A stretch of 64,000 nt of DNA from contig DASTWV010000004.1 in the NCBI GenBank assembly GCA_035765775.1, positions 1-64,000 of the forward strand, given 5' to 3'. How positions within the stretch are numbered: position 1 is the first letter of the stretch; the number at the start of each line of letters is the position of its first letter. The position numbers and the translations under genes were made by a program. This document shows, one piece after another, positions 1 through 64,000 of the stretch. This DNA comes from Actinomycetota bacterium (GTDB lineage: Bacteria; Actinomycetota; CADDZG01; JAHWKV01; JAOPZY01). Under the pieces are notes generated by a model that saw only the letters and a program-made list of their open reading frames with translations, ran no database searches and was not told where the DNA came from.

Positions 1-921
1 GGTGGTCGCCGATGCCTCCTCGAAGCCGTCGGCGTCGAGCGACGGGGCCCGGGACCCGCCCAGGAGGATGTGCTGGTCGGGGTTCTGCTGCACCAGCGTG
101 CCGACGTCCCGGGGCACGGGCGCGCCGCTGCCATGCGCCGCCACCGTGGCCGGCCCAGGCGCACCCGCCCGGCCGGGGAGGTGCCACCCGGCGGAGACCA
201 CGAGGTGGTGCATCAACCCGGGTCGGGCGGCGGTGAGCAGCAGCCAGCCCCGCACCCCCCCGATGGGCAGCGGCTGGGCGACCGACCGGGCCAGCTTGGC
301 TGCCCAGGGGCCGGCGGCATCCACCACGATCTCGGTGGTGATCACCCCGGCGTCGGTGGCCAACCCCCGCACCCGCCCCCCGGGAGCCAGCACCTGCTTC
401 GCCTCGGTGTGGGTGGCCACCTCGGCCCCCGACGCCCGCGCCCGGTAGGCCAGGGCGAGGGTGAGCGCGGCGGGGTCCACCCGGTACCCGTCGCCGATCA
501 GGTAGCCGCCGAGCACGCCCGGGCCGAGCGCCGGCTCCGCCGCCCGGGCCCCGGCGGCGTCGAGGTACTCCACCGGCCGCCCGCCGCGGGCAGCACCCGC
601 CGCCTCCCGGCGGGCGGCCTCCCACTGGTGGTCCTGGGTCACGGCCACCAGCAGGCCCACCGGCTCGGCGTCGAGGCCGATACCGACTTGCGAGCTCTCG
701 GCCGCCAACTCCCGGTAGCGGGCCATCGAGGCACCGGCCAGCGCCCGCAGGCCGGGGTCCTCCGGGGTGAAGATGAGGCCGTGGTTGCGCCCCGAGGCGC
801 CGGCTGCGATCGGGCCCCGCTCCACCAGCACCACGGCGGCGCCGGCCCGGGCCAGCTCGGCGGCGGTGGCGCAGCCGATGATGCCGCCCCCCACGACCAC
901 AACGTCGGCGGTCCCCTTCAC
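1..921 (-). CDS. FAD-dependent oxidoreductase, DAO family (3' partial)
   Basis: The translation opens with a dinucleotide-binding fold (VVVVGGGIIGCATAAELARA) and continues with motifs of the D-amino-acid oxidase/glycine oxidase (DAO) family, including an NHGLIF stretch after the FAD site. Family members oxidise amines, amino acids or similar small substrates with FAD; the substrate cannot be read from this sequence. The start chosen is the GTG at 919-921, because the only nearby ATG frame stops almost at once. The gene continues beyond base 1, so about 307 codons are present and the C-terminus is missing. It is divergent from the tRNA gene that follows. Confidence 0.85.
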   Translation of the reverse strand, partial: MKGTADVVVVGGGIIGCATAAELARAGAAVVLVERGPIAAGASGRNHGLIFTPEDPGLRALAGASMARYRELAAESSQVGIGLDAEPVGLLVAVTQDHQWEAARREAAGAARGGRPVEYLDAAGARAAEPALGPGVLGGYLIGDGYRVDPAALTLALAYRARASGAEVATHTEAKQVLAPGGRVRGLATDAGVITTEIVVDAAGPWAAKLARSVAQPLPIGGVRGWLLLTAARPGLMHHLVVSAGWHLPGRAGAPGPATVAAHGSGAPVPRDVGTLVQQNPDQHILLGGSRAPSLDADGFEEASATT

Positions 922-997
922 CGGTGCGCTACCATCGAAATGCTGGAGGTATCCCCGTGCCCAGCGTTAGTCTCCGGAAGGCTCTGCCCCCGGACAT

Positions 998-1071
998 GGT
1001 GGCCGTAGCTCAGCTGGTAGAGCGTCGGGTTGTGGTCCCGAAGGTCGCGGGTTCGAAACCCGTCGGTCACC
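998..1071 (+). tRNA. tRNA-His (anticodon GTG)
   Basis: A complete cloverleaf can be drawn. The acceptor stem GTGGCCG (999-1005) pairs with CGGTCAC (1064-1070), the anticodon stem TCGGG pairs with CCCGA around loop TTGTGGT, and the T arm contains GTTCGAAAC. The anticodon is GTG at 1032-1034, reading histidine codons. The extra G at 998 opposite discriminator C1071 is the G-1 expected of tRNA-His. No CCA is encoded. Confidence 0.95.
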
Positions 1072-1086
1072 CTCAGCACTCCGGCT

Positions 1087-1539
1087 TCACGCCGCTTCGG
1101 AGGCGGCGCTGTCGATCTCGCCCGCCAGCAGCGCGAAATCGGACTCCGGGATCTCGTGGACGTTGCCCTGGAACGCCAGGCGCCAGTGCTCGGCGGGCCA
1201 CTTGGAGACGTAGGTCATCCGCCGGGCGACGCCCTCAGCGCCCACCCGGCGGTCCTTCGGCAGGACAACGTCCTTGGCGATCGGCACCCGCCACGGGTAG
1301 TCCTCGCCGTCCTTCTTGCCCACCCAGATGGGTTCGTGGTCCTCGAAGGCGGACCCGGTGATCGTGGCGTAGCCGGCGAAGGCCTGCTCGCCCGTGATGT
1401 ACCAGGCGAACTTGTCCCCCGCTTCCATCCGCTCAGCCTTGCGCCGCTGGCGGCTCTTCATGCCCTGGATCGTGAACCCGAGGGCCTCGGTCTTGGCGAA
1501 GTTGTCGGGGCTCCCGACGATGATCCAGTAGCTCGGCAT
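1087..1539 (-). CDS. EVE domain-containing protein
   Basis: A 150-residue protein that is essentially one EVE (PUA-like) domain. It opens with YWIIVGSPDNF and carries the aromatic and charged pattern GDKFAWYITGEQAFAGYATI typical of the family. EVE domains bind modified bases in DNA or RNA; some are parts of restriction or RNA-modification systems, others stand alone. Nothing beside it suggests a restriction system. The ATG at 1537-1539 is used because the domain begins at once; longer in-frame extensions have low-complexity translations. The specific ligand is unknown. Confidence 0.8.
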   Translation of the reverse strand: MPSYWIIVGSPDNFAKTEALGFTIQGMKSRQRRKAERMEAGDKFAWYITGEQAFAGYATITGSAFEDHEPIWVGKKDGEDYPWRVPIAKDVVLPKDRRVGAEGVARRMTYVSKWPAEHWRLAFQGNVHEIPESDFALLAGEIDSAASEAA

Positions 1540-1700
1540 GGCTGACTCCCTTCGGGGTGGGCTCCGCATCCTACGCGGCCTGTACCATCCGGGCGTGCTC
1601 GAGGTCGATGACCTGACCCACCGCGTGAGCTTCACCGCACAGCGGGCGGCGCCGTCGTGGATCTCCGCCCGGGAGCGCGATGGCCGTGCCCCAGACCCGG

Positions 1701-2513
1701 TCAGAAGCGGCGGATCTCGGCGGCGGTGCCGACGACGATCAGGGGGTGGGCGGCGGGATCCAACAAGCGCAGGGTGGTGAGCAGCTGGGCGGGCGGGAGG
1801 CTGATGCACCCGGCGGTCGGACCGGCCACGTCGTCGTGCAGGAACACCGCCGAGCCCGCCCCCGGCACCGGTGGGTGGGCGTTGTAGTCCACGACCGCGA
1901 ACGCCTGGTAGGCAACGGTTTGCTTCCAGAGGGCCTCGCTCCCGCCCCCGAAGGGTGGGGTCGTATCGCATGCGACATGCTCAAAGGTGTTGTAGGTCGC
2001 CGAGGCGGGATCTTCGTCCCACCAGTCGCCGCACACCAGCTGGTGGTAGCGGTACCGGACCCCGGGATCGGGGGCGATGCCGTACATGACCGCGCCGATG
2101 CCGTAGGCCCCGGTGGGCGTCGAGCCGTCGCCCTCGCGGTGGTGGTCCGAGACGCCGGTTTCCCCCAGCCGACCCGACCACGGGCCACCGGCCACGGTCC
2201 AGCACGCCCCGGACCGCTGCCAGAGCGTGACGGTCCCGGCGGTGGCGGCGTACGAGGGCGCCACGACGGTGACGAGCTGGGCCGCCCCGTGCGTGTCGGC
2301 CAGTTCGGAGGCCAGGCCCGCCGGGCACCCGGCGGGGGCGGTGGCCGGGGCGACCACGGTTGGGGCCGGGGAGGAGGACGACACCGCCGGTGCGCCGACC
2401 ACGGGCGTGATCGGGGCCGGTGCCGACGGCGAGCCCGGACCGGGTGGCGCCCCCTGCGTGCCGCACGCGGCCAGAAGCACCGCGAGCGCCCCCCACAGCA
2501 CGGCGCACTTCAT
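1701..2513 (-). CDS. L,D-transpeptidase (YkuD-like) lipoprotein
   Basis: A 270-residue exported protein with a lipoprotein signal (lipobox LLAAC near residue 17) and a Pro/Ser/Ala-rich linker to about residue 60. The C-terminal half is a YkuD-like catalytic domain. The active-site signature FLHDDVAGPTAGCISLP places the histidine near 226 and the nucleophilic cysteine near 236. Such enzymes make 3-3 cross-links in peptidoglycan or attach ligands to it, outside the membrane. It is divergent from the neighbouring M15 peptidase lipoprotein gene, with only about 33 bp between starts, so the two cell-wall genes may share a control region. Confidence 0.82.
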   Translation of the reverse strand: MKCAVLWGALAVLLAACGTQGAPPGPGSPSAPAPITPVVGAPAVSSSSPAPTVVAPATAPAGCPAGLASELADTHGAAQLVTVVAPSYAATAGTVTLWQRSGACWTVAGGPWSGRLGETGVSDHHREGDGSTPTGAYGIGAVMYGIAPDPGVRYRYHQLVCGDWWDEDPASATYNTFEHVACDTTPPFGGGSEALWKQTVAYQAFAVVDYNAHPPVPGAGSAVFLHDDVAGPTAGCISLPPAQLLTTLRLLDPAAHPLIVVGTAAEIRRF

Positions 2514-2546
2514 CCGCCGACCCTATCCCGGTCGTAGGGTGAGGGC

Positions 2547-3290
2547 ATGTGCCCGGCGGGCCGTGCCGTCGTATTCCTGGTCGTGGTGGCGCTGGCAGGC
2601 ATCGGCTGCTCCCCAGCACGCCCTCGCCAATCGCTCCCTGCCCCGCCTCCGTCCGCGCCGGCGCCGCCCTCCCCGTCGGCCTCCCATTTGCCCTCCCCCC
2701 CGGCCAGTCCCACGCCCCCGGCCGCCTTCAGCGCCACCGTGTCCCAGGAGGACGCCAGCGACCTGGGAGCCACCTGGCACGCCGGCTGCCCGGTCGCGCC
2801 CGACCAGCTCAGCGGCATCACCCTCACCTACTGGGGCTTCGACAACCAGCCCCACGAGGGGCGCATCGTGGTGGCCACCTCGGTGGTGCCGGCGGTCGAG
2901 ACGGTGTTCCGCACCCTGTATGGCGAGCGCTTCCCCATCCGCTCGATGCGCCCGGTGAGCGACTACGGCGGCAGCGACCCCGCCTCGACCGCCGCCGACA
3001 ACACCGCCGGCTTCAACTGCCGGGATGCCGTCGCCGCCGGGCCGCCCACCTGGTCAGAGCACGCCTACGGGTTGGCCATCGACGTGAACACGGTGGAGAA
3101 CCCGTACCTGGAGGGCGGCCAGGTCCAGCCCCCGAACGCCACCGCCTACGTCAACCGCTCCGACGTCCGCCCGGGCATGGCGGTGCCCGGGGGCGAGCTG
3201 GTGCGAGCGTTCGCGTCCATCGGGTGGGGCTGGGGCGGCAACTGGGCCGGCACGCCCGACTACCAGCACTTCAGCTCGACGGGCCACTGA
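2547..3290 (+). CDS. Peptidase M15-family lipoprotein (D-Ala-D-Ala/endolysin type)
   Basis: A 247-residue exported protein. It has a lipobox (LAGIGC near residue 21), a Pro/Ser-rich linker and a C-terminal zinc peptidase domain. The metal site is visible as SEHAYGLAIDVN (His about 172, Asp about 179) and DYQHF (His about 241), the M15 pattern of VanY-like carboxypeptidases and phage-type L-Ala-D-Glu endopeptidases. It probably cuts peptide cross-links in peptidoglycan at the cell surface. It starts 33 bp from the divergent L,D-transpeptidase gene. Its last 20 bases overlap the convergent vapC-like gene. Confidence 0.82.
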   Translation: MCPAGRAVVFLVVVALAGIGCSPARPRQSLPAPPPSAPAPPSPSASHLPSPPASPTPPAAFSATVSQEDASDLGATWHAGCPVAPDQLSGITLTYWGFDNQPHEGRIVVATSVVPAVETVFRTLYGERFPIRSMRPVSDYGGSDPASTAADNTAGFNCRDAVAAGPPTWSEHAYGLAIDVNTVENPYLEGGQVQPPNATAYVNRSDVRPGMAVPGGELVRAFASIGWGWGGNWAGTPDYQHFSSTGH

Positions 3291-3681
3291 GAGGGACAAC
3301 CTCGATCGGGCATCGCGGACCAACGGCCGCGGCCAACCGTGCATCAGCGGTGAGCAGTGCCGCCCCGAGAGCTTCGGCGAGTGCCACGTACATAGCGTCC
3401 CATCCCCGTACCGTGTCCCGGAGTTCCCACGCCCGCCCGAGGAGAGCCCGGTGCCCGAACCGCTCCCCGGGCCAAGATTCCAATTCGTCGATCGCCTGCG
3501 TCGCGGCGGTGCGGTCAAGGTTGCCCCGGAGAAACTCCCGTCGTACGATCCCGAATACCTCCACATCGATGACGTGCGGAGCGGCCTGATCGGGATCGGC
3601 CCGCATGCGACGACCTATGGCCTCAGCCGCCGCCTCCCCGGCAAGGATCTCGAACAGGCACGACGCGTCCAGGACAAGCAT
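3271..3681 (-). CDS. PIN-domain ribonuclease toxin (VapC/FitB-like)
   Basis: A 136-residue PIN domain with the acidic catalytic set in place: Asp5 (LVLDAS), Glu41 (IDVEVF), Asp95 (GWDAMYVALAE) and Asp113 (LLTADARLA). Toxins of this type cut RNA, often initiator tRNA or rRNA, and are held inactive by a cognate antitoxin. The gene begins 6 bp after the stop of the ribbon-helix-helix-like antitoxin gene, the usual antitoxin-first order. All active-site acids are intact, so the toxin looks functional. The RNA target cannot be predicted from sequence. Confidence 0.88.
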   Translation of the reverse strand: MLVLDASCLFEILAGEAAAEAIGRRMRADPDQAAPHVIDVEVFGIVRREFLRGNLDRTAATQAIDELESWPGERFGHRALLGRAWELRDTVRGWDAMYVALAEALGAALLTADARLAAAVGPRCPIEVVPLSGPSS

Positions 3682-3687
3682 CGGCGG

Positions 3688-3930
3688 TCACCCTTCCGGC
3701 CACGGGCCCCGATGCTCGTCCAGCGCCGCCAGGATCTCGGCCCGCCCGATTGACGACGACCTGGTGCGCGTCCGGCGAAGCCACTCCTGCATTGTCGGCC
3801 GAGAGGCGAGGCGCACTGCCTCCGCCCGCAGCAGCTCGGGAACGCTGACTCCGGCCTCGGCGGCGCGCCGGACCAGGGCGGCATAGACGTCGTCGTCGAG
3901 GTCCCGGATCTGGATGGTCTTGCCCACCAT
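3688..3930 (-). CDS. Antitoxin, FitA/VapB-like ribbon-helix-helix
   Basis: An 80-residue protein whose N-terminus (KTIQIRDLDDDVYAALVRRA) has the strand-helix-helix pattern of FitA-like ribbon-helix-helix antitoxins, followed by VSVPELLRAEAVRLA. Such proteins bind their own operator with the N-terminal fold and neutralise the PIN toxin with the C-terminal tail. ATG 3930 is preferred; a longer in-frame start at 3963 would place coding sequence over the operator palindromes. A possible -10 (CATAAT) lies only 3 bp upstream, so a leaderless message beginning at or just inside this start is possible. Confidence 0.8.
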   Translation of the reverse strand: MVGKTIQIRDLDDDVYAALVRRAAEAGVSVPELLRAEAVRLASRPTMQEWLRRTRTRSSSIGRAEILAALDEHRGPWPEG

Positions 3931-3949
3931 ACGATTATGCCAGTCCATG

Positions 3950-3986
3950 GTGCATGACGACATGCACTATCGCATGTGCGCATGCG
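3950..3986. promoter_or_regulatory. Twin palindromic operators of the toxin-antitoxin operon
   Basis: Two adjacent inverted repeats share the core GCAT-N6-ATGC: GTGCAT-gacgac-ATGCAC (3950-3967) and CGCAT-gtgcgc-ATGCG (3971-3986). Their centres are 20 bp apart, close to two helical turns, as expected for cooperative binding of antitoxin dimers. They lie just upstream of the antitoxin start, over the expected -35 region. Confidence 0.65.
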
Positions 3987-4058
3987 AAGTCCCTTCCAGG
4001 TACTGCGCCGGACGCGCACCGGCCCCGCCCTCCAGGGCGGGGCCGGCAAAAGGAACCT

Positions 4059-4412
4059 CTAGTGGAACGAGTCGCCGCAGGCGCAGGTGCCGTGCACGTT
4101 CGGGTTGTCGATCGAGAACCCGGACTGCTGCAGCGTCTCCAGCCAGTCGACCTTGCAGCCCCGCAGGTAGGGCGCCGACATGCGGTCCACCCGCACGGGC
4201 ACACCTTCGATGATGTTGAGGTTGTCGCCCTCCATGGGGCGGTCGTCGAAGTACAGCGAGTAGCGCAGGCCTGAGCACCCACCGGGCTGGACGGCCACCC
4301 GCAGGAAGTACTCCGGATTGCCCTCCTGATCCAGGAGCTGGCGTACCTTCTTGGCTGCCGTCTCGGTGAGGTTGATCACCTGCGGCTGGGTCTCAATCGT
4401 CCCGGCTTCCAA
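4059..4412 (-). CDS. erpA: Iron-sulfur cluster insertion protein (ErpA/IscA/HesB family)
   Basis: A 117-residue A-type Fe-S carrier with the three invariant cysteines: C46 in QPGGCSGLRY, and C110 and C112 in GTCACGDSFH. It receives clusters and passes them to apo-enzymes; likely clients in this window are the Fe-S enzymes IspG and IspH and the ferredoxin. The start is a TTG at 4410-4412 with a strong Shine-Dalgarno GGGAGG seven bases upstream. A much longer in-frame reading to 4724 is rejected because the added residues show no family similarity. erpA is the best symbol, but iscA-type roles are not excluded. Confidence 0.85.
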   Translation of the reverse strand: MEAGTIETQPQVINLTETAAKKVRQLLDQEGNPEYFLRVAVQPGGCSGLRYSLYFDDRPMEGDNLNIIEGVPVRVDRMSAPYLRGCKVDWLETLQQSGFSIDNPNVHGTCACGDSFH

Positions 4413-4575
4413 TTCTCGTCCTCCCGGCTCAAGTGCTTCCCGGCAGCTCCGGGGAAGCAAAGACGTTCGGTGCCTTTTCAGGATACCCCCTTTGGCGGGA
4501 GGCCCCGCGCGCCGAGATCGCCGCCGGGAACCCGGCAATCGCCCGGAATCAAGGGAATCAAAGTATTCATCCCCT

Positions 4576-4608
4576 GTTCCCGCAATGTTCCCGCAATGTT
4601 CACACAAT
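4576..4608. repeat. Three tandem 11-bp repeats
   Basis: GTTCCCGCAAT occurs at 4576-4586 and 4587-4597, followed by the variant GTTCACACAAT at 4598-4608. The 11-bp period places the copies on one face of the helix, as in direct-repeat regulator sites. They lie about 165 bp upstream of the ErpA-like start. Confidence 0.6.
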
Positions 4609-4818
4609 GTCCGCAGAGCGTCACATACCCGCGCGAGCGTCCCGGCGGGGGGCCTCATTCGATCGCCGGAACCGGACCGCCACGGCCCAGACTCCGGCAT
4701 CAGCGGAAAGGAGAGGCGATGCAAGGACGAGGAGGGCCACGATCGGGTCCGAAACCCCTAGGAGCTGCCTCCCCTCAATAGTATCCGGCCACCTACCCAC
4801 CTTGGATACAGCGAGGAG

Positions 4819-4867
4819 CCTGTTTGTGCACCGGTAAACAGGATAATCCTGCTCAGCGATGCACAAA
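4819..4867. repeat. Nested, mutually exclusive inverted repeats
   Basis: CCTGTTT (4819-4825) can pair with AAACAGG (4836-4842). The overlapping TTTGTGCA (4823-4830) can instead pair with TGCACAAA (4860-4867). AGGATAATCCT (4840-4850) is a third small palindrome. The first two stems share bases and cannot form together. This could be an RNA switch or overlapping protein sites; no terminator U-tract follows. Confidence 0.45.
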
Positions 4868-4982
4868 TTTCCTATCGGGCCCCGTCCCGGTTTCGGAAGG
4901 GGGTAGCCCCCAGGTTCGGGCCACCGCCAGGTCGAGCTTGCCGGCGATGAGATCGGTCACCGCCTCCGGCCGTGCCCGGCGC

Positions 4983-5369
4983 TCAGTCCCCTTCGGCGGA
5001 GGACTCGGCCTTGAACCAGGCCTCCAGCTCCGCCGGGCTGGGGGCGTCCGGAACCGCCGGTTTCGACGCCCGCCGGCCCCGCATCCGCTCCGGGTACCCG
5101 ACGATGGCGGCGTCGTAGAAGGGGATGCCCACCTTCTTGCAGAACTGCTCGGCCTTGCGCCGGTCGGAGATCGCCGCCCGGGCGTGCTCGCCGCCCCGGG
5201 CCACCAGGAGCAGGGTCTGGTCGTAGGTCGCCGTCTGCGGCTCCAGGTAGCCCTCGACCCCCTGGTGCGTGGCCGCGAACTCCTTGAGCTTCTCCAGCTC
5301 GTCGCGGCCAGGCTTTCCGAACTTCGGCATCGCAATATTTTGGCAGAAAAATGGGCCCTCATCGGGCAC
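4983..5369 (-). CDS. Conserved-looking hypothetical protein in ferredoxin operon
   Basis: A 128-residue soluble protein that I do not recognise. It is rich in charged residues, contains YDQTLLLVARGGEHARAAIS in the middle and ends with an acidic tail. There is no signal peptide, membrane segment or cysteine cluster. The ATG at 5369 is chosen because GGAG lies five bases upstream; an internal ATG at 5330 (MPKFGKPG) has no ribosome site. It is the third gene after the ferredoxin and the SH3-like ORF, 32 bp after the latter, so it is probably cotranscribed. Confidence 0.6.
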   Translation of the reverse strand: MPDEGPFFCQNIAMPKFGKPGRDELEKLKEFAATHQGVEGYLEPQTATYDQTLLLVARGGEHARAAISDRRKAEQFCKKVGIPFYDAAIVGYPERMRGRRASKPAVPDAPSPAELEAWFKAESSAEGD

Positions 5370-5401
5370 CCATTGGGTCTCCAGAGGGCCGAGCCGGGTG
5401 C

Positions 5402-5650
5402 TCAGGGGCGGCGCGTGGGCACGAACTTCATCCGGACGATGTCCGCCTCCGCCACGGCCACCAGGGAGCCGTCGCGCCGGCAGACGTGGAGGGTGCGGCC
5501 CCCCTCAGGCAACCGGGAGACCCGTTGCAGGACGCCGACCACCTCGCTGAAGGGGTGCCCGGCCTCGGCCTCCGCAGGGCCAAGCCGGTAGAGGATCGAC
5601 AGCTTTTCGCCGAGGCGGGATTCGAGCGGACGTTGCCCTGTGTCCGCTAT
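5402..5650 (-). CDS. SH3-like (Rv0428c-type) small domain ORF without a standard start
   Basis: An open frame of 82 codons (LGEKLSILYRLGP, then VVGVLQRVSRLPEGGRTLHV and DGSLVAVAEADIVRMKFVP) resembles the SH3-like domain found at the N-terminus of actinobacterial acetyltransferases such as Rv0428c; this is from memory of the family. It is in the same frame as the ferredoxin and begins directly after that gene's TAA. No ATG, GTG or TTG precedes the conserved part. The first codon is ATA (5648-5650) with GAGGAG nine bases upstream. An ATA start, stop-codon read-through making a ferredoxin-SH3 fusion, or a decayed gene are the options. Confidence 0.55.
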   Translation of the reverse strand: MADTGQRPLESRLGEKLSILYRLGPAEAEAGHPFSEVVGVLQRVSRLPEGGRTLHVCRRDGSLVAVAEADIVRMKFVPTRRP

Positions 5651-5947
5651 TTAGCCCCGCTCCTCGCTGGGCGCGAACGGGCTCTCGGAGGCACCACCGG
5701 AGGCATCGGGACGGGCGGCGAACCAATCCGTGGCCTTCTGGAGGAAGCTCTTCCACTCCGCCGGCACGTTGTCTCCCGGGTAGATGGCGTCCACCGGGCA
5801 CGAGGGCAGGCAGGCATCGCAGTCCACGCACTCCGCAGCGTTGATGTACAGCTGGTCGTCCCCCTCGTAGATGCAATCGACGGGGCACTCGTCGACGCAG
5901 GCGCGGTCCTTCACGCCGTTGCAGGGCTCGCAAATCACGTACGTCAT
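5651..5947 (-). CDS. fdxA: Seven-iron ferredoxin (FdxA type)
   Basis: A 98-residue ferredoxin with the actinobacterial 3Fe-4S plus 4Fe-4S pattern. The N-terminal set is C6, C9, C17, C21 and C25 in ICEPCNGVKDRACVDECPVDC, and the second set is C40, C43, C46 and C50 in CVDCDACLPSCPVDAIYPG. It carries electrons in the cytoplasm, for example to P450s or to Fe-S enzymes such as IspG and IspH. The C-terminal 45 residues are a variable acidic tail. It heads a three-gene minus-strand operon and is divergent from lgt. The stop codon TAA at 5651-5653 is followed directly by the in-frame SH3-like ORF. Confidence 0.92.
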   Translation of the reverse strand: MTYVICEPCNGVKDRACVDECPVDCIYEGDDQLYINAAECVDCDACLPSCPVDAIYPGDNVPAEWKSFLQKATDWFAARPDASGGASESPFAPSEERG

Positions 5948-6044
5948 CGGCCTCTCAACCTCCCAATGCTGTGAGCCACCCCAAGGTGCCTGCTCCTGGG
6001 GCGCATTCTACTCAGAGCCCGTTGCCGACCGGTAGGCCATAGGA

Positions 6045-7118
6045 TTGGCCCCGGTTCCCATGCTCGGCTGGAAAGTCATACCGCGGATCGGCATTGGCCC
6101 CGTGCAGTTCTCCCCGCACGGGGTCGGCATCGCGTTCGGGTGCCTCGTGGGGGCCTGGCTGCTGGCCCGCCGGTGCCGGGCCAACGGCATCGACGAGAAC
6201 CATGCCTGGAACACCGCCGCCTGGGGCGTCGTCGGGGCGATCCTCGGTGCCCGCATCGCCTACGTCGTCGGGCACTTCAGCAGCTACACGTCCCCGGTGC
6301 AGTGGGTCGAGATCTGGAAGGGCGGGATCTCGTTGGTCGGGGGCCTGCTGGGGGGCACCCTGCTCGCCTGGCTCTACTTCCGGCGCAACAGCCTCGACTT
6401 CTGGGAGTTCGCCGATCTCGGCGCCCCGGGGCTGGCCATCGGCATCGCCCTGGGCCGCTCCGGCGACCTGGTGATCGGCGACCACCTGGGCAAGCCGACG
6501 CACTTCTTCCTGGGCTGGGTCTACAAGGGCGGGACGCTCATCTCGCCACCGCCGTGCCTGACCCCCTCCGGAGGGCACGTGTACCCCACGGCCTCGGGCT
6601 GCATCGTGCCGGGCATCGAGGTCTACCAGACCGCCCTGTACGACGCCCTGTGGTGCCTGTGCATCTTCGGCATCCTCAGCCTTCTCGGCCTCAAGCCCCG
6701 CAAGAAGGGCCTGCTCTTCTTGGTGTGGGCGGGGCTGTACGCCGCCGGCCGCATCGCCACCGACTTCCTCCGGGTGGACAAGCGATGGCTCGGCCTGGGA
6801 CTCACCGGGAGCCAGATCACCTGCATCCTGGTGGTGGCCCTGGTGGGATTCCTCATCGTCCGCTACCAGGGGGCGCCCCCCGGCCGGAAGGGCCGGGCCG
6901 GCGCCCGGACGACCCGGATCGAGGCCACCCCCTTGCCCGCCGGCGGCTCTGACGTCCCCGCCGCCGAGTTGGAGCCGGTCGGGACGGTGCGGGTCCTGGT
7001 CGCCGATGATCCGGACCCCGAGGAGTCGCCGCCCGATAGCGACTCGTTGTTCCTGCCCGACGAGCCCGACCCGCCCCCAGCCGGCGACCCCCCGGAGACC
7101 GCCCCCGTCGAGGATTAG
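6045..7118 (+). CDS. lgt: Prolipoprotein diacylglyceryl transferase
   Basis: A multi-pass membrane protein of 357 residues that transfers diacylglycerol from phosphatidylglycerol to the lipobox cysteine of prolipoproteins. The N-terminal HGVGIAFGCLVGAWLLARR and the GGLLGG and IGIALGRSGDLVIGDHLG stretches match the family. The last replaces the usual GRxGNFxNxE signature, a change I associate with Acidimicrobiia-like sequences. A hydrophilic, acidic and Pro-rich C-terminal tail of about 80 residues is extra. The TTG at 6045 has GGTAGG eight bases upstream; an ATG five codons later is the alternative. Lipoproteins in this window (L,D-transpeptidase, M15 peptidase, PstS) would be its substrates. 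Confidence 0.88.
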   Translation: MAPVPMLGWKVIPRIGIGPVQFSPHGVGIAFGCLVGAWLLARRCRANGIDENHAWNTAAWGVVGAILGARIAYVVGHFSSYTSPVQWVEIWKGGISLVGGLLGGTLLAWLYFRRNSLDFWEFADLGAPGLAIGIALGRSGDLVIGDHLGKPTHFFLGWVYKGGTLISPPPCLTPSGGHVYPTASGCIVPGIEVYQTALYDALWCLCIFGILSLLGLKPRKKGLLFLVWAGLYAAGRIATDFLRVDKRWLGLGLTGSQITCILVVALVGFLIVRYQGAPPGRKGRAGARTTRIEATPLPAGGSDVPAAELEPVGTVRVLVADDPDPEESPPDSDSLFLPDEPDPPPAGDPPETAPVED

Positions 7119-7127
7119 CTTCAGGCC

Positions 7128-7206
7128 GCACATCTCTGTGCTCCGCTGCTCATGGATGGCCCCTCTGCACCACGACTTCGATCCCAGCACATCTCTAGGC
7201 ACATCT
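7128..7206. promoter_or_regulatory. Three GCACATCT direct repeats upstream of the T4SS promoter
   Basis: GCACATCT occurs at 7128-7135, 7187-7194 and 7199-7206. The last two start 12 bp apart and end 6 bp before the -35 box. Position and orientation suit an activator or other regulator of this promoter. The protein is unknown. Confidence 0.45.
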
Positions 7207-7211
7207 AGGGG

Positions 7212-7240
7212 TTGACATCGGTCTCGTCCCTCGCTAGCAT
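7212..7240 (+). promoter_or_regulatory. Sigma-70-type promoter of the T4SS-like operon
   Basis: A perfect -35 TTGACA (7212-7217) is followed 17 bp later by TAGCAT (7235-7240) as -10. Transcription should begin at about 7246-7250, at or next to the GTG and ATG at 7248-7253. The message would therefore be leaderless. Confidence 0.75.
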
Positions 7241-7250
7241 GCCTCTTGTG

Positions 7251-8042
7251 ATGCGCACCCATGCGAGATCAAGCACTACTTGCCGGTTCCTGCGGCTTGT
7301 TGCCATCTTGATACTCGAGGCTGCGTCGCTGCCCGCCTTCCTGCGGCTCGGGTCGCTCCCCTTCTTCATCACCCCCGGTCTGCGCATCGATGGGTGGGGC
7401 ACCTGGCTGGCCACCTCACCGCCCGCCGATGCCGTGGCCGCGGTGCTCAGATTGGTCGCGGTGGGCCTGACCGGTTGGCTCCTGGCCGGCACCGCCCTCT
7501 ACCTGACCGGCCGCCTGGCCCGGCTCCCGGGCCTCGTCCGGGCGGCCGGTTGGGCCACACCTCGGGGGCTGCGCCGGCTCGTGGACGCCGCCCTCACCGT
7601 GGCGGTGACTGCCACCGTCACAGGGGGCACGGCCTTTGCCGCCGGGCCACCCGCCCCCCCGCCCCCGGGGGTGGCAAGAGTCACCGCCACCGCCAGCCTC
7701 CGACCGCCCCTGCCCCGAACCAAAATCTCGTCTTCGACGGAGGTCCCCGCCCCCACTCCCGCCCCGACTCTGCCCCCGGCGGCATCCGGACCCCCGCAGG
7801 AGAAGAGCCCGGCACCGGCCGCTCCGCCCGGCCCGCACGTCGTCCTGCCGGGCGAGAGCCTGTGGAGCATCGCCGCCGTAACCCTCGCCGCCGGCCGAAC
7901 CAGCGCCCCCTCGCCGCCGGGCCCGGAGCAGGTGGCCCGGTACTGGGTGGATGTCGTCGCCCGCAACCGGCCCCATCTCCGCTCCGGCAACCCGAACCTG
8001 ATCTTCCCGGGCGAGCCGGTGACCCTGCCGCCGCTGCCCTGA
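7251..8042 (+). CDS. LysM-domain membrane protein heading the T4SS operon
   Basis: A protein of about 263 residues. It has two hydrophobic segments in the N-terminal third, a third one ending in AAGPPAPPPPG, and a long Pro/Ala/Ser linker. The C-terminal LysM-type domain reads HVVLPGESLWSIAAVTLAAG, then NRPHLRSGNPNLIFPGEPV. LysM domains bind peptidoglycan, so it may anchor or guide the secretion channel through the wall. The reading frame is open from 7212, but those bases form the promoter, so ATG 7251 (or GTG 7248) is preferred. The gene ends 21 bp before the ConB-like gene. No murein hydrolase motif is present, unlike CwlT of ICEBs1. Confidence 0.75.
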   Translation: MRTHARSSTTCRFLRLVAILILEAASLPAFLRLGSLPFFITPGLRIDGWGTWLATSPPADAVAAVLRLVAVGLTGWLLAGTALYLTGRLARLPGLVRAAGWATPRGLRRLVDAALTVAVTATVTGGTAFAAGPPAPPPPGVARVTATASLRPPLPRTKISSSTEVPAPTPAPTLPPAASGPPQEKSPAPAAPPGPHVVLPGESLWSIAAVTLAAGRTSAPSPPGPEQVARYWVDVVARNRPHLRSGNPNLIFPGEPVTLPPLP

Positions 8043-8063
8043 CCGACACCCTCAGGAGCCCCC

Positions 8064-8921
8064 GTGGACACCGCTTCTTCCTTCTCTTCCTTGCACGCGC
8101 CGGCTTTCTCGCCGCCCCAGCTCGCCCTCCTCCGGGTCCGGGTGGCTACGGGGATGCTGTGGGTGCTGATCGCGCTCGCCGCCTTGGGGGGCATCCGGGG
8201 CCTGGCCGCCCATCCCGCCCCGGGGACCCCGCCGCCCGCAGCCCCCGACGGGCTGGCCGGCTTTGCCGAGCTGTACGTGGCCGCCTACCTCGAGGCGGGT
8301 GCGGGCCAGGAGCCGGTGGTCGCCGCCTACTATCACGGGCCGCTGGACCTGTCGGGCGTCACCGCCGGCGCCCGGTACGTCGCCCGGGCGGCGACCGTTG
8401 CCACCCGGGAGCTGGCCCCGGGGTACTGGGCGGTCACCGTCGGGGCCGACGTCCTGGTCGCGGCCCCGGGCGGCTACCAGCCCGGGGGGACCCAGTACTA
8501 CCGGGTGGCCATCCAGACCGCGCCCGCCGGCCTGGTCGCCACCACGCTGCCCGCCGCCGTGCCCGCTCCGGTTCCGGCCCCAGAACCCGCCCTCGCCGTC
8601 CCTGCCCTGCTCACCGGCACAGTCCCGGACCCGGTCCTCAGCGCCCGTATCACCACCTATCTCCAGGGCACCCTGGCCGTCACGGCCACGGTCGGCGCGC
8701 TGGCGCTCGCCCCGCCCACCGGCACGCACCGGCTGGCCGAGGCCCGGGTCACCGCCACCGATGCCCAGGGCATCCCGGTGCTCCTCGACTACACCGTCGA
8801 GCTCCGCCGCACGGCCGGCGCCTGGGCCGTCGCTGCCGTCCTGCCCGCACCCCCGCTCGCCGCAACCCAGCCCGACCGAGGTCCCGGCACCGGACCCGAC
8901 AAGCAAGGAGGTACGCAGTGA
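8064..8921 (+). CDS. Conjugation channel protein, TcpC/ConB family (VirB8-like)
   Basis: A protein of 285 residues with one N-terminal transmembrane helix (ATGMLWVLIALAALGGIRGL) and two extracytoplasmic NTF2-like domains joined by a Pro/Ala linker. This is the build of TcpC of pCW3 and ConB of ICEBs1, which form the VirB8-like ring of Gram-positive conjugation channels. Sequence identity to the type members looks low, so the call leans on architecture and on the genes that follow. GTG 8064 has AGGAG a few bases upstream. The stop overlaps the next start as GTGA. Confidence 0.72.
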   Translation: MDTASSFSSLHAPAFSPPQLALLRVRVATGMLWVLIALAALGGIRGLAAHPAPGTPPPAAPDGLAGFAELYVAAYLEAGAGQEPVVAAYYHGPLDLSGVTAGARYVARAATVATRELAPGYWAVTVGADVLVAAPGGYQPGGTQYYRVAIQTAPAGLVATTLPAAVPAPVPAPEPALAVPALLTGTVPDPVLSARITTYLQGTLAVTATVGALALAPPTGTHRLAEARVTATDAQGIPVLLDYTVELRRTAGAWAVAAVLPAPPLAATQPDRGPGTGPDKQGGTQ

Positions 8922-9175
8922 TCCCGTGGATGACCGGCAAGCTGGCCGAGATCCGCCAGCTCATCCAGGCAGGCCTCGTCGTGGCGGGGATCCTGTTCAT
9001 CGGACACGTGTGGTGGAAGACCAAGGCGCTGGTCCCCACCATCGGGGCGGTGCTGCTGTCCGGGCTGGTGCTGTGGAGCACCGCCAACATCGAGTGGTTC
9101 CAGAACGAGATCGGCCAGGAGATGCACTCCCTGCCCGCCATCAGCGGGCGCACCGGGGGGAATGCCGGTGCCTGA
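8918..9175 (+). CDS. Small membrane protein of the T4SS operon (ConC/TcpD position)
   Basis: An 85-residue protein with two hydrophobic helices (QAGLVVAGILFIGHVWW and VPTIGAVLLSGLVLWSTANI) and short polar ends. Small two-helix proteins sit at this place in Gram-positive conjugation operons (ConC in ICEBs1, TcpD in pCW3); the assignment is positional, since such proteins diverge too fast to match by eye. GTG 8918 overlaps the upstream stop as GTGA and has GGAGG seven bases before it. The 3' end overlaps the TcpE-like gene by 14 bp, which implies translational coupling. Confidence 0.65.
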   Translation: MIPWMTGKLAEIRQLIQAGLVVAGILFIGHVWWKTKALVPTIGAVLLSGLVLWSTANIEWFQNEIGQEMHSLPAISGRTGGNAGA

Positions 9176-9560
9176 TGAGATCGCCTGCCGCTCCTACACC
9201 CACGCCCGGCGGTACCCGTGGGTGATCGGCTCGATCGGGGGCTGGCAGCTGCCCACCCAGTTGAGCCTGTCCCAGCTCGCCGCCATGGGACTCACCCTCC
9301 TGGTGCTGGTCCAGACCCGGGCACTGTGGGCGCACCTGCCCCGCATGGGGAACCTCCTGGTCGAGGTGTCCCTCCCGGCGGTTGCCGCCTGGGGTGCCCG
9401 GCACCTGCAGGTCGAGGGGCGCAGCCCGGTGCGGGCCCTCCTGGGCGCCCTCATGTACCTCAGCTTCCCCCGGGCGGGACGCATCCACGGACGGCCCCGG
9501 CGCAACCCCGGGCCGGTCCGCCTCACCGCCCGGCTGCCCGTCCAGCCCACCCTCCGGTAG
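9162..9560 (+). CDS. TcpE/ConD-family conjugation membrane protein (VirB3-like)
   Basis: A 132-residue protein. Its N-terminus (CRSYTHARRYPWVIGSIGGW, then LPTQLSLSQLAAMGLTLLVL) fits the TcpE family, which has a short cytoplasmic start followed by two transmembrane helices. In ICEBs1 the counterpart ConD works with the ATPase ConE, and the gene is directly upstream of the VirB4-like ATPase here too. The C-terminal 40 residues are very basic (GRIHGRPRRNPGP). The ATG at 9162 overlaps the preceding gene. Confidence 0.75.
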   Translation: MPVPDEIACRSYTHARRYPWVIGSIGGWQLPTQLSLSQLAAMGLTLLVLVQTRALWAHLPRMGNLLVEVSLPAVAAWGARHLQVEGRSPVRALLGALMYLSFPRAGRIHGRPRRNPGPVRLTARLPVQPTLR

Positions 9561-9563
9561 GTC

Positions 9564-11993
9564 GTGCACCTCCCAGCCCGAGCCCTCGCCGGCAACCTGG
9601 TCTGGACCCGGTACGGCGGCGTGTGGGCGGTCTTTGCCGTGGAGCCGGCCGTCTATGCCTGGCTGTCCCGCCACGACCAGCTCGACCTCCACCGCCGCAC
9701 CCGGGCGGCACTGGTGAGCACCGGCGGCGAGACGCTGCTGCTCTCGCTGTGCGCCCCGCTCGCCCCCGCCGAGCTCACCGCCCGGATGAGTGCGGGCGCC
9801 GTCCCCCTGGACGCCTGGCGCACCCTCTGCCGGCTGGCGGGCGAGGCGGCGTGCGACCTGGACCCAACCGAGCGCCACCTCTTCCTGGCGGCCGAGCTTC
9901 CCGCCGGGCCGGTGGCCTGGACCGCCCGGTCGGTGGCCGGTTCGACCATCGCCGGCTTCGCAGGCGCGTTCGGGCTCCCGCCCGGTCCGGTCCGGGCCGG
10001 AGAGCGGGCACGACGCGGCGAGCAGGCCGACCATCTCCGCCGGCGGCTGGAGCTCCTGCTCCCCGTGCGGCCCGCCACCGCGGGCGAGGTGGCGTGGATC
10101 TACCGGTCCGCCCTCCTCCGGGGCCTCGGCCAGCCGGCCCCGCAGCCCGATGTCCCCGCTGTGGGCGGCCCCGCCCTGGTTGCCCTGGCCGACGCCCTGC
10201 TCCAGGAGGGGGGCGACCCGGCGGACGTCGACCGCCCCCGTCACCGGCGCTACCTGCGGGTGGAGACCGAGGCCGGGGTGGCATACCAGGCCCTCCTCGC
10301 CCTGTCCGGGATGCCGCACCGCTTCACCTTCCCGGGGGGCGGCGGCGAATGGCTGGTGGCGGCCGAGCAGTGCCCGTTCCCGGTGGACTGGGGGGTGCGC
10401 ATCCGGCCGGTGCCCAACCAGGCCGCCCAGGCTACGGCCCGCCGGCAGGCCCGCCAGCTGCGCAGCCAGGTGGGCGAGTACGCCGGCGACCCCGCCGGAG
10501 CGCCTCCCGGGCTGGCCGACGCCATCGACGACCTCGGCCACCTCCGGGCCGAGCTGGCTGCCAACCCGGCGGACGCCGAGTTGCGGGTGACCACCGCCTT
10601 CGCCGTGTCGGCGCCCACCCTGGCCCGCCTGGAGGAGCGGGCCGCCGCGCTGCAGGCCCGCTACGCCGCCGGCGAGTACCAGCTCCACCGCCCCACCGGC
10701 GGGCAGCTCGGCCTGCTCACCGCCCTCCTGCCCGGCTCGCCGCTCCGCACGCCGGCCACCGACTACGTCCACCACCTGCTGGCCGGCGACCTGGCAGCGG
10801 GCATGCCCTTCGGGGCAGCCGACCTCGGCGATCCCCAAGGCATGCTCCTCGGCTACTGCCCCGACGCCGGGACCTTCCGCCCGGTGCTGTTCGACCCCGC
10901 CTACGGGCCCTCGGTCAACCGCTCCGGTTCGCTGGGCGCGTTCGGGGCACTGGGCAGCGGCAAGAGCTACTTCGCCAAGCTCGCCGTCCACGCCACCCTC
11001 GCCCGGGGCGGCCAGGTGGTGGTGCTGGACCGCACCCCGTCGGCGGAGTACGCCCGGCTGGCCCCGGTGCTGCCCGGGCGGGCGCAGGTGGTGTCGCTCG
11101 CCCGTGCCGGGGGCGTCTGCCTGGACCCCCTCACCGCCTTCGCCGGCGAGGACCGGGTGAGCGTCACCCTCGCCTTCCTGACCCTGGTGACCGGGGCCGC
11201 CCCCGGCGGGCTGCAGGGCCTCGCCCTGGCCGAGGCGGTCGAGAAGGTGGCAGCCCGCCGGGACGGGAACCTGGACGGGGTCCTCGAGGAGCTGGAGCGG
11301 GCCGCCCCCGCCGACCCCCACGCCGAGCAGGCCTGGCGCATCCTCCGCCATGCCCGGCGCAACCCGTTGGCCCGCTTCGCCTTCGGCCCGGGCGACCCGG
11401 TGGCGCTCGACGCCGACTACCTCGTCTTCCACGCTCCCGGCCTCAGCCTGCCGGACCGGGAGGTCGCCCTCCGGGAACACCTCGCCCAGCATCTCCTACC
11501 GGACCAGGTGCTCTCCCAGGCCCTGCTCTACCTGGTGGCCGCGGTGGCCCGGGCGGTGGCCTTCGCCGACCCCCGGCGCTTCGGCGCCGCCCTGTTCGAC
11601 GAGGCCTGGTGCCTGACCTCCTCGCTGCAGGGGCGGGCGCTCCTGCTCGACGGCATCCGGGACGGGCGCAAGCACAACGCCGCCATCTGGCTCCTGTCGC
11701 AGCACCCCGACGACCTGGGTGACGACCAGCTCGCCCACCTGCTCGGCCCCCGCTTCGCCTTCCGGCAGTCGGCGCAGGCCGCCCCGGCGGCGCTGCACTT
11801 TGTGGGCGTCGAGCCGAGCGACGAGGCCGTCGGCTTCCTGACCGCCGCCCCCGAAGGGGCCTGCTTCTTCCGGGACGTGCGGGACCGGGTGGGCCGGCTG
11901 CAGGTGCTGGCGTCGATGATCCCCGAGCTGCACGCCGCCTTCGACACCAACCCGGTTGCCCAGGTTCCTGCCGCCGGGCCGGGCGCCGCATGA
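9564..11993 (+). CDS. T4SS ATPase, VirB4/ConE/TcpF family
   Basis: A protein of 809 residues containing a Walker A motif GALGSGKSYFAK at about 460 and a Walker B motif AALFDEAW at about 675, within the domain order of VirB4-type ATPases. These enzymes power assembly and substrate transfer of type IV secretion channels at the inner membrane. The downstream motif WLLSQHPDDL matches the glutamine sensor region of the family. It is full length and intact. It starts with GTG 3 bp after the TcpE-like stop and ends as ATGA with the next gene. It is not a coupling protein: no TraG/TcpA or FtsK features are seen. Confidence 0.88.
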   Translation: MHLPARALAGNLVWTRYGGVWAVFAVEPAVYAWLSRHDQLDLHRRTRAALVSTGGETLLLSLCAPLAPAELTARMSAGAVPLDAWRTLCRLAGEAACDLDPTERHLFLAAELPAGPVAWTARSVAGSTIAGFAGAFGLPPGPVRAGERARRGEQADHLRRRLELLLPVRPATAGEVAWIYRSALLRGLGQPAPQPDVPAVGGPALVALADALLQEGGDPADVDRPRHRRYLRVETEAGVAYQALLALSGMPHRFTFPGGGGEWLVAAEQCPFPVDWGVRIRPVPNQAAQATARRQARQLRSQVGEYAGDPAGAPPGLADAIDDLGHLRAELAANPADAELRVTTAFAVSAPTLARLEERAAALQARYAAGEYQLHRPTGGQLGLLTALLPGSPLRTPATDYVHHLLAGDLAAGMPFGAADLGDPQGMLLGYCPDAGTFRPVLFDPAYGPSVNRSGSLGAFGALGSGKSYFAKLAVHATLARGGQVVVLDRTPSAEYARLAPVLPGRAQVVSLARAGGVCLDPLTAFAGEDRVSVTLAFLTLVTGAAPGGLQGLALAEAVEKVAARRDGNLDGVLEELERAAPADPHAEQAWRILRHARRNPLARFAFGPGDPVALDADYLVFHAPGLSLPDREVALREHLAQHLLPDQVLSQALLYLVAAVARAVAFADPRRFGAALFDEAWCLTSSLQGRALLLDGIRDGRKHNAAIWLLSQHPDDLGDDQLAHLLGPRFAFRQSAQAAPAALHFVGVEPSDEAVGFLTAAPEGACFFRDVRDRVGRLQVLASMIPELHAAFDTNPVAQVPAAGPGAA

Positions 11994-13516
11994 GGGTGGG
12001 CCGCCACCGGGTCGCCGCCCGGGTCGCCGCCCGGGTCGCCGCTGGGATGGCCCTGGGGGTCGTGGCGCTGCTGGCGTTCCTCGCCGCCCCGGCGGGAGCC
12101 CAGACCCCGCCCGCCCCGGGCCCGGGCGGGTCGCTCATGGAGACGGTGATCCCGCAGCCGTCGTGCGGCCCGGCCGCCGTCTCCGCCACGGCGCTCCCCC
12201 TCAGCGACTACACCATCGACTACGACGAGGGCGGCTTCACCGCGGTGTCCCGCAAGGCGGTGGGGACCATGACGGAACTCACCTTCGCCACCGTCCGCTG
12301 GGTGGTCGGGGTCGGGATGTGGCTGGTGGGCTGGGCCTTCTCCTTCGGTGTCGCCAACCGGCTGGCGGCCCCGATGGCCACCGTGGCCGGCCGCTACCAG
12401 TCCGGCTTCTACGCCCCGCTGGTGGGTTCGGCCCTCTTCCTCTCCGCCGCCTACGGGGCGGTGCAGGTCTTCCGGGGGCGGCTGGGGCGGGGGGTCGGCG
12501 AGTTCGCCCTCTCGCTGCTGCTGGCCGCCGCCTTCGGGACCTGGTTCCTGGCCAGCCCCAAAGGCTTCCTGGACACCGCCTTCAGCACCACCGCCCACCT
12601 GGCGGGGTCGGTGGCCACGGTGGCCCTCGGCACTGCGCCGGGATGCCCTGCGTCCGGCGGCCCGGGATCCGGGAGCTTCACGCTGGGCGGCCTCGACGCC
12701 GCCGTGGCCCCGCTCACCGCCCAGGTCGAGCAGGCCTTCGTGCGGCGCCCCTATGAGCTGCTGGAGTGGGGCCAGCCCGTCCCGCCGGCGTGCAGCCGAC
12801 CGGAGGACCTGATCCTGGCGGCGGGGCCGGGCGGCGACCGGGACACCATCGTCACCCTTATGGACACACCGGCCTGCCACGCCCTCTACGCCTTCAACCG
12901 GCAGCCCTCCACCGAGCGCCTCGGCGTCGCCGTGCTGGTGCTGGTGGCCGGCAGCATCCTGGTCGTCTCGCTGGGCATGGTCGCCGGCACGGTGGTGGTG
13001 GCGCAGGTGGTGGCAGTCGGCCTCATCGCCGTCATGCCCTTCGCCGCCCTGGGCGCCGCCCTGCCCCGCTCCGGGCGGGTGGTGCTGTGGGCGTGGGCCT
13101 TTGCGCTGCTGCGGGCCCTGGTGACTGTCGTGGTCATGGCCGCCTTCCTCACCTTCCTCCTGCTGGCGGCGGATGCCCTGTTGGGCTCCGGGCAGGGCCA
13201 GTCGCTGCTGGCGCAGATGGCGGTGCTCAACTTGGTGGCCGTCCTCGGCTTCACGCTGCGCCGCCGGGTGCTGCGCTCCGGCCAGCGGGCGGCGGCCACG
13301 CTGACCCGGCGGATCCCCACCTTCCAGGCCGGCCTGGCGGTCGCCGCCGGGGCCACGGTGCTGGACTCGGTGGCCCCCGGATTCGCCCGGGCAGCACGGG
13401 CTCCCGGCGTAGCAGCCGGCATGGGAGCCGCCGACCCGATGGCAGCGCAGGTCCGGGCAGCGGTGGAGCGGGCGAGGAGCGGAGCGACTGCGACGGAACT
13501 CACGCGAACCGCATGA
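11990..13516 (+). CDS. Polytopic T4SS protein, ConG/TcpH position (VirB6/TrbL-like)
   Basis: A protein of 508 residues with a signal-like start (repeated VAAR units from a 12-bp tandem repeat at 12011-12040, then MALGVVALLAFLAAPAGA). It has a large extracytoplasmic loop and at least six more hydrophobic helices, including RLGVAVLVLVAGSILVVSLG and LVTVVVMAAFLTFLLLAADA. The arrangement and operon position match ConG of ICEBs1, TcpH of pCW3 and VirB6/TrbL, which build the membrane path of the channel. The start overlaps the ATPase stop. The end overlaps the hicA-like start as ATGA, so the toxin-antitoxin genes may be cotranscribed. Confidence 0.72.
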   Translation: MRVGRHRVAARVAARVAAGMALGVVALLAFLAAPAGAQTPPAPGPGGSLMETVIPQPSCGPAAVSATALPLSDYTIDYDEGGFTAVSRKAVGTMTELTFATVRWVVGVGMWLVGWAFSFGVANRLAAPMATVAGRYQSGFYAPLVGSALFLSAAYGAVQVFRGRLGRGVGEFALSLLLAAAFGTWFLASPKGFLDTAFSTTAHLAGSVATVALGTAPGCPASGGPGSGSFTLGGLDAAVAPLTAQVEQAFVRRPYELLEWGQPVPPACSRPEDLILAAGPGGDRDTIVTLMDTPACHALYAFNRQPSTERLGVAVLVLVAGSILVVSLGMVAGTVVVAQVVAVGLIAVMPFAALGAALPRSGRVVLWAWAFALLRALVTVVVMAAFLTFLLLAADALLGSGQGQSLLAQMAVLNLVAVLGFTLRRRVLRSGQRAAATLTRRIPTFQAGLAVAAGATVLDSVAPGFARAARAPGVAAGMGAADPMAAQVRAAVERARSGATATELTRTA

Positions 13517-13708
13517 ATGTGCGGGGGGCGCTTAACCTGGTCGAGAAGAATGGCTGGCATCTGGTGAGAGTCAGCGGGAGCCATCGCCAGTACAAGCACG
13601 ACCAAACTCCCGGGGCTGGTGACAATTGTCGGCAAACCAAAGGACACCTTGCACCCCAAGACGTTTGCGAGCATCCTGAGACAGGCTGGAATGAGGGAGC
13701 GCCAATGA
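13513..13708 (+). pseudogene. hicA-like mRNA interferase toxin, frameshifted
   Basis: The first 35 codons read as HicA (NLVEKNGWHLVRVSGSHRQY, with the catalytic histidine in GSH). The rest of the family pattern (LVTIVGKPKDTLHPKTFASI, then LRQAGMRERQ) continues in the +1 frame and ends at a TGA overlapping the hicB start. The shift lies at the CCCGGGG run near 13607-13613; one extra base would cause it. As sequenced the toxin is broken, or the run is a sequencing error or slippage site. Removing one base gives 64 residues, normal for HicA. HicA cuts mRNA when not bound by HicB. Confidence 0.75.
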
Positions 13709-13935
13709 TCGGCCGGTACCTCGTCGTCATCGAGGGGAACGCATCCTCGAACTATTCGGCATACTCGCCCGACCTTCCGGGGGTCGTTGCGACCGGCCGA
13801 ACACGTTCGGAGTGCGAGCGGCACATGCAGGAGGCCATCGCCTTCCACATCGAGGGTCTTCGTGCGGAAGGTCAACCCGTCCCGGCGCCCATCAGCACCG
13901 GCGTCTACGTCGACGCACCGTCCGCCCCGCAATGA
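13705..13935 (+). CDS. HicB-like antitoxin
   Basis: A 76-residue protein with the HicB N-terminal fold: RYLVVIEGNASSNYSAYSPD, then LPGVVATGRTRSECERHMQE and AIAFHIEGL. HicB partially mimics an RNase H fold and neutralises HicA. No C-terminal DNA-binding domain is present, so this is the short form. The start overlaps the hicA stop as ATGA. The hicA frameshift puts the broken toxin reading frame in line with hicB, so a run-through fusion could also be translated. Confidence 0.8.
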   Translation: MIGRYLVVIEGNASSNYSAYSPDLPGVVATGRTRSECERHMQEAIAFHIEGLRAEGQPVPAPISTGVYVDAPSAPQ

Positions 13936-13994
13936 ACGACCGCCAGTACCTGGTCGTCATCGAGGAGGTCACCGTCGGACCGGTTGCTGAATAG
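13932..13994 (+). pseudogene. Short hicB-like N-terminal fragment
   Basis: A 20-codon ORF that overlaps the hicB stop as ATGA and begins NDRQYLVVIEEV. This resembles the N-terminus of the preceding HicB (IGRYLVVIEGN). It looks like a remnant of a second hicB copy left by duplication and deletion. It could also be chance or a coupled leader peptide. Confidence 0.4.
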
Positions 13995-14030
13995 TTCACC
14001 TATTTACGCATCAGCGCGCTCTGCCCACGG

Positions 14031-14059
14031 TTGACACCCCTCGGCTGACTTTCTACTAT
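14031..14059 (+). promoter_or_regulatory. Promoter of the pst operon
   Basis: TTGACA (14031-14036) and TACTAT (14054-14059) are separated by 17 bp. GTTCACC at 13994-14000, about 30 bp upstream, equals one half-unit of the actinobacterial PHO box. The second repeat expected of a full PhoP site is not clear, so phosphate control by that site is only suggested. Confidence 0.7.
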
Positions 14060-14171
14060 AAGGACCGACCAAATGATGTTTGGTCGGCTCCCGGGTCGCC
14101 CCGGGTCATGGCGTGCACGTCGGCGGGCCAACCCCCGGCGCAGATGTCACCTCCGGGGAGGGCCCTTGACC

Positions 14172-15341
14172 GTGCTCGAACGACGCCCCAGCGTGCCCAG
14201 CCGGCCCGCCCGTCCCGCCCGTCTCGCCACGGTGATCGTCGCCGCCGGGCTGGTGGCCGCCGGCTGCAGCTCCACCAAGAGCGCGGGCACCTCCCCCACG
14301 GCGTGCCCGTCGTCAACCCCTCCGGCCCTCAGCCCGGCCTGTGACACCAGCGGCCCGGCGGTCACCCTCAACGGGGCCGGGGCCAGCTCGGCGTCCCCCT
14401 TCTTCACCACGGCCTTCTACACCTACCGGTTCAGCAACCGGGGCGTGAAGGTCAACTACAACCCGGCCGGCAGCAGCGTCGGGGTCAGCGACATCCAGCA
14501 GAACACGGTGCAGTTCGGCGACTCCGAGATCCCCATCCCCGCTCCCGCTTCGGGCACCGCCGGGACCATCCTGCAGCTCCCCGTCGACCTCGGCGGGGTC
14601 GCCCTCGCCTACAACGTCACCGGGGTGGGCGCCGGCCTGAAGCTGGACGGGCCGACCCTGGCCGGCATCTTCCTCGGCACCATCAAGACCTGGAACGACA
14701 TGGCGATCACCGGCCTCAACCCCGGCATGTCCCTGCCCGGTACCCCCATCGTGGCGGTGCACCGGGCGGACTCCTCGGGGCCGGGCTACGACCTCGACCA
14801 GTACCTGATCGACGCCGGCGGGTCGGCCTGGACGGACAAGATCCAGACCACGAAGGCGAGCACCCACTGGCCGGTGGCGGAGATCGGCGTCGGCCAGCAG
14901 CTCAACACCGGCGTCGCCGGCTACATCCAGCAGACCAGCGGGGCCATCGGCTACGTCGAGCAGGCCTACGCCGCCGAGGCCCATATCACCAGCGCAGCCC
15001 TGAAGAACGCCAGCGGGGCATTCGTCACCCCCTCCCCCGCCTCGATCGCTGCCGCCGGGGCGCAGGCCAGTGGTCTCTCGGCCACCAACTTCACCATCGT
15101 CAACGGGCCCGGGGCGGACACCTACCCGCTGGCCAACTTCTCCTGGACGCTGCTCTACCAGAAGCAGGCCGACGCCGAAACCGGCATCGCCCTCGGCAAG
15201 CTGTTCGACTGGGTGACGACCACCGGCCAGCAACAGGCGACCTCGACCGGCTACACCCCGCTGCCCGCCAATGCCGTGGCCCTGGCGCACTCCACCCTCC
15301 AACAGCTCGAGAACGCCAGTGGGCAGCCGCTGTTCTCCTGA
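14172..15341 (+). CDS. pstS: Phosphate ABC transporter substrate-binding lipoprotein
   Basis: A 389-residue lipoprotein (lipobox LVAAGC) that captures phosphate outside the membrane and hands it to PstCAB. The PstS fold begins with LNGAGASSASPFF and continues through IPIPAPASGTAGTILQLPVD and FLGTIKTWND to the C-terminal IALGKLFDWV region, with the Ser/Thr/Asp residues typical of anion binding. GTG 14172 is used because GGGGAGGG lies nine bases upstream; TTG 14166 is too close to that site and the longer frame to 14073 overlaps the promoter downstream region. First gene of pstSCAB. Confidence 0.9.
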   Translation: MLERRPSVPSRPARPARLATVIVAAGLVAAGCSSTKSAGTSPTACPSSTPPALSPACDTSGPAVTLNGAGASSASPFFTTAFYTYRFSNRGVKVNYNPAGSSVGVSDIQQNTVQFGDSEIPIPAPASGTAGTILQLPVDLGGVALAYNVTGVGAGLKLDGPTLAGIFLGTIKTWNDMAITGLNPGMSLPGTPIVAVHRADSSGPGYDLDQYLIDAGGSAWTDKIQTTKASTHWPVAEIGVGQQLNTGVAGYIQQTSGAIGYVEQAYAAEAHITSAALKNASGAFVTPSPASIAAAGAQASGLSATNFTIVNGPGADTYPLANFSWTLLYQKQADAETGIALGKLFDWVTTTGQQQATSTGYTPLPANAVALAHSTLQQLENASGQPLFS

Positions 15342-15365
15342 CCGCTCCGCCCCGGGCGCCGTCAG

Positions 15366-15428
15366 TTCTGTGTACTTCTTCGATTCTGTGTACATGGGGG
15401 GGCTCCACATGGCATCTCATGTAGACAG
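15366..15428. repeat. Direct and inverted repeats in the pstS-pstC spacer
   Basis: TTCTGTGTAC occurs at 15366-15375 and again at 15384-15393, 18 bp apart. The second copy extends to CTGTGTACATG (15386-15396), which pairs with CATGTAGACAG (15418-15428) with one mismatch across a 21-base loop. The element lies 24 bp after pstS and 30 bp before pstC. It may be an mRNA hairpin that protects the pstS message, or a site for a regulator. Confidence 0.5.
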
Positions 15429-15458
15429 AAAAGGCGCGGCCTCCAGGACCCGGGTGCC

Positions 15459-16463
15459 ATGAGCATCTCGCTCCTCGAGGAGGTCCCGCCGCCCCGCCGC
15501 TCCCCCATCCCCGGGGTGCGGGAGGCGATGGAGCACCGCCGCCAGCAGCGGGGCGGGCGGGCGTACACGGCGGCGGGCTGGGCGGGGGCGGTGCTGTTCC
15601 TCGCCGTCGTCGTCGCCCTGGTGGTCAGCCTGGTGGCCAGCGCCAGCCCGGCGTTCGCCCACTCGGGGATCGCATTCCTGTGGGGGGGCACCTGGGACCC
15701 GGTGCACACGGTGTTCGGGGCCGGGGTTTTCGTGGTCGGGACCTTGATCACCACGGCCGTGGCGCTGGTCCTGGCGGTGCCGATCGGCGTCGGCGGGGCG
15801 GCCTTCCTGGCCGAGATGGCGCCCCGGCGCCTCGCCCAGCCGCTCGGGGTGCTCATCGACCTGCTCGCCGCCGTGCCCAGCATCGTCGTCGGCCTGTGGG
15901 GTCTGCTGGTGCTGACCCCGGTGTTCACCCACCACGTCGAGCCCTTCCTGGGCCGGGTGCCGGTCGTGGACCTCCTGTTCCGGGGCCCGGCCCTCGGCTC
16001 CTCGATGCTGCTGGCCGGGGTGGTGCTGGCGGTCATGATCCTGCCCACCATCGTCGCCCTGTCCCGCACCGCCCTGGGCGGGGTGCTGGACGCCGACCGG
16101 GAGGCGGCGATGGCCCTGGGCGCCACCCGCTGGCAGGTCACCCGGCGGGCCGTCATCCCCGGCGCCCGGGGGGGCATCGAGGCGGCCGTCACCCTGGCCA
16201 CCGGGCGGGCGCTCGGTGAGTCGATCGCCGTGGCGATGGTGATCGGCAACCGCTTCGCCCTGCCGCACAGCGTGGGGACTGCCCTGCTCTCCCCGGGGGC
16301 GACGCTCGGCTCGGCGGTCATCAACACTTTCGCCGGGGCGACCACCGCGCTAGAGCGCAGCGCCATCATCGGCCTGGTGGTGGTCCTGTTGGCCATCAGC
16401 GCGGCCGTGAACCTGGCCGGGCAGGTGCTCCTGCGCCGCCGGCGGCGCCGGGAGGGACCATGA
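15459..16463 (+). CDS. pstC: Phosphate ABC transporter permease PstC
   Basis: A 334-residue inner-membrane permease with six main hydrophobic helices and the binding-protein-dependent transport loop (AAMALGATRWQVTRRAVIPG), where the ATPase PstB docks. It forms the phosphate channel with PstA. It begins 117 bp after pstS, leaving room for the repeat element described separately, and overlaps pstA by four bases. Confidence 0.92.
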   Translation: MSISLLEEVPPPRRSPIPGVREAMEHRRQQRGGRAYTAAGWAGAVLFLAVVVALVVSLVASASPAFAHSGIAFLWGGTWDPVHTVFGAGVFVVGTLITTAVALVLAVPIGVGGAAFLAEMAPRRLAQPLGVLIDLLAAVPSIVVGLWGLLVLTPVFTHHVEPFLGRVPVVDLLFRGPALGSSMLLAGVVLAVMILPTIVALSRTALGGVLDADREAAMALGATRWQVTRRAVIPGARGGIEAAVTLATGRALGESIAVAMVIGNRFALPHSVGTALLSPGATLGSAVINTFAGATTALERSAIIGLVVVLLAISAAVNLAGQVLLRRRRRREGP

Positions 16464-17458
16464 GCGACGGGGGCGGGCTCGAGGTGCTCGACGTTCGGCC
16501 CGAGCTCCTGCCCGACGAGCCCCTCCCCCCTGCCCTGGCGGCGGGGGCCGCCGAGCGCCGTCGGGCGATCCGGGTGGCCGCCGCCCGCACCCTGGGCCGG
16601 CGCCAGGCGACCAAGCGGGTGGCGACCGTGCTGTGCGCCGTCGCCACGGCGGTGTGCCTGGCGCCCCTGGTGGCGCTCATCGCCTACACCACCGCCCGGG
16701 GCATCCACGCCCTCAGCCTCGGGTTCCTCCTCCACGAACCCACCCCGCCCGGCATCCCGGGCGGGGGCATCGCCAACGCCGTCGTGGGGTCCCTGCTGAT
16801 CGTCGGGCTGGGGGCCACCCTGGCCATCCCGCTCGGCATCCTGGCCGCACTCTTCCTGTTCGAGCGCCGGGGCATGTTCGCATCGGCGCTCCGCCTGGCG
16901 GGCGACGTCCTCGCCGGCGTGCCCTCGATCGCCATCGGGATCTTCGCCTATGCCGTCGTCGTCGAGCCGCTCGGGTTCTCCGCTCTGGCGGGCAGCGCCG
17001 CCCTCGGGGTCCTGATGCTGCCCATCGTCATGCGGTCGGCCGAGGCCGCCATGCGGTCGGTGCCGGTGGACCTGCGGGAGGCCGCCCTGGCCCTGGGGGC
17101 CCGGCGCTCCCGGGTGGCCCGGTCGGTCGTCCTGCGGGGGGCGCTGGCGGGCCTGGTGACCGGGTCGCTGCTCGCTCTCGCCCGGGCCGTGGGCGAGACC
17201 GCCCCCCTGCTGTTCACCGCCTTCGGCAACCAGTTCTTCAATCTCTCGCCCACCCAACCCACCGCCGCCCTGCCGTTGGTGATCTTCTCGAGCGGCACCC
17301 AACCCTTCCCCGACGCCCAGCAGGTCGCCTGGGGCACGGCCCTGGTGCTGCTGATGCTGGTCCTGGTGCTCAGTCTGGGCGCCCGGGCGATCGCCGGCCG
17401 TCTGACGAGGACCGGGCGTCGGGCGCCGGGCATCACCGAGATTGCCGAAGGAATGTGA
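16460..17458 (+). CDS. pstA: Phosphate ABC transporter permease PstA
   Basis: A 332-residue permease with the conserved EAALALGARRSRVARSVVLR loop and six hydrophobic segments. The N-terminal 55 residues are a charged cytoplasmic extension (ERRRAIRVAAARTLGRRQAT). It pairs with PstC. The ATG overlaps the pstC stop (ATGA), and pstB follows after one base, so the three proteins are translationally linked. Confidence 0.92.
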   Translation: MSDGGGLEVLDVRPELLPDEPLPPALAAGAAERRRAIRVAAARTLGRRQATKRVATVLCAVATAVCLAPLVALIAYTTARGIHALSLGFLLHEPTPPGIPGGGIANAVVGSLLIVGLGATLAIPLGILAALFLFERRGMFASALRLAGDVLAGVPSIAIGIFAYAVVVEPLGFSALAGSAALGVLMLPIVMRSAEAAMRSVPVDLREAALALGARRSRVARSVVLRGALAGLVTGSLLALARAVGETAPLLFTAFGNQFFNLSPTQPTAALPLVIFSSGTQPFPDAQQVAWGTALVLLMLVLVLSLGARAIAGRLTRTGRRAPGITEIAEGM

Positions 17459-17459
17459 G

Positions 17460-18347
17460 ATGGCCGTGACCGAGTCCGCCAAATCCACCGGGCCCACCGC
17501 CCCAGCCCAGACCGCCCCTGCACCGCCCGAGGCTCCCAAACGGCCCCCCACCGCCCGGGAGCGGGTCGTCGAGGCCGAGACCGCCGTCGCCCTCGAGGGG
17601 GTCGGGGTGCGCTTCGGCGACCACCAGGTGGTGCGGGACGTCACCCTGAACCTGGCCCGCAACAAGGTCACCGCCCTGGTCGGGCCGTCGGGGTGCGGCA
17701 AAACCACCATCCTGCGGGCGATCAACCGGCTGCACGACGCCACCGGCGGCACGGTCAGCGGGTCGATCCGGGTGGGCGACCTCGACGTCTACGCCCGGGA
17801 CACCCGCCCGGAGCTGGTGCGCAGCCGGATCGGCATGGTCTTCCAGCGCCCGAACCCCTTCCCGACGATGAGCATCTTCGAGAACGTGGTCTCCGGCCTG
17901 CGCTTCAACGGGGTCCGCAGCCGGACGATCCTGGGGGAGGCGGCCGAGGCTGCCCTGCACCACGCCGCCCTGTGGGAGCTGGTGAAGGACCGCCTGCACG
18001 CCCCGGCCGCCGTGCTGTCGGGCGGCCAGCAGCAGCGCCTGTGCATCGCCCGGGCGCTGGCGGTCGAGCCCGAGGTGCTGCTGATGGACGAGCCGTGCTC
18101 GGCCCTGGACCCGGTGGCCACCGCCAAGATCGAGGAGTTGATCTCCCGGCTGGCGGTCGACGTGACCGTGGGCCTGGTGACCCACAACATGTTCCAGGCC
18201 CGCCGGGTGTCGGACTACACCGCCGTGTTCCTGCTGGGCGAGGACCGGGCGACCGGCGAGCTGGTGGAGTACGGCCACACCGAGCACATCTTCGAGGTCC
18301 CGATGGACCGGCGGACCCACGAGTACGTGACCGGGCGGGTGGGGTGA
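17460..18347 (+). CDS. pstB: Phosphate ABC transporter ATP-binding protein
   Basis: A 295-residue ATPase with Walker A GPSGCGKTT, signature LSGGQQQR, Walker B VLLMDEPCSALDP and the switch histidine in LVTHNMFQARR. It drives phosphate import through PstCA. ATG 17460 is seven bases after GAAGGA. The first 40 residues, rich in Pro and Ala, are an extension relative to usual PstB of about 255 residues. No phoU follows; the operon ends here and a long non-coding stretch begins. Confidence 0.93.
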   Translation: MAVTESAKSTGPTAPAQTAPAPPEAPKRPPTARERVVEAETAVALEGVGVRFGDHQVVRDVTLNLARNKVTALVGPSGCGKTTILRAINRLHDATGGTVSGSIRVGDLDVYARDTRPELVRSRIGMVFQRPNPFPTMSIFENVVSGLRFNGVRSRTILGEAAEAALHHAALWELVKDRLHAPAAVLSGGQQQRLCIARALAVEPEVLLMDEPCSALDPVATAKIEELISRLAVDVTVGLVTHNMFQARRVSDYTAVFLLGEDRATGELVEYGHTEHIFEVPMDRRTHEYVTGRVG

Positions 18348-19218
18348 GCTCCGGGGAGCGGGTGGCTCGAGCCGTGGGTGCAGGTCGATCACCATCGACC
18401 GGTCGCTTTGGATGGCCAGCGAGTAGGACCCTTGCGTGATCGCCTCCACGCAGAGCGGGACCACACCGTGGATCTCGGCCAGTACGGTCGCTCGATCGGC
18501 GAAAGCTACGACCCCAGCCACGATCCCCGGTGTTATCCGGCAGTTACTCCTCTAGTTATTCCTCGACGTCGCCGCCCCGTCCGATAGCTGGCGCTAGAGA
18601 AACTGGACCGCCTGGTCGGTCGCCGCCTGCCCGGTGGGGGCCAGCGGGACCAATGCCCTCTCCTCGGAGGAGTCCGGCCCCGGCGTCACCACGATCGGCG
18701 ACAACCTTTGAGCAGCCGGATTGAATAATCGAGGGGGGCGTCACTTCCCCTCCCTGGCCGCCACGGAGGGTGACGGCTGCTCACTAATAGCGCATAACAC
18801 CCGGCCCCACCCCCCGCCTGGGGCGCGTCATACATAGTTAACAGCCGCTCCAAACGCGAGACTACTCCCGCGGTCGAGCCAAATTTTTTATCAAGGGTGT
18901 CCCACATGGTACCGATTGTGGATAATTGGCAGGGGCAGCTGGGTATTTCAAGATATTTCCATCCCACCCAGCATTAGCAATTCTTAATCTTAGTATCTGA
19001 CCGATTTATCCCTGGACACTCACGACTGACGCAAGTACGGTACCGGGCGCGGTGAAAGCGGAATAAGCAGAACCGCGCGTCGGGGTGTTGCAAAGACCCG
19101 GCGTCGAAATCTGGTCGCCTGGCGCCCGGGGGAGCAAGCGGCGAACCCGACCCCCCGCCAGTTCGGTTGTCAAGCTTTGCCGCGCGAACGCGGCTGAGGC
19201 AGAAAGGAGTACAGGGGT
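18348..19218. other. Long intergenic region and structured leader, no gene seen
   Basis: About 870 bp between pstB and the surface-protein operon. The middle (about 18700-19000) is AT-richer than its surroundings, as expected of a promoter region, but no convincing -35/-10 pair was found. The last 200 bases fold well. GCGCGGT (19047-19053) pairs with ACCGCGC (19072-19078), and GCCGCG-cgaa-CGCGGC (19179-19194) ends eight bases before the ribosome site. The layout resembles a regulatory 5' leader, but I could not match it to c-di-GMP, c-di-AMP or cobalamin riboswitch cores. Confidence 0.5.
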
Positions 19219-19710
19219 ATGAAGTTTTCATCCCGAAAGCGCAAGCTGATCGTGGGCGGCGTCGCCGCCGCTGTGTTGGCGGGTACGATCGGCGCCTTCG
19301 CGTTCTTCACCAGCACGGGCTCGGGCACCGGTTCCGGCAACGTGGGCACGGCGACGAACTGGAACGTGGTCGAGACCTCGCACACCGGGACTCTGTTGCC
19401 AGGCACGGCGACGGAGACAGTGACCTTCACCGTCACCAACGCAGGCGGAGCCGCCCAGTCGCTCAACACCGTGACCGCGACCGTTGACAGCAGCGGTGGC
19501 AACATCACCCAGGCCGGAGTCCCGATTTCCGGTTGCTCGGCAAGCTGGTTCTCGGTGACAAGCCCCTTGACCACCACGCCGGCGGTGCCGACCACTGTCG
19601 CCCCTGGGGGCACCGTCGCCGCATCGACCGTCGTCACGATGATCGAGTCCGGCACCAACCAGGACCCCTGTCAGGGCGCGGCCCCGGACATCACCGCCTT
19701 CGCCAGTTAG
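19219..19710 (+). CDS. SipW/TasA-like exported surface protein
   Basis: A 163-residue protein. A basic start (KFSSRKRKLIVGG) and hydrophobic stretch ending AGTIGAFAFFTSTGSGTGSG give the signal-peptide type of SipW-processed TasA/camelysin-like proteins, followed by a beta-rich Thr/Val domain with two cysteines. Related proteins form biofilm fibres or surface layers; that role here is inference. AAAGGAG is nine bases before the ATG. A perfect 12-bp hairpin follows the gene, so this first product may be made in excess over the other three. No sipW signal peptidase gene is in the window. Confidence 0.65.
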   Translation: MKFSSRKRKLIVGGVAAAVLAGTIGAFAFFTSTGSGTGSGNVGTATNWNVVETSHTGTLLPGTATETVTFTVTNAGGAAQSLNTVTATVDSSGGNITQAGVPISGCSASWFSVTSPLTTTPAVPTTVAPGGTVAASTVVTMIESGTNQDPCQGAAPDITAFAS

Positions 19711-19735
19711 CGAGCATCAACATCCGTCGCTTGAC

Positions 19736-19764
19736 GCCGGGCCGTGGCCGAACCACGGCCCGGC
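19736..19764 (+). terminator. Hairpin after first gene of surface-protein operon (attenuator/processing site)
   Basis: GCCGGGCCGTGG (19736-19747) and CCACGGCCCGGC (19753-19764) form a perfect 12-bp stem with loop CCGAA. No U-tract follows, so it may be a partial terminator or an RNA-stabilising 3' end that favours the first gene. Confidence 0.7.
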
Positions 19765-19840
19765 GCAGGCGGGCCGGACGCTACAACCTCGACGTTCAAG
19801 GCCGCAGGAAGCAACCGAGCGAAGTTCAGGGAATAGCCCT

Positions 19841-20989
19841 ATGAGTTCCAAAGCCGGAGGAAGCAAAGCAGGGTGGGGCCGGATTGCGGTGGGCATTGCC
19901 GCGGTCGTCGGTGTCGTCGCTGGCGCCATCTGGGCCGGTTCGGCCGCCCTGGCGGCACCCGCAACCCCAAGGCCCACGATCACGTCGGGACCCGGCGACC
20001 CGACCACCTCGCGGACGGCGTCATTCACCTATGCCGACAGCAAGTCGGGAGCCTCCTTCCGCTGCGCTTTGGACTCCGGTGACTTCCACTCGTGCTCCAC
20101 GAGCGGCAAGACCTACACCAACCTCTCTCTCGGTTCGCACACCTTCCGGGTGGAGGCCAGGGCGTTCTCGCTGGGCGAGAGCTCCCCGGCGTCCTGGACC
20201 TGGACCATCGTCGATCCCAATGGTCCCCCGAAGCCGGTCATCACCGAGCGGGCGGACAGCACCACACGGGACACCAACCCTGAGTTCGGGTACTACGACC
20301 TGCAGGGCAACGTTCACTTCCTGTGCTCGCTCGATGGCGGCCCGCAGGTGCACTGCACGGGTGACACCGACCACGACGGCGACAATTTCTCCAACAAGCA
20401 CTGCAACTCCGACAACGACAACGAGAACGGGGACGATCGAGACGGCGATGACGACGGGCAGGGCGGCCGGAACGGTTGCTCCTTCGGCGAGATCGAGTAC
20501 CACCACCTCTCGCCCGGCGAGCACTGCTTTTCGGTCGTCGCCGTAGACCGGGCCGGGACGCAGAGCACACCCGCCGAGTTCTGCTGGACGATCAAGGGCA
20601 AGAACAACAACCAGCCGTTCTCGATCAGCGGCAACGCCAGCTCGCCCTTCTTCCCGGGTGCCCCCGCCCAACCGCTGGACTTGGTCCTCACGAACCCGAA
20701 CAACTACGACCTCAGAGTGACGAGCATCACAGTCGGCGTGCAGGCAGGCACGACGTCGCCCGGGGGCGGTCCCGTGCCCGCCTGCAACGGCACGACCAAC
20801 ATCACGGTGACCCGGCAGTTCAGCGGAACGGTGATCGTTCCGGCCAATTCGACGAAGTCGCTGACCGATCTCGGCGCGGCCGCATCGCAGTTCCCGCTCC
20901 TGCAGATGCCTGACCTACCGGTGAGCCAGGACGCTTGTCAGGGCGTCACCTTCCACATGTCGTACGCAGGAACTGGAGTGCAGGCATGA
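19841..20989 (+). CDS. Exported protein with Ig-like folds and an Asp-rich insert
   Basis: A 382-residue protein with an N-terminal signal or anchor helix (VGIAAVVGVVAGAIWAGSAA). Repeated beta-sandwich segments follow (TSRTASFTYADSKSGASFRC and TRDTNPEFGYYDLQGNVHFL) with paired cysteines. Between them lies an acidic insert (SDNDNENGDDRDGDDDG) that could bind calcium. The C-terminal part, from SISGNASSPFFPGAPAQPLD on, resembles the domain of the next two small proteins. No enzyme motif is seen. It is probably a surface or appendage component made with its neighbours; its stop overlaps the next start as ATGA. Confidence 0.6.
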   Translation: MSSKAGGSKAGWGRIAVGIAAVVGVVAGAIWAGSAALAAPATPRPTITSGPGDPTTSRTASFTYADSKSGASFRCALDSGDFHSCSTSGKTYTNLSLGSHTFRVEARAFSLGESSPASWTWTIVDPNGPPKPVITERADSTTRDTNPEFGYYDLQGNVHFLCSLDGGPQVHCTGDTDHDGDNFSNKHCNSDNDNENGDDRDGDDDGQGGRNGCSFGEIEYHHLSPGEHCFSVVAVDRAGTQSTPAEFCWTIKGKNNNQPFSISGNASSPFFPGAPAQPLDLVLTNPNNYDLRVTSITVGVQAGTTSPGGGPVPACNGTTNITVTRQFSGTVIVPANSTKSLTDLGAAASQFPLLQMPDLPVSQDACQGVTFHMSYAGTGVQA

Positions 20990-21459
20990 GGCGGCCGATT
21001 CTGGTTGCAATCTTCTGCGCCCTGACGATGTTGCTGAGCGCGGGCGCGGCCCGGGCCTATTTCTCTGGTAGCGGCTCCGGCACGGGAACCGCCAGCGTGG
21101 GGACGATGCAGGCCGTCACCGTGGCGGCCTACACAGGCGAGACCCTCACCTCACAGCTCTACCCGGGTGGCCCCGCCGCTGACGTGGTTCTCAAGGTCAC
21201 GAATCCCAACAACTTCACTGTGACGGTCACGAGTGTGACTGCCGGGGTCGGCCCGATCACTGCTGATGGCAGCCACCCGGCCTGCACGACCACCGGGGTG
21301 ACGTTCACCGCCCCAGGCACCGTGAACCTCGCTGTGCCAGCCAACACCACCGGCGCGGTCTTTCACCTGCCGGGCGCCGCCGCAATGAGCACGGCCTCGT
21401 CGAACGGTTGCCAGGGAGCGACCTTCAGCATCCCCGTCCAGATCACGGTGCACTCATGA
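20986..21459 (+). CDS. Small SipW/TasA-like exported protein
   Basis: A 157-residue protein with a classic signal peptide (RRPILVAIFCALTMLLSAGA) leading to ARAYFSGSGSGTGTASVGTM, which resembles the processed start of the first operon product. The rest is a beta-rich domain with two cysteines and the phrase VTNPNNFTVTVTSVTAGVG. The end of the preceding protein carries a similar phrase. It probably belongs to the same fibre or surface structure. It starts at ATG 20986, overlapping the upstream stop, and its own stop overlaps the next start in the same way. Confidence 0.65.
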   Translation: MRRPILVAIFCALTMLLSAGAARAYFSGSGSGTGTASVGTMQAVTVAAYTGETLTSQLYPGGPAADVVLKVTNPNNFTVTVTSVTAGVGPITADGSHPACTTTGVTFTAPGTVNLAVPANTTGAVFHLPGAAAMSTASSNGCQGATFSIPVQITVHS

Positions 21460-23291
21460 GCAGAGGGACTCGTTCGTACGCTCGCGCCGTCAGCACCGGC
21501 CGAGCCTCGCGCCGGCTCGTCCTGGGCCTCGTGATGCTCATGATCTGTGCCACCATCGGCGGGGCCTTTGCGTTCTTCACGACCACGAACTCGAGCAACC
21601 CGGCCACCGCTGCCGCCCAGGGCCTGCCTCAGGGCGCCACACCCACCCTCGCCACCTTCGGGACCACCGTCACCGTGACCTTCGCCACGGTGAGCACCAC
21701 TGGTACGCCTGCCGCCCAGGTCACCAACTACAACGTCGTTCGCTATGTGTCTGGGACCGCATCGTCCAGCCCGATCACTGGAAGCTGCAGCACCGTCGGG
21801 ACCACAGTCGCCTGCGTCGACAACGCCGGCACCGGCAGCTGGCAGTACACCGACACGCCGGTCCTGGCGAACTGGACGGGCCAGGAGAGCGCCAAGAGCG
21901 CCGGCATCACCGTGGGCGCTCCGCCGCAGGTGACCTCCATCAATCGCAACGACGCCAACCCCACCAAGGCCGCCACCCTCCACTGGACGGTGACCTTCAA
22001 CCAGCCCGTGGTGCACGTCTCCACGAGCAACTTCTCGCTGGCCACCAGCGGTCTGACCCGCACGCCGAGCATCTCGCTCTCGCCGGCGTCCGGGCCGGCG
22101 ACGACCTACATCGTCACCGCCACCACCTCCGGCGTGTCGGGGTCGGGCACCATCGGCCTGAACCTCACCAGTGCGGGCACAATCCAGAACTCATCAGCTC
22201 AAGCTCTCGCTGGACCGCTGCCCTTCCCGGGTCAGACCTACAACTTCGACAATCAAGACCCGTCGGTGGCCATCACCCAGGTAAACGGGAACACGGTCAC
22301 ATTTCCCTTCTTTACCACCGGGACCGTGACCTCGATCGGCGGCACATGTGGAATAGCAACCGGCGACTTGATCACCGTAACGCTCACCGTGTCATCCCCG
22401 CCGCAGACCGGCACCACAACCTGTAATGCGGGAGGTACCTGGAACTTCACGCTTGGGACCTCGCTGACGGCCACGGGGTCATACACGGCCACCGCGTCCC
22501 AGGCGGACAGCGTCGGCAACCTCGGCACCGCAACGGTGACGATCAACATCGACCGGACGGCGCCCACCATCTCGCTCACGCAGGTCAACGGCGCCACTGT
22601 CACCTTCCCGTACGCCACCAACGCGACCTCTGTCAATTCGGTCGGTGGCAGTTGTGGAACAGCGAGTGGCGACTTGGCGCCGGTGACCGTCACAATCACG
22701 GTGCAGGCGCAGACTGGCGCGGCAAATTGTGCCAGCGGCTCTTGGACCTACACACTGGGTACGCCTCTAACGGCACAGGGCACGTATACGGCAAGCGCTA
22801 GCCAGAGCGATTCGGCGGGCAATGTCGGCGCCACAGGTGTCAAGACAATCATCATTGACCGGACCCCCCCAACGGCCACCGTCACCTTCCCAGTGACCGG
22901 AACGAGCTACTCCATCGGCAACAACGGAACAAACAGTTGGGACGGCAACTCCTGCATTGTCAACGGCGTGAGTGGGACCATGTGTGGCACGGCTGGCGAC
23001 AGCGGGAGCGGCGTTGCTACGGTGCAGATTGCCGTGTTCTCGGCGACGGCGAACAAGTGGTGGGACGGCTCTTTCAATCTCACTACCGGAGCGGCCAGCT
23101 TCACCTTGTCCACTGAGACCTTCTTCACGGTCGCCGGCACCACAGCCTGGAGCCAGACCTGGAACAACCTTGCGTTTGGCCCAGCGCCAACAGGCAACCA
23201 GACGTTAGCCTTCACCGTCCAGGCTCAATCGATCGATGCAGCAGGCAACACCTCTGCGCCCGCAACGGTTTCGTTCAGCGTCAAGAAATAG
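21456..23291 (+). CDS. Large exported protein with Ig-like repeats
   Basis: A 611-residue protein with a SipW-type signal (LGLVMLMICATIGGAFAFFT). A fibronectin/Ig-like domain, an SbsA-like Ig segment (FNQPVVHVSTSNFSL), two similar repeats of about 95 residues (VAITQVNGNTVTFPFFTTG and ISLTQVNGATVTFPYATNA) and a final Ig-like domain follow. The two repeats suggest internal duplication. Codon use after about 22240 is looser and less GC-rich than in neighbouring genes, a hint of later acquisition of the repeat part. It is the last gene of the operon and may be the tip or adhesive component; no catalytic motif is seen. Confidence 0.65.
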   Translation: MSRGTRSYARAVSTGRASRRLVLGLVMLMICATIGGAFAFFTTTNSSNPATAAAQGLPQGATPTLATFGTTVTVTFATVSTTGTPAAQVTNYNVVRYVSGTASSSPITGSCSTVGTTVACVDNAGTGSWQYTDTPVLANWTGQESAKSAGITVGAPPQVTSINRNDANPTKAATLHWTVTFNQPVVHVSTSNFSLATSGLTRTPSISLSPASGPATTYIVTATTSGVSGSGTIGLNLTSAGTIQNSSAQALAGPLPFPGQTYNFDNQDPSVAITQVNGNTVTFPFFTTGTVTSIGGTCGIATGDLITVTLTVSSPPQTGTTTCNAGGTWNFTLGTSLTATGSYTATASQADSVGNLGTATVTINIDRTAPTISLTQVNGATVTFPYATNATSVNSVGGSCGTASGDLAPVTVTITVQAQTGAANCASGSWTYTLGTPLTAQGTYTASASQSDSAGNVGATGVKTIIIDRTPPTATVTFPVTGTSYSIGNNGTNSWDGNSCIVNGVSGTMCGTAGDSGSGVATVQIAVFSATANKWWDGSFNLTTGAASFTLSTETFFTVAGTTAWSQTWNNLAFGPAPTGNQTLAFTVQAQSIDAAGNTSAPATVSFSVKK

Positions 23292-23336
23292 ACGCGCAGA
23301 CTTTATTTTGCAGCGGAGGCGACCAGCGGCAGCCAG

Positions 23337-23612
23337 CTACGAGCGGGCCGCGATTTCCCGAAAAAGCGCTTCAGCATTTCGACCCGTGGATGCGTCGAGG
23401 GCGGACTCGCAATCCTCGAGGCTGACTAGCGCCTCCTGCTCGCCCGCCGTTACCCGGATCTTGTAGCGGATGATGTGCGGCCGGGCCCCGCCCGGGGCAG
23501 CAAACTCAACCCGCTCGTCAGACGCCGCGACCTCGGCAGTGAACTCGGAGCCTTCGCCGCCGAACCGCTCCCGCAGCCGTTCGCAGAGCTTCTCGGCCTC
23601 ATCCCGGATCAC
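23337..23612 (-). CDS. Small hypothetical protein coupled to threonine aldolase
   Basis: A 91-residue soluble protein that I do not recognise: a helical start (AEKLCERLRERFGGEGSEF), then predicted strands (RPHIIRYKIRVTAGEQEALV) and an acidic helix. It begins with a GTG that overlaps the stop of the threonine aldolase gene as GTGA, so it is almost certainly translated with it. No signal peptide or metal site is visible. Confidence 0.55.
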   Translation of the reverse strand: MIRDEAEKLCERLRERFGGEGSEFTAEVAASDERVEFAAPGGARPHIIRYKIRVTAGEQEALVSLEDCESALDASTGRNAEALFREIAARS

Positions 23613-24649
23613 CGCACCACCTCGCCGATCGCCTCCAGGGCCAGCTCGATGTCCTCGGCCGACACGTCCTTGTGCGTCACCATCCGCACCGTACCCGGCC
23701 CGAAGGTGAAGAATTTGACCCCGCTCTCCGCCAGGCGGGCGACGAACTCGTCCGGCGTGAAGCCCAAGGGCGCCGTCCGGACCATGACGATATTGGTCTC
23801 CACCCCGGGCACGTCCACCGCCCCGTCCCGCAGGGCGGCGATCCCCGATGCCAGCCGGCGGGCGTTCTCATGGTCGAGAGGGATCCGCTCCACCATCGTC
23901 TCCAGGCCCACCAGGGCGGCCGCCGCCAGGATGCCCACCTGGCGCATCCCGCCGCCCAGCAGCTTGCGGAACCGGCGAGCCTTGGCCACGAACGAAGCAG
24001 ACCCAACCACCATCGACCCCACCGGGGCCGACAGCGCCTTCGAGAAAGCGAACATCAGCCCGTCGGTCAGCCGGCGGTACTCGGAGACCGGGACACCGGA
24101 GGCGGCAGAGGCGTTGAACAGGCGGGCGCCGTCCATGTAGACGGCTAGGCCGTGCTCGTCGGCGACCTTGCGCAGCGCCACCAGCTCGTCGATGGGGTAG
24201 ACCGCCCCGCCCTCCTGGTTGTGGGTGTTCTCGACGGCCACCACCCGGGTCCGGGGCAGGTAATCCAGGGGCGCCCGGACCGCCTCAGCCACATCGGCGG
24301 GGTCCAGCACCCCCCGCCGGTCGGGCAGCCACCGGGGCTGCACTCCGCCGAAGGCCGAGATGGCCGCCCCTTCGTAGTGCAGGAAGTGGGCGTTGCGGGT
24401 GCACAGCACCTCGTCGCCCGGTTCGGTGAGGGACTTCAGCCCCACGAGGTTGGCCATCCGCCCGCTGGGCACGAACACCGACGCCTCGGCCCCGAAGAGC
24501 TGGTTCACCCGGGCCTCCAGCGCCTGGGCGGTGGGGTCCTCGCCCAGGAAGTCGTCGCCCACCTCGCAGGTCGCCATCGCCTGGCGCATGGCCTCGGTGG
24601 GCTTGGTGACGGTGTCGGACCGCAGATCGACCACCCGGTCCGTCGTCAC
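23609..24649 (-). CDS. Low-specificity threonine aldolase (PLP enzyme)
   Basis: A 346-residue fold-type I PLP enzyme that splits threonine or allo-threonine to glycine and acetaldehyde. It opens with VVDLRSDTVTKPTEAMRQAM, the family signature. It contains the aldolase histidine region (NAHFLHYEGAAISAFGG), ENTHNQEGGAVYP, the PLP aspartate in YMDGARLFNA and the Schiff-base lysine in FSKALSAPVGS. GTG 24649 gives normal family length; the open frame continues to 24745 but the extra 32 residues are unlike the family. Confidence 0.88.
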   Translation of the reverse strand: MTTDRVVDLRSDTVTKPTEAMRQAMATCEVGDDFLGEDPTAQALEARVNQLFGAEASVFVPSGRMANLVGLKSLTEPGDEVLCTRNAHFLHYEGAAISAFGGVQPRWLPDRRGVLDPADVAEAVRAPLDYLPRTRVVAVENTHNQEGGAVYPIDELVALRKVADEHGLAVYMDGARLFNASAASGVPVSEYRRLTDGLMFAFSKALSAPVGSMVVGSASFVAKARRFRKLLGGGMRQVGILAAAALVGLETMVERIPLDHENARRLASGIAALRDGAVDVPGVETNIVMVRTAPLGFTPDEFVARLAESGVKFFTFGPGTVRMVTHKDVSAEDIELALEAIGEVVR

Positions 24650-24758
24650 GTGGACCGGGCGGGAAGACGTGTAGGCGACCACGAAAGGCAGTCTAGCGCC
24701 GGCCCTCGGCAACGAATCCCCGACGAACCTGACAGGCGCCCGCACGGCCCCCCAGACC

Positions 24759-25811
24759 TCAGCCCAGCAGCGGCAGCACCAATCCGCAGGCCGGCGCCTG
24801 GGCGTGCGCCGGGTCGAGGGCGTTGAGCACGTCCTGGGCCGCCACCGGGTCGGCGGCGAGGGCGATGTGGTCGGCCAGGTCGAGGGGGCACTGGTCCTGC
24901 ACCACGATGTTGGTCACGTTCGGCCCGGTGAGCAGCCCGCTGGTGTACGGGGTCACTGCCTCATCCAGCCTCGTCACGATGTCGGTGAACGCCACGCCCG
25001 GCACCGCCGGGGCATCGGCGTCGAGCGCCCCCAGGAAGGCCGAGCCGGGCAGGAATTGCTGGCACGAGCCGCAGAACTGGCCCACCGCCCCCGCGGCGCC
25101 CGGGAAGGCCCCGGCCATCAACTGCGCCAGCGTGCCGATGCCGCTCAACGTCGTGCCGTGGAACACCGGCGCCAGCCCCACGTAGCGGGCCACCTTTGCC
25201 GCCCCGCCCAGGGCCTTCACGTAGTAGTACGGCATCGTGGCCCCCTCGGAGTGGCCGACGATGTCCACTTTCTGGGCGCCGGTGGCCGCCAGCACCCGGT
25301 CGATGAACCCGGCCAGCACCTGGGCGCTGGCATCCATGGGCTGCAGGCCGCCGATCTGGTCGATCCCGAGGCCGGGATCGGCGCCGTAGGTGAGCGCGAA
25401 GACGCAGTAGCCGTTGTCCGCCAGGAGGGGCGAGATCGTCTGCCAGTTCTCGGTCATGTTGGCCAGCAGGCCGTGGACCAGGACCACCGGATCGGGGTGC
25501 TCGGCGGTCGGGACGCACGACCAGTCGTTGGCCCCGGGCGGCGCCGCACCCGGCTGGGTGAGCTCGGCACGGAACCCGGCGGCAAGGCTGTAGACGACCG
25601 GGAAGCTGGGCGCAGCTGCCCGGGCCGACCCACCCGAGCCGGCCTGCGGCACCAGCACCGCCACCACGGCGACCACCAGCAGGAGCGCCACGAGGCCCAC
25701 CTGCAGGCGGCCGGGCGAGCTCGCCAACCTGCGGGTCAGCCGCGGGACCGTCCACCGGGTGGGGCGGCCCGACTCCGGGTCCGGGCTCCAGGGGAATGGT
25801 TCCTTGCGCAT
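24759..25811 (-). CDS. Exported lipase/esterase, alpha/beta hydrolase (class 2 lipase-like)
   Basis: A 350-residue protein with one N-terminal membrane or signal helix (VGLVALLLVVAVVAVLVP) and an extracytoplasmic alpha/beta-hydrolase domain. The oxyanion region is DPVVLVHGLLANMTENW and the nucleophile elbow is VGHSEGATMP (GxSxG). An Asp and the late histidine in LADHIAL are candidates for the rest of the triad. The layout matches actinobacterial EstA/LipA-like lipases. GGAGGAG precedes the ATG. A CATGAC-tttat-GTCATG palindrome upstream (25854-25870) may be an operator. Confidence 0.8.
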   Translation of the reverse strand: MRKEPFPWSPDPESGRPTRWTVPRLTRRLASSPGRLQVGLVALLLVVAVVAVLVPQAGSGGSARAAAPSFPVVYSLAAGFRAELTQPGAAPPGANDWSCVPTAEHPDPVVLVHGLLANMTENWQTISPLLADNGYCVFALTYGADPGLGIDQIGGLQPMDASAQVLAGFIDRVLAATGAQKVDIVGHSEGATMPYYYVKALGGAAKVARYVGLAPVFHGTTLSGIGTLAQLMAGAFPGAAGAVGQFCGSCQQFLPGSAFLGALDADAPAVPGVAFTDIVTRLDEAVTPYTSGLLTGPNVTNIVVQDQCPLDLADHIALAADPVAAQDVLNALDPAHAQAPACGLVLPLLG

Positions 25812-25853
25812 ACCCGACTCCTCCCTGGCTGATGTCTACACAAGGGAACGAGA

Positions 25854-25870
25854 CATGACTTTATGTCATG
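25854..25870. promoter_or_regulatory. Palindrome upstream of the lipase gene
   Basis: CATGAC (25854-25859) and GTCATG (25865-25870) flank TTTAT. It lies 43 bp before the lipase start and 56 bp after the stop of the glycosyltransferase gene. It could be an operator or a weak hairpin. Confidence 0.35.
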
Positions 25871-25925
25871 GAGAGTCAGAACGCCAGTCGATGAGGCCAA
25901 ACCCGTGGCCAGCCGCGCACGGCCG

Positions 25926-27260
25926 TCACACCGACGCCAACGCCTCCCGGCCCGCCTCGGCCGAACCCCGCCGCCCGGCGCCCGCCGAACCCCGCGAGGC
26001 CCGGGCCCGGCTCCACAGGTAGAGCGCCACCACCCCCAGCAGCAGCAGGCCGAACTCCACGTAGGTGTTGCCCACCAGCAGCTGCCAGCCATGCCAGTGG
26101 TATTCCCGGCCCTCGGAGTACGGCACCCGCCAGATCAACTTGACCGGCACCCAGGCGAACACGCCCAGCACCACCGCCACCACCCCGAGCGCGGCCAGCG
26201 CCCGGTGGGGCCGGATCACCGCCACCTCGAGTGCCGCCACCAGGCCGACGGGCACCCACACCCAGTGATGTGACCACGAGATCGGCGAGACGAGCAGTCC
26301 GGTCAAGGCCACGACCACCACCGCCAGCAGCTCATCGCCCTGCCGGTGCGCCCAGACCGCCAGGGCCAGCCCGCCGGCGCCCACGGCCAGGAACAAGACG
26401 ATCCACCAGGGCACCGCCGGGCTCACCCCACCCAGGAGGCGGACCAGCGCGCCGTTCAACGACTGGTTGGACACGTACGCCACGCCGCCGACCCGGGACG
26501 AGTCGATGAACAGCCGGCCGAACCAGTAGTGCGCCGACGCCCCGGGGAACGCCACGAAGCCCAGCACCACCCCGCCCACGACGACACCCACAGCCCGCCC
26601 CGCGGCCCGCCAACGGCCGGTCAGGAGCAGGTAGACGATGAAGATGGCCGGGACCAGCTTGATCGCCGCCGCGATCCCCACCCCGACGCCCTTCCACCGG
26701 CTGGAGTCCGCCCGGGCGAGGTCGAGCACCACCAGGGCCACCAGCAGCAGGTTGATCTGGCCGAAGCGCAGGTTCTGCACGATGGGCTCCAGCCACAGGG
26801 CGAGGCCGGCGACGCCCAGCGTCAGGCCCACCCGGCGCTGATCCCGGGCCAGGCCCGCCATCCCCCAGGCTGCCCACACGATGGCCAGCAGGGCGAGGAG
26901 GCTGGCGACCGTGACCAGCACCCGCAGGACGGAGATGCTGAGCACGGAGGCCGCTGCGGAGAGCAGCAGCGCGAACGGCGTGTAGGTGTACGACAGGCCG
27001 TGGTAGGTGGGCGTGTAGGCGTCGTGCCCGTGCCGGGCAACGACCCCGGCCCAGCGGTAGATCTGCAGGTCCAGCATGCTCCAGGACTGGTGCGGGGTAG
27101 CCCGGGTGGCGATGAGCCAGGCCGCCAGCCCCAGGGTGAACACCGCGGCGCCGACGCTCAGGATGTGCTGGTCGAGGTCACCGAGACCGGTGTGCCCCAG
27201 CCGCTCCCGCGACCGACCAGCGGTCGCCGTCACCGGGGGCCCCGACGTGCGTGTCGCCAT
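25926..27260 (-). CDS. GT87-family membrane glycosyltransferase (mannosyltransferase-like)
   Basis: A 444-residue polytopic protein with about ten hydrophobic helices. The early extracytoplasmic loop carries an acidic residue in SMLDLQIYRWAGVVARHGHD, and YTPTYHGLSYTYTPFALLLS follows. These features match DUF2029/GT87 enzymes, which use polyprenol-phosphate mannose (for example PimE of mycobacteria) to build surface glycolipids or glycans. The acceptor is unknown. ATG 27260 is used; a longer open frame continuing into the aminotransferase gene is a shadow. Polyprenyl phosphate for its donor would come from the uppS pathway encoded further on. Confidence 0.8.
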   Translation of the reverse strand: MATRTSGPPVTATAGRSRERLGHTGLGDLDQHILSVGAAVFTLGLAAWLIATRATPHQSWSMLDLQIYRWAGVVARHGHDAYTPTYHGLSYTYTPFALLLSAAASVLSISVLRVLVTVASLLALLAIVWAAWGMAGLARDQRRVGLTLGVAGLALWLEPIVQNLRFGQINLLLVALVVLDLARADSSRWKGVGVGIAAAIKLVPAIFIVYLLLTGRWRAAGRAVGVVVGGVVLGFVAFPGASAHYWFGRLFIDSSRVGGVAYVSNQSLNGALVRLLGGVSPAVPWWIVLFLAVGAGGLALAVWAHRQGDELLAVVVVALTGLLVSPISWSHHWVWVPVGLVAALEVAVIRPHRALAALGVVAVVLGVFAWVPVKLIWRVPYSEGREYHWHGWQLLVGNTYVEFGLLLLGVVALYLWSRARASRGSAGAGRRGSAEAGREALASV

Positions 27261-27334
27261 AACAGAACGAATGTCGGCTTGTCCGGCCCGGGAACTAAAT
27301 AGCGCACGGGGGCTCCCCCGACTCCCGCCGCGGG

Positions 27335-28513
27335 CTAGTCCGCGCCCTGGTCCAGCGCCCGCTTGATGCCCCGGGCGGCCTGGCGGATCCGGTGCTCGTT
27401 CTCCACCAGGGCGAAGCGGACATGGCCGTCTCCTGCCCCGCCGAATCCGATGCCCGGGGCGACCGCCACCTTGGCCTCGGCCAGCAGGTGCTTGGCGAAC
27501 TCCAACGACCCCATCGCCCGGAAGGGCTCCGGAATGGGGGCCCAGGCGAACATGGTGGCGGGCGGCACCGGGATGTCCCACCCCGCCCGCTCCAGGGCCG
27601 ACACCAAGGCGTCCCGGCGGGCGCGGTACGTCTCCCGGATCTCCTTGGGGGCGGTCATGCACTCGTTGAGGGCGATGATGCCGGCGATCTGGATGGGCTG
27701 GAAGACCCCGTAGTCCAGGTAGGACTTCAGCTTGCCCAGGGCAGCGACGATCTCCGGGTTGCCGCACAGGAACGCCAGCCGCCAGCCCGGCATCGAGTAG
27801 GACTTCGACATCGAGAACAGCTCGACGCCGACATCGATGGCGCCCGGCACCTGCAGCATCGAGGGGGCCCGCTCGCCGTCGAAGACCAGATCGGCGTACG
27901 CCATGTCGTGGACCAGGATGATCCCCCGCGCCTTGGCGAAGGCAACCAGACGCTCGAAGAACGCCAGGTCGACCACCGCGGTGGTGGGGTTGTGGGGGAA
28001 GGACACGATGATCACCCGGGGGGGCGGCGCCATGTCCTCGACCGCGGTGGTGAGGTCGGCGAAGAAGTCGGCGCCCAGCGAGAGCGGCACCCGGCGCACG
28101 TTCGCCCCGGCGAGCACCGGGGCGTAGGTGTGGATCGGGTAGGTGGGATCGGGCACCAGGCACGAGTCGCCCGGCTCCAGCAGGATCCACATCAGGTGGC
28201 TGAGGCCCTCCTTGGCACCGATGGTGGCCAGCGCCTGGGTGTCGGGGTCCAGGGTCACCCCGTAGTTGCGCTCGTACCAGTCGGTGATCGCCAGGCGCAG
28301 CTTGGGCAGGCCCCGGGACGTCGAGTACCGATGGTTGCGCGGGTTGCGGGCCGCCTCGACCAGCTTCTCGACGATGGGCTCGGGTGTGGCGAGGTCCGGG
28401 TTGCCCATGCCGAGGTCGATGACGTCCTCCCCCGCGCGCCGGGCCGCCGCCTTGAGATCGTTGACCACGGCGAACACGTAGGGCGGGAAGCGGCCGATCC
28501 GCCGGAACTCCAT
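27335..28513 (-). CDS. Class I/II aminotransferase, AlaC-like
   Basis: A 392-residue PLP aminotransferase with [19 protein letters not shown], substrate and phosphate-group motifs, [10 protein letters not shown], and the Schiff-base lysine in [16 protein letters not shown]. It closely follows the pattern of AlaC-type glutamate-pyruvate transaminases, often misnamed LL-diaminopimelate aminotransferase. It probably makes alanine from pyruvate. Full length and intact. Nothing in the neighbouring genes narrows the substrate. Confidence 0.85.
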
Positions 28514-28648
28514 GGCGCCCCAGTGTATTGGCGAGACAGGCTCCGGACTGGCCGGGGTCCTCGCCGGGCGCGCCCTACCACGACGTCAGGCCCAGGAACG
28601 GACGATTACGGCCTTTACAACTAGGCGTGGATACGCCATCCTTCCGGC

Positions 28649-29722
28649 ATGCGGCGCCCTCGGTTCCTGCTGCCAGCCCTCCTGGCGCTCATCCTGCTCG
28701 TCGGCGTGACCCCCGCCTGGGCGGACGGCGGCCAACCGGGCGGGGGCCTGCTGGGCCTCCCGACCTCCATCCCGCTCGGCCCGCTCCAGCTGCCCTTGCT
28801 GCCGCCGATCCAACTGCCGAACATCCAGCTGCCCGCCATCCCCGGCCTGACCGCGCCAGGCAGCGCGGCCGCCGGACCGCTGGCGCCCGACGGGCTGGCC
28901 GCCTACCGCGGGCTGGGGGCCTGGATCTCGCTCTACGGCTACGGCAACCCCGGCGACCCCGCCCCCGACGCCATCGTCAGCCAGATGGCGAGCCGGGGGG
29001 TGCAGACGATCTTCGTCCAGACCGCCCGGTGGACTTCGGGCGGCGACCTCGACTTCCCGGGCGCCCTCGGTGCCCTGATCGACGATGCCCACGCCCAGGG
29101 CATGAAGGTGGTGGGGTGGTACCTGCCCGGCTTCGCGAACGTCACGACCGACATCCGCCGCAGCGCGGCGGTGCTCACCTACGTCTCGCCCGGGGGCGGC
29201 CGCTTCGATGGCTTCGCCGCCGATATCGAGGACCACGGCGCCACCGGCTCGCTGCAGCAGTTCAACGCCGGCATCACCGCCTATGCCCAGGGCCTGCGGG
29301 CGGCGGTCCCGGCCGGCACCACGCTCGGCGCCATCGTGCCTGACGCCCGCAACGACAAGCGCGCCCCGGCGCACTGGGCAGGCTTCCCCTGGCCGCAGAT
29401 CGGGGCCGACTTCGACGTTGTCGAGCCGATGGCCTACTGGACGGTCACCAAGGCGAACGCCACCTGCCAGAAGGTGTCGATGGACGTCACCGCCTACATG
29501 GACGATGTCATCGCCACCACCGAGTCCCTGATGGGAGTTACCCGGCCCATGGCCCCGATGGGCGGGATCTCCAACTGCGTGACGCAGCCCGAAGTCACCC
29601 AGTACGTCGCCGCCCTGCAGGCGCACGGCGCCATCGGCGGCGGCCTGTACGACTTCTGGTCCCTGCAGGCCCGCCCCGATGCCGGGACGCTCTGGTCGGA
29701 CCTCGCCGGCCTCAGGGGCTAG
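28649..29722 (+). CDS. Secreted TIM-barrel protein, putative glycoside hydrolase
   Basis: A 357-residue protein with a signal peptide (RPRFLLPALLALILLVGVTP, then AWA). A Leu/Pro-rich linker of short LP-x-I-QLP repeats follows, then a barrel-like domain. Segments such as QTIFVQTARWTSGGDLDFPG, MKVVGWYLPGF, FDGFAADIED and FDVVEPMAYW look like the beta-strand ends of a DUF4015/GH-type barrel, with Asp and Glu residues placed as possible catalytic acids. The substrate is unknown. It precedes the MoxR/vWA gene series by 117 bp and may be separate. Confidence 0.6.
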   Translation: MRRPRFLLPALLALILLVGVTPAWADGGQPGGGLLGLPTSIPLGPLQLPLLPPIQLPNIQLPAIPGLTAPGSAAAGPLAPDGLAAYRGLGAWISLYGYGNPGDPAPDAIVSQMASRGVQTIFVQTARWTSGGDLDFPGALGALIDDAHAQGMKVVGWYLPGFANVTTDIRRSAAVLTYVSPGGGRFDGFAADIEDHGATGSLQQFNAGITAYAQGLRAAVPAGTTLGAIVPDARNDKRAPAHWAGFPWPQIGADFDVVEPMAYWTVTKANATCQKVSMDVTAYMDDVIATTESLMGVTRPMAPMGGISNCVTQPEVTQYVAALQAHGAIGGGLYDFWSLQARPDAGTLWSDLAGLRG

Positions 29723-29839
29723 CGGATCCCGCCACAGTTTCCCGGAGCACAGGCAACTTTCTCAGGCCTCCCATCGTCTAAAACAGCATCCACACTTTGC
29801 GTTCTCTGTGTAGGATGTTGGTTGCGAGCTAGGTGAGGG

Positions 29840-32512
29840 ATGGGCACAGTCAACGCACAACCAGCCGTCAGGCCGCATCGCACCGCCCGGAGGGCCTTGG
29901 GGGTGGGGCTGGCCGGCGCCGCCTTTCTCCTTGCGCTCGCGGCCCCCACGGGGGCCGCGCGGGCCGCGGCCAGGCCGTCCCCGGTCACCCTCCAGGTCAC
30001 CGCCGGCTACAACGGCATGACGTCGGGCAACGGCTGGATTCCCGTGAACGTGAGCGTCACCAACAGCGGGCCCGACCTGAAGGGCACCCTGGTGCTCACC
30101 CAGGGCACCAGTTCGAGTACCAGCTACGGCGGCGGGGGCGGCGTGATCACCCTGCCCAACCGGGGCGTGAGCATTGCCCCGATCATCGGCAAGCTGGGGA
30201 TCCCGGTGCCGGTGTCCTCCCCGGGCGGGGGCCCCCTGCAGCAGCGCCAGTCGATCGTGCTCCCCGCGGGCACGACCAAGCACTTCCAGGCCGACATGCC
30301 CGCCGGGATGACCGCGATCCAGGCCCAGGTGCTCGGTCCCACGGGCAAGACCGTCGCCACCGCCCAGACGACGCTGACCACCAACTACGGCTCGGCCGTG
30401 GCGGTGGTGTCCGATTCCGGGAGCGCGCTGGGCCAGTTCGCCGCCACGTCCGCCTCCGGTTCGTTTCCCGGTCCCGGCATCCAGCTCCAGGTGATCCACC
30501 TGACCCCCGCCACCCTGCCGGACTCGACCCAGGTGCTGGCCAGCTTCCCGCTCATCGCCATCGACAACGCCACCACCTCGTCGCTCACAGCACCCCAGAA
30601 GGCGGCCCTCGAGGCCTACGTCCAGCAGGGGGGCAGCCTGCTGGTCACCGGCGGCGACGCCTGGCAGAAGACCGCCGCCGGGCTCCCGGCGAACCTCGTG
30701 GCGCTGGCCCCGACCGGGACGCAGCCTCGGTCCGGGCTGCCTTCGCTGGCGGCCAGCCTCGGGGCGAACCCGCTCACCTCGACCACGCCGGTCGACGTCG
30801 CCGTCGGCCAGCGCACGGCGGGCAGCATCGCCGACCTGAGCGACGGCACCACACCGATCCTGCTCCAGGTCCCGCTGGGCGCCGGCCAGCTCTTCTATGC
30901 CACCCCCGACCTCGCCGCCGACCCCATCGCCTCCTGGTCGGGCACCCCGGCTCTGCTCCGCCAGATCCTGAGCCGGGCGTCCTCCGCCGAATCCCTGAGC
31001 GGGCTGGGCTTCGCCGCCGCGCCCGGGGGCAGCATCCAGCAGCAGGGTCCCCCGCTGTACAGCGCCCTGGCGAACATCCCGTCGCTCGACCTGCCCTCGC
31101 CGGCGCTGATCGCCGTGCTGCTGGTGGTCTTCGTCCTGCTGGTCGGCCCGGTGAACTACGTGGTCCTCCACCGGGTGCACCGGCCGGACGCCGCGTGGGT
31201 GACCATCCCCCTGATCGTGGTGTTCTCGGGCGGCTCGATCTACGCCTTCGGCCTGGCCACCCGGGGGACCAACGTGCTGGCCGACCGGATCCGGGAGGTG
31301 TACCTGCAGCCGGGGGCGGCCTCCGGCTCCGCCCCGGCCCTGGCGTACGTCAACTCGGCCACCGGGGTGTTCTCCCCGCACACCGGGAACCACCTGGTCA
31401 ACGCCAGCACCGGGCAGATCGCCGACCCGTCGTCCGGCTCGCCGATCACCACCGTGGGCGATTTCTCCTTCATCAACCAGAACAACCTGCAGAGCCAGTC
31501 CCTCAGCATCGACGCCGGCCCCCCCGCCGCCGTGCGCCTCAACTGGCCGGTGGCCGATTCCATCCAGTCGTTCGGGCAGTCCTACAACGAGTTGGTGTCC
31601 GGGGGCCTGGCGCAGCACATCACCGTCACCAACGGGCGCCTGACCGGTACCGTGACGAACCACCTCCCGGTGACCATCAGCGATGCGGTGGTCATGTCGG
31701 GCGACGCCTTTCACACGTTCGGCGCCATCAGGCCCGGCCAGAGCGTCAGCATCAACCTGCCGCTGCCCTACCAGGCGGTGGTCACCGGCAGCGCCAACAG
31801 CCTGCCCGACCAGATCTACCTGCACGCACCCGCATCCTGCGCGTCGCAGTTCGGCTGCTCCGGGCCGGGGACCAATGCCGGCACCCGGCCCTCGGTGCAG
31901 CAGCGGGAGGCGCAACGCCGGGACCAGGTGCTGGGCGGGATCCTGGAGCAGAATTCCATCAACGTGCCCCAACCCCTCTTCGTCGCCTGGGCAACCACCC
32001 CTGAAGGCCGCGCCGGACCGGTGCTGGTGGACGGCAAGCAGGCCCAGCTCAACGAGCTCGACGCCTTCGTCCTGCCGCTCCAGCCCCAGATCTCCGGGGC
32101 CACCCTGCTCGCCGGTGTGATCCCGGCCACCGCGGTGGACAACAACAGCCCGATCCCCGGCATCATCGGCAACCTGAGGGGCGGCCTCTTCCTGCCCGGC
32201 GGGACCGTGACCGAGCAGTTCGCCCTGCCCGGGCCCAACTGGTCCTCGCTCTCGCTCACCATGGGGGCGGTCGCTTCGGCCCTGCCGGGGCTCGTCATGC
32301 CCCCGGGCTCCGGCACGTCGGCGGTATCGGTCTTCAACCGGTCCACCGGCACGTGGGACCCGATCGCGATCAGCCAGGGCCAGACCGTCGCCCTGCCGGT
32401 GGCCAACCACGTGTCGCCCGACGGCTTGGTGCTGGTGAAGCTCACCTCCAGCCCAAACGGCATGACCTTCGCCACCGACCTCGAGATCAGCGGCCAGATG
32501 GCGGCGTCATGA
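29840..32512 (+). CDS. Large exported membrane protein of the MoxR/vWA locus
   Basis: An 890-residue protein: signal peptide (residues 1-45), an extracytoplasmic beta-rich region, a glutamine-amidotransferase-like segment (APQKAALEAYVQQGGSLLVT), two membrane helices (about 417-440 and 452-475) and a second large beta-rich C-terminal region. Such proteins accompany ABC-2 exporters and MoxR/vWA genes, much as GldG-like proteins do; the role is inferred from context only. The first gene of the run that continues to 43034; its stop overlaps the ABC ATPase start as ATGA. Confidence 0.6.
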   Translation: MGTVNAQPAVRPHRTARRALGVGLAGAAFLLALAAPTGAARAAARPSPVTLQVTAGYNGMTSGNGWIPVNVSVTNSGPDLKGTLVLTQGTSSSTSYGGGGGVITLPNRGVSIAPIIGKLGIPVPVSSPGGGPLQQRQSIVLPAGTTKHFQADMPAGMTAIQAQVLGPTGKTVATAQTTLTTNYGSAVAVVSDSGSALGQFAATSASGSFPGPGIQLQVIHLTPATLPDSTQVLASFPLIAIDNATTSSLTAPQKAALEAYVQQGGSLLVTGGDAWQKTAAGLPANLVALAPTGTQPRSGLPSLAASLGANPLTSTTPVDVAVGQRTAGSIADLSDGTTPILLQVPLGAGQLFYATPDLAADPIASWSGTPALLRQILSRASSAESLSGLGFAAAPGGSIQQQGPPLYSALANIPSLDLPSPALIAVLLVVFVLLVGPVNYVVLHRVHRPDAAWVTIPLIVVFSGGSIYAFGLATRGTNVLADRIREVYLQPGAASGSAPALAYVNSATGVFSPHTGNHLVNASTGQIADPSSGSPITTVGDFSFINQNNLQSQSLSIDAGPPAAVRLNWPVADSIQSFGQSYNELVSGGLAQHITVTNGRLTGTVTNHLPVTISDAVVMSGDAFHTFGAIRPGQSVSINLPLPYQAVVTGSANSLPDQIYLHAPASCASQFGCSGPGTNAGTRPSVQQREAQRRDQVLGGILEQNSINVPQPLFVAWATTPEGRAGPVLVDGKQAQLNELDAFVLPLQPQISGATLLAGVIPATAVDNNSPIPGIIGNLRGGLFLPGGTVTEQFALPGPNWSSLSLTMGAVASALPGLVMPPGSGTSAVSVFNRSTGTWDPIAISQGQTVALPVANHVSPDGLVLVKLTSSPNGMTFATDLEISGQMAAS

Positions 32513-33537
32513 GTGCGCCCGCAGTGGCGGTCGAGGGCCTGACCAAGCGGTACGCCAACTTCACCGCCCTGGACGGCGTGAGCTTCGAGGTGCCCTACGG
32601 CGAGACCTTCGGCTTCGTCGGCCCCAACGGGGCGGGCAAGACCACCACGCTGCGTATCCTGGCCACGCTGCTCTCCCCATCCTCAGGGCGGGCATTCGTC
32701 GGCGGCGTCGAGGTGGGTGGCGATCCTTACGCTGTCCGGGACCGCATGGGCTACATGCCGGACTTCTTCGGCGTGTACGACCGCCTGACCGCCGGCGAGT
32801 ACCTGGCGTTCTACGCCCGCTGCTACAACGTGGCCTCCCGTCGGGTGGGCCGGGTGGTGACCGACCTCCTCGAGCTGGTCCGCCTGGACGACCGGCGGGA
32901 CTCGGCGGTCGACTCGCTCTCCCGGGGCATGAAGCAGCGCCTGTGCCTGGCCCGGGCCCTGGTCCACGACCCGGCTGTCCTCCTGCTCGACGAGCCCGCC
33001 TCCGGGCTCGATCCCCTGGCCCGCATCGAGCTGCGCGAGCTGCTCAAAGAACTGCGCGAGATGGGCAAGACGATCCTGATCTCCAGCCACATCCTCCCGG
33101 AGCTCACCGAGGTGTGCACCTCGTTTGGCATCATCCAGGGCGGCAAGATGCTGGCGGCCGGCCCCCCGGAGACGCTGCGCTCGGCAGCGGGCGCCCGGCG
33201 GGTGAAGGTGCGGGCGGCGGGCGACCCGGCCGAGACCGCCCGCATCGCCCGGGAGATCCCGGGGGTGCAGGAGGTGACGGTGGAGGGGGCGACGGTGGTG
33301 ATCAGCCGGGACGGCACCGGATCGACCGGCATCGAGGACCAGGCCATCCTGCAGGCCCTGGTCACCGCCGGGGTGGCAGTGCAGGCCTTCGTGCCGGTCG
33401 AGGAGGATTTGGAGACCGCCTTCCTCCGGGTGATGGGCGACGGCAACGGCGCCCCGCAGGGACTGGCCTCAGAGCCGGCGCCTGCGGCGCCTGCCGGGGA
33501 GGCACCCGTCGCGCCGGACGAGGAGGTGCCGACGTGA
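32509..33537 (+). CDS. ABC transporter ATP-binding protein (ABC-2/drug-export type)
   Basis: A 342-residue ATPase with Walker A GPNGAGKTTTL, signature LSRGMKQRLCLARAL, Walker B VLLLDEPASGLDP and switch ISSHILPEL. The C-terminal 100 residues are the regulatory domain common to exporter ATPases of the NatA/CcmA type, plus a Pro/Ala-rich tail. It should energise the permease encoded next. The start overlaps the preceding stop, and the stop overlaps the permease GTG as GTGA. Confidence 0.9.
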   Translation: MSAPAVAVEGLTKRYANFTALDGVSFEVPYGETFGFVGPNGAGKTTTLRILATLLSPSSGRAFVGGVEVGGDPYAVRDRMGYMPDFFGVYDRLTAGEYLAFYARCYNVASRRVGRVVTDLLELVRLDDRRDSAVDSLSRGMKQRLCLARALVHDPAVLLLDEPASGLDPLARIELRELLKELREMGKTILISSHILPELTEVCTSFGIIQGGKMLAAGPPETLRSAAGARRVKVRAAGDPAETARIAREIPGVQEVTVEGATVVISRDGTGSTGIEDQAILQALVTAGVAVQAFVPVEEDLETAFLRVMGDGNGAPQGLASEPAPAAPAGEAPVAPDEEVPT

Positions 33538-34697
33538 TCCGTCGTATCGGACGCGTCTTCTGGAACCCGATCGTTGAGAAGGAGCTGCGCTCGCGCATGC
33601 GCAGCGGCCGGGCCAGCCTGCTGATCTCGATCTACCTGGTGACCCTGGCCGCGGTGGGCTTCTTCACCTACGTCATCGTGGAGCGCCAGGCCTCCCGGGG
33701 GGTGAGCAACGGCCAGCTCAGCGTGAACGCCGGCATCACCATCTTCCGGGCCCTCACCGGCTGGGAGCTGGTGCTCATCTTCTTCATCGCTCCGGTGCTG
33801 ACCGCCACCGCCATCGCCGGGGAGCGCGAGCGCCAGACATTGGACCTGCTGCTCTGCACCCGCGTGCGGCCGTCGGCCATCGTCATGGGCAAGCTCATCG
33901 CGTCGCTGCTCTTCGCCCTGCTGCTGCTGGTGGCCTCGGTGCCGGTGTTCTCGATGGTCTTCCTGTTCGGCGGGGTCGAACTGTCCCAGGTAGTGGGCGT
34001 GGCGGCGACCCTGGGGGTGACCGCAGTGGTGATCGGCGCCATCGGCCTGGCGTGCTCGGTGTGCATCCGGCGGCCAACGGCAGCCACAGTGTCGGCCTAC
34101 GTCCTGTCCTTCCTCTACATCCTGGTGCCCCTGGCCACCTCGTTCATCTTCCCCACCACCTTCTTGTCCACATCGGCCCAGCAGTACGCCTCGATCGCCA
34201 ACCCGGGCTACACGCTGTACTCCACGTTGTTCGACGCCCCGGTCCACACCCTCGCCGGCCCCTCGCCCACCAAGACGCTCACCATCCCGGCAGCCGGACC
34301 CATCCCGGGCGGGATCGTCGTGTCGCCGCCCTCGCCGGCGCCCGTCTTCCCGGGCGGCTTCGCCACATCGGCGCCGTCGCTCAGCTGCACGGTCACCGCC
34401 AATGGGTCGACCTGCGTGGGCGCCTCGGGCTCGATCGGCCCTCTCACCAACCCATCGTCCCCGGCAACGACCAAGATCACGGTGAACGTGCCCACCCCCG
34501 AGACCGACAAGATCCAGGCCGGGCTCTTCCACGGCTGGCGGGCATGGCAGGCCTACGCCCTGATGAGCGCCCTGTTCGTGGCCCTGCTGGTGGTTCTCAG
34601 CGTGACCGTGCTGTCCCGCTCCTTGGCCCGCCTGCCCCGGCGCCGCCGGGCGAGACCGCCCGCGCCCGTCCCGGCGGTTGCCGGTGAGGCGCCATGA
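33534..34697 (+). CDS. ABC-2 type transporter permease
   Basis: A 387-residue membrane protein starting WNPIVEKELRSRMRSGRASL, a typical ABC-2 permease opening. Helices include LLISIYLVTLAAVGFFTYVI, LIASLLFALLLLVASVPVFS and AVVIGAIGLACSVCI, with the coupling segment TAIAGERERQTLDLLLCTRV. A large extracytoplasmic insert of about 110 residues (from about 34220 to 34500, Pro/Ser/Thr-rich) lies before the last helix, which is unusual. The substrate is unknown. GTG 33534 lies after AGGAGG. Confidence 0.85.
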   Translation: MIRRIGRVFWNPIVEKELRSRMRSGRASLLISIYLVTLAAVGFFTYVIVERQASRGVSNGQLSVNAGITIFRALTGWELVLIFFIAPVLTATAIAGERERQTLDLLLCTRVRPSAIVMGKLIASLLFALLLLVASVPVFSMVFLFGGVELSQVVGVAATLGVTAVVIGAIGLACSVCIRRPTAATVSAYVLSFLYILVPLATSFIFPTTFLSTSAQQYASIANPGYTLYSTLFDAPVHTLAGPSPTKTLTIPAAGPIPGGIVVSPPSPAPVFPGGFATSAPSLSCTVTANGSTCVGASGSIGPLTNPSSPATTKITVNVPTPETDKIQAGLFHGWRAWQAYALMSALFVALLVVLSVTVLSRSLARLPRRRRARPPAPVPAVAGEAP

Positions 34698-36235
34698 AGA
34701 CGTCCGCTGATCTCGAGACCCGGCCCGAGGGCGACCTCGCCGCCCTCCTCGTTCCCTTCCGCCGCCGGGCGCTCGCCGACGAGGCCCTGCGCTGGGGGCT
34801 GCGGGCAGTGGCAGGCGTGGCCGCCTGGGCGGTCGCCGTCCTGTTCGTCTCCCGCCTGTGGGCGTGGTCCGCGGCCCGCACGGGGTGGGCGGTGGGCGCC
34901 GGCGTGCTGGTCCTTTTTGCGGTTGCCGGGTGGGTCCGAAGCCGCCCGGCCCTCACCCAGGTCGCCCGCACGGTGGACGCCCGGCTCGGTCTGGCCGAGC
35001 GCACCGCGTCCGCCCTGGCCTTCGCGAGCACCGAAGGCGAGCTGCCCGCCCTCCTGCGGGCCGACGCCCTCACCGCTCTGCGTGACCGGGAGGCGGGCCA
35101 GGCCTACCCGGCGGCCCGGCACCGGCGTCTCGCACTCATCGCCGCCGGCGCCCTGGCCGTGGCCGTGGCCCTCGCCTTCCTGCCCAATGCCAAGAACACC
35201 GTGATCGCCCAACGCCAGGCCGCCAAGGCCACGGTGAAGACCATCGAGAACCAGATCACCGAACAGCTCCAGCACGTGACCCAGGCGGCTGGCGGCCACC
35301 CGACCAGCCAGCAGAAGGCGATCAAGAATGCCCTCAACCACGCCCAGAGGCAACTCGGCTCGGCGAACACGCCCCAGCAGGCCCAGCGGGCCCTCGCCGC
35401 CCTGAATGACCAGCTGCAGTCCCTCAACAACCCCAGCACCGGGGCGCAGGTGGCCGCCGCCCAGGCGGCGGGTCCGGCGCTCGGGTCCGACCCGGCGTCG
35501 CAGGCCCTGGGTGGGGCCCTGTCCTCCTCGAACCTCAAGGCGGCCGCCCAGCAGGCGCAGGCACTGGCCGATGCCCTCAACAGCCTGACGCCCGCCCAGC
35601 GGGCGCAGCTCGCCCAGAACCTGAGCCAGGCAGCGGCCGCCGCCCAGAACCCGCCCCTGGGGTCCTCGCTGGCCCAGGCGGCGGGAGCCCTGGCCGCGGG
35701 CAACGTCTCGGGGGCGAAGCAGGCCCTGTCGCAGGCGGCCCAGGGGCTCTCGTCGCTGGCCGGGCAGCAGGCGGGCCAGCAGGAGCTGGCCCAGGCGGAG
35801 TCGGCCACCCAGCTGGCCCAGGAGCTGGCCGCCCAGGCCACCGCCGGCCAGGGGCAGGGCCAGGGGCAGGGCCAGGGGCAGGGGCAGGGCCAAGGACAAG
35901 GGTCCGGCCACGGCAGCCCCGGCAGCGGCACCGGCTCGGGCGGTCCCAGCGCCGGGGGCGGTCAGGCAGGCAGCCCTAGCCAGAACGTGTACGTCCCGCC
36001 CAAGGGCCAGGCGCAGGGCACGCAGGTCCCGATCGGCCCCCTCGGCCAGGGCTCGAGCGTGCCCGAGACCGGCTACCAGAGCGTCCTGGGGTCGTACCAG
36101 CAGGTCGAGCTGAACGGCCTCGACCAGACATCGCTCCCCCCGGACGAACAAACCCTCGTGCAGCGGTACTTCAACGGCCTTGATCAGACCGCCGTCGCTC
36201 CAGGCGGAGGAGTGAATGAGGCGCCCCAGCCATGA
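34694..36235 (+). CDS. Membrane-anchored Gln/Ala-rich coiled-coil protein with GQ repeats
   Basis: A 513-residue protein with two or three N-terminal membrane helices (to about residue 170). A long Ala/Gln-rich helical region follows, probably coiled coil (LSQAAQGLSSLAGQQAGQQE). A pure Gly-Gln repeat encoded at 35846-35901 leads to a Gly/Ser/Pro-rich tail. The layout recalls DUF4175-like proteins found in MoxR/vWA operons. It probably spans from membrane to envelope as a structural part. The start overlaps the permease stop (ATGA) and the end overlaps moxR. Confidence 0.6.
   Translation: MKTSADLETRPEGDLAALLVPFRRRALADEALRWGLRAVAGVAAWAVAVLFVSRLWAWSAARTGWAVGAGVLVLFAVAGWVRSRPALTQVARTVDARLGLAERTASALAFASTEGELPALLRADALTALRDREAGQAYPAARHRRLALIAAGALAVAVALAFLPNAKNTVIAQRQAAKATVKTIENQITEQLQHVTQAAGGHPTSQQKAIKNALNHAQRQLGSANTPQQAQRALAALNDQLQSLNNPSTGAQVAAAQAAGPALGSDPASQALGGALSSSNLKAAAQQAQALADALNSLTPAQRAQLAQNLSQAAAAAQNPPLGSSLAQAAGALAAGNVSGAKQALSQAAQGLSSLAGQQAGQQELAQAESATQLAQELAAQATAGQGQGQGQGQGQGQGQGQGSGHGSPGSGTGSGGPSAGGGQAGSPSQNVYVPPKGQAQGTQVPIGPLGQGSSVPETGYQSVLGSYQQVELNGLDQTSLPPDEQTLVQRYFNGLDQTAVAPGGGVNEAPQP
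35846..35901 (+). repeat. 6-bp microsatellite encoding Gly-Gln repeats
   Basis: About nine units of the hexamer GGCCAG/GGGCAG/GGACAA lie in frame within the coiled-coil gene. Slippage here would change the linker length by two residues at a time without breaking the frame. Confidence 0.75.
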
Positions 36236-37248
36236 GCGAGGCCCCCACCATCGCTGCCACCGACGGCCGGCCGGTTACCCCGGAGCAGTTCGCCGCCGCC
36301 GCCGAGACCATCGAGCGCGAGCTGCGCACGGTCATGGTGGGCCAGGCGGCTCTGCTGCGCGACGCCATCACCTGCCTGCTGGCGGGCGGCCACGTCCTGC
36401 TGGAGGGCGTCCCCGGCCTGGGCAAGACGATGCTGGTGCGGACACTGGGCCAGGTGCTGTCGCTGCGCTTCTCCCGGATCCAGTTCACACCCGACCTGAT
36501 GCCCGCCGACATCGTCGGCACCAACATCATCCAGGACACCGACGGGGGCCGGCGCTTCGCCTACCAGCCCGGCCCGCTGTTCGCCAACCTGGTGCTGGCC
36601 GACGAGGTGAACCGGGCGACGCCCAAGACCCAGAGCGCCATGCTGGAGGCGATGCAGGAGCGCTCGGTCACCGTCGGCACCGAGACCCGGCGGCTCCCCT
36701 CCCCGTTCTTCGTCCTGGCCACGCAGAACCCCATCGAGCTGGAGGGCACCTACCCGCTGCCCGAGGCGCAGCTCGACCGTTTCCTCTTCAAGATCCTCGT
36801 CCCGTTCCCGTCGGCCCCCGACCTGATGGAGATCGCCAAGCGGACCACCGGAGAGCACAGCGCCACCCCGAAGGTGGCCGCCGACGCCGCCCTCCTCCTC
36901 GGGATGATCCACCTGGCCCGGGCGGTGCCGATCGCCGACCACGTGCTGGACTACGCCGTCCGCCTGGTGTCCGCCACCCACCCCGACCGCTCTACCTTGG
37001 CCTCGGTCACCCGCTACGTGCGCTTCGGGTCCAGCCCGCGCGGGCTGCAGGCCCTCGTGTCCGCCGGCAAGGTGCGGGCCCTGCTGGCCGGGCGCTACAA
37101 CGTGGCCTTCGAGGACATCACGGCCGCCGCCCTGCCCGCCCTGCGCCACCGGGTGCTGGTCAACTTCGAGGCGGAGGCCGCCGGGGTAGCCGCCGATACG
37201 GTGGTCACCGAGCTGCTGGACGCCGTGGTCCCGGAGCCCGCCCGCTGA
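36232..37248 (+). CDS. MoxR-family AAA+ ATPase
   Basis: A 338-residue ATPase with Walker A EGVPGLGKTML, Walker B LVLADEVNRA, the MoxR phrase IQFTPDLMPADIVGTNI, sensor 1 FVLATQNPIELEGTYPLPEA and an arginine finger in QLDRFLF. MoxR proteins act as chaperones that insert cofactors or activate partner vWA proteins. The DUF58 gene 22 bp downstream and the two vWA genes supply those partners. Intact and of normal length. Confidence 0.93.
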   Translation: MSEAPTIAATDGRPVTPEQFAAAAETIERELRTVMVGQAALLRDAITCLLAGGHVLLEGVPGLGKTMLVRTLGQVLSLRFSRIQFTPDLMPADIVGTNIIQDTDGGRRFAYQPGPLFANLVLADEVNRATPKTQSAMLEAMQERSVTVGTETRRLPSPFFVLATQNPIELEGTYPLPEAQLDRFLFKILVPFPSAPDLMEIAKRTTGEHSATPKVAADAALLLGMIHLARAVPIADHVLDYAVRLVSATHPDRSTLASVTRYVRFGSSPRGLQALVSAGKVRALLAGRYNVAFEDITAAALPALRHRVLVNFEAEAAGVAADTVVTELLDAVVPEPAR

Positions 37249-37270
37249 ACTCCTGCTGCCCGCCGGCTTC

Positions 37271-38203
37271 GTGACCCCCGCCTTCGCGGTCGCCGGCCCG
37301 CACGACGTCGGGCTCTCCCCGGCCCTGCTCGCCCGGCTGGACCGGTTGACCTTCCGCTCCCGGCGGCCGGTCGTGGGGTCAGGGGCCGGGCAGCGGATCT
37401 CGCCCCGGCCCGGGACCTCGGCCGAGTTCTCCGACTACCGGACCTACGTGGCGGGCGACGACTTCCGCCGGGTGGACTGGAACGCCTACGCCCGCCTCGA
37501 CCGCCTCATGCTGCGCCTGTATCTCGGCGAGGAGGACCTGTCGGTCCACCTGTTCGTGGACACCAGCGCCTCGATGCACTGGGGCGAGCCCGCCAAGGAC
37601 GCCGCTGCCCGCTCCATCGCCGCCGCTCTCGCCTACGTGGGGCTCTCGGGCTTCGACCGCCTCGGAGTCGCCGGCTTCGCCGACCGGGTCACCGGGCTGC
37701 TGCGCCCCCAACGCGGCCGCCAGAGCTGCCCCCGGGTCTGGGGCACCCTGCGCCGGCTGGGCTCCCAGTCGACCGGCCCGGCCAGCGACTTCACCACCCT
37801 CCTCCCGGTCACCCGCTCACTGCGCCCCGGGATCACGGTGATCCTCTCCGACTTCCTCACCCCGCTCGGCGGCGAGGACCGGCCGGCCACCCTGGGCACG
37901 GCCCTCGCCGCCCTCCGGGGGGCCCGCCAGCAGGTGACCCTCCTGCAGGTGCTGGCCCCCCAGGAGCTGGACCCGGTGGTCGCGGGCGACGTCGCCCTCA
38001 CCGACGTCGAGACCGGCGCCCGCGTGGACGTCACCGTCACCCCGGCACTCATCGCCGCCTACCGGGATGCCCTCGAGGAGCACACGGAACGGCTGCGCGC
38101 CCTGGCCCGCGCCCACCAGGCCCTCTACCGCCGGGTACGCAGCGACGAGCCCCTCGATCTCGTGGTCGTGGACGTGTTCCGGCGCATCGGCCTGCTCACC
38201 TGA
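37271..38203 (+). CDS. DUF58 domain protein (vWA-like)
   Basis: A 310-residue soluble protein with the DUF58 hallmark segments SAEFSDYRTYVAGDDFRRVD and WNAYARLDRLMLRLY, and a vWA-like fold with a MIDAS-type start (HLFVDTSASMHWG, DxSxS). DUF58 proteins are standard partners of MoxR ATPases. The gene starts with GTG 22 bp after moxR. A repeat-bearing spacer of 255 bp separates it from the first vWA protein gene. Confidence 0.88.
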   Translation: MTPAFAVAGPHDVGLSPALLARLDRLTFRSRRPVVGSGAGQRISPRPGTSAEFSDYRTYVAGDDFRRVDWNAYARLDRLMLRLYLGEEDLSVHLFVDTSASMHWGEPAKDAAARSIAAALAYVGLSGFDRLGVAGFADRVTGLLRPQRGRQSCPRVWGTLRRLGSQSTGPASDFTTLLPVTRSLRPGITVILSDFLTPLGGEDRPATLGTALAALRGARQQVTLLQVLAPQELDPVVAGDVALTDVETGARVDVTVTPALIAAYRDALEEHTERLRALARAHQALYRRVRSDEPLDLVVVDVFRRIGLLT

Positions 38204-38237
38204 CCCCGTACGCCATGCATCCCAGCCGCCGACTACC

Positions 38238-38373
38238 CTCCCCGTGGACTGTCTGTGAGTGTTCCGCGTCGCTGTACGGGACTGGGCACTCACAGACACG
38301 TGGCCGCCGCCCCCTCCCGGTGGGCTGCCTGTGAGTGTTTCGCGTCGCTATACGGGACTGGGCACTCACAGAC
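38238..38373. repeat. Two copies of a 60-bp palindromic repeat, 76 bp apart
   Basis: Copy 1 (38238-38297) and copy 2 (38314-38373) differ at about six of 60 positions. Each ends in the same TACGGGACTGGGCACTCACA stretch and each contains an inverted repeat. In copy 1 this is GTCTGTGAGTG (38251-38261) with CACTCACAGAC (38287-38297), perfect over 11 bp; copy 2 has one mismatch (38327-38337 with 38363-38373). They fill the spacer between the DUF58 and first vWA genes. Confidence 0.85.
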
Positions 38374-38458
38374 TTCCTCGGGGCGGCCCAACTGCCTCGG
38401 ATCCGGCACCCGAAGGTCCAGCTAGCCCGCCGCCCGCCGCGGCCACGGTCGCGCGCTG

Positions 38459-40273
38459 GTGACCTTCCTCGCCCCGGCTGCCGCCGCCTTCGGCGTCATC
38501 GTGCCGGCGATCGTCGCCCTGTACTTCCTCAAGGTCCGCCGGACCCCCGTCCCGGTCTCCAGCACGTTGCTGTGGCGTTCGATGATCAAGGATCGCCAGG
38601 CCAGCGTCCCCTGGCAGCGCCTGCGCATCTCGTGGCTGCTCATCCTGCAGATCCTGGCGGCCATCGCCCTGGTGCTGGCCCTCATGCGCCCCGCCCAGAG
38701 CGCGCCGGCTCCGTTGGCGGGCCACACCATCGTGCTCATCGACGCCTCGGCCACCATGCAGGCCACCGACGTCCACCCGAGCCGCTTCCAGGAGGCCAAG
38801 TCCCAGGCGGCCAAGCTGATCGGCGAGGTCAAGGCGGGCGACCGGATGACCTTGATGGTGCTCGACGGCAACCCGCGGGTGGTCGCCGACAGCGTCGGGA
38901 ACCAGGGCCCCCTGCGCCATGCCCTCGACACCCTCCAGCCGGGCGACGGTCCTGCCGACCTGCAGGGTGCCCTGGCGCTGGCCGCCTCGGTGTCCGGGTC
39001 GGGTACGGACACCCAGCTGGTGGTGCTGTCCGACGGGATCACCGAGCCGGTGGTCGCCCCGGTGGCGCTCCCCTTCCAGGTCACCTTCCACGCCATCGGG
39101 GCCTCGGGTGAGGACCTCGCCATCACCGCGCTGTCGGCCCAGCCCGGCGACACCGGCCAGCAGGCCTTCGCCCATGTGCAGAACACTGGCCGCCAGCGCC
39201 GGTCGGCGACGGTCAACCTCAGCGTGGACGGGCGCCTGACCAACGCCCGCACCATCGCCCTGGACGGCGGGGCGGGCCAGGACCTCACCTTCCCACTGCC
39301 GCCGGGCGCCCAGCAACTCCACGCCACCCTCGACCCGGGCGACGCCTTCGCCCTGGACGACTCGGCCTGGGCCCTCGCCCGCCCGGCCCGCGGCTACCGG
39401 GTCCTGCTGGTGAGCAACGGCAACGTCTTCCTCCAGCAGGCCCTGAGCCTCGTGCCCGGGATCACGGTCACCTCCGTGAGCGCGACGGCCAGCGCCTACA
39501 GCGCCGAGCCCCCCGCCGACCTCTACGTCTTTGACCAGTTCACCCCGCCCACCCTGCCCGCCGCGCCGGTGCTGCTGGTGGACCCGCCGAGCGGGGCGGC
39601 GGGGGCCATGGGCAACGCCTTCTCCCCGGGCCCGCTGGAGCCGGCCGGGCCGAACCCGCTCCTCACCGGCCTGACACTCAGCGACGTCCACGTCGCCGCC
39701 GCCCACGACCTGACGAAATCCGGCTTCGGCCAGCCCCTCATCACCTCGCCCGGGGGGCCGGTCGTGGAGCTGCGGCAGCCGCCGGCCGCACCGGCCCGGG
39801 GCGTGCTGATCGGGTTCGACCTGCACGAGTCCGACCTGCCGCTGCGCACCGCCTTCCCGGTGCTCATCGACCGCCTGACCGGCTGGCTGCTCCCCCAGAC
39901 CACGCAGGCCACCTACCACCCGGGCGATGAGGTCGGGATCGCCGAGACCGGCAGCGACCTCGGCGTCATCCGCCCCAACGGCCACCTCGACGCCCTGACC
40001 GCCGCCCAGCCGCTCGTCTTCGCCGACACCGGGACGCCGGGCGTCTACACCGTCGTCCGGGTGAGCGGTGGGAGCCGTTCGACGCTGTCCCGCTTCGTGG
40101 TGAACGCTGTCCCGGCACCGATCGCCCCGGTCCCCCAGCTCACCCTCGCCCAGGGGGCGGGCGGGCCCCGGGCAGCCCGGCGCTCCCAGCGCACCGAGTG
40201 GTGGCCCTGGGCGGCGGCGGCCGCCCTGGTGCTCCTGACCGCCGAGTGGGCGGTGTTCCACCGTGGCCTCTAG
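38459..40273 (+). CDS. BatA-like membrane protein with von Willebrand factor A domain
   Basis: A 604-residue protein. Two N-terminal membrane helices flank LKVRRTPVPVSSTLLWRSMI, the aerotolerance-regulator (BatA) N-domain. A vWA domain follows with a degenerate MIDAS (LIDASATMQA; the usual DxSxS third serine is Thr), then a long beta-rich region and a C-terminal membrane helix (WWPWAAAAALVLLTAEWAVF). It probably works with MoxR and DUF58 at the membrane. GTG 38459 is used. It overlaps the next gene by 11 bp. Confidence 0.8.
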   Translation: MTFLAPAAAAFGVIVPAIVALYFLKVRRTPVPVSSTLLWRSMIKDRQASVPWQRLRISWLLILQILAAIALVLALMRPAQSAPAPLAGHTIVLIDASATMQATDVHPSRFQEAKSQAAKLIGEVKAGDRMTLMVLDGNPRVVADSVGNQGPLRHALDTLQPGDGPADLQGALALAASVSGSGTDTQLVVLSDGITEPVVAPVALPFQVTFHAIGASGEDLAITALSAQPGDTGQQAFAHVQNTGRQRRSATVNLSVDGRLTNARTIALDGGAGQDLTFPLPPGAQQLHATLDPGDAFALDDSAWALARPARGYRVLLVSNGNVFLQQALSLVPGITVTSVSATASAYSAEPPADLYVFDQFTPPTLPAAPVLLVDPPSGAAGAMGNAFSPGPLEPAGPNPLLTGLTLSDVHVAAAHDLTKSGFGQPLITSPGGPVVELRQPPAAPARGVLIGFDLHESDLPLRTAFPVLIDRLTGWLLPQTTQATYHPGDEVGIAETGSDLGVIRPNGHLDALTAAQPLVFADTGTPGVYTVVRVSGGSRSTLSRFVVNAVPAPIAPVPQLTLAQGAGGPRAARRSQRTEWWPWAAAAALVLLTAEWAVFHRGL

Positions 40274-43034
40274 CCTCATCCAGCTCGCCCACCCGGCCCT
40301 CGGGGCCGTGGCGTTCCTGGCGCCGGTGGCGGCCGTGGCGATCTGGCTGGCGATGCCGCCCCCGCTCTCCCGGCGCCGGGGCCGGCTGTCACTCGGGATC
40401 CACCTGCTGGTGCTCCTCCTGCTCGCCGCCGCCATCGGCGGACTGGCCTTCGCCCGGGCGCCGCACGCCCAGAGCCTGGTGGCCGTGGTGGACCGCAGCG
40501 CCAGCACCGCCGGCGGCGCCCAGCAGGAGACTGAGGCCGTCGCCGCCCTGCAGCGCACCCTGACGGGGGCCAACGAGCTGGGCGTCGTCACCACCGGCGA
40601 GCAGGCGCTGGTCGAGCAGCCCCCGGCCCCGGCGGGCGCGGCGCCGGCGTTCACCACCTTCCAGACCAGCCCGGACGCCGACTTCACCGATCTCGAAGCC
40701 GGGTTGCGCCTCGGCGCCTCGGTGATGCCGACCACCACCCTGCAGCACATCGTGGTCGTCTCCGACGGGCAGCAGAACCTGGGCGACGCGGTCTCCGAAG
40801 CCCGGTCCCTGCGCTCCCAGGGGGTCCGGGTTGACGTCCTCCCGGTCGCCGTGCCCACCGGTGCCGAAGCCCGGGTGGACTCGGTGCACGCCCCGTCCAG
40901 CCTCCCGGCCGGGGCATCGACCCAGGTCCAGGTGGTCATCGACTCCAACGTGACCCAGACCGCCGCCCTGTCGGTGTCGGTCGACCAGACCCAGGTCTAC
41001 CAGGCGCCGGTCAGCCTGGGCGCCGGCCAGACCACCGTGAACGTGCCGCTGCCGCCGGCGGTCTCGGGGTTCCACTCCATCACGGCCCAGATCTCGCCCC
41101 CGCAGGACACCTACGCCCAGAACAACGTGGGCGCCGCCCTCCTCCAGGTGACCGGTCCCGAGCGGGTGCTGGTGGTCGAGGGCGCCCCGGGGCAGGGGGC
41201 CAACGTCGCCAATGCCCTGAAGGCGGCTGCCCTCAACCCCACCACGGTGCCGCCCGCCGCCGTGCCCGCCACCCTCGCCGGGCTGGCCGCCTACTCGGCG
41301 GTGGCCCTGGTGAACGTTCCCGCCTCGGCTCTGAGCGCGGCGCAGATGGGCACCCTGCAGGCGGGCGTGCGGGACCTGGGCACCGGCCTGGCCGCCTTCG
41401 GGGGCCAGGACTCCCTGGGGCCGGGCGGGTACGCCGGCACCCCGCTGGACTCGACCCTCCCGGTCTCGGCCCAGCTGCCCCAGCAGCTGAAGAAGCCACC
41501 GGTGGCGGTCGTGCTCTGCCTGGAGACGATGGAGGACCCGCAGGCCGACGTCGTCGAGCGGGGGGCGGCGGTGGCCCTGGTCAACCAGCTCACCCCACAG
41601 GACTTCGTCGGGATCACCGACGGGGCGTCCGGGCTCGCCGTGCCCCTGCAGAGCGCGGCCAACAAGTCGGCAATCGACAACGCCATCCAGACCATGTCCT
41701 TTGGCGATCCCTCGACCTACTCGCCCTTCCTGAACGAGGCGGCCAAGGCCCTGAGCGCCAACCCCGGAACCAACCTGAACGCCAACAAGTTCATCGTGTT
41801 GGTGGGCGACGGCGACGCCTCGGACGACTACAACGGCGAGGGCAAGGCGCTGGCCGCCCAGGGCATCAGCGCCTCGGCCGTGGGCATCAATGTCCACTCC
41901 CAGTCGACGTTCATGACCAACATGCAGGCCTTCGCCACCGGGGGCGGCGGCGACTTCTTCGAGTCCGACAACCCTTCCCAGCTCCCCCAGCTCCTGCTCC
42001 AGGAATCGCAGAAGTCCCTGAAGCCGTGGGTGGTGCAGGGCAGCTTCACCCCGGCCCTCCACACTGCGAGCCCTGCCCTGGGCGGGGTGAACCCGTCGAC
42101 TCTGCCCCCGATCGACGCCTACGTGGCCGAGACCACCAAGCCGGCCGCCCAGGACGTGCTCACCTCGCCGGCCGGCGACCCCGTGCTGGCCACCTGGCAG
42201 TACGGCCTCGGCCGGGCGGCCACCTGGACCAGCGACACCGACGGGCTGTGGACCAGGGCGCTCCTGGCGTCGCCGCAGTCGGGGACCCTGCTGGCCAACA
42301 TCGTGGCCTGGACGCTGCCCACCCCCAGCGACTCGGCCCTCAACCTCCAGACCAGCGTCCAGGGCAACCAGGGCGCGATCACGGCCCAGCTGGCCACCTC
42401 GACCGCGCTGCCGGCCGGCGCCCAGGTGGTGGCCACGGTCGCCGGCCCCGACCTCTCCGGCGTGCAGGTCCCCCTCACCGCCACCGGCCCGGGCACCTAC
42501 GTCGGGAATTTCCCCGCCGGCCAGACCGGCAGCTACCTGGTGCACGTCTCGGCGTCGTCCGGGGGCACCGTCCTGCACAGCACCCTGGGCGGGGTGGCGA
42601 TTGCCTACTCCCCCGAGTACCAGTTCCTCGGCACCAACGCCGCCTTCCTGCGCCAGCTGGCCACGGCGGGGGGCGGGACGGTGCTGCCCAGTGCCGCTGC
42701 CGCCTACCGGGTGCGCCTCCCCCGGCTGTCGGTCAGCGAGGCGCTCACCGCCTGGCTGCTCGCCCTGGCAGCCCTCCTGGTCCCGATCGACATCGCCGCC
42801 CGGCGCCTGGTGGTCTCCCGGGCCGACACGAAGGTGTGGGCCGAGGCCGTCCGCCCCCCCGCCGCCCCGGCCGAGGTGGAGCCGACCCTGCTGCGCCTGC
42901 GGGGACGGCTGGACCGCCGGGCGGGTGGAGCCGAGAAGGCGAAGCCGGAGCCAGCCACGCCCTCAGCGCAGCCGGCCGAGGAACCGGAAGACCTGGCCGC
43001 CCGCCTGCTGGCCAAGCGGAAGAAACAGCCCTAA
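40263..43034 (+). CDS. Large membrane vWA protein (BatA/B-like)
   Basis: A 923-residue protein. Two N-terminal membrane helices precede a vWA domain with a canonical MIDAS start (VVDRSASTAGG, about 75-85). A second vWA or glutamine-amidotransferase-like region (VVLCLETMEDPQADVVERGA, then KFIVLVGDGDASDD), an Ig-like segment and a C-terminal helix (ALTAWLLALAALLVPIDIAA) with a charged tail follow. It resembles the large vWA proteins at the end of MoxR operons. It is the last gene of the series and is followed by a strong hairpin. The partner or cargo is unknown. Confidence 0.8.
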   Translation: MASSLIQLAHPALGAVAFLAPVAAVAIWLAMPPPLSRRRGRLSLGIHLLVLLLLAAAIGGLAFARAPHAQSLVAVVDRSASTAGGAQQETEAVAALQRTLTGANELGVVTTGEQALVEQPPAPAGAAPAFTTFQTSPDADFTDLEAGLRLGASVMPTTTLQHIVVVSDGQQNLGDAVSEARSLRSQGVRVDVLPVAVPTGAEARVDSVHAPSSLPAGASTQVQVVIDSNVTQTAALSVSVDQTQVYQAPVSLGAGQTTVNVPLPPAVSGFHSITAQISPPQDTYAQNNVGAALLQVTGPERVLVVEGAPGQGANVANALKAAALNPTTVPPAAVPATLAGLAAYSAVALVNVPASALSAAQMGTLQAGVRDLGTGLAAFGGQDSLGPGGYAGTPLDSTLPVSAQLPQQLKKPPVAVVLCLETMEDPQADVVERGAAVALVNQLTPQDFVGITDGASGLAVPLQSAANKSAIDNAIQTMSFGDPSTYSPFLNEAAKALSANPGTNLNANKFIVLVGDGDASDDYNGEGKALAAQGISASAVGINVHSQSTFMTNMQAFATGGGGDFFESDNPSQLPQLLLQESQKSLKPWVVQGSFTPALHTASPALGGVNPSTLPPIDAYVAETTKPAAQDVLTSPAGDPVLATWQYGLGRAATWTSDTDGLWTRALLASPQSGTLLANIVAWTLPTPSDSALNLQTSVQGNQGAITAQLATSTALPAGAQVVATVAGPDLSGVQVPLTATGPGTYVGNFPAGQTGSYLVHVSASSGGTVLHSTLGGVAIAYSPEYQFLGTNAAFLRQLATAGGGTVLPSAAAAYRVRLPRLSVSEALTAWLLALAALLVPIDIAARRLVVSRADTKVWAEAVRPPAAPAEVEPTLLRLRGRLDRRAGGAEKAKPEPATPSAQPAEEPEDLAARLLAKRKKQP

Positions 43035-43059
43035 CCGCTCGGGCGCAGGGCCGAGTTGG

Positions 43060-43094
43060 TGGCGCGATGTCTCCACTGTGGATACATCGCGCCA
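43060..43094. terminator. Hairpin between convergent genes
   Basis: TGGCGCGATGT (43060-43070) and ACATCGCGCCA (43084-43094) form a perfect 11-bp stem with a 13-base loop. It lies between the end of the MoxR/vWA series and the convergent metal-binding protein gene, so it can stop transcription from either side. No U-tract follows. Confidence 0.65.
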
Positions 43095-43135
43095 GCTTTC
43101 GCCCTCAGCCGGGTCCCCAGGTGTGTGTAGCCCGG

Positions 43136-43357
43136 CTAGCCCGCGGCAACCCCCGCCACCTCGTAGCCCTCGCCCTGGATGGCGGTGACGATCGAGTCGT
43201 GGCCCACCGCAGCGGCGTCGTAGGCGATGGTGACGTCCTTGCGGTCGAGGTCGACCTTCACACTGCTCACCCCGGCCAGGGCCCCCACGGCGCCCTCAAT
43301 TGCAGAAACGCAGTGATGGCAGGTGACTTCGGGTACGGAGAGCACTTCCTGAACCAT
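43136..43357 (-). CDS. Heavy-metal-associated domain protein (copper chaperone-like)
   Basis: A 73-residue ferredoxin-like fold with the metal-binding pair C13 and C16 in PEVTCHHCVSAIEGAVG; the usual GMxCxxC methionine is replaced (EVTCHHC). It probably binds Cu(I) or another soft metal and passes it on in the cytoplasm. AGGAGG is nine bases before the ATG. No copper ATPase or CsoR-like regulator is adjacent, so its partner lies elsewhere. Confidence 0.85.
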   Translation of the reverse strand: MVQEVLSVPEVTCHHCVSAIEGAVGALAGVSSVKVDLDRKDVTIAYDAAAVGHDSIVTAIQGEGYEVAGVAAG

Positions 43358-43484
43358 GGCCGCTTCCTCCTGAGGCGTCGTCAGCAGTCGTCGACCCATG
43401 CTACTGCCGGCCGCGCGGTAACAGACCCGGAGCACCAGGCGCAGCAATGCTGACGGAACCCTCAGACTTAGCAGGCACCGATGC

Positions 43485-44222
43485 TCAGGACGCCAGCAGC
43501 AGGCTCACCAGGAAGTGTGCGCCGATCGCCGTCAGCACCGCCACGTAGAGCAGACCCGTCGCCGACTGCGTCGAGCGGGCCCACACCGTGGAGCGGACCA
43601 TGAGGCCCAGGCCGGCGGTCCCCGCGATGAGCAGCACCCAGGCCCACCAGTAGCTGGCGGCCGACATCTGCACCAGCCCGGGCAGCACCGCCCGCAGCAG
43701 CCGGCCCCGGGTGGCGACGCCCGCCACCACCACCGCCCCGATCGATGCCAGCATGATCCGGGTAGCCCCCTTCAGGGGCTCGAGGGGGAGGCGGGGCTGG
43801 GTGAGGTACCAGTGCCCCAGCACCATGGCGTGGGTAACGGCTCCCAGGAAGAAGGCGCCGCTCACCGACAGCACCACGCCGTCGCCGCAGCCACCGCAGC
43901 TCCGGGACCCGCCCTGCACGATGAGCCACACGCCCAGCCCGGAGGCCAGAGCCCCGGTCAGGATCTCCAGCGCCGGGCGCTGGGTGTACACCATGACCAG
44001 GAACAGGGCCATGAGCCCGGTGAGCACGAAGCCCTCCACCCGCAGCGTCCCCTTCAGGGCGAACGACAGGGCAGCGAGCAGGGGGACGATGCAGTAGGTG
44101 GCCGCCCGGTAGTGGCCGCGGTCGACCACCCGCCAGCCCAGCATGGTGATCCACATGAGGAGGAACGTCCCGGCGAGCGTCTCGACGCCGACGAGGATAA
44201 AGGCGCCAGCCGGGCCTTGCAC
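43485..44222 (-). CDS. Polytopic membrane protein of unknown function
   Basis: A 245-residue protein with about eight hydrophobic helices. Points of interest are a Cys-rich loop (GGSRSCGGCGDG), two histidines in the helix AVTHAMVLGHWYL and a late histidine (AIGAHFLVSLL). These could hold a heme or metal, but no family is recognised. The start is GTG 44222. It lies 17 bp downstream of the DUF1232 gene stop on the same strand, so the two may be cotranscribed. Confidence 0.6.
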   Translation of the reverse strand: MQGPAGAFILVGVETLAGTFLLMWITMLGWRVVDRGHYRAATYCIVPLLAALSFALKGTLRVEGFVLTGLMALFLVMVYTQRPALEILTGALASGLGVWLIVQGGSRSCGGCGDGVVLSVSGAFFLGAVTHAMVLGHWYLTQPRLPLEPLKGATRIMLASIGAVVVAGVATRGRLLRAVLPGLVQMSAASYWWAWVLLIAGTAGLGLMVRSTVWARSTQSATGLLYVAVLTAIGAHFLVSLLLAS

Positions 44223-44239
44223 TTCGGGGTGGGAGGGGG

Positions 44240-44614
44240 TTAGCCGGCGCTGCCGATGAGGCGCTGCACCCGGCCCGGGGCGAGCGCGCTGCCCCGGCGG
44301 GCCAGCTTGCGCAGCGTCCGCAGCACCTCGGGGTCGCCATCCCAGTGGTCCCGCAGCACCTGGTCGCTCGCCCCGTTCAGCAGGACGTCCAGGGCCACCA
44401 CCGGCATGATCACGTCGTTGATCCGGCGCAGCCCCAGCAGCCGGCGGGGCACCATGCCGATGGGGTCCAGCAGGTAGGCGGTGATGCCGCCGACGATGAG
44501 CTTGTTGGCCTTCGGCACCCGGGGGTCCATCATCAGGGCGACCACCAGCTTGCCGATCGCCGGGACGGCCAGGCCCCAGCGCTTGAGCTCCCGCAGCAAC
44601 AGGTCGGCGTTCAC
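44240..44614 (-). CDS. DUF1232/YkvA-like small membrane protein
   Basis: A 124-residue protein with the DUF1232 pattern: MDPRVPKANKLIVGGITAYL, then LDPIGMVPRRLLGLRRINDV. It has one or two short hydrophobic helices. The usual 'PiDliPD' and 'DD' acidic positions are partly altered (DPIGMVP, RINDV). Function is unknown for the family. GTG 44614 is used; it lies 10 bp downstream of the ROK kinase stop. Confidence 0.75.
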   Translation of the reverse strand: MNADLLLRELKRWGLAVPAIGKLVVALMMDPRVPKANKLIVGGITAYLLDPIGMVPRRLLGLRRINDVIMPVVALDVLLNGASDQVLRDHWDGDPEVLRTLRKLARRGSALAPGRVQRLIGSAG

Positions 44615-44624
44615 AGAGCCCAGC

Positions 44625-45566
44625 CTACCGGTTGTGGGCGGCGTGTTCGCGGGCGAGGGCCGCCGCCCCGAGCGCACCGGCGTCGTTGCCCAGGGCGGCG
44701 GCCACGATCCGGGGGGGCGGCCGCCGGTCCCCGACCCGCTGCCCCAGCTCCTGGCGGGCCGGCTCCAAGAGGAACCACCCGGCCCCGGCGGCGCCGCCGC
44801 CGACGACGACCAGGGCGGGGTCGAAGACGTTGACCAGGCTGGCGAGGCCGGTGCCCAGCCAGCGGCCCGCCCGCTCGAGGATGCCGGCGGCGTACTCATC
44901 GCCCGCATGCGCCGCCTCCGCCACCAGGGCCCCGGTGATGCGCTGCGGCTGGTCGCCCGCCAGCTCGAGCACGATGGAGTCCCCGGCCGAGCCGATGCCC
45001 TCCCGGGCCATCCGCCCGATAGCCGTCCCCGAGGCCAGCGCCTCGAGGCACCCGCGCTGGCCGCAGCCGCACATCGGGCCGCCCTCGACGAGGGTGATGT
45101 GGCCGAACTCGCCGGCGTACCCCCGATCGCCCTGCAGGAGGCGACCGTCCACAATCGCCCCGCCCCCGATGCCGGTCCCGACCGTCAGCAAGATCATGTC
45201 GGCCACCCCGCGGCCCGCCCCGTGCTGGTGCTCCGCCCAGGTGGCGGCGGTGGCGTCGTTGACCACGACCGACGGGAGGCCGAAGCGGCCCCGGATCGCC
45301 GCCCCGAGGTCCGGGTCCTCGAAGGCGAGGTTGGGCGAGAACATCGCCCGCCCTGACGGCCGCTCCACCATCGCCGCCGCGGCCACCCCCACCGCCGAGG
45401 GGCGCTCGTCCGAGGCGTCCAGCAGGGCAGCCAGCGTCCGCAGGGTGGATCGGGTGGCGGCGTCGGGCTCGGTCGGGCGCGTGGCCCGGGCGCGGATCTC
45501 CCCGGCCTCGTCGACCAGGGCGGCGAACACCTTGGTACCCCCGAGGTCGACCCCTGCGGTCAGCAT
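44625..45566 (-). CDS. ROK-family sugar kinase (glucokinase-like)
   Basis: A 313-residue kinase with the ATP phosphate-binding start GVDLGGTKV, catalytic Asp in VVNDATAATWAEH, the ROK glycine run TVGTGIGGGAIVDG, substrate residues in AGEFGHITLVEGG and the zinc site CGCGQRGCLEAL. It is expected to phosphorylate glucose or a related hexose at C6. The zinc cysteines are all present. It is followed by the DUF1232 gene and preceded by the SRPBCC gene with 19 bp between. Confidence 0.9.
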   Translation of the reverse strand: MLTAGVDLGGTKVFAALVDEAGEIRARATRPTEPDAATRSTLRTLAALLDASDERPSAVGVAAAAMVERPSGRAMFSPNLAFEDPDLGAAIRGRFGLPSVVVNDATAATWAEHQHGAGRGVADMILLTVGTGIGGGAIVDGRLLQGDRGYAGEFGHITLVEGGPMCGCGQRGCLEALASGTAIGRMAREGIGSAGDSIVLELAGDQPQRITGALVAEAAHAGDEYAAGILERAGRWLGTGLASLVNVFDPALVVVGGGAAGAGWFLLEPARQELGQRVGDRRPPPRIVAAALGNDAGALGAAALAREHAAHNR

Positions 45567-45585
45567 CGGGCCGGGGGCGGCGCCC

Positions 45586-46023
45586 CTACTCGCCGGACTC
45601 GCAGCGCTTCTTCAGGCCCCCGAGCGCCCGGGAGACGATCATCTTCACTGCCTGCCGGCGGATGAACGACGGGACCGGGAAGCCCGGGTCGATCTCGAAG
45701 TTGTAGGTCACCGTCGTGGTGTCGCCGGTCTGGGAGAGGGCGTAGGAGCCCTTGATGAGCTTCACATCGCCCCCTTCCTCGTTGACCCAGGCGACGCCGT
45801 CGGGCGGGTAGGTGTAGTCGAGGGTGTACTTCACCGTCTTGATCTTGGCATCGAGCACGAAGGCGGCCCGGGACGGACGGCCCTCGCCATCCCGGTCCAG
45901 GATGCTGGCCTCCTTGAACTCCTCGTTCCACTTCGGGTAGGCCTCGAGATCGGTGACCACCTGCAGGATGCGGGTCGGGGTGGCCTTGATGTCGATTGTC
46001 TCGCTTCCGGACTCTGCTGCCAT
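45586..46023 (-). CDS. SRPBCC/polyketide cyclase-like protein
   Basis: A 145-residue START/Bet v1-like fold. The N-terminal SETIDIKATPTRILQVVTDL, then EAYPKWNEEFKEASIL, is the signature of the actinobacterial SRPBCC family, which binds hydrophobic ligands. No enzyme residues can be assigned. It shares strand and close spacing with the ROK kinase gene and may be part of the same transcript. Confidence 0.82.
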   Translation of the reverse strand: MAAESGSETIDIKATPTRILQVVTDLEAYPKWNEEFKEASILDRDGEGRPSRAAFVLDAKIKTVKYTLDYTYPPDGVAWVNEEGGDVKLIKGSYALSQTGDTTTVTYNFEIDPGFPVPSFIRRQAVKMIVSRALGGLKKRCESGE

Positions 46024-46101
46024 CGCACAGTGCCTTTCGTGAACGGTCCCCCCTACGAAGTGGTACCCGGCGCCGGGGGATCGGCTGATTCTAGAGCGCC
46101 T

Positions 46102-46866
46102 TTACAGAGAAAGACGAAGCGCGCGGTGGGTCTTCCTGAAGTACCCGGCATTGACGAGGTGCGTCCTCCCGACATGCGTCGAGGAGAGCAGCGGCTGGTG
46201 GATGTGGCCGAAGAAGACCCGCTGGGGCTGGACCTCACGCACGTAGGCCAGCAGCCCGGCCGACCCCCGCTCCCGCCGGCGGGCGATGGTGTCGTAGGTC
46301 AGCTCGGGCAGGTCGGGGGGGACGTGCGAGCAGACGATGTCCACCTCGCCCAAGGCCGCCAGCTTGGCATCGAAATCTTCCTCGGAGACCTCACCCGCCA
46401 CCCCCAGCGGCGTGGGCAGCCCACCCCCGGCGAAGCCGACCCGCAGCCCCTCGATCTCGACCACCTTCCCGTCGACAAACTCGGCGCACGAGCCGAGTTC
46501 TTCAGCGGCGATGGCCGGTGAGTCTACGTTGCCCAGGATGAGCAGCGTGCGGGCGGGCAGGACCTGGGCGACCCGCCGGTAGCCCTCCCGGATCCGGCCC
46601 TGGAAGGCGGCCGTGACCTCTTCCTCCCGGCCCTCCCGCCGGCGGCGCATCACGGCCCGGGCCTCGTCGAAGCGGCGCTGCGCCCGGAGCTGGACCACCT
46701 CGGCCACCGCCTCGGCGCCGTAGACCTCGACGAGGATGCCGTCCATTGCCCGGTAGTCGATGACATTGATCAGGTCGCCCAGCAGCAGCAGGGTGTCCCA
46801 GGGTCCCACCTCCCGGGCGAGGGCCTCGACGCCGGAGTGGAGATCGGACACCACCTTGACCGCCAT
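46102..46866 (-). CDS. Calcineurin-like metallophosphoesterase
   Basis: A 254-residue phosphoesterase with the dinuclear metal motifs in order: DLHSG, LLGDLIN, GNVDSP, CSHVPP and GHIHQP. It would hydrolyse a phosphomonoester or diester; the substrate is unknown. A helical insert of about 60 residues (YGAEAVAEVVQLRAQRRFDE and following) sits between the second and third motifs. ATG 46866 starts just before the first motif, and the longer open frame to 46977 is unlike the family. Confidence 0.88.
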   Translation of the reverse strand: MAVKVVSDLHSGVEALAREVGPWDTLLLLGDLINVIDYRAMDGILVEVYGAEAVAEVVQLRAQRRFDEARAVMRRRREGREEEVTAAFQGRIREGYRRVAQVLPARTLLILGNVDSPAIAAEELGSCAEFVDGKVVEIEGLRVGFAGGGLPTPLGVAGEVSEEDFDAKLAALGEVDIVCSHVPPDLPELTYDTIARRRERGSAGLLAYVREVQPQRVFFGHIHQPLLSSTHVGRTHLVNAGYFRKTHRALRLSL

Positions 46867-46936
46867 CCCCGCAAGGTTAGCCGCCCGGCATGCAAATCCA
46901 GACATCGGTCGGGCGCGGCAGGAAGAATGAGGGGTC

Positions 46937-47728
46937 TTGAGCGGGGAGAGGTTCGTGCTGTTCGATTTCGGCCACACCCTGGTGGATTTCCGCCGGGTTC
47001 CCGCCGCGCTCTTCGCCGCCTACGGCGAGATCCGCAACCGGCTGATCCGGGAGGCGCACCACGAGGTGCCTGAGACCGAGGACCTCGCCCGGCAGATCAC
47101 CGACGCCATGGACGCCCTGGTGCGGCGCTCCTACGAGGAGGCCCGCATCCAGGAGCTGGACGTCGTCGAGCTGCTCACCGAGGCCTTCGCCGGCATCGGG
47201 GTCCACCTCCCCCCGACGCTGGCCCGTGAGCTGGCCGTCCTGGACCACCGGGCCTTCTCGGGGTCGATCGCCGTGCCTCAGGCCACCATCGGCGTCCTGG
47301 AGGCGCTGCGGGAGCGGGAGGTGGGCATGGGGCTGGTGTCCAACATCACCCTGATGCCGCACCTCCTCCGGGCCGACCTCGAGGCCCTCGGGCTGGCGCC
47401 CTTCCTCGCTGCCACCGCGTTCAGCTCCGAGTTCGGCTGGCGCAAGCCGGACCGGCGGATCTTCGAGCACGTGCTGAGCGGCCTGGGCGCCCGGCCGACG
47501 CAGGCCGCCTTCGTCGGCGACCGGCTGTATGACGACATCGGCGGCGCCCAGAAGGTCGGGATGCGCACCGTCCTCACCCGTCAGTTCCGCAACGAGCTCG
47601 ACGGCGCCGAGCGCGCCGAGGCGCTGGCGGCGGGCGGCGATGTGGTGGCCACCCTGGAGCCCGACGCCGCCATCGACACGCTGGAGGACCTGCCCGCAGT
47701 CCTGGCGGGGTGGGGCTGGTGGAATTAG
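46937..47728 (+). CDS. HAD-superfamily hydrolase
   Basis: A 263-residue HAD protein. Motif I reads LFDFGHTLVDF: the nucleophilic Asp is present but the general acid two residues later is Gly instead of Asp. Motif II is LVSNIT, motif III lysine is in WRKPDRRIF, and motif IV is FVGDRLYDDIGGAQ. The missing acid implies altered or weak phosphatase activity; other HAD enzymes with this change exist. The TTG at 46937 is used, with GTG 46952 as an alternative just before motif I. It is divergent from the metallophosphoesterase gene. Confidence 0.82.
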   Translation: MSGERFVLFDFGHTLVDFRRVPAALFAAYGEIRNRLIREAHHEVPETEDLARQITDAMDALVRRSYEEARIQELDVVELLTEAFAGIGVHLPPTLARELAVLDHRAFSGSIAVPQATIGVLEALREREVGMGLVSNITLMPHLLRADLEALGLAPFLAATAFSSEFGWRKPDRRIFEHVLSGLGARPTQAAFVGDRLYDDIGGAQKVGMRTVLTRQFRNELDGAERAEALAAGGDVVATLEPDAAIDTLEDLPAVLAGWGWWN

Positions 47729-47773
47729 TGAGCAATGCGAGACAATCTCGGTTCTGCCTATGAGGAGGCCACG

Positions 47774-50557
47774 ATGACCCAATCCCCGTCCCGCCCGCAC
47801 CCGGCTGCCCGCCACCCGCTGGCCAGCGGCACCCTCCTCGCCCTGTTGGCGAGCCTCCTCATCGCCGCCCCGGGGACGCCGCTGGCGGGCCGGGCGGGGG
47901 CCGAGGTGGTGACGACCGGCACCATCTCGGAGATTGCGATCCCGACGCTGACCGCCGCCGCCGAACCGGTGGGCATCACCTCCGGGCCGGACGGCAACCT
48001 GTGGTTCACCGATGCCACCAACTCGGGCGTCGGCAAGGTGGCGACCAACGGCACCGGGGCCACGGTCCACGCCACCCTCACCCCGAGCGCCGAGCCGGTG
48101 GCCATCGCCTCCGACGGGTCCAACCTGTGGTTCACGGAGTTCACCGCGCTGATCGATCAGGTCGGGCGCACCACCGTGGGGGGCGTGGAGACCGACTTCG
48201 GGGTCTCCACCAGCCTGAGCCTGGCCACCGGCCTCACCCTCGGGCCGGACGGCCGGATGTGGATCGCCGAGAAGGGGGCCAACGCCATCGGGGCGATCGC
48301 GGCCAACGCCGGCGCCGGGACCAAGACCACCGACTACCCGCTCACCGGCACCGTGCACCCGGAGGCGATCGTGTCCCTGGCGGGCAACCTGTGGTTCACC
48401 GAGCAGAGCACCGGCAAGATCGGGGAGATGAACACCAGCGGGACGGTCCTGAACGAGTTCGCCGCGGCCACCGGCGTCGACGGCCTGGCGGCCGGGCCGG
48501 ATGGGAACCTGTGGTTCACGGCCCCGGGTGTCGTCGGCCGGATGACCACCGGCGGGTCGGTGGCGACGTTCCCCATCGCCAGCTCGAACCCGACGTCCAT
48601 CACCGCCGGACCGGACGGCAACCTGTGGTTCACGGACCAGGGCACCAACAAGGTCGGCTCGGTCACCACCGGGGGCACCGTCCAGGAGTACGCCGTCCCC
48701 ACCGCCGGCGCCTTCTCGAGCTCGACGAACATCCCGCCAACGGGCATCACCGCCGGGCTGGACGGCAACATCTGGTTCACCGAGCCCAACACCGGCAAGA
48801 TCGGCAAGCTCCTGATCAGCCCGTCGGTGGCCATCGCCCCGGCCAGCGCTTCGCTCACCTTCGGCAGCCAGGCGATCGGCAGTGCCAGCGCCCCCCAGGT
48901 GGTCACCGCCACGTCAACCGGCGGGGGTACCCTGAGCATCGCCTCGGTCACCCTCGGGGGCACGAGCGCCGCCGACTTCCGGATCGTGAGCGACGGCTGC
49001 GGAGGTCAGGCCCTCATCCCGGCACACAACTCCTGCACGGTGTCGGTCGCCTTCTCGCCCACCACCGGCCCGCTCGGGGCCCGCAACGCCACCCTGACCT
49101 TCGCTGACGATGCCGGGACCCAGTCCCAGGTGGTCAACCTTTCCGGGTCCGCCACCAGCGGCGCCGGGTTCAACCAGAGCAGCATCAGCTTCGGCAACCA
49201 GGCGGTCAGCTCGACCTCGGCGCCGGTGACCCTCACCTTCTCGAACAACGCGGGCGCCAGCTTCTCGGTGACCTCCACCAGCGTCACCGGCCCCAACCCC
49301 GATGACTTCCCCATCGTTGACGGGTGCTCCGGGGCGACGCTGGCTACCGGTCAGACATGCACCATCCAGGTCTCGTTCACCCCCGGCAGCCTCGGCCCGC
49401 GCAGCGCCATCCTGACCGTGACCGACGGGGCGCTCGGGAGCCCCCAGACCGTGCCGTTGTCCGGGACCGGGGTGGCGGCCACCCTGTCGTTCACCCAGAC
49501 CCTGCTCCCCTTCGGCAACCAGCAGGTGGGGGTCACCAGCACCTCCCGGGCGGCGGTGCTCACCAACGTGAGCAACTCGCCGGTGGCGGTCACCTCGACG
49601 TCCATCACCGGGGCGGCGGCCGGCGACTTCGCCGTGACGTCGGACAGCTGCTCGGGCACCACGGTGGCCCCGGGGGGGACGTGCGCCATTGGTGTGGTGT
49701 TCCACCCGAGCTCCCAGGGCATCCGGGCAGCCTCGCTCCAGGTGCACGACACCGGCATCGACAGCCCCCAGTCGATCACCCTCCTCGGGCGGGGCGTCGT
49801 GACGCTGGGGTACTGGCTGGTGGCCAGCGACGGCGGCATCTTCAGCTACGGCTCCGTGGTGTTCCACGGATCGGCGGGCGGCATCCACCTGAACAAGCCC
49901 ATCGTGGGCATGGCGGCCACCACCGACGCCGGTGGGTACTGGCTCGTGGCCACCGACGGCGGCATCTTCAGCTACGGCGACGCCAAGTTCCTCGGGTCCA
50001 CCGGGTCGCTGCGCCTGAACAAGCCCATCGTGGGCATGGCCACGACCCCCGACGGCGGGGGCTACTGGCTGGTCGCCAGCGACGGCGGCATCTTCAGCTA
50101 CGGCGACGCCACCTTCTACGGGTCCACGGGCTCGCTGCACCTCAACCGGCCGATCGTGGGCATGGTGCCCACCGTGGACGGTCACGGCTACTGGCTGGTG
50201 GCCTCCGACGGCGGCATCTTCAGCTACGGCGACGCCACCTTCTACGGGTCCACCGGGGCGATCCATTTGAACAAGCCCATCGTCGGGATGGCCGCCAGCC
50301 CCGACGGGGCGGGGTACTGGCTGGTGGCCACCGACGGGGGCATCTTCTCCTATGGTGACGCCCGGTTCTTCGGCTCCACCGGCTCAATCCACCTCAACAA
50401 GCCCATCGTTGGCATGGCGGGGAGCGCTTCGGGGAATGGGTACTGGATGGTGGCCACCGACGGCGGCATTTTTGCCTTTGGTGATGCGTCGTTCGACGGC
50501 TCAGCGGGCAGCATCCGCCTGAACCAGCCGATCGTCGGGATGGCGCCTGGTTTTTAA
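47774..50557 (+). CDS. Giant secreted protein 1: Vgb-like propeller, ASH-like domains, six DGGIF repeats
   Basis: A 927-residue exported protein with a signal peptide (LLALLASLLIAAPGTPLAG). Residues of about 50-350 hold repeated GPDGNLWFT motifs of a virginiamycin B lyase-like propeller. Three choice-of-anchor/ASH-like Ig domains follow (for example LTFGSQAIGSASAPQVV). From 49808 there are six 42-residue units of the type GYWLVATDGGIFSYGDA. GAGGAGG precedes ATG 47774. The lyase catalytic residues cannot be confirmed, so antibiotic cleavage is not claimed; a surface-binding role is more likely. Confidence 0.75.
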   Translation: MTQSPSRPHPAARHPLASGTLLALLASLLIAAPGTPLAGRAGAEVVTTGTISEIAIPTLTAAAEPVGITSGPDGNLWFTDATNSGVGKVATNGTGATVHATLTPSAEPVAIASDGSNLWFTEFTALIDQVGRTTVGGVETDFGVSTSLSLATGLTLGPDGRMWIAEKGANAIGAIAANAGAGTKTTDYPLTGTVHPEAIVSLAGNLWFTEQSTGKIGEMNTSGTVLNEFAAATGVDGLAAGPDGNLWFTAPGVVGRMTTGGSVATFPIASSNPTSITAGPDGNLWFTDQGTNKVGSVTTGGTVQEYAVPTAGAFSSSTNIPPTGITAGLDGNIWFTEPNTGKIGKLLISPSVAIAPASASLTFGSQAIGSASAPQVVTATSTGGGTLSIASVTLGGTSAADFRIVSDGCGGQALIPAHNSCTVSVAFSPTTGPLGARNATLTFADDAGTQSQVVNLSGSATSGAGFNQSSISFGNQAVSSTSAPVTLTFSNNAGASFSVTSTSVTGPNPDDFPIVDGCSGATLATGQTCTIQVSFTPGSLGPRSAILTVTDGALGSPQTVPLSGTGVAATLSFTQTLLPFGNQQVGVTSTSRAAVLTNVSNSPVAVTSTSITGAAAGDFAVTSDSCSGTTVAPGGTCAIGVVFHPSSQGIRAASLQVHDTGIDSPQSITLLGRGVVTLGYWLVASDGGIFSYGSVVFHGSAGGIHLNKPIVGMAATTDAGGYWLVATDGGIFSYGDAKFLGSTGSLRLNKPIVGMATTPDGGGYWLVASDGGIFSYGDATFYGSTGSLHLNRPIVGMVPTVDGHGYWLVASDGGIFSYGDATFYGSTGAIHLNKPIVGMAASPDGAGYWLVATDGGIFSYGDARFFGSTGSIHLNKPIVGMAGSASGNGYWMVATDGGIFAFGDASFDGSAGSIRLNQPIVGMAPGF
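49808..50554 (+). repeat. Six 126-bp DGGIF-coding repeats (protein 1)
   Basis: Units begin at 49808, 49934, 50060, 50186, 50312 and 50438, exactly 126 bp apart; the last is shortened. Each encodes 42 residues of the form GYWLVASDGGIFSYGDA, then GSTGSLHLNKPIVGMA. Confidence 0.9.
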
Positions 50558-50821
50558 GCAACGGATTCAGCTTTTACGGTTCGAATCCGATATGGAGTAA
50601 GTTCACGCGCCGGAGGAAGCCCAGGAAGGAGTACGGGAGGGCGGAGCACCATTAACGCGCGCTGAAGATTCGCTCAGGCGCCGGGATGAACGCGCTGAAT
50701 CGGGTGCTGGCCTTGCTTTGCAGGGCAGCCAGAGGGTAGGAACAGGCAAAGCAGGAACACTCAGCATCAAAAACAACACAAACAAGGCAGCTTTGAAGTC
50801 CCGCTCACAAAGGAGATGCGT

Positions 50822-53557
50822 ATGCATGATCGCCGGTTGCGGTTGAGTTCAGCCCAGGTCGCCCTGGTGTCCCTCGTCGGCACAGTGCTGGCGGTGGCGC
50901 CCCTGGCGGCGTTGACGACTCCCGCCCAAGCGGCCATCGGCACCCTCACGCAGTTCCAGCCCACGTCCAGCACGGGCGGCAACTGCCCCGGATCCGGCAT
51001 CGTCCAGAACAACAGCAGCGACCCGGTCGGCCTGACCACCCTCGGTGCCAACCTGTTCTACACCGATGCCGGCGAGGACCTGTCCGCCCCCAATTCGGGC
51101 GTGCCGGGCGGATCACCCGCTCCCAGCTGCCAGATCGGGTCGTTTGACCCGGCGTCGCAGACCCTCTCCCTCTACCAGGTCGAGCCGCCGGGCGCGGTGA
51201 CCGTCGCCATCGCTCCCGACGCGCAGGGCAACCTGTGGGCCGTGAACAACGGCAGCTCGACCAACGACATCGACTCCTTCACCGCCCAGGGCGGCAACCG
51301 GTTCGCGCCCGTGGGAGTGGCCGACCCAAACCAGACAACCGGCACCGCCTCGCCGCAGCTGACCGACATCACCCCCGGCCCCGACGGGCGCATGTGGTTC
51401 ACCGAGTTCGGGGCGGGCCGGATCGGCGCGATCAACACCGAGGGCACAGGCCTCAGCATCTTCACACTGCCCGGCGGCCAGCCGCTCGGCACGACCACGA
51501 CCGTGACCGAACAGCCTGAGGCCATTGTGGCCGGGCCGGACGGCAACCTGTGGACGACGGTGCAGGGCGGCAGGTACATCGGCGTGCTCGACCCGACCGG
51601 CCACCTGGTTCACCAGTTCGCCGCCGTGCCGCCTGCCGGCGACCCGGCCCCGTCCAACGCCGGGGTCGCGCTCGCCGGTCTCGACGGCATCACCGTCGGC
51701 CCGGACGGCGCCGGCGGCAAAGCGCTCTGGTTCACCGCCGAAGGTGACCACAGCCCCGGGAGCCCGCCCTTCCGGCCGACGATGGTGGGCAACGGCGCCC
51801 TCGGCATGATCACCACGGGAGGTGCCATTCATACCTTCGTCCCGCCCGGCGACCTCCCCGGCTCGGGCAACGGGTTCGGCGCCTTCGCCCCCAACTCGAT
51901 CATCGCCGGCCCCGACGGCAACATCTACATGACCGACGTCTCCACCAGCTCGGTGTGGCAGTTCAACCCCACCACCCACGCCTGGCTCTCGGTCTCCGTG
52001 CCCGGGTGCCACGACCCCAACTCCAACACCAACATCAGCCCCTTCTCCGGCAACGTGCAGCCCACCGGCATGACGGTCGGCCCCGATGGCAACGTCTGGT
52101 TCACCGAGAACAACACCTGCGGCGCACTGGATCGCGTATCGGTTGCGTCGGCCATCACGTTCTCGCCGTCGCCGCTGGCGTTCGGCACGCAGGGCGTCGG
52201 GACGGCGAGCTCTCTGGCGGTCACGGCAATGAACACCAGCGGGGCGGCGATCAGCATCAGCAATGTCCAGGTGGTCGGCCCCAACGCCGGCGACTTCACC
52301 ATCCCGACCAACACCTGCGGAGCGTCGCTCGGGTCCGGGGCGTCGTGCAGCGTCACCGTGCAGTTCAAACCCAGTGCCCAGGGCACGCGGACCGCATCCC
52401 TGCAGTTCACCGACACCGGATCGGGCAGCCCGCATGCAGTGGTGCTGAGCGGCACCGGTTCCGGCGCCCCCACCTTGACCCCGAACAGCGCCACGTACCC
52501 CGATCAGGGGGTCGGCACCACCGGTAGGGCCATCGTGTTCAGCCTGAGCAACGTCACCGGAGCACCGGTGGCGGTCAACCCCGGCGGCGTCAGCGTGGGC
52601 GGCACCAACGCCGGCGACTTCCTGGTGCTGTCCGACGGCTGCTCCGGCAAGACGGTGGCGAGCGGGTCCAGCTGCGCCGTGCAGGTCGCCTTCCGGCCCA
52701 CCGCGCTTGGGGGCCGCTCGGCGTCGCTGTCCGTCGCCTTCGCCGGTGCCGGCAGCCCGCAGACCTCCAACCTGGCGGGGAGGGGCGTCGCCCCCGCCGC
52801 CAGCGGCGGCGGCTACTGGCTGGTGGCCACCGACGGTGGCATCTTCAACTACGGCAACACCTCGTTCTTCGGCTCGACGGGCTCCATCCACCTGAACCAG
52901 CCCATCGTCGGCATGGCCCGCACGCCCGACGGCGGCGGCTACTGGCTGGTGGCCAGCGACGGCGGCATCTTCAGCTACGGCGACGCCAAGTTCTTCGGCT
53001 CGACGGGCTCCATCCACCTCAACAAGCCCATCGTGGGCATGGCCTCCACCCCGGACGGCCAGGGCTACTGGCTGGTGGCGACCGACGGCGGCATCTTCGC
53101 CTACGGCGACGCCAAGTTCTTCGGGTCGACGGGCTCCATCCACCTCAACAAGCCCATCGTGGGCATGGCGCCCACCCTGGGCGGCGGTGGCTACTGGCTG
53201 GTGGCCAGCGACGGTGGCATCTTCAACTACGGCGACGCCTCGTTCCACGGCTCCGCCGGGTCGATCCACCTGAACAAGCCGATCGTGGGCATGGCAGCCA
53301 CGACCAGTGGGGGCGGCTACTACCTGGTGGCCACCGACGGCGGCATCTTTGCCTACGGCGACGCCCTGTTCCACGGCTCCGCCGGGGCGATCCACCTGAA
53401 CCAGCCCATCGTCGGCATGGCGGGCACGCCCGACTCGGGCGGCTACTGGCTGGTGGCCAGCGACGGCGGCATCTTCAACTACGGCGACGCCGGCTTCTTC
53501 GGCTCCGCCGGGGCGATCCACCTGAACAAGCCGATCGTGGGGATGACCGCCCGGTAG
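50822..53557 (+). CDS. Giant secreted protein 2: Vgb-like propeller, ASH-like domains, six DGGIF repeats
   Basis: A 911-residue paralogue of the preceding gene product: signal peptide (VALVSLVGTVLAVAPLAALT), propeller with GPDGRMWFTEFGAGRIGAI and similar repeats, two ASH-like domains (LAFGTQGVGTASSLAV and SATYPDQGVGTTGRAIV) and six C-terminal DGGIF units from 52811. ATG 50822 is preferred over ATG 50816 because AAAGGAG then stands seven bases away. A strong hairpin follows the gene. Its 264-bp upstream spacer sets it apart from the first paralogue. Confidence 0.75.
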   Translation: MHDRRLRLSSAQVALVSLVGTVLAVAPLAALTTPAQAAIGTLTQFQPTSSTGGNCPGSGIVQNNSSDPVGLTTLGANLFYTDAGEDLSAPNSGVPGGSPAPSCQIGSFDPASQTLSLYQVEPPGAVTVAIAPDAQGNLWAVNNGSSTNDIDSFTAQGGNRFAPVGVADPNQTTGTASPQLTDITPGPDGRMWFTEFGAGRIGAINTEGTGLSIFTLPGGQPLGTTTTVTEQPEAIVAGPDGNLWTTVQGGRYIGVLDPTGHLVHQFAAVPPAGDPAPSNAGVALAGLDGITVGPDGAGGKALWFTAEGDHSPGSPPFRPTMVGNGALGMITTGGAIHTFVPPGDLPGSGNGFGAFAPNSIIAGPDGNIYMTDVSTSSVWQFNPTTHAWLSVSVPGCHDPNSNTNISPFSGNVQPTGMTVGPDGNVWFTENNTCGALDRVSVASAITFSPSPLAFGTQGVGTASSLAVTAMNTSGAAISISNVQVVGPNAGDFTIPTNTCGASLGSGASCSVTVQFKPSAQGTRTASLQFTDTGSGSPHAVVLSGTGSGAPTLTPNSATYPDQGVGTTGRAIVFSLSNVTGAPVAVNPGGVSVGGTNAGDFLVLSDGCSGKTVASGSSCAVQVAFRPTALGGRSASLSVAFAGAGSPQTSNLAGRGVAPAASGGGYWLVATDGGIFNYGNTSFFGSTGSIHLNQPIVGMARTPDGGGYWLVASDGGIFSYGDAKFFGSTGSIHLNKPIVGMASTPDGQGYWLVATDGGIFAYGDAKFFGSTGSIHLNKPIVGMAPTLGGGGYWLVASDGGIFNYGDASFHGSAGSIHLNKPIVGMAATTSGGGYYLVATDGGIFAYGDALFHGSAGAIHLNQPIVGMAGTPDSGGYWLVASDGGIFNYGDAGFFGSAGAIHLNKPIVGMTAR
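52811..53554 (+). repeat. Six 126-bp DGGIF-coding repeats (protein 2)
   Basis: Units begin at 52811 and repeat every 126 bp to 53441. Compared with protein 1, FNYGD and FAYGD variants alternate with FSYGD. Confidence 0.9.
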
Positions 53558-53585
53558 CCCCACCTGCAGTCCCGACGTTTCCCGG

Positions 53586-53613
53586 CCGGCCGGGGGCACC
53601 TGCCCCCGGCCGG
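53586..53613 (+). terminator. Strong hairpin terminator after giant protein 2
   Basis: CCGGCCGGGGGCA (53586-53598) and TGCCCCCGGCCGG (53601-53613) are perfectly complementary over 13 bp. TGCGCGTCGGG follows, the same bases that follow the terminator at 57146-57173. No U-tract is present. Confidence 0.75.
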
Positions 53614-53727
53614 TGCGCGTCGGGAGGCGGCTCGCCCGGGATTGGCCGGGTGGGCGTCGCAACCGGCGACGCCCGAACGAGGACAATGACGCGACCCGAT
53701 GCCCGCTATTCACGGAGGAGGCCTCAG

Positions 53728-54015
53728 ATGCGAAGCCACGCAATGCTCATTCTCTGCGACGCCTGCCGCAAGGAGATTCCAGATGAGGCCGCCAAGGAGG
53801 TGGTCTTCCAGGTGGATGGGGTGCGCTACCGGCTCGAATTGTGCTCGAGCTGTCTGGACGGCCAGATGGGCCTGCACCCCGATCACCGGTGGATTCCCGG
53901 CTTCCGCAAGCGTACCGCGCTGGCGTTCGTACTCCATTCGGCCGACGAACTTCCCGGCCGGCTGGCCGGCACGGCCGGTCTTCCGGCGACTGTGGGCACC
54001 GCAGCGGCACAGTAG
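53728..54015 (+). CDS. Small zinc-ribbon protein
   Basis: A 95-residue protein with two CxxC pairs (ILCDACRKEI and ELCSSCLDGQ) flanking VVFQVDGVRYRLELC. The strand pattern between the pairs recalls the dimer domain of Lsr2-like proteins, but the similarity is weak and the usual C-terminal DNA-binding segment is absent. It probably binds one zinc ion. GGAGGAGG lies eight bases before ATG 53728. It sits between two giant-protein genes and could be a local regulator; that is a guess. Confidence 0.6.
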   Translation: MRSHAMLILCDACRKEIPDEAAKEVVFQVDGVRYRLELCSSCLDGQMGLHPDHRWIPGFRKRTALAFVLHSADELPGRLAGTAGLPATVGTAAAQ

Positions 54016-54633
54016 TAAGGCACCATGGAGCGTAGTCACATTTCGGGTGAACAAGATGCTCGTACATAGTTGAGGAAGCGCGGGAACTCGGCTATGGAGC
54101 ACGCCGAGATGGAGCTTGCCCGGCATTGAGCCCTGCTGCGCCACGTCTTCCAGCTCCCGGGCGGGGGCGGGCGGCATCGCCCTGCTCCCGGAGCGCTCGC
54201 CTGGGCGTCACGGCGCACGCTCACCCCTGGGTCAAGCCGGTCAAGCCGGTCAAGCCGGGCCCGGGACATGCGCGGCCTCCTATCGGCGATCGGCCCCGCG
54301 AACGGGCGGTTCAACCATAGAACCTTGCCACGCGGCCCGGCGGTGTGAGCAATTCAAGCTATTCGAGAGGACCTGGGCGTGCTCACAGGGGGCACACAGA
54401 CACTGTTCGCGGTCTTGAAGCAAGCCATCAGGAAGCGGCTTCCTGCGCCGCTCGGAGGATTAAAAATGGTCTCGATCCTGTTAAATACCCCCGCATCCCT
54501 CTGTGTACATCGGTAATTTCCCTTGCTTTCCCCGTTTGTTCGCGGTAGAAACGGGTACCTAGCAGAGCCGGTACCGTCCGGCCCCCTCCCATACCGGATG
54601 CCTTCAGACGTCCGTCTCGCAAAGGAGTTGTGT
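54016..54633. other. Intergenic region upstream of giant protein 3, no gene seen
   Basis: About 618 bp. It contains three tandem 9-bp repeats (GTCAAGCCG, 54231-54257) and a 15-base palindrome AGGAAGCGGCTTCCT (54430-54444). There is a possible promoter TTGCTT (54523-54528), 17 bp, TAGAAA (54546-54551), about 80 bp before the gene. The sequence from about 54440 to 54560 is less GC-rich. ORFs here look random. Confidence 0.45.
54231..54257. repeat. Three tandem 9-bp repeats
   Basis: GTCAAGCCG is repeated three times without gaps. It may be a slippage product; no function is evident. Confidence 0.7.
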
Positions 54634-57126
54634 ATGCAGCGGTTTCGGTTGGTCAGCCCCGGCTTCCTCGGCCGTGTCCTCACATTGGCGATCCTGGGGT
54701 CCGTGCTGGCGCTCCTCCCCGGGTCCACTGTCACGGCTCTGGCGGCACCAGCCGCCGGCGCCACCGGCCACATCGACGAGTTCGCCGTCAGCGCCACCGG
54801 AAGCCCCATGGGCATTACTACCGGGCCGGACGGCAACCTCTGGTTTGCCGAGGCGTCCGGGGCCATCGGGCGGATCACCCCGTCTGGCACTGTCAGCCAG
54901 TTCGCGGTGACCAACGCCGCCAGCGCCCCGGTGGGCATCGCCTCCGGCCCGAACGGCAACCTCTGGTTCACCGAGTCATCGGGGAGCGGCAACGCCGTGG
55001 GCGAGATGACCCCGGCGGGAGTCATGGTCAACACCTTTGGCCTGCCCACCGCCTCGGTCGTACCCACGGGCATTACGGCGGGCCCGTCCGGCACCAATGC
55101 GGTCTGGGCCACTGAGTACGCCGGCGGCCACGTCGTCGAGGTGGGCGCCACCGGGACCGTCACCACCCAGCCGGTGTCGGGCACCGTCATCGGGCTCCCC
55201 ACCGAGATCACCACCGGCCCGGACGGCAACCTGTGGTTCACCGAGCAGGACGGCGCGACGCCCACGGTCGGGCAGATGACCCCGGCCGGCGTGCTCACCA
55301 ACCATTCGGTCACCACCACCACCCTGGCGAACAGCAACCTGGGTGACATCACCGTGGGACCGGACAACAACTTGTGGTTCACAGAGTCGGGCGACGGGAC
55401 GGGCAACGGCTTCGTCGACAAGGTGGTCCCCGCCACCGGGGTCGTCACCCGCTTCCCCCTGACCACCACCACCGCCCAGCCGCTCGGCATCACGTCCGGC
55501 CCGGACGGCGATCTGTGGGTCACCGTCGCCGGCACGAACACCATCGACCAGATCAGCACGACGGGCACCGTGGTGGCGGAGTACCCGGTGCCCAGCGCCA
55601 ATGCCTTCGCACCGACCCTGCCGGCCAGCAGCGCCGTCGGGGGCATCACGGAAGGCCCGGACGGCAACATCTGGTTCACCGAACAGACCACCGGCAAGAT
55701 TGGCCGCCTGACGATCTCCGGCAACGTATCGGTGAGCCCCAACCCGGTCGCCTTCGGTGAACAGGGGATCGGCGCCACCTCGACCGTCCGGACGGTCACC
55801 GTCACCGCCAGCGGCGGCGCCGCCACCGTCACCGCGGTCAGCCTGGCCAATGTGACCGGCACCCAGTTCGCCATCGCGTCCGACAACTGCACCAACGCAG
55901 TGCTGACCCCGGCCAGCCCCACCTGCACGCTCGGGCTGACCTTCAACCCCGCCGCCACCGGCGCCCAGGGGGCCACGCTCACCGTGACCAGCTCGGCGAG
56001 CAACTCGCCGGCGGTGGTACCCGTCACGGGTTCCGGATCCGTCCTGACCACCAGCGTGTTCCCTTCGGTCACCCTGTTCCCGAACACCGGGCTGGGTACC
56101 ACCAGCACCTCCCGCTCGGTGTTCCTGGGCAACGCCGGTCCGGGGAACCTGACCGTGGGCAGCGTGTTCGTCACCGGCACCGCCAAAGCCGAGTTCCCCA
56201 TCGTGCAGGACCACTGCTCCGGCCAGACGCTGGCCCCGCAGGGCCTCTGCTCGGTGGCGGTGGAGTTCGCCCCGGTCACTGAGGGCGTCCAGGCGGCAAC
56301 GATCAGCTTCCAGGACAATGCCGCCAACAGCCCGCAGACGGCGCTGCTTATCGGGCGTGGCGTCCAGCAGAGCGGGTACTGGCTGGTCGCCTCCGACGGC
56401 GGCATCTTCAGCTACGGCCCCGGGGCCAAGTTCTTCGGCTCCACCGGCAACATCAAGCTCAACAAGCCGGTGGTGGGCATGGCGGCCACCCCGGACAGCC
56501 AGGGCTACTGGTTGGTGGCCACCGACGGCGGCATCTTCAGCTACGGCGACGCCAACTTCTTCGGCTCGACCGGCGCCATCAAGCTGAACCAGCCCGTGGT
56601 TGCAATGGCATCAACCCCAGACGGCCAGGGCTACTGGCTGGTGGCGTCCGACGGCGGCATCTTCAGCTACGGCGACGCCAAGTTCTTCGGCTCGACCGGC
56701 AGCATCAAGCTGAACAAGCCCATCGTGGGCATGGCGGCCACCGCCGACGGCCAGGGCTACTGGCTGGTGGCGTCCGACGGCGGCATCTTCTCCTTCGGGG
56801 ACGCCAGCTTCTTCGGCTCCGCCGGCAGCATCAAGCTCAACAAGCCGGTGGTGGGCATGGCCCCGACGGCCGACGGCCAGGGCTACTGGCTGGACGCCTC
56901 GGACGGCGGCATCTTCACCTACGGGGACGCCACCTTCCAGGGTTCGGCAGGCAGCATCAAGCTCAACAAGCCCATGGTGGGCATGACCCCCACCCCGACC
57001 GGCGGCGGGTACTGGCTGGACGCGTCGGACGGCGGCATCTTCAGCTACGGCGACGCCAAGTTCTTCGGCTCCGCCGGCAGCATCACGCTGAACAAGCCGA
57101 TGGTGGGCATGGCGGCCTCGAACTAG
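54634..57126 (+). CDS. Giant secreted protein 3: Vgb-like propeller, ASH-like domains, six DGGIF repeats
   Basis: An 830-residue paralogue with a signal peptide (LTLAILGSVLALLPGSTVTA, then LAAPAAGA), a propeller of GPDGNLWFTE-type repeats, two ASH-like domains (VAFGEQGIGATSTVRTVTV and a second) and six DGGIF units from 56374. Its repeats differ from the other two in SIKLNKP instead of SIHLNKP, and two units read WLDASDGG, so it diverged earlier. AAAGGAG is six bases before the ATG. A UUCG-loop terminator follows. Confidence 0.75.
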   Translation: MQRFRLVSPGFLGRVLTLAILGSVLALLPGSTVTALAAPAAGATGHIDEFAVSATGSPMGITTGPDGNLWFAEASGAIGRITPSGTVSQFAVTNAASAPVGIASGPNGNLWFTESSGSGNAVGEMTPAGVMVNTFGLPTASVVPTGITAGPSGTNAVWATEYAGGHVVEVGATGTVTTQPVSGTVIGLPTEITTGPDGNLWFTEQDGATPTVGQMTPAGVLTNHSVTTTTLANSNLGDITVGPDNNLWFTESGDGTGNGFVDKVVPATGVVTRFPLTTTTAQPLGITSGPDGDLWVTVAGTNTIDQISTTGTVVAEYPVPSANAFAPTLPASSAVGGITEGPDGNIWFTEQTTGKIGRLTISGNVSVSPNPVAFGEQGIGATSTVRTVTVTASGGAATVTAVSLANVTGTQFAIASDNCTNAVLTPASPTCTLGLTFNPAATGAQGATLTVTSSASNSPAVVPVTGSGSVLTTSVFPSVTLFPNTGLGTTSTSRSVFLGNAGPGNLTVGSVFVTGTAKAEFPIVQDHCSGQTLAPQGLCSVAVEFAPVTEGVQAATISFQDNAANSPQTALLIGRGVQQSGYWLVASDGGIFSYGPGAKFFGSTGNIKLNKPVVGMAATPDSQGYWLVATDGGIFSYGDANFFGSTGAIKLNQPVVAMASTPDGQGYWLVASDGGIFSYGDAKFFGSTGSIKLNKPIVGMAATADGQGYWLVASDGGIFSFGDASFFGSAGSIKLNKPVVGMAPTADGQGYWLDASDGGIFTYGDATFQGSAGSIKLNKPMVGMTPTPTGGGYWLDASDGGIFSYGDAKFFGSAGSITLNKPMVGMAASN
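56374..57123 (+). repeat. Six DGGIF-coding repeats (protein 3)
   Basis: Units begin at 56374, 56503, 56629, 56755, 56881 and 57007. The first is 129 bp because of one extra residue (SYGPGAKF); the rest keep the 126-bp period. Confidence 0.9.
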
Positions 57127-57145
57127 CCGCTTCGCACCGCAGGTT

Positions 57146-57173
57146 CACCGGGGACCCTTCGGGGTCCCCGGTG
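57146..57173 (+). terminator. Terminator with UUCG tetraloop
   Basis: CACCGGGGACCC (57146-57157), loop TTCG, and GGGTCCCCGGTG (57162-57173) form a perfect 12-bp stem closed by C-UUCG-G, an exceptionally stable loop. It is followed by CGCGTCGGG, shared with the terminator at 53586. It lies 20 bp after the giant protein 3 stop. Confidence 0.85.
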
Positions 57174-57232
57174 CGCGTCGGGGGCACTGAGGGCGCGCAC
57201 GGCCGGGAGGTCGGCGGGACCGGGGCCGGGGA

Positions 57233-57276
57233 GGTGGGGGACTTTCGTCCCGGGCAGTGGGACAAATGTCCCCCAG
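57233..57276. repeat. Dispersed palindromic element, copy 1
   Basis: GTGGGGGAC (57234-57242) pairs with GTCCCCCA (57268-57275), and inner GTCCC/GGGAC segments can form a second hairpin. Closely matching copy 2 lies at 63060-63102. It sits between uppS and the UUCG terminator of the convergent gene. Confidence 0.75.
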
Positions 57277-57311
57277 TTCCCCCATGCGCACCCCAGGCCG
57301 GGCGCCCGGGC

Positions 57312-58106
57312 TCAGCCCCCGAACCGGCGGGTGCGGGCCGAGTAGGCCAGGACGGCATCGACCACGTCGTCCTCGGTCACTTCGGGGCAGTACTTCGTGG
57401 TGAAGATCAGCTCGGCGTACGCCGCCTGCAGTGGCAGGAAGCCCGACGACCGGTATTCCCCAGACGTTCGCCACACGATGTCGGGGTTGGGATAAGGATG
57501 GCCCGCGGTGTCGAGGAAGTCGCCCAGCACCAGGCTCGCCGGGTCCGCGCCCGAGGCGGTGGCGTGCGCCAGCAGGCGGGCCACCGCCCGCTGCAACTCG
57601 TCCGCCCCGCCGTAGTTGATGGCCAGGGAGATCACATTGCGCTCGAAGTGGGCGGTCTCGGCGGTGATCTCGTCCACTGCCTCCAGCAGCGAATCCGGCA
57701 GCCCGGCCGGGAACCCGGCCTGCGCCGCCGCCCCCTCCATCCCGACGGGCGCCCCGTCCCGGCGGCCGATGTGCACCACCCGCACCTCCTCCTCGAGCGC
57801 CTCGGGGAGCAGGTCGCGGATCCAGGACTCGTAGAGGGCGAAGAGCCCGGCCACCTCCTCCGGCGAGCGCTTCCAGTTCTCGGTGGAGAACGCCCACAAG
57901 GTCACGGTGTGGATGCCGATGCGCCGGCAGAAGCGGGAGAGCCGGCGGGCGGCGTCGAAGCCCCGGCGGTGGCCCTCGATCGGGGGCACGCCGTGCTGCC
58001 ATGCCCAGCGGCGGTTGCCGTCCGGGATCACGGCCAGGTGGGTGGGGATGCGGGCGCCGGCCAGGCGCTCCGCCGGATCGCGCACCTGCTGGATGCGCTC
58101 ACTCAT
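57312..58106 (-). CDS. uppS: Isoprenyl transferase (cis-prenyltransferase, UPP synthase)
   Basis: A 264-residue cis-prenyltransferase that extends farnesyl or geranyl diphosphate with isopentenyl units to make polyprenyl diphosphate, the lipid carrier of cell-wall and mannose transfer. Signature parts are HLAVIPDGNRRWA (catalytic Asp), WAFSTENWKRS, NYGGADEL and RTSGEYRSSGFLPLQ with AYAEL. An insert after HIGRRD (GAPVGMEGAAAQAGFPAG) lengthens the usual helix region. ATG 58106 is used; a TTG at 58124 is possible. It lies downstream of the polyprenyl synthase gene in an isoprenoid cluster. Confidence 0.92.
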   Translation of the reverse strand: MSERIQQVRDPAERLAGARIPTHLAVIPDGNRRWAWQHGVPPIEGHRRGFDAARRLSRFCRRIGIHTVTLWAFSTENWKRSPEEVAGLFALYESWIRDLLPEALEEEVRVVHIGRRDGAPVGMEGAAAQAGFPAGLPDSLLEAVDEITAETAHFERNVISLAINYGGADELQRAVARLLAHATASGADPASLVLGDFLDTAGHPYPNPDIVWRTSGEYRSSGFLPLQAAYAELIFTTKYCPEVTEDDVVDAVLAYSARTRRFGG

Positions 58107-58210
58107 GGCTGGGTTCACATCCAAACTCTACGGCCGCCAGCGTATGTACCGGCTGGAGATAGCGATGGAGATCTCGTGGAGAACTTGCGAGATTCCTGCG
58201 GGGACCCCCC

Positions 58211-59185
58211 TCACTCGAGGACGGGGACCCGATCGATGACGAGGCGGGACAGCCGCTCGAGTGCCTCCCGGGCCGGTCCGGGCGGAGCGGCCTCCAGGGC
58301 GGCCAGGCTCTGGTCGACGTACCCGGCGGCAACCTCGAGCGACCGCTCGAAGGCCCCGGTGCGCACGACGGCCGCCCGGATCAGGTCGATGTCCGGGTTG
58401 GGGGTCCCGAGAGCCGACGCCAGCGAGGGGTCGGCCTCGACCGCGAAGATCAGCGGCAGGGTGTAGACCCCGTCGCGCAGGTCGGTGCCGGGTGCCTTCC
58501 CCAGCTCCTCCTCGGTGGCGGAGATGTCGAGCAGGTCGTCGGCGATCTGGAAGGCGGTCCCGAAGTAGGAGCCGAACTGCCGGGTGCGCTCCGCCTCCTC
58601 GGGCGTGGCACCGGCCAGCGACGCCCCCAGGCGGGAGGCGGCCTCCAGCAGTGCCCCGGTCTTGTCGTCCACCGTGGAGAAGTAATGCTCCGGCGAGCGC
58701 CGGATGTCGTACAGGTGCTCCAGCTCCCGGACCTGGCCCTGGACCACCCGGGCGATGGCGTCGGCGAGGACCCGCGGCACGTCGCCGCCCACATCGGCCG
58801 CCATGCTGGAGGCCCGGGCGAAGAGGTAGTCCCCCACCAGGATGGCGACGGTGTTGCCCCACTTGTCGTTGGCGCTCGGGACCCCCCGGCGGACCGTGGC
58901 CTCGTCGATGACGTCGTCGTGGTACAGCGTGGCCAGGTGGGTCATCTCGATGGCAGCCGCGGTGGCGTCCGAGTCCGGCCCGCACCCCGCCCACATCCCG
59001 GAGGAGAGGGCCAGGAGCGCAGGGCGCAGGCGCTTGCCTCCGGCCTTGGTCAGGTAGGTGGCGGTCTCGGTCAGGAACGGGGTGCCGGCGACCGACGACT
59101 CGACCAGCAGGTTCTCAATCCGCTCGAGGTCGCCCGCAACGAGGTCGAGCGCCTCCGCCATCTGATCCCGGGACAGTGGTTCCAT
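58211..59185 (-). CDS. Polyprenyl diphosphate synthase (long-chain trans type)
   Basis: A 324-residue trans-prenyltransferase with the first aspartate-rich motif in LATLYHDDVIDEA (DDxxD), the second in QIADDLLDIS and the conserved GGKRLRPALL and KTGALLEAA. The small residues before the first motif permit long products, so C35-C45 chains for a menaquinone side chain are likely; a GGPP role cannot be excluded. ATG 59185 starts before SRDQMAEALDL; the frame is open to 59257 but without family similarity. Confidence 0.88.
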   Translation of the reverse strand: MEPLSRDQMAEALDLVAGDLERIENLLVESSVAGTPFLTETATYLTKAGGKRLRPALLALSSGMWAGCGPDSDATAAAIEMTHLATLYHDDVIDEATVRRGVPSANDKWGNTVAILVGDYLFARASSMAADVGGDVPRVLADAIARVVQGQVRELEHLYDIRRSPEHYFSTVDDKTGALLEAASRLGASLAGATPEEAERTRQFGSYFGTAFQIADDLLDISATEEELGKAPGTDLRDGVYTLPLIFAVEADPSLASALGTPNPDIDLIRAAVVRTGAFERSLEVAAGYVDQSLAALEAAPPGPAREALERLSRLVIDRVPVLE

Positions 59186-59207
59186 CGCGTGCTCGTAGCC
59201 CTTCCGC

Positions 59208-60137
59208 TCAGTCCAGTAGTTCCGCTGGGAGCGGGAAGTGTACGTCCTCGGTGGCAACCTCCAGCGTTTCCACCTCGCCGAACCCGGCTGCCCCGAGGTA
59301 GGCCACCACGCGGTCGACCAGCACCTCGGGCGTCGAGGCCCCCGACGAGACGCCCACCACCCCGGCTCCCAGGAGCCAGGCCGGGTCGATCGCGGTCTCG
59401 TCGCCCACCAGGTGCGCCGGGGTGCCCGCCTCGGCGCTCACCTCCACCAGGCGGTTCGAGTTCGAGGAGTTCTCCGAACCGACGATGAGCACCAGGTCGC
59501 TGCGCCCGGCCAGCGCCTTCACTGCCTGCTGGCGGTTCTGGCTGGCGTAGCAGATGTCGTCGTGCCGGGGCCCGACCATCGCCGGGAACCGGTCCCGGAG
59601 GGCGGCGATCAACTCGACGGTGTCGTCCACGGCCAGCGTCGTCTGGGTGAGGAAGGCGACCCGGTCGGGGTCACCGGCGACCGCGCGCTCGACATCGGCG
59701 AGGTCCTCGATCACCGTCACCCGCCCGGGGGCTTCCCCGGCGGTGCCTTCCACCTCCTCGTGGCTGCGGTGCCCGATGAGGAAGATGCTGCGCTCGGCCG
59801 AGGCGAAGCGGCGGGCCTCGACGTGCACCTTGGTCACCAGCGGGCAGGTGGCGTCCACGACGGTGAGCGAGCGCCGGGCGGCGTTCTGGCGCACCTCGGG
59901 CGAGACCCCGTGAGCCGAGAACACGCACACCGCCCCCTCGGGGACGTCGTCCTCGCTCTCGACGAAAATGGCGCCCTTGGCCTCAAGGCTGCGCACCACG
60001 TGCAGGTTGTGGACGATCTGCTTGCGGACGTAGACCGGGGCACCGTGGCGGGCCAGGGCGCGCTCGACGATCTCGACTGCCCGCTCCACGCCCGCGCACC
60101 AGCCGCGGGGGGCCGCGATGAGAATTTTCCGCGTCAT
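59208..60137 (-). CDS. ispH: 4-hydroxy-3-methylbut-2-enyl diphosphate reductase
   Basis: A 309-residue IspH (LytB), last enzyme of the MEP pathway, which reduces HMBPP to IPP and DMAPP. The three cysteines that hold its Fe-S cluster are in PRGWCAGVERA, VDATCPLVTK and DICYASQNRQ; the catalytic glutamate region TQTTLAVDDT and SGASTPE are also present. It needs electrons from a ferredoxin or flavodoxin; FdxA in this window is a candidate. Its gene follows ispG on the same strand, after a gap of about 106 bp. Confidence 0.95.
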   Translation of the reverse strand: MTRKILIAAPRGWCAGVERAVEIVERALARHGAPVYVRKQIVHNLHVVRSLEAKGAIFVESEDDVPEGAVCVFSAHGVSPEVRQNAARRSLTVVDATCPLVTKVHVEARRFASAERSIFLIGHRSHEEVEGTAGEAPGRVTVIEDLADVERAVAGDPDRVAFLTQTTLAVDDTVELIAALRDRFPAMVGPRHDDICYASQNRQQAVKALAGRSDLVLIVGSENSSNSNRLVEVSAEAGTPAHLVGDETAIDPAWLLGAGVVGVSSGASTPEVLVDRVVAYLGAAGFGEVETLEVATEDVHFPLPAELLD

Positions 60138-60243
60138 TCTCGCCGGTCCTAACTCGGGGATCCAACTCCGGGATCAAACAGCGCGCGTGCAACAGGCTAG
60201 CATTTGAGCGGGTGCTCAATCTAGCTCGGGGTGTCTGCCGCTG

Positions 60244-61344
60244 TCAAATGGCGGGGGCCGCCAACTCTTCCGCTTGCTTGGCTGCCGCGACCTTGATCGC
60301 TTCGTCCAGCAGAGCCTCCACCATCCGGTCGGCGGGGACCCATCCGAGCTGCTTGCCACGGCTGAACAGCAAGCCGCGGCCCGGGCCTGCCGCTAAGCCG
60401 ACGTCGGCGTCCCGGGCCTCGCCGGGCCCGTTCACCTCGCAACCCATCACGGCGATCTGAACGGGCGGCAGGTTGAGCTTCTCGAGCCGGGCCAGGACCT
60501 CGTTGGTCAGCCCCACCACGTCGAGCTCGGCCCGCCCGCACGACGGGCAGGCGACCAGGTCGAAGGTGGTCCGGCGCAGACCGAGGCTCTGCAGCACCTG
60601 CTTGGCCGCTTTCACCTCTTCGACCGGGTCGGCGGTGAGCGAGATGCGGATCGTGTCGCCGATCCCTTCGGCCAGCAGCGTGCCGATGCCGATGGCGGAT
60701 TTCACCAGGCCCGTCGGTGGCGGCCCGGCCTCCGTGACCCCGAGGTGGAGCGGGTAGTCGCACTGGGTGGCCAGCATCCGGTACGCCGCGATCATCTGGG
60801 GCACGTTCTGGTGCTTGACCGAGATCTTGATGTTGGTGAAGCCCTCGTCCTCCAGGATGCGGACTTCGCCGAGGGCGCTCTCCACCAGGGCCGCCGGGGT
60901 CGGCCCGCCGTGACGGGCCACCAGGGCACGGTCCAGGGAGCCGGCGTTGGCCCCCACCCGGATCGGCACGTTGCGGTCCTTGGCCTCGCGCACCACCGTG
61001 CGGATGTGGGAGGGGTCCCGGATGTTGCCCGGGTTCAGCCGCAGGCCCTGGACACCCGCCTCGAGCGCCAAGAGCGCCAGCCGGTAGGAGAAATGGATGT
61101 CGGCCACGATGGGCACGCCGCCTTGCGCCACGATGGTGGGTAGGGCGCGGGCGTCCCCCTCGTGCGGGACGGCGACCCGGACGATGTCGGCCCCCTGGGT
61201 GGCCAACTGGTGGACCTGAACGAGGGTGGAGCCGATGTCGTCGGTCTTGGTGGTGCACATCGACTGGATGGAGATGGGGGCCCCGCCACCGATGTCCACG
61301 GTACCGAGCCGGATGCGGCGGGAGGCGCGGCGTTCGGTAAGCAT
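60244..61344 (-). CDS. ispG: 4-hydroxy-3-methylbut-2-en-1-yl diphosphate synthase
   Basis: A 366-residue IspG (GcpE) that converts MEcPP to HMBPP. It starts with the barrel (GGGAPISIQSMCTTKTDDIG, VADIHFSYRLAL, LRLNPGNIRD). The C-terminal Fe-S domain has cysteines in LVACPSCGRAELD and MGCEVNGPGEARDADVG. It heads the cluster ispG-ispH-polyprenyl synthase-uppS, so successive steps from MEP intermediates to polyprenyl carriers are encoded side by side. Confidence 0.95.
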   Translation of the reverse strand: MLTERRASRRIRLGTVDIGGGAPISIQSMCTTKTDDIGSTLVQVHQLATQGADIVRVAVPHEGDARALPTIVAQGGVPIVADIHFSYRLALLALEAGVQGLRLNPGNIRDPSHIRTVVREAKDRNVPIRVGANAGSLDRALVARHGGPTPAALVESALGEVRILEDEGFTNIKISVKHQNVPQMIAAYRMLATQCDYPLHLGVTEAGPPPTGLVKSAIGIGTLLAEGIGDTIRISLTADPVEEVKAAKQVLQSLGLRRTTFDLVACPSCGRAELDVVGLTNEVLARLEKLNLPPVQIAVMGCEVNGPGEARDADVGLAAGPGRGLLFSRGKQLGWVPADRMVEALLDEAIKVAAAKQAEELAAPAI

Positions 61345-61371
61345 CGCGGCCAGCTTACCGTCCGGCTCCCT

Positions 61372-61845
61372 TCAGAGGGTCGAGTGGGCGGTCTGGCCGC
61401 CCTGCTGCCATGGCTTCTCCACATCCATCTCGAACCATACGCAGGTGGTCGGCTCCTGCCGCACGCCCCACCGGTCGGCCATCTGCCCGACGAGGTACAG
61501 GCCGCGCCCGCCCTCCTCAGGCAGGTCGGGGGCAGGTGGGGGCGTGAAACCCCAGCCCCCGTCGCGCACCTCCACCCGGACGGTGGAGTGCCCCACACAC
61601 ACGTGGAGGTCAATGGGTGCCCCGGCGTCGGGCGGGGCGTGGCGGTAGCTGTTGGTGACCAGCTCGGTGACAAGGAGGCGGATATCGTCCAAGCAGTCTG
61701 GCACCACCACGGGCCGGAGCCGATCCAGGGCACGCCGCGCCTCGGCGGGCGCGTGCGGCGAGGGGGGCAGGCGTCGGGTGAAGGAGGTGGGAAGACGTGG
61801 CGGGCGCAGCTGATGGTGCAGTTGGCGCGTGATGGGATAATTCAT
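61372..61845 (-). CDS. ATP-binding regulator, RsbW/anti-sigma-like (HATPase_c_2)
   Basis: A 157-residue GHKL ATPase domain with N box LVTELVTNSYRHAP, G1 box VEVRDGGWGF and G2 box EGGRGLYLVGQMADRWGV. Single-domain proteins of this kind act as anti-sigma kinases of the RsbW/SpoIIAB type in actinobacteria. No sigma factor, anti-anti-sigma or phosphatase gene is adjacent, so its partner is unknown. It lies 27 bp upstream of ispG on the same strand, so the two may be cotranscribed. Confidence 0.85.
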   Translation of the reverse strand: MNYPITRQLHHQLRPPRLPTSFTRRLPPSPHAPAEARRALDRLRPVVVPDCLDDIRLLVTELVTNSYRHAPPDAGAPIDLHVCVGHSTVRVEVRDGGWGFTPPPAPDLPEEGGRGLYLVGQMADRWGVRQEPTTCVWFEMDVEKPWQQGGQTAHSTL

Positions 61846-61922
61846 ACTAGTCCATTACCCAGGGATGCCCGCTTTCCATCCCCGCCGTCATTACCCGTAC
61901 AGATTTTCTACGCGCGCGGTTG

Positions 61923-62681
61923 TCAACCCCCCGGCAGGCCTCCCCGGAGCCAGGCGATGTCCTCGCCGATGCCGGGCCACGGGGTCTCGAAGATCGCCAC
62001 CGGGGCCCCGGCAGCCTCGACCATCGCCCGGATGACCTCCGGGGGGATCTCGCCGGCGGCGACGTTGGCGTGGCGGTCCGCCCCGCTCCCCGCCGCGTCC
62101 CGGGAGTTGTTGACGTGCAGGAGGTCGATCCGGCCGGTCACCGCCTTCGCCCGCTCCACCACTGTGGCGAGGTCCTCGCCGGCGGCATGGGCGTGGCAGG
62201 TGTCGAAGCAGAACCCGGCCGGGAACCCGGCGAGCGCCTGCCAGAGCCGGTCGAGCTGCTCGACGTAGCGGGCGACGGCGTTGTCGCCCCCGGCGGTGTT
62301 CTCGATGAGGATCGGCACCGGGAACTCCCGCTCCTCGAAGACCTTCCACCACCGCCGGGGCCCCTCGGCGGGGTCGTCCTCGGCGTGGCCCCCGTGCACG
62401 ATCACCCCGGCGGCGCCGATCACGGCGGCAGCGTCGGCGGTCTGGGACAGCGTCTTGCGGGAGGGGACCCGGACCCGGGGGTTGGGGTGGCAGATGTTGA
62501 GCCGGTAGGGTGCGTGGACGTAGATGGGGATCGGCGACGCCTTGAGCGCCTCGGCGTCGGGCCGGGGGGCCGGCTTCTCGAAGCTCTGCGGGTCCCCGAG
62601 GAAGATCTGGATGGCCTCCGCCCCCAGCGTCCGAGCGTCGCCGAGCGGATCCTCCTGGCCCACATGTGCCCCGATCAGCAT
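61923..62681 (-). CDS. nfo: Endonuclease IV-like AP endonuclease
   Basis: A 252-residue TIM-barrel nuclease of the AP endonuclease 2 family, which cuts DNA at abasic sites. Metal ligands appear in order: IGAHVG, VHGGHAEDD, LIENTAGG, FCFDTCHAHAAG, LHVNNSRD with nearby DRHANVAAGEI, and IFETPW. All motifs are intact, though the protein is somewhat shorter than E. coli Nfo. A role in base-excision repair is likely. Confidence 0.88.
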   Translation of the reverse strand: MLIGAHVGQEDPLGDARTLGAEAIQIFLGDPQSFEKPAPRPDAEALKASPIPIYVHAPYRLNICHPNPRVRVPSRKTLSQTADAAAVIGAAGVIVHGGHAEDDPAEGPRRWWKVFEEREFPVPILIENTAGGDNAVARYVEQLDRLWQALAGFPAGFCFDTCHAHAAGEDLATVVERAKAVTGRIDLLHVNNSRDAAGSGADRHANVAAGEIPPEVIRAMVEAAGAPVAIFETPWPGIGEDIAWLRGGLPGG

Positions 62682-62821
62682 GGCGGCAGCCTACCCGCCG
62701 GGGCTACGGCCCTGCGCCGATGCACCACCTGCAATTCTTTGGCCCTCTATCGCAATATCAAGGCTTTTTTGTCATAGGGTATCCGTAGCCTGACGGCAGT
62801 CTCGCCAGAGAGGAGGTCGTC

Positions 62822-63013
62822 ATGGCTACCTGCAGGACATGCGGCGCAACCATCGAGGTCCCGGAGGGCTGGTCGGTGGGGCCGGCCGCCCGGCGCCATT
62901 ACTGGGCCGAACACCCCGACGCGATGCTGCGCCACCGGGCGGACCGGGCCGCCGAGGAATCGCTGCCCGCCGAGCCGGCGAAGGCACCGAAGCCCAAGCG
63001 CCGGAAGGCGTAG
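62822..63013 (+). CDS. Small Cys/His protein, possible zinc finger
   Basis: A 63-residue protein with CRTC at positions 4-7 (ATCRTCGATIEVPEGW) and histidines in RRHYWAEHPDAMLRHR, a CxxC-Hx4H arrangement that could bind zinc. The C-terminus is very basic (KAPKPKRRKA), suiting nucleic acid contact. GAGAGGAGG precedes the ATG. Function unknown. Confidence 0.6.
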   Translation: MATCRTCGATIEVPEGWSVGPAARRHYWAEHPDAMLRHRADRAAEESLPAEPAKAPKPKRRKA

Positions 63014-63059
63014 ACGGTTCACCCCCGTGCCGGCGCTCCCCGCGCCCCCATACCCAGAG

Positions 63060-63102
63060 GTGGAGGACTTTTGTCCCGGATACCGGGACATTTGTCCCCC
63101 AC
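63060..63102. repeat. Dispersed palindromic element, copy 2
   Basis: GTGGAGGAC (63060-63068) pairs with GTCCCCCAC (63094-63102) with one mismatch, and an inner GTCCCGG/CCGGGAC stem lies inside. Most positions match copy 1 at 57233-57276. It is downstream of the small Cys/His protein gene. Confidence 0.75.
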
Positions 63103-63253
63103 TTCGACGGCTGGGCGCCCCGGGCCGAGGCGGGGACGTGCGGGAGACCGTCTGATCCCGTTCCCGTCCCTACGTCCGGGAGGAACCTGGTGGGTCCCCG
63201 GCGGCGGGCAGGCGGACGGGTCGGAGGGTCTCCGGCCCCCGTCCCACCGAACC

Positions 63254-64000
63254 TCAGCCCGGGGCGTCGGCGAGGCGGGCCGCCACTGCCGCCAGAGCCT
63301 CGGCCCCCTGCTCGGCGGTCAGGGTCCGGCTCTCGGTCGTCCCGTCGGCCAGGTAGCAGTAGGTCACGGTGAGCGGGCCAGGCCCCGCCACCCCGAGCTC
63401 CCGGAGGGCGGCGGCGTAGATGGCCAGCTGGTCCACCTCGGCCCCGGCCACCCGCTGGCCGGTCTTGAAGTCGACGACCTCCAGGCCGCCGTCCTCGGTC
63501 TCGTAGACCGCGTCGATCCGGCCCTTCACCACCCGGCCCCCGACCTTCAGCAGGAAGGGGAGCTCGGCCATCGGCTCGCCCGAATCCAGCCGGGCCAGGC
63601 GCCGGCTGGGGAAGCCCATGGCGGTGAACGTCTCCCGCAGCTCGCCCACCCGGGCGGGCTCGAGTGGCAGGGAGGGAGCATCGAGGGACTCCTCGTCCGC
63701 CAGGCCCGTGAGGCCCCGGGCCTGCTCCTCGATCCAGCGGTGCACCTCGACGCCCACCCGGGCAGCGGCCGAGGTCCGTAGAGGAGGAGGCGCCGGCGCC
63801 CCGGCGTCCTCCGGCCGGGCGCCCCCGCCCGGGGCCCGGTCCGGTGCCCAGCCCGGGGGCGCGGCGAGCATCCCGGCCACCTGGGTGGCGGAGACCGACT
63901 TCGGCAGCGTCCGGGGGGCGTGCGCGCCGTCCCCCGGGTCGGCGACCAGGGCGTCCGCCACCGCCCGGTGCTCCCGGAGCAGCTCCTCGGCCCGCAGCCG
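63254..64000 (-). CDS. Helicase-nuclease C-terminal domain, PD-(D/E)XK (5' partial)
   Basis: The last 248 residues of a protein that enters from the right edge. The visible domain is a RecB-like PD-(D/E)XK nuclease: VSATQVAGML start, AARVGVEVHRWIEE, the catalytic Asp in VKGRIDAVYE and DxK in LEVVDFKTG, then VDQLAIYAAALREL. Such domains sit at the C-terminus of UvrD/AddA-type ATP-dependent helicases used in double-strand-break repair. A GTG at 63961 is not taken as the start because the frame is open to the end of the window. Confidence 0.8.
   Translation of the reverse strand, partial: RLRAEELLREHRAVADALVADPGDGAHAPRTLPKSVSATQVAGMLAAPPGWAPDRAPGGGARPEDAGAPAPPPLRTSAAARVGVEVHRWIEEQARGLTGLADEESLDAPSLPLEPARVGELRETFTAMGFPSRRLARLDSGEPMAELPFLLKVGGRVVKGRIDAVYETEDGGLEVVDFKTGQRVAGAEVDQLAIYAAALRELGVAGPGPLTVTYCYLADGTTESRTLTAEQGAEALAAVAARLADAPG

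Follow-up and report, generated by a model that had tools for sequence, protein, structure and literature searches.

A candidate adhesive surface fibre operon of Actinomycetota preceded by a cyclic-di-GMP-II-type riboswitch aptamer

Four co-directional genes on the forward strand of a contig from an uncultured actinobacterium raise the question of what their products build outside the cell, and of what decides when they are made. The genes occupy 19219-23291 of the window, by which we mean the whole stretch of 64,000 nucleotides that was analysed. A sequence-only reading had described them as a SipW/TasA-like surface operon in which the starts of the last two genes overlap the preceding stops. 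Its coordinates are confirmed, the overlaps being 4-nt ATGA junctions at 20986 (genes 2/3) and 21456 (genes 3/4), and the signal regions that it quoted are present in the translations. The extent that it gave holds for the genes, but by starting at the ATG it omits a riboswitch aptamer (Table 1). We consider it rather probable that the operon answers to a cyclic dinucleotide at the RNA level and specifies an adhesive surface fibre made of LepB-processed subunits of the TasA superfamily and of donor-strand type, with an adhesin at the tip. Polymerisation, the ligand and the roles of genes 1-4 are what we infer from the comparisons below.

Table 1. Features of the operon and its leader (positions in the window; a slash marks the predicted signal cut)
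Feature	Position	Strand	Description
Cyclic-di-GMP-II-type riboswitch aptamer	19077-19161	+	Rfam RF03170 and RF03169; 57 nt before the ATG of gene 1
Pseudoknot arm 1, UCGCC	19115-19119	+	pairs with 19140-19144
Pseudoknot arm 2, GGCGA	19140-19144	+	pairs with 19115-19119
Hairpin GCCGCG-CGAA-CGCGGC	19179-19194	+	between the aptamer and the ribosome-binding site; G001 has a hairpin at the same place
Ribosome-binding site GGAG of gene 1	19206-19209	+	from sequence
Gene 1	19219-19710	+	163 aa; small secreted subunit, signal AFA/FF, two conserved Cys
Perfect 13-bp hairpin	19735-19765	+	24 nt after the gene 1 stop; reached by 0 of 500 shuffles
Gene 2	19841-20989	+	382 aa; signal sequence, Ig-like repeats, C-terminal subunit-like domain
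Gene 3	20986-21459	+	157 aa; second small subunit, paralogue of gene 1, signal ARA/YF, conserved Cys pair
Gene 4	21456-23291	+	611 aa; signal AFA/FF, conserved N-terminal head, then variable Ig repeats

All four products look, from their N-termini, to be exported. The signals end AFA/FFTSTG in gene 1, ALA/APATP in gene 2, whose product is thus secreted as well, ARA/YFSGSG in gene 3 and AFA/FFTTTN in gene 4, and all read as ordinary AxA sites. Coding for the AFAFFT type is found twice in the 3.6-Mb genome, both times inside the operon, and a reversed control pattern is not found at all. The proposal that these signals are SipW-like does not hold: the SipW-type signal profile TIGR04088 matches none of the four window products (E up to 1) and none of 13 homologues, and a positive control, the protein L081, is matched at 1.5e-7. 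Nor does TIGR02228 find a SipW-type peptidase elsewhere in the genome, an absence that is not final in an assembly 95.8% complete; none is found in G020 or G002, both carriers of the module. No signal peptidase is encoded nearby, as had been said, the genome's only Peptidase_S26 match being on another contig. It reads SASM...DFIKR, that is, a bacterial Ser/Lys LepB. Since this is the sole such enzyme and the signal sites are AxA, LepB would most simply be the processing enzyme.

A SipW-dependent TasA/TapA-type system proper, with its SipW in the missing part of the genome, would be in keeping with the incomplete assembly, with a SipW-type peptidase that G001, a family neighbour, encodes above the cut-off on another contig, and with a relative's subunit that passes PF12389. 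However, no member of the module matches the SipW-signal profile though the positive control does, no SipW match is seen in G000, G020 or G002, all of them module carriers, and the AxA sites suit the LepB that the genome has. We regard such a system as very improbable here.

The likeness to TasA survives as a distant, transitive kinship but not as a direct family match. No window protein matches PF12389 (TasA/CalY) at E up to 1, and one of the 13 homologues does so, at 0.045. The link runs through the subunit L058 of G115, which passes PF12389 (6e-6; 26.7 bits against a cut-off of 22.5, the match including the signal region) and which the gene-1 profile (A1) reaches at 6e-46; that profile reaches a TasA-type protein only at 9e-4. 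By these comparisons the window subunits would be distant members of the TasA superfamily, not TasA. AlphaFold models, suggested earlier as a check for donor-strand or TasA folds, do give beta-sandwiches for gene 1 (pLDDT 71) and gene 3 (pLDDT 73), single chains of moderate confidence, but no clear match to TasA. Fold searches with these models yield nothing at E 0.001 and generic Ig-like folds as matches; TasA is not among the listed structural matches, of which the best (Z 6.1-6.5) are unrelated folds. The weak top matches of gene 3 include FimA pilins and the AAP filament of S. acidocaldarius; matches to TMEM106B, complement and FimA were set aside as generic Ig-like and not significant. 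The subunit profile finds weak matches only among PDB sequences, including AbpX (E 0.19-0.24).

Mutual homology unites three small beta-sandwich subunits: the products of genes 1 and 3, and the C-terminal domain of gene 2. The gene-3 profile reaches the gene-2 domain at 4e-8 and the gene 1 of relatives at 6e-12 to 1e-9; the subunit profiles A2 and A7 match the gene-2 domain at 4.2e-8 and 8e-10. Conservation across the subunits is complete at two cysteines, the AxA alanines, one proline and one asparagine. The N-terminal arm of gene 1 (residues 22-43) is unstructured in the model, with pLDDT under 50, and lies ahead of the beta-sandwich, which is compatible with donor-strand exchange and is not proof of it. 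In gene 3 the arm is modelled as a low-confidence strand. The gene-2 domain sits behind Ig domains and lacks a free N-terminal arm, so it could accept a strand and not donate one. Gene 2 is a candidate for the base or an accessory subunit: its counterpart in G015 has a wall-sorting tail, LPFTG-TM-RRR, at the C-terminus, as a base should. Against the fibre reading, the four proteins of the window themselves show no wall anchor. Gene 3 is the probable adaptor beside the tip.

Gene 1 is probably the major subunit, forming the shaft. It is followed directly by a perfect hairpin, one of only four stems of at least 11 bp in the window; control stems upstream and downstream of the operon are unremarkable. 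A stem also follows the first subunit gene in G001, G020, L043, G107, G023, G115, G273, G002, G043 and two Micromonosporaceae. These stems are unrelated in sequence and have 9-14 perfect pairs, or are longer and include a G-U pair or a small bulge; no clear stem is found at this place in L046, L047 or L048. A hairpin behind the first gene, as in pilin operons, commonly raises the share of its product over those of the downstream genes, and this makes gene 1 the candidate for the shaft. The hairpin is likely an attenuator or mRNA stabiliser that sets the stoichiometry of the subunits.

That the last protein is a large Ig-repeat protein is borne out by Pfam, which assigns the repeats of gene 4 to Big_13 (E 1.8e-13). 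With Pfam and NCBIfam together, these Ig repeats are the only match among the four products; matches of gene 4 to NCBIfam OmpL47 fall below the cut-off and were discarded. Among relatives the N-terminus and first domain of this protein are kept and the repeats behind them are entirely different, as expected of an adhesin. Gene 4 would accordingly be read, on its sequence features, as a large tip protein or adhesin.

The module recurs in other genomes, so that a lack of co-occurrence, named earlier as a ground for refuting the fibre reading, does not apply. A contig search with gene 1 alone finds no relatives, and the gene-3 alignment finds them: among 396 genomes of the phylum its profile detects relatives in 12, and the alignment also picks out the named Micromonosporaceae Paractinoplanes, Winogradskya, Mangrovihabitans and Jidongwangia. 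Subunit and tip are paired in all 18 related loci examined across the phylum. Apart from the window, the gene-4 head profile, made from three sequences, detects a tip gene next to the subunits in 16 loci; in G107 and Mangrovihabitans the tip was identified by reading the frame. G001 keeps all four genes and their order, with overlaps of 4 nt here too, and its gene 2 is 54% identical. In G107, which shares only the phylum, all four genes are likewise present in this order. The order neighbours G020 and G023 have genes 1, 3 and 4, G020 with a further small subunit. Thus the fibre with a major subunit, accessory subunits and a tip, as first suggested, finds good support in paralogy, gene order, co-occurrence and the hairpin behind gene 1; what falls away is its SipW type.

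The same products might instead be secreted adhesins of the cell surface or matrix, working as monomers on their own or in small complexes and never polymerising. Ig-like repeats and beta-sandwiches are common in surface proteins that form no fibres, the fold matches are generic Ig-like, and across the phylum the genes behind cyclic-di-GMP-II-type riboswitches mostly encode secreted or surface proteins with a wide range of architectures. We nevertheless think this somewhat unlikely, as two to three homologous small subunits with one conserved tip-head in a fixed order fit an assembly better, and so does a hairpin placed after the first subunit gene only, with the unequal stoichiometry that it implies.

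How is the operon controlled? A permissive Rfam scan of 18300-23700 gives a single match, to RF03170 (c-di-GMP-II-GCG), at 41.4 bits, hence below the gathering score of 47.9 (E 4.8e-5 for the 5.4 kb, 7.2e-6 for the whole genome). The site also matches RF03169 (whole-genome E 1.5e-5), and it is the genome's best RF03170 site and its only RF03169 site. The core motif of the aptamer occurs once in the whole genome; since the window was part of the alignment behind the pattern, only this uniqueness is informative. A second RF03170 match (C55:11967) lies inside a nitroreductase-like coding frame without the core motif and was rejected. This coding-frame match, at 37.4 bits in the same genome, means that score alone is insufficient, high GC inflating the scores. 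The orthologous site of G001, 52 nt before its gene 1, is stronger: it matches RF01786 at 51.5 bits (E 7e-9) and exceeds the gathering scores of both RF03170 (49.6 vs 47.9) and RF03169 (53.2 vs 40). Eight other operons of this kind carry a class-II aptamer in this position. RF03169 matches immediately upstream of the homologous operons exceed the gathering score in five Micromonosporaceae and in G107 and G273. We did not count a cyclic-di-GMP-I-GGC riboswitch that lies close to the G015 operon but faces away from it.

Structural conservation was followed in 12 aligned aptamers. All 11 distinct sequences pair the pseudoknot, with compensatory changes; the short stem P2a is paired in 97% of cells, with compensatory two-sided changes; and covariation is above that of all 500 shuffles, the long stems P1 and P2b contributing little as they are out of register in a plain sequence alignment. 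Folding of the whole leader reveals no obvious expression platform, and the thermodynamic fold is not unusually stable. The hairpin between the aptamer and the ribosome-binding site is a possible part of such a platform.

Were the riboswitch match a chance one, the operon would be controlled otherwise and the fibre reading would stand. The score below the gathering cut-off and the coding false positive at 37.4 bits lend themselves to this view, and no riboswitch is detected before the operons of G020, L043, G002, G043, G373 and G115, about half of the homologous operons being without a detected one. A chance match is nonetheless improbable, as the site is the best in the genome and lies immediately before the operon, G001 has a far stronger match at the same place, the pseudoknot and compensatory stem changes are kept, and the core motif is unique in the genome.

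With the riboswitch taken as genuine, its ligand deserves separate consideration. The aptamers of the window and G107 read GGCGAACCCG and two of G018 read GGTGAACCCG, and at that stretch G001 and the Micromonosporaceae read GGCGAAACCG or AGCGAAACCG. Within the conserved ...GGCGAA(A/C)CCG stretch, which we take to be the ligand-touching part where the GAG and GCG variants differ, most relatives have A at a position that is C in the window aptamer. Because of this substitution, the window aptamer may, to judge from these bases, have a ligand other than the usual one of the c-di-GMP-II class. Seven GGDEF domains are encoded in the genome, which makes synthesis of c-di-GMP probable.

The fibre could then work as follows. 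A rise in the dinucleotide, the cell's cue to settle, would fold the aptamer and allow expression of the operon, and the hairpin behind gene 1 would let its product exceed the rest, as suits a shaft. The products would leave by Sec and be cut by LepB at AxA. The cut would free an aromatic, Gly/Ser/Thr-rich N-terminal arm to enter the beta-sandwich of the following subunit as donor strand, in the manner of TasA, where the mature N-terminal strand completes the next subunit's sandwich (PMC9674648). Gene 4, made last and least, would cap the fibre as the adhesin, gene 3 would join tip to shaft, and gene 2, its subunit domain lacking a free N-terminal arm, would be the base or an accessory subunit. 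Through a class-II switch, fibre production would be tied to high levels of cyclic dinucleotide, since in C. difficile such switches are mostly ON and govern type IV pili and adhesins (PMC11477304).

Comparison with known systems shows both likeness and difference. In the tapA-sipW-tasA operon of B. subtilis, whose TasA fibres form by donor-strand exchange (PMC9674648), there are likewise small secreted subunits with a short aromatic N-terminal arm and a beta-sandwich, an accessory subunit in the same operon, and a distant superfamily link through PF12389. However, the window operon has neither SipW nor SipW-type signals; it has two to three paralogous subunits with a conserved Cys pair and a large tip adhesin with a conserved head; and it has a riboswitch in place of SinR control, with a hairpin after the first subunit gene. 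The C. difficile cyclic-di-GMP-II riboswitches (PMC11477304) resemble that of the window in placing a class-II aptamer directly before surface-fibre or adhesin genes, with ON logic at high c-di-GMP, but they serve another fibre type in another phylum, and the window aptamer lies closer to the GCG/GAG variants. Sortase-assembled Gram-positive pili also have several subunits and an Ig-domain tip protein, in a Gram-positive type of cell. Unlike in those pili, the wall-sorting tail is confined to the gene-2-type protein of G015; by eye, no LPXTG is seen in the four translations and no sortase among the four genes. Archaeal bundling pili (AbpA/AbpX) are TasA-like donor-strand filaments, the AbpX match to the subunit profile not being significant. 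To our knowledge, neither a tip adhesin operon nor a riboswitch has been described for them.

The literature covered, a part of the whole, holds no description of this operon, nor of TasA genes under a c-di-GMP riboswitch. As a tentative generalisation, for which we would claim less than an even chance, the operon may represent a widespread undescribed class of actinobacterial adhesive pili, free of sortase and SipW. Its disulphide-containing TasA-superfamily subunits would self-assemble by donor strands, its tips would combine a head with variable repeats, and its cyclic-dinucleotide riboswitches would vary in their ligand-site bases, some perhaps sensing another dinucleotide than c-di-GMP. 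If this is true, common nameless actinobacterial proteins, "hypothetical" to Pfam and NCBIfam, would be recognised as one defined surface-fibre system, whose regulatory input is open to immediate assay. An RNA would link second-messenger signalling directly to fibre production in Actinomycetota, and TasA-type fibres would extend to bacteria without SipW. Cultured Micromonosporaceae (relatives of Actinoplanes) would be tractable hosts.

In the phylum at large, RF03169 aptamers are common (118 of 396 genomes), and at the best 30 loci the readable downstream frame begins like a secreted protein in nearly all. L081, a true TasA-type protein (PF12389 5.5e-14, with the TIGR04088 match given above), sits 563 nt behind an RF03169 aptamer.

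Aptamers of the c-di-GMP-II-GAG type were found in 118 of the 396 sampled genomes of the phylum, with up to ten in a single genome, and most of the readable genes downstream of them (loci L061-L089 of the comparison genomes) start with signal peptides. From these sequences, the aptamers are predicted to control a large surface-protein regulon. Independently of the fibre operon, a TasA-family gene also stands behind a riboswitch of this type: at L081, a locus of genome G037, the protein encoded 563 nt downstream is of genuine TasA/CalY type and bears a SipW-type signal.

In G018, which belongs to the same order as the window genome, three c-di-GMP-II riboswitches (L020, L021 and L022) each lie ahead of a surface protein, two of which exceed 1200 aa and carry LPXTG-like C-terminal tails. 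In G015, another genome of the phylum, a c-di-GMP-I-GGC riboswitch with a strong score of 71.6 bits stands ahead of the gene for a 128-aa secreted protein, and the pair adjoins the fibre operon of that genome in divergent orientation.

In the second gene of the window's fibre operon, an Ig-domain loop contains an Asp/Asn-rich insert, GDTDHDGDNFSNKHCNSDNDNENGDDRDGDDDGQ, a candidate calcium-binding stretch. The orthologue in the family neighbour G001 lacks it.

Upstream of the fibre operon, on the same strand, lies a complete pst-type phosphate uptake operon, whose products were identified by reading translations; about 700 bp without a convincing gene separate pstB from the riboswitch. Besides the hairpin that follows gene 1 of the fibre operon, the window contains three more that are perfect over 12 bp.

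Coordinates of the features (window unless stated)
Feature	Position	Remark
pst-type operon	14073-18347	PstS, PstC, PstA, PstB
Stretch without convincing gene	18350-19076	
Asp/Asn-rich insert	about 20353-20475	gene 2
Hairpin	4019-4046	
Hairpin	53586-53613	
Hairpin	57146-57173	
c-di-GMP-I-GGC riboswitch	7976-8054	locus L056, G015
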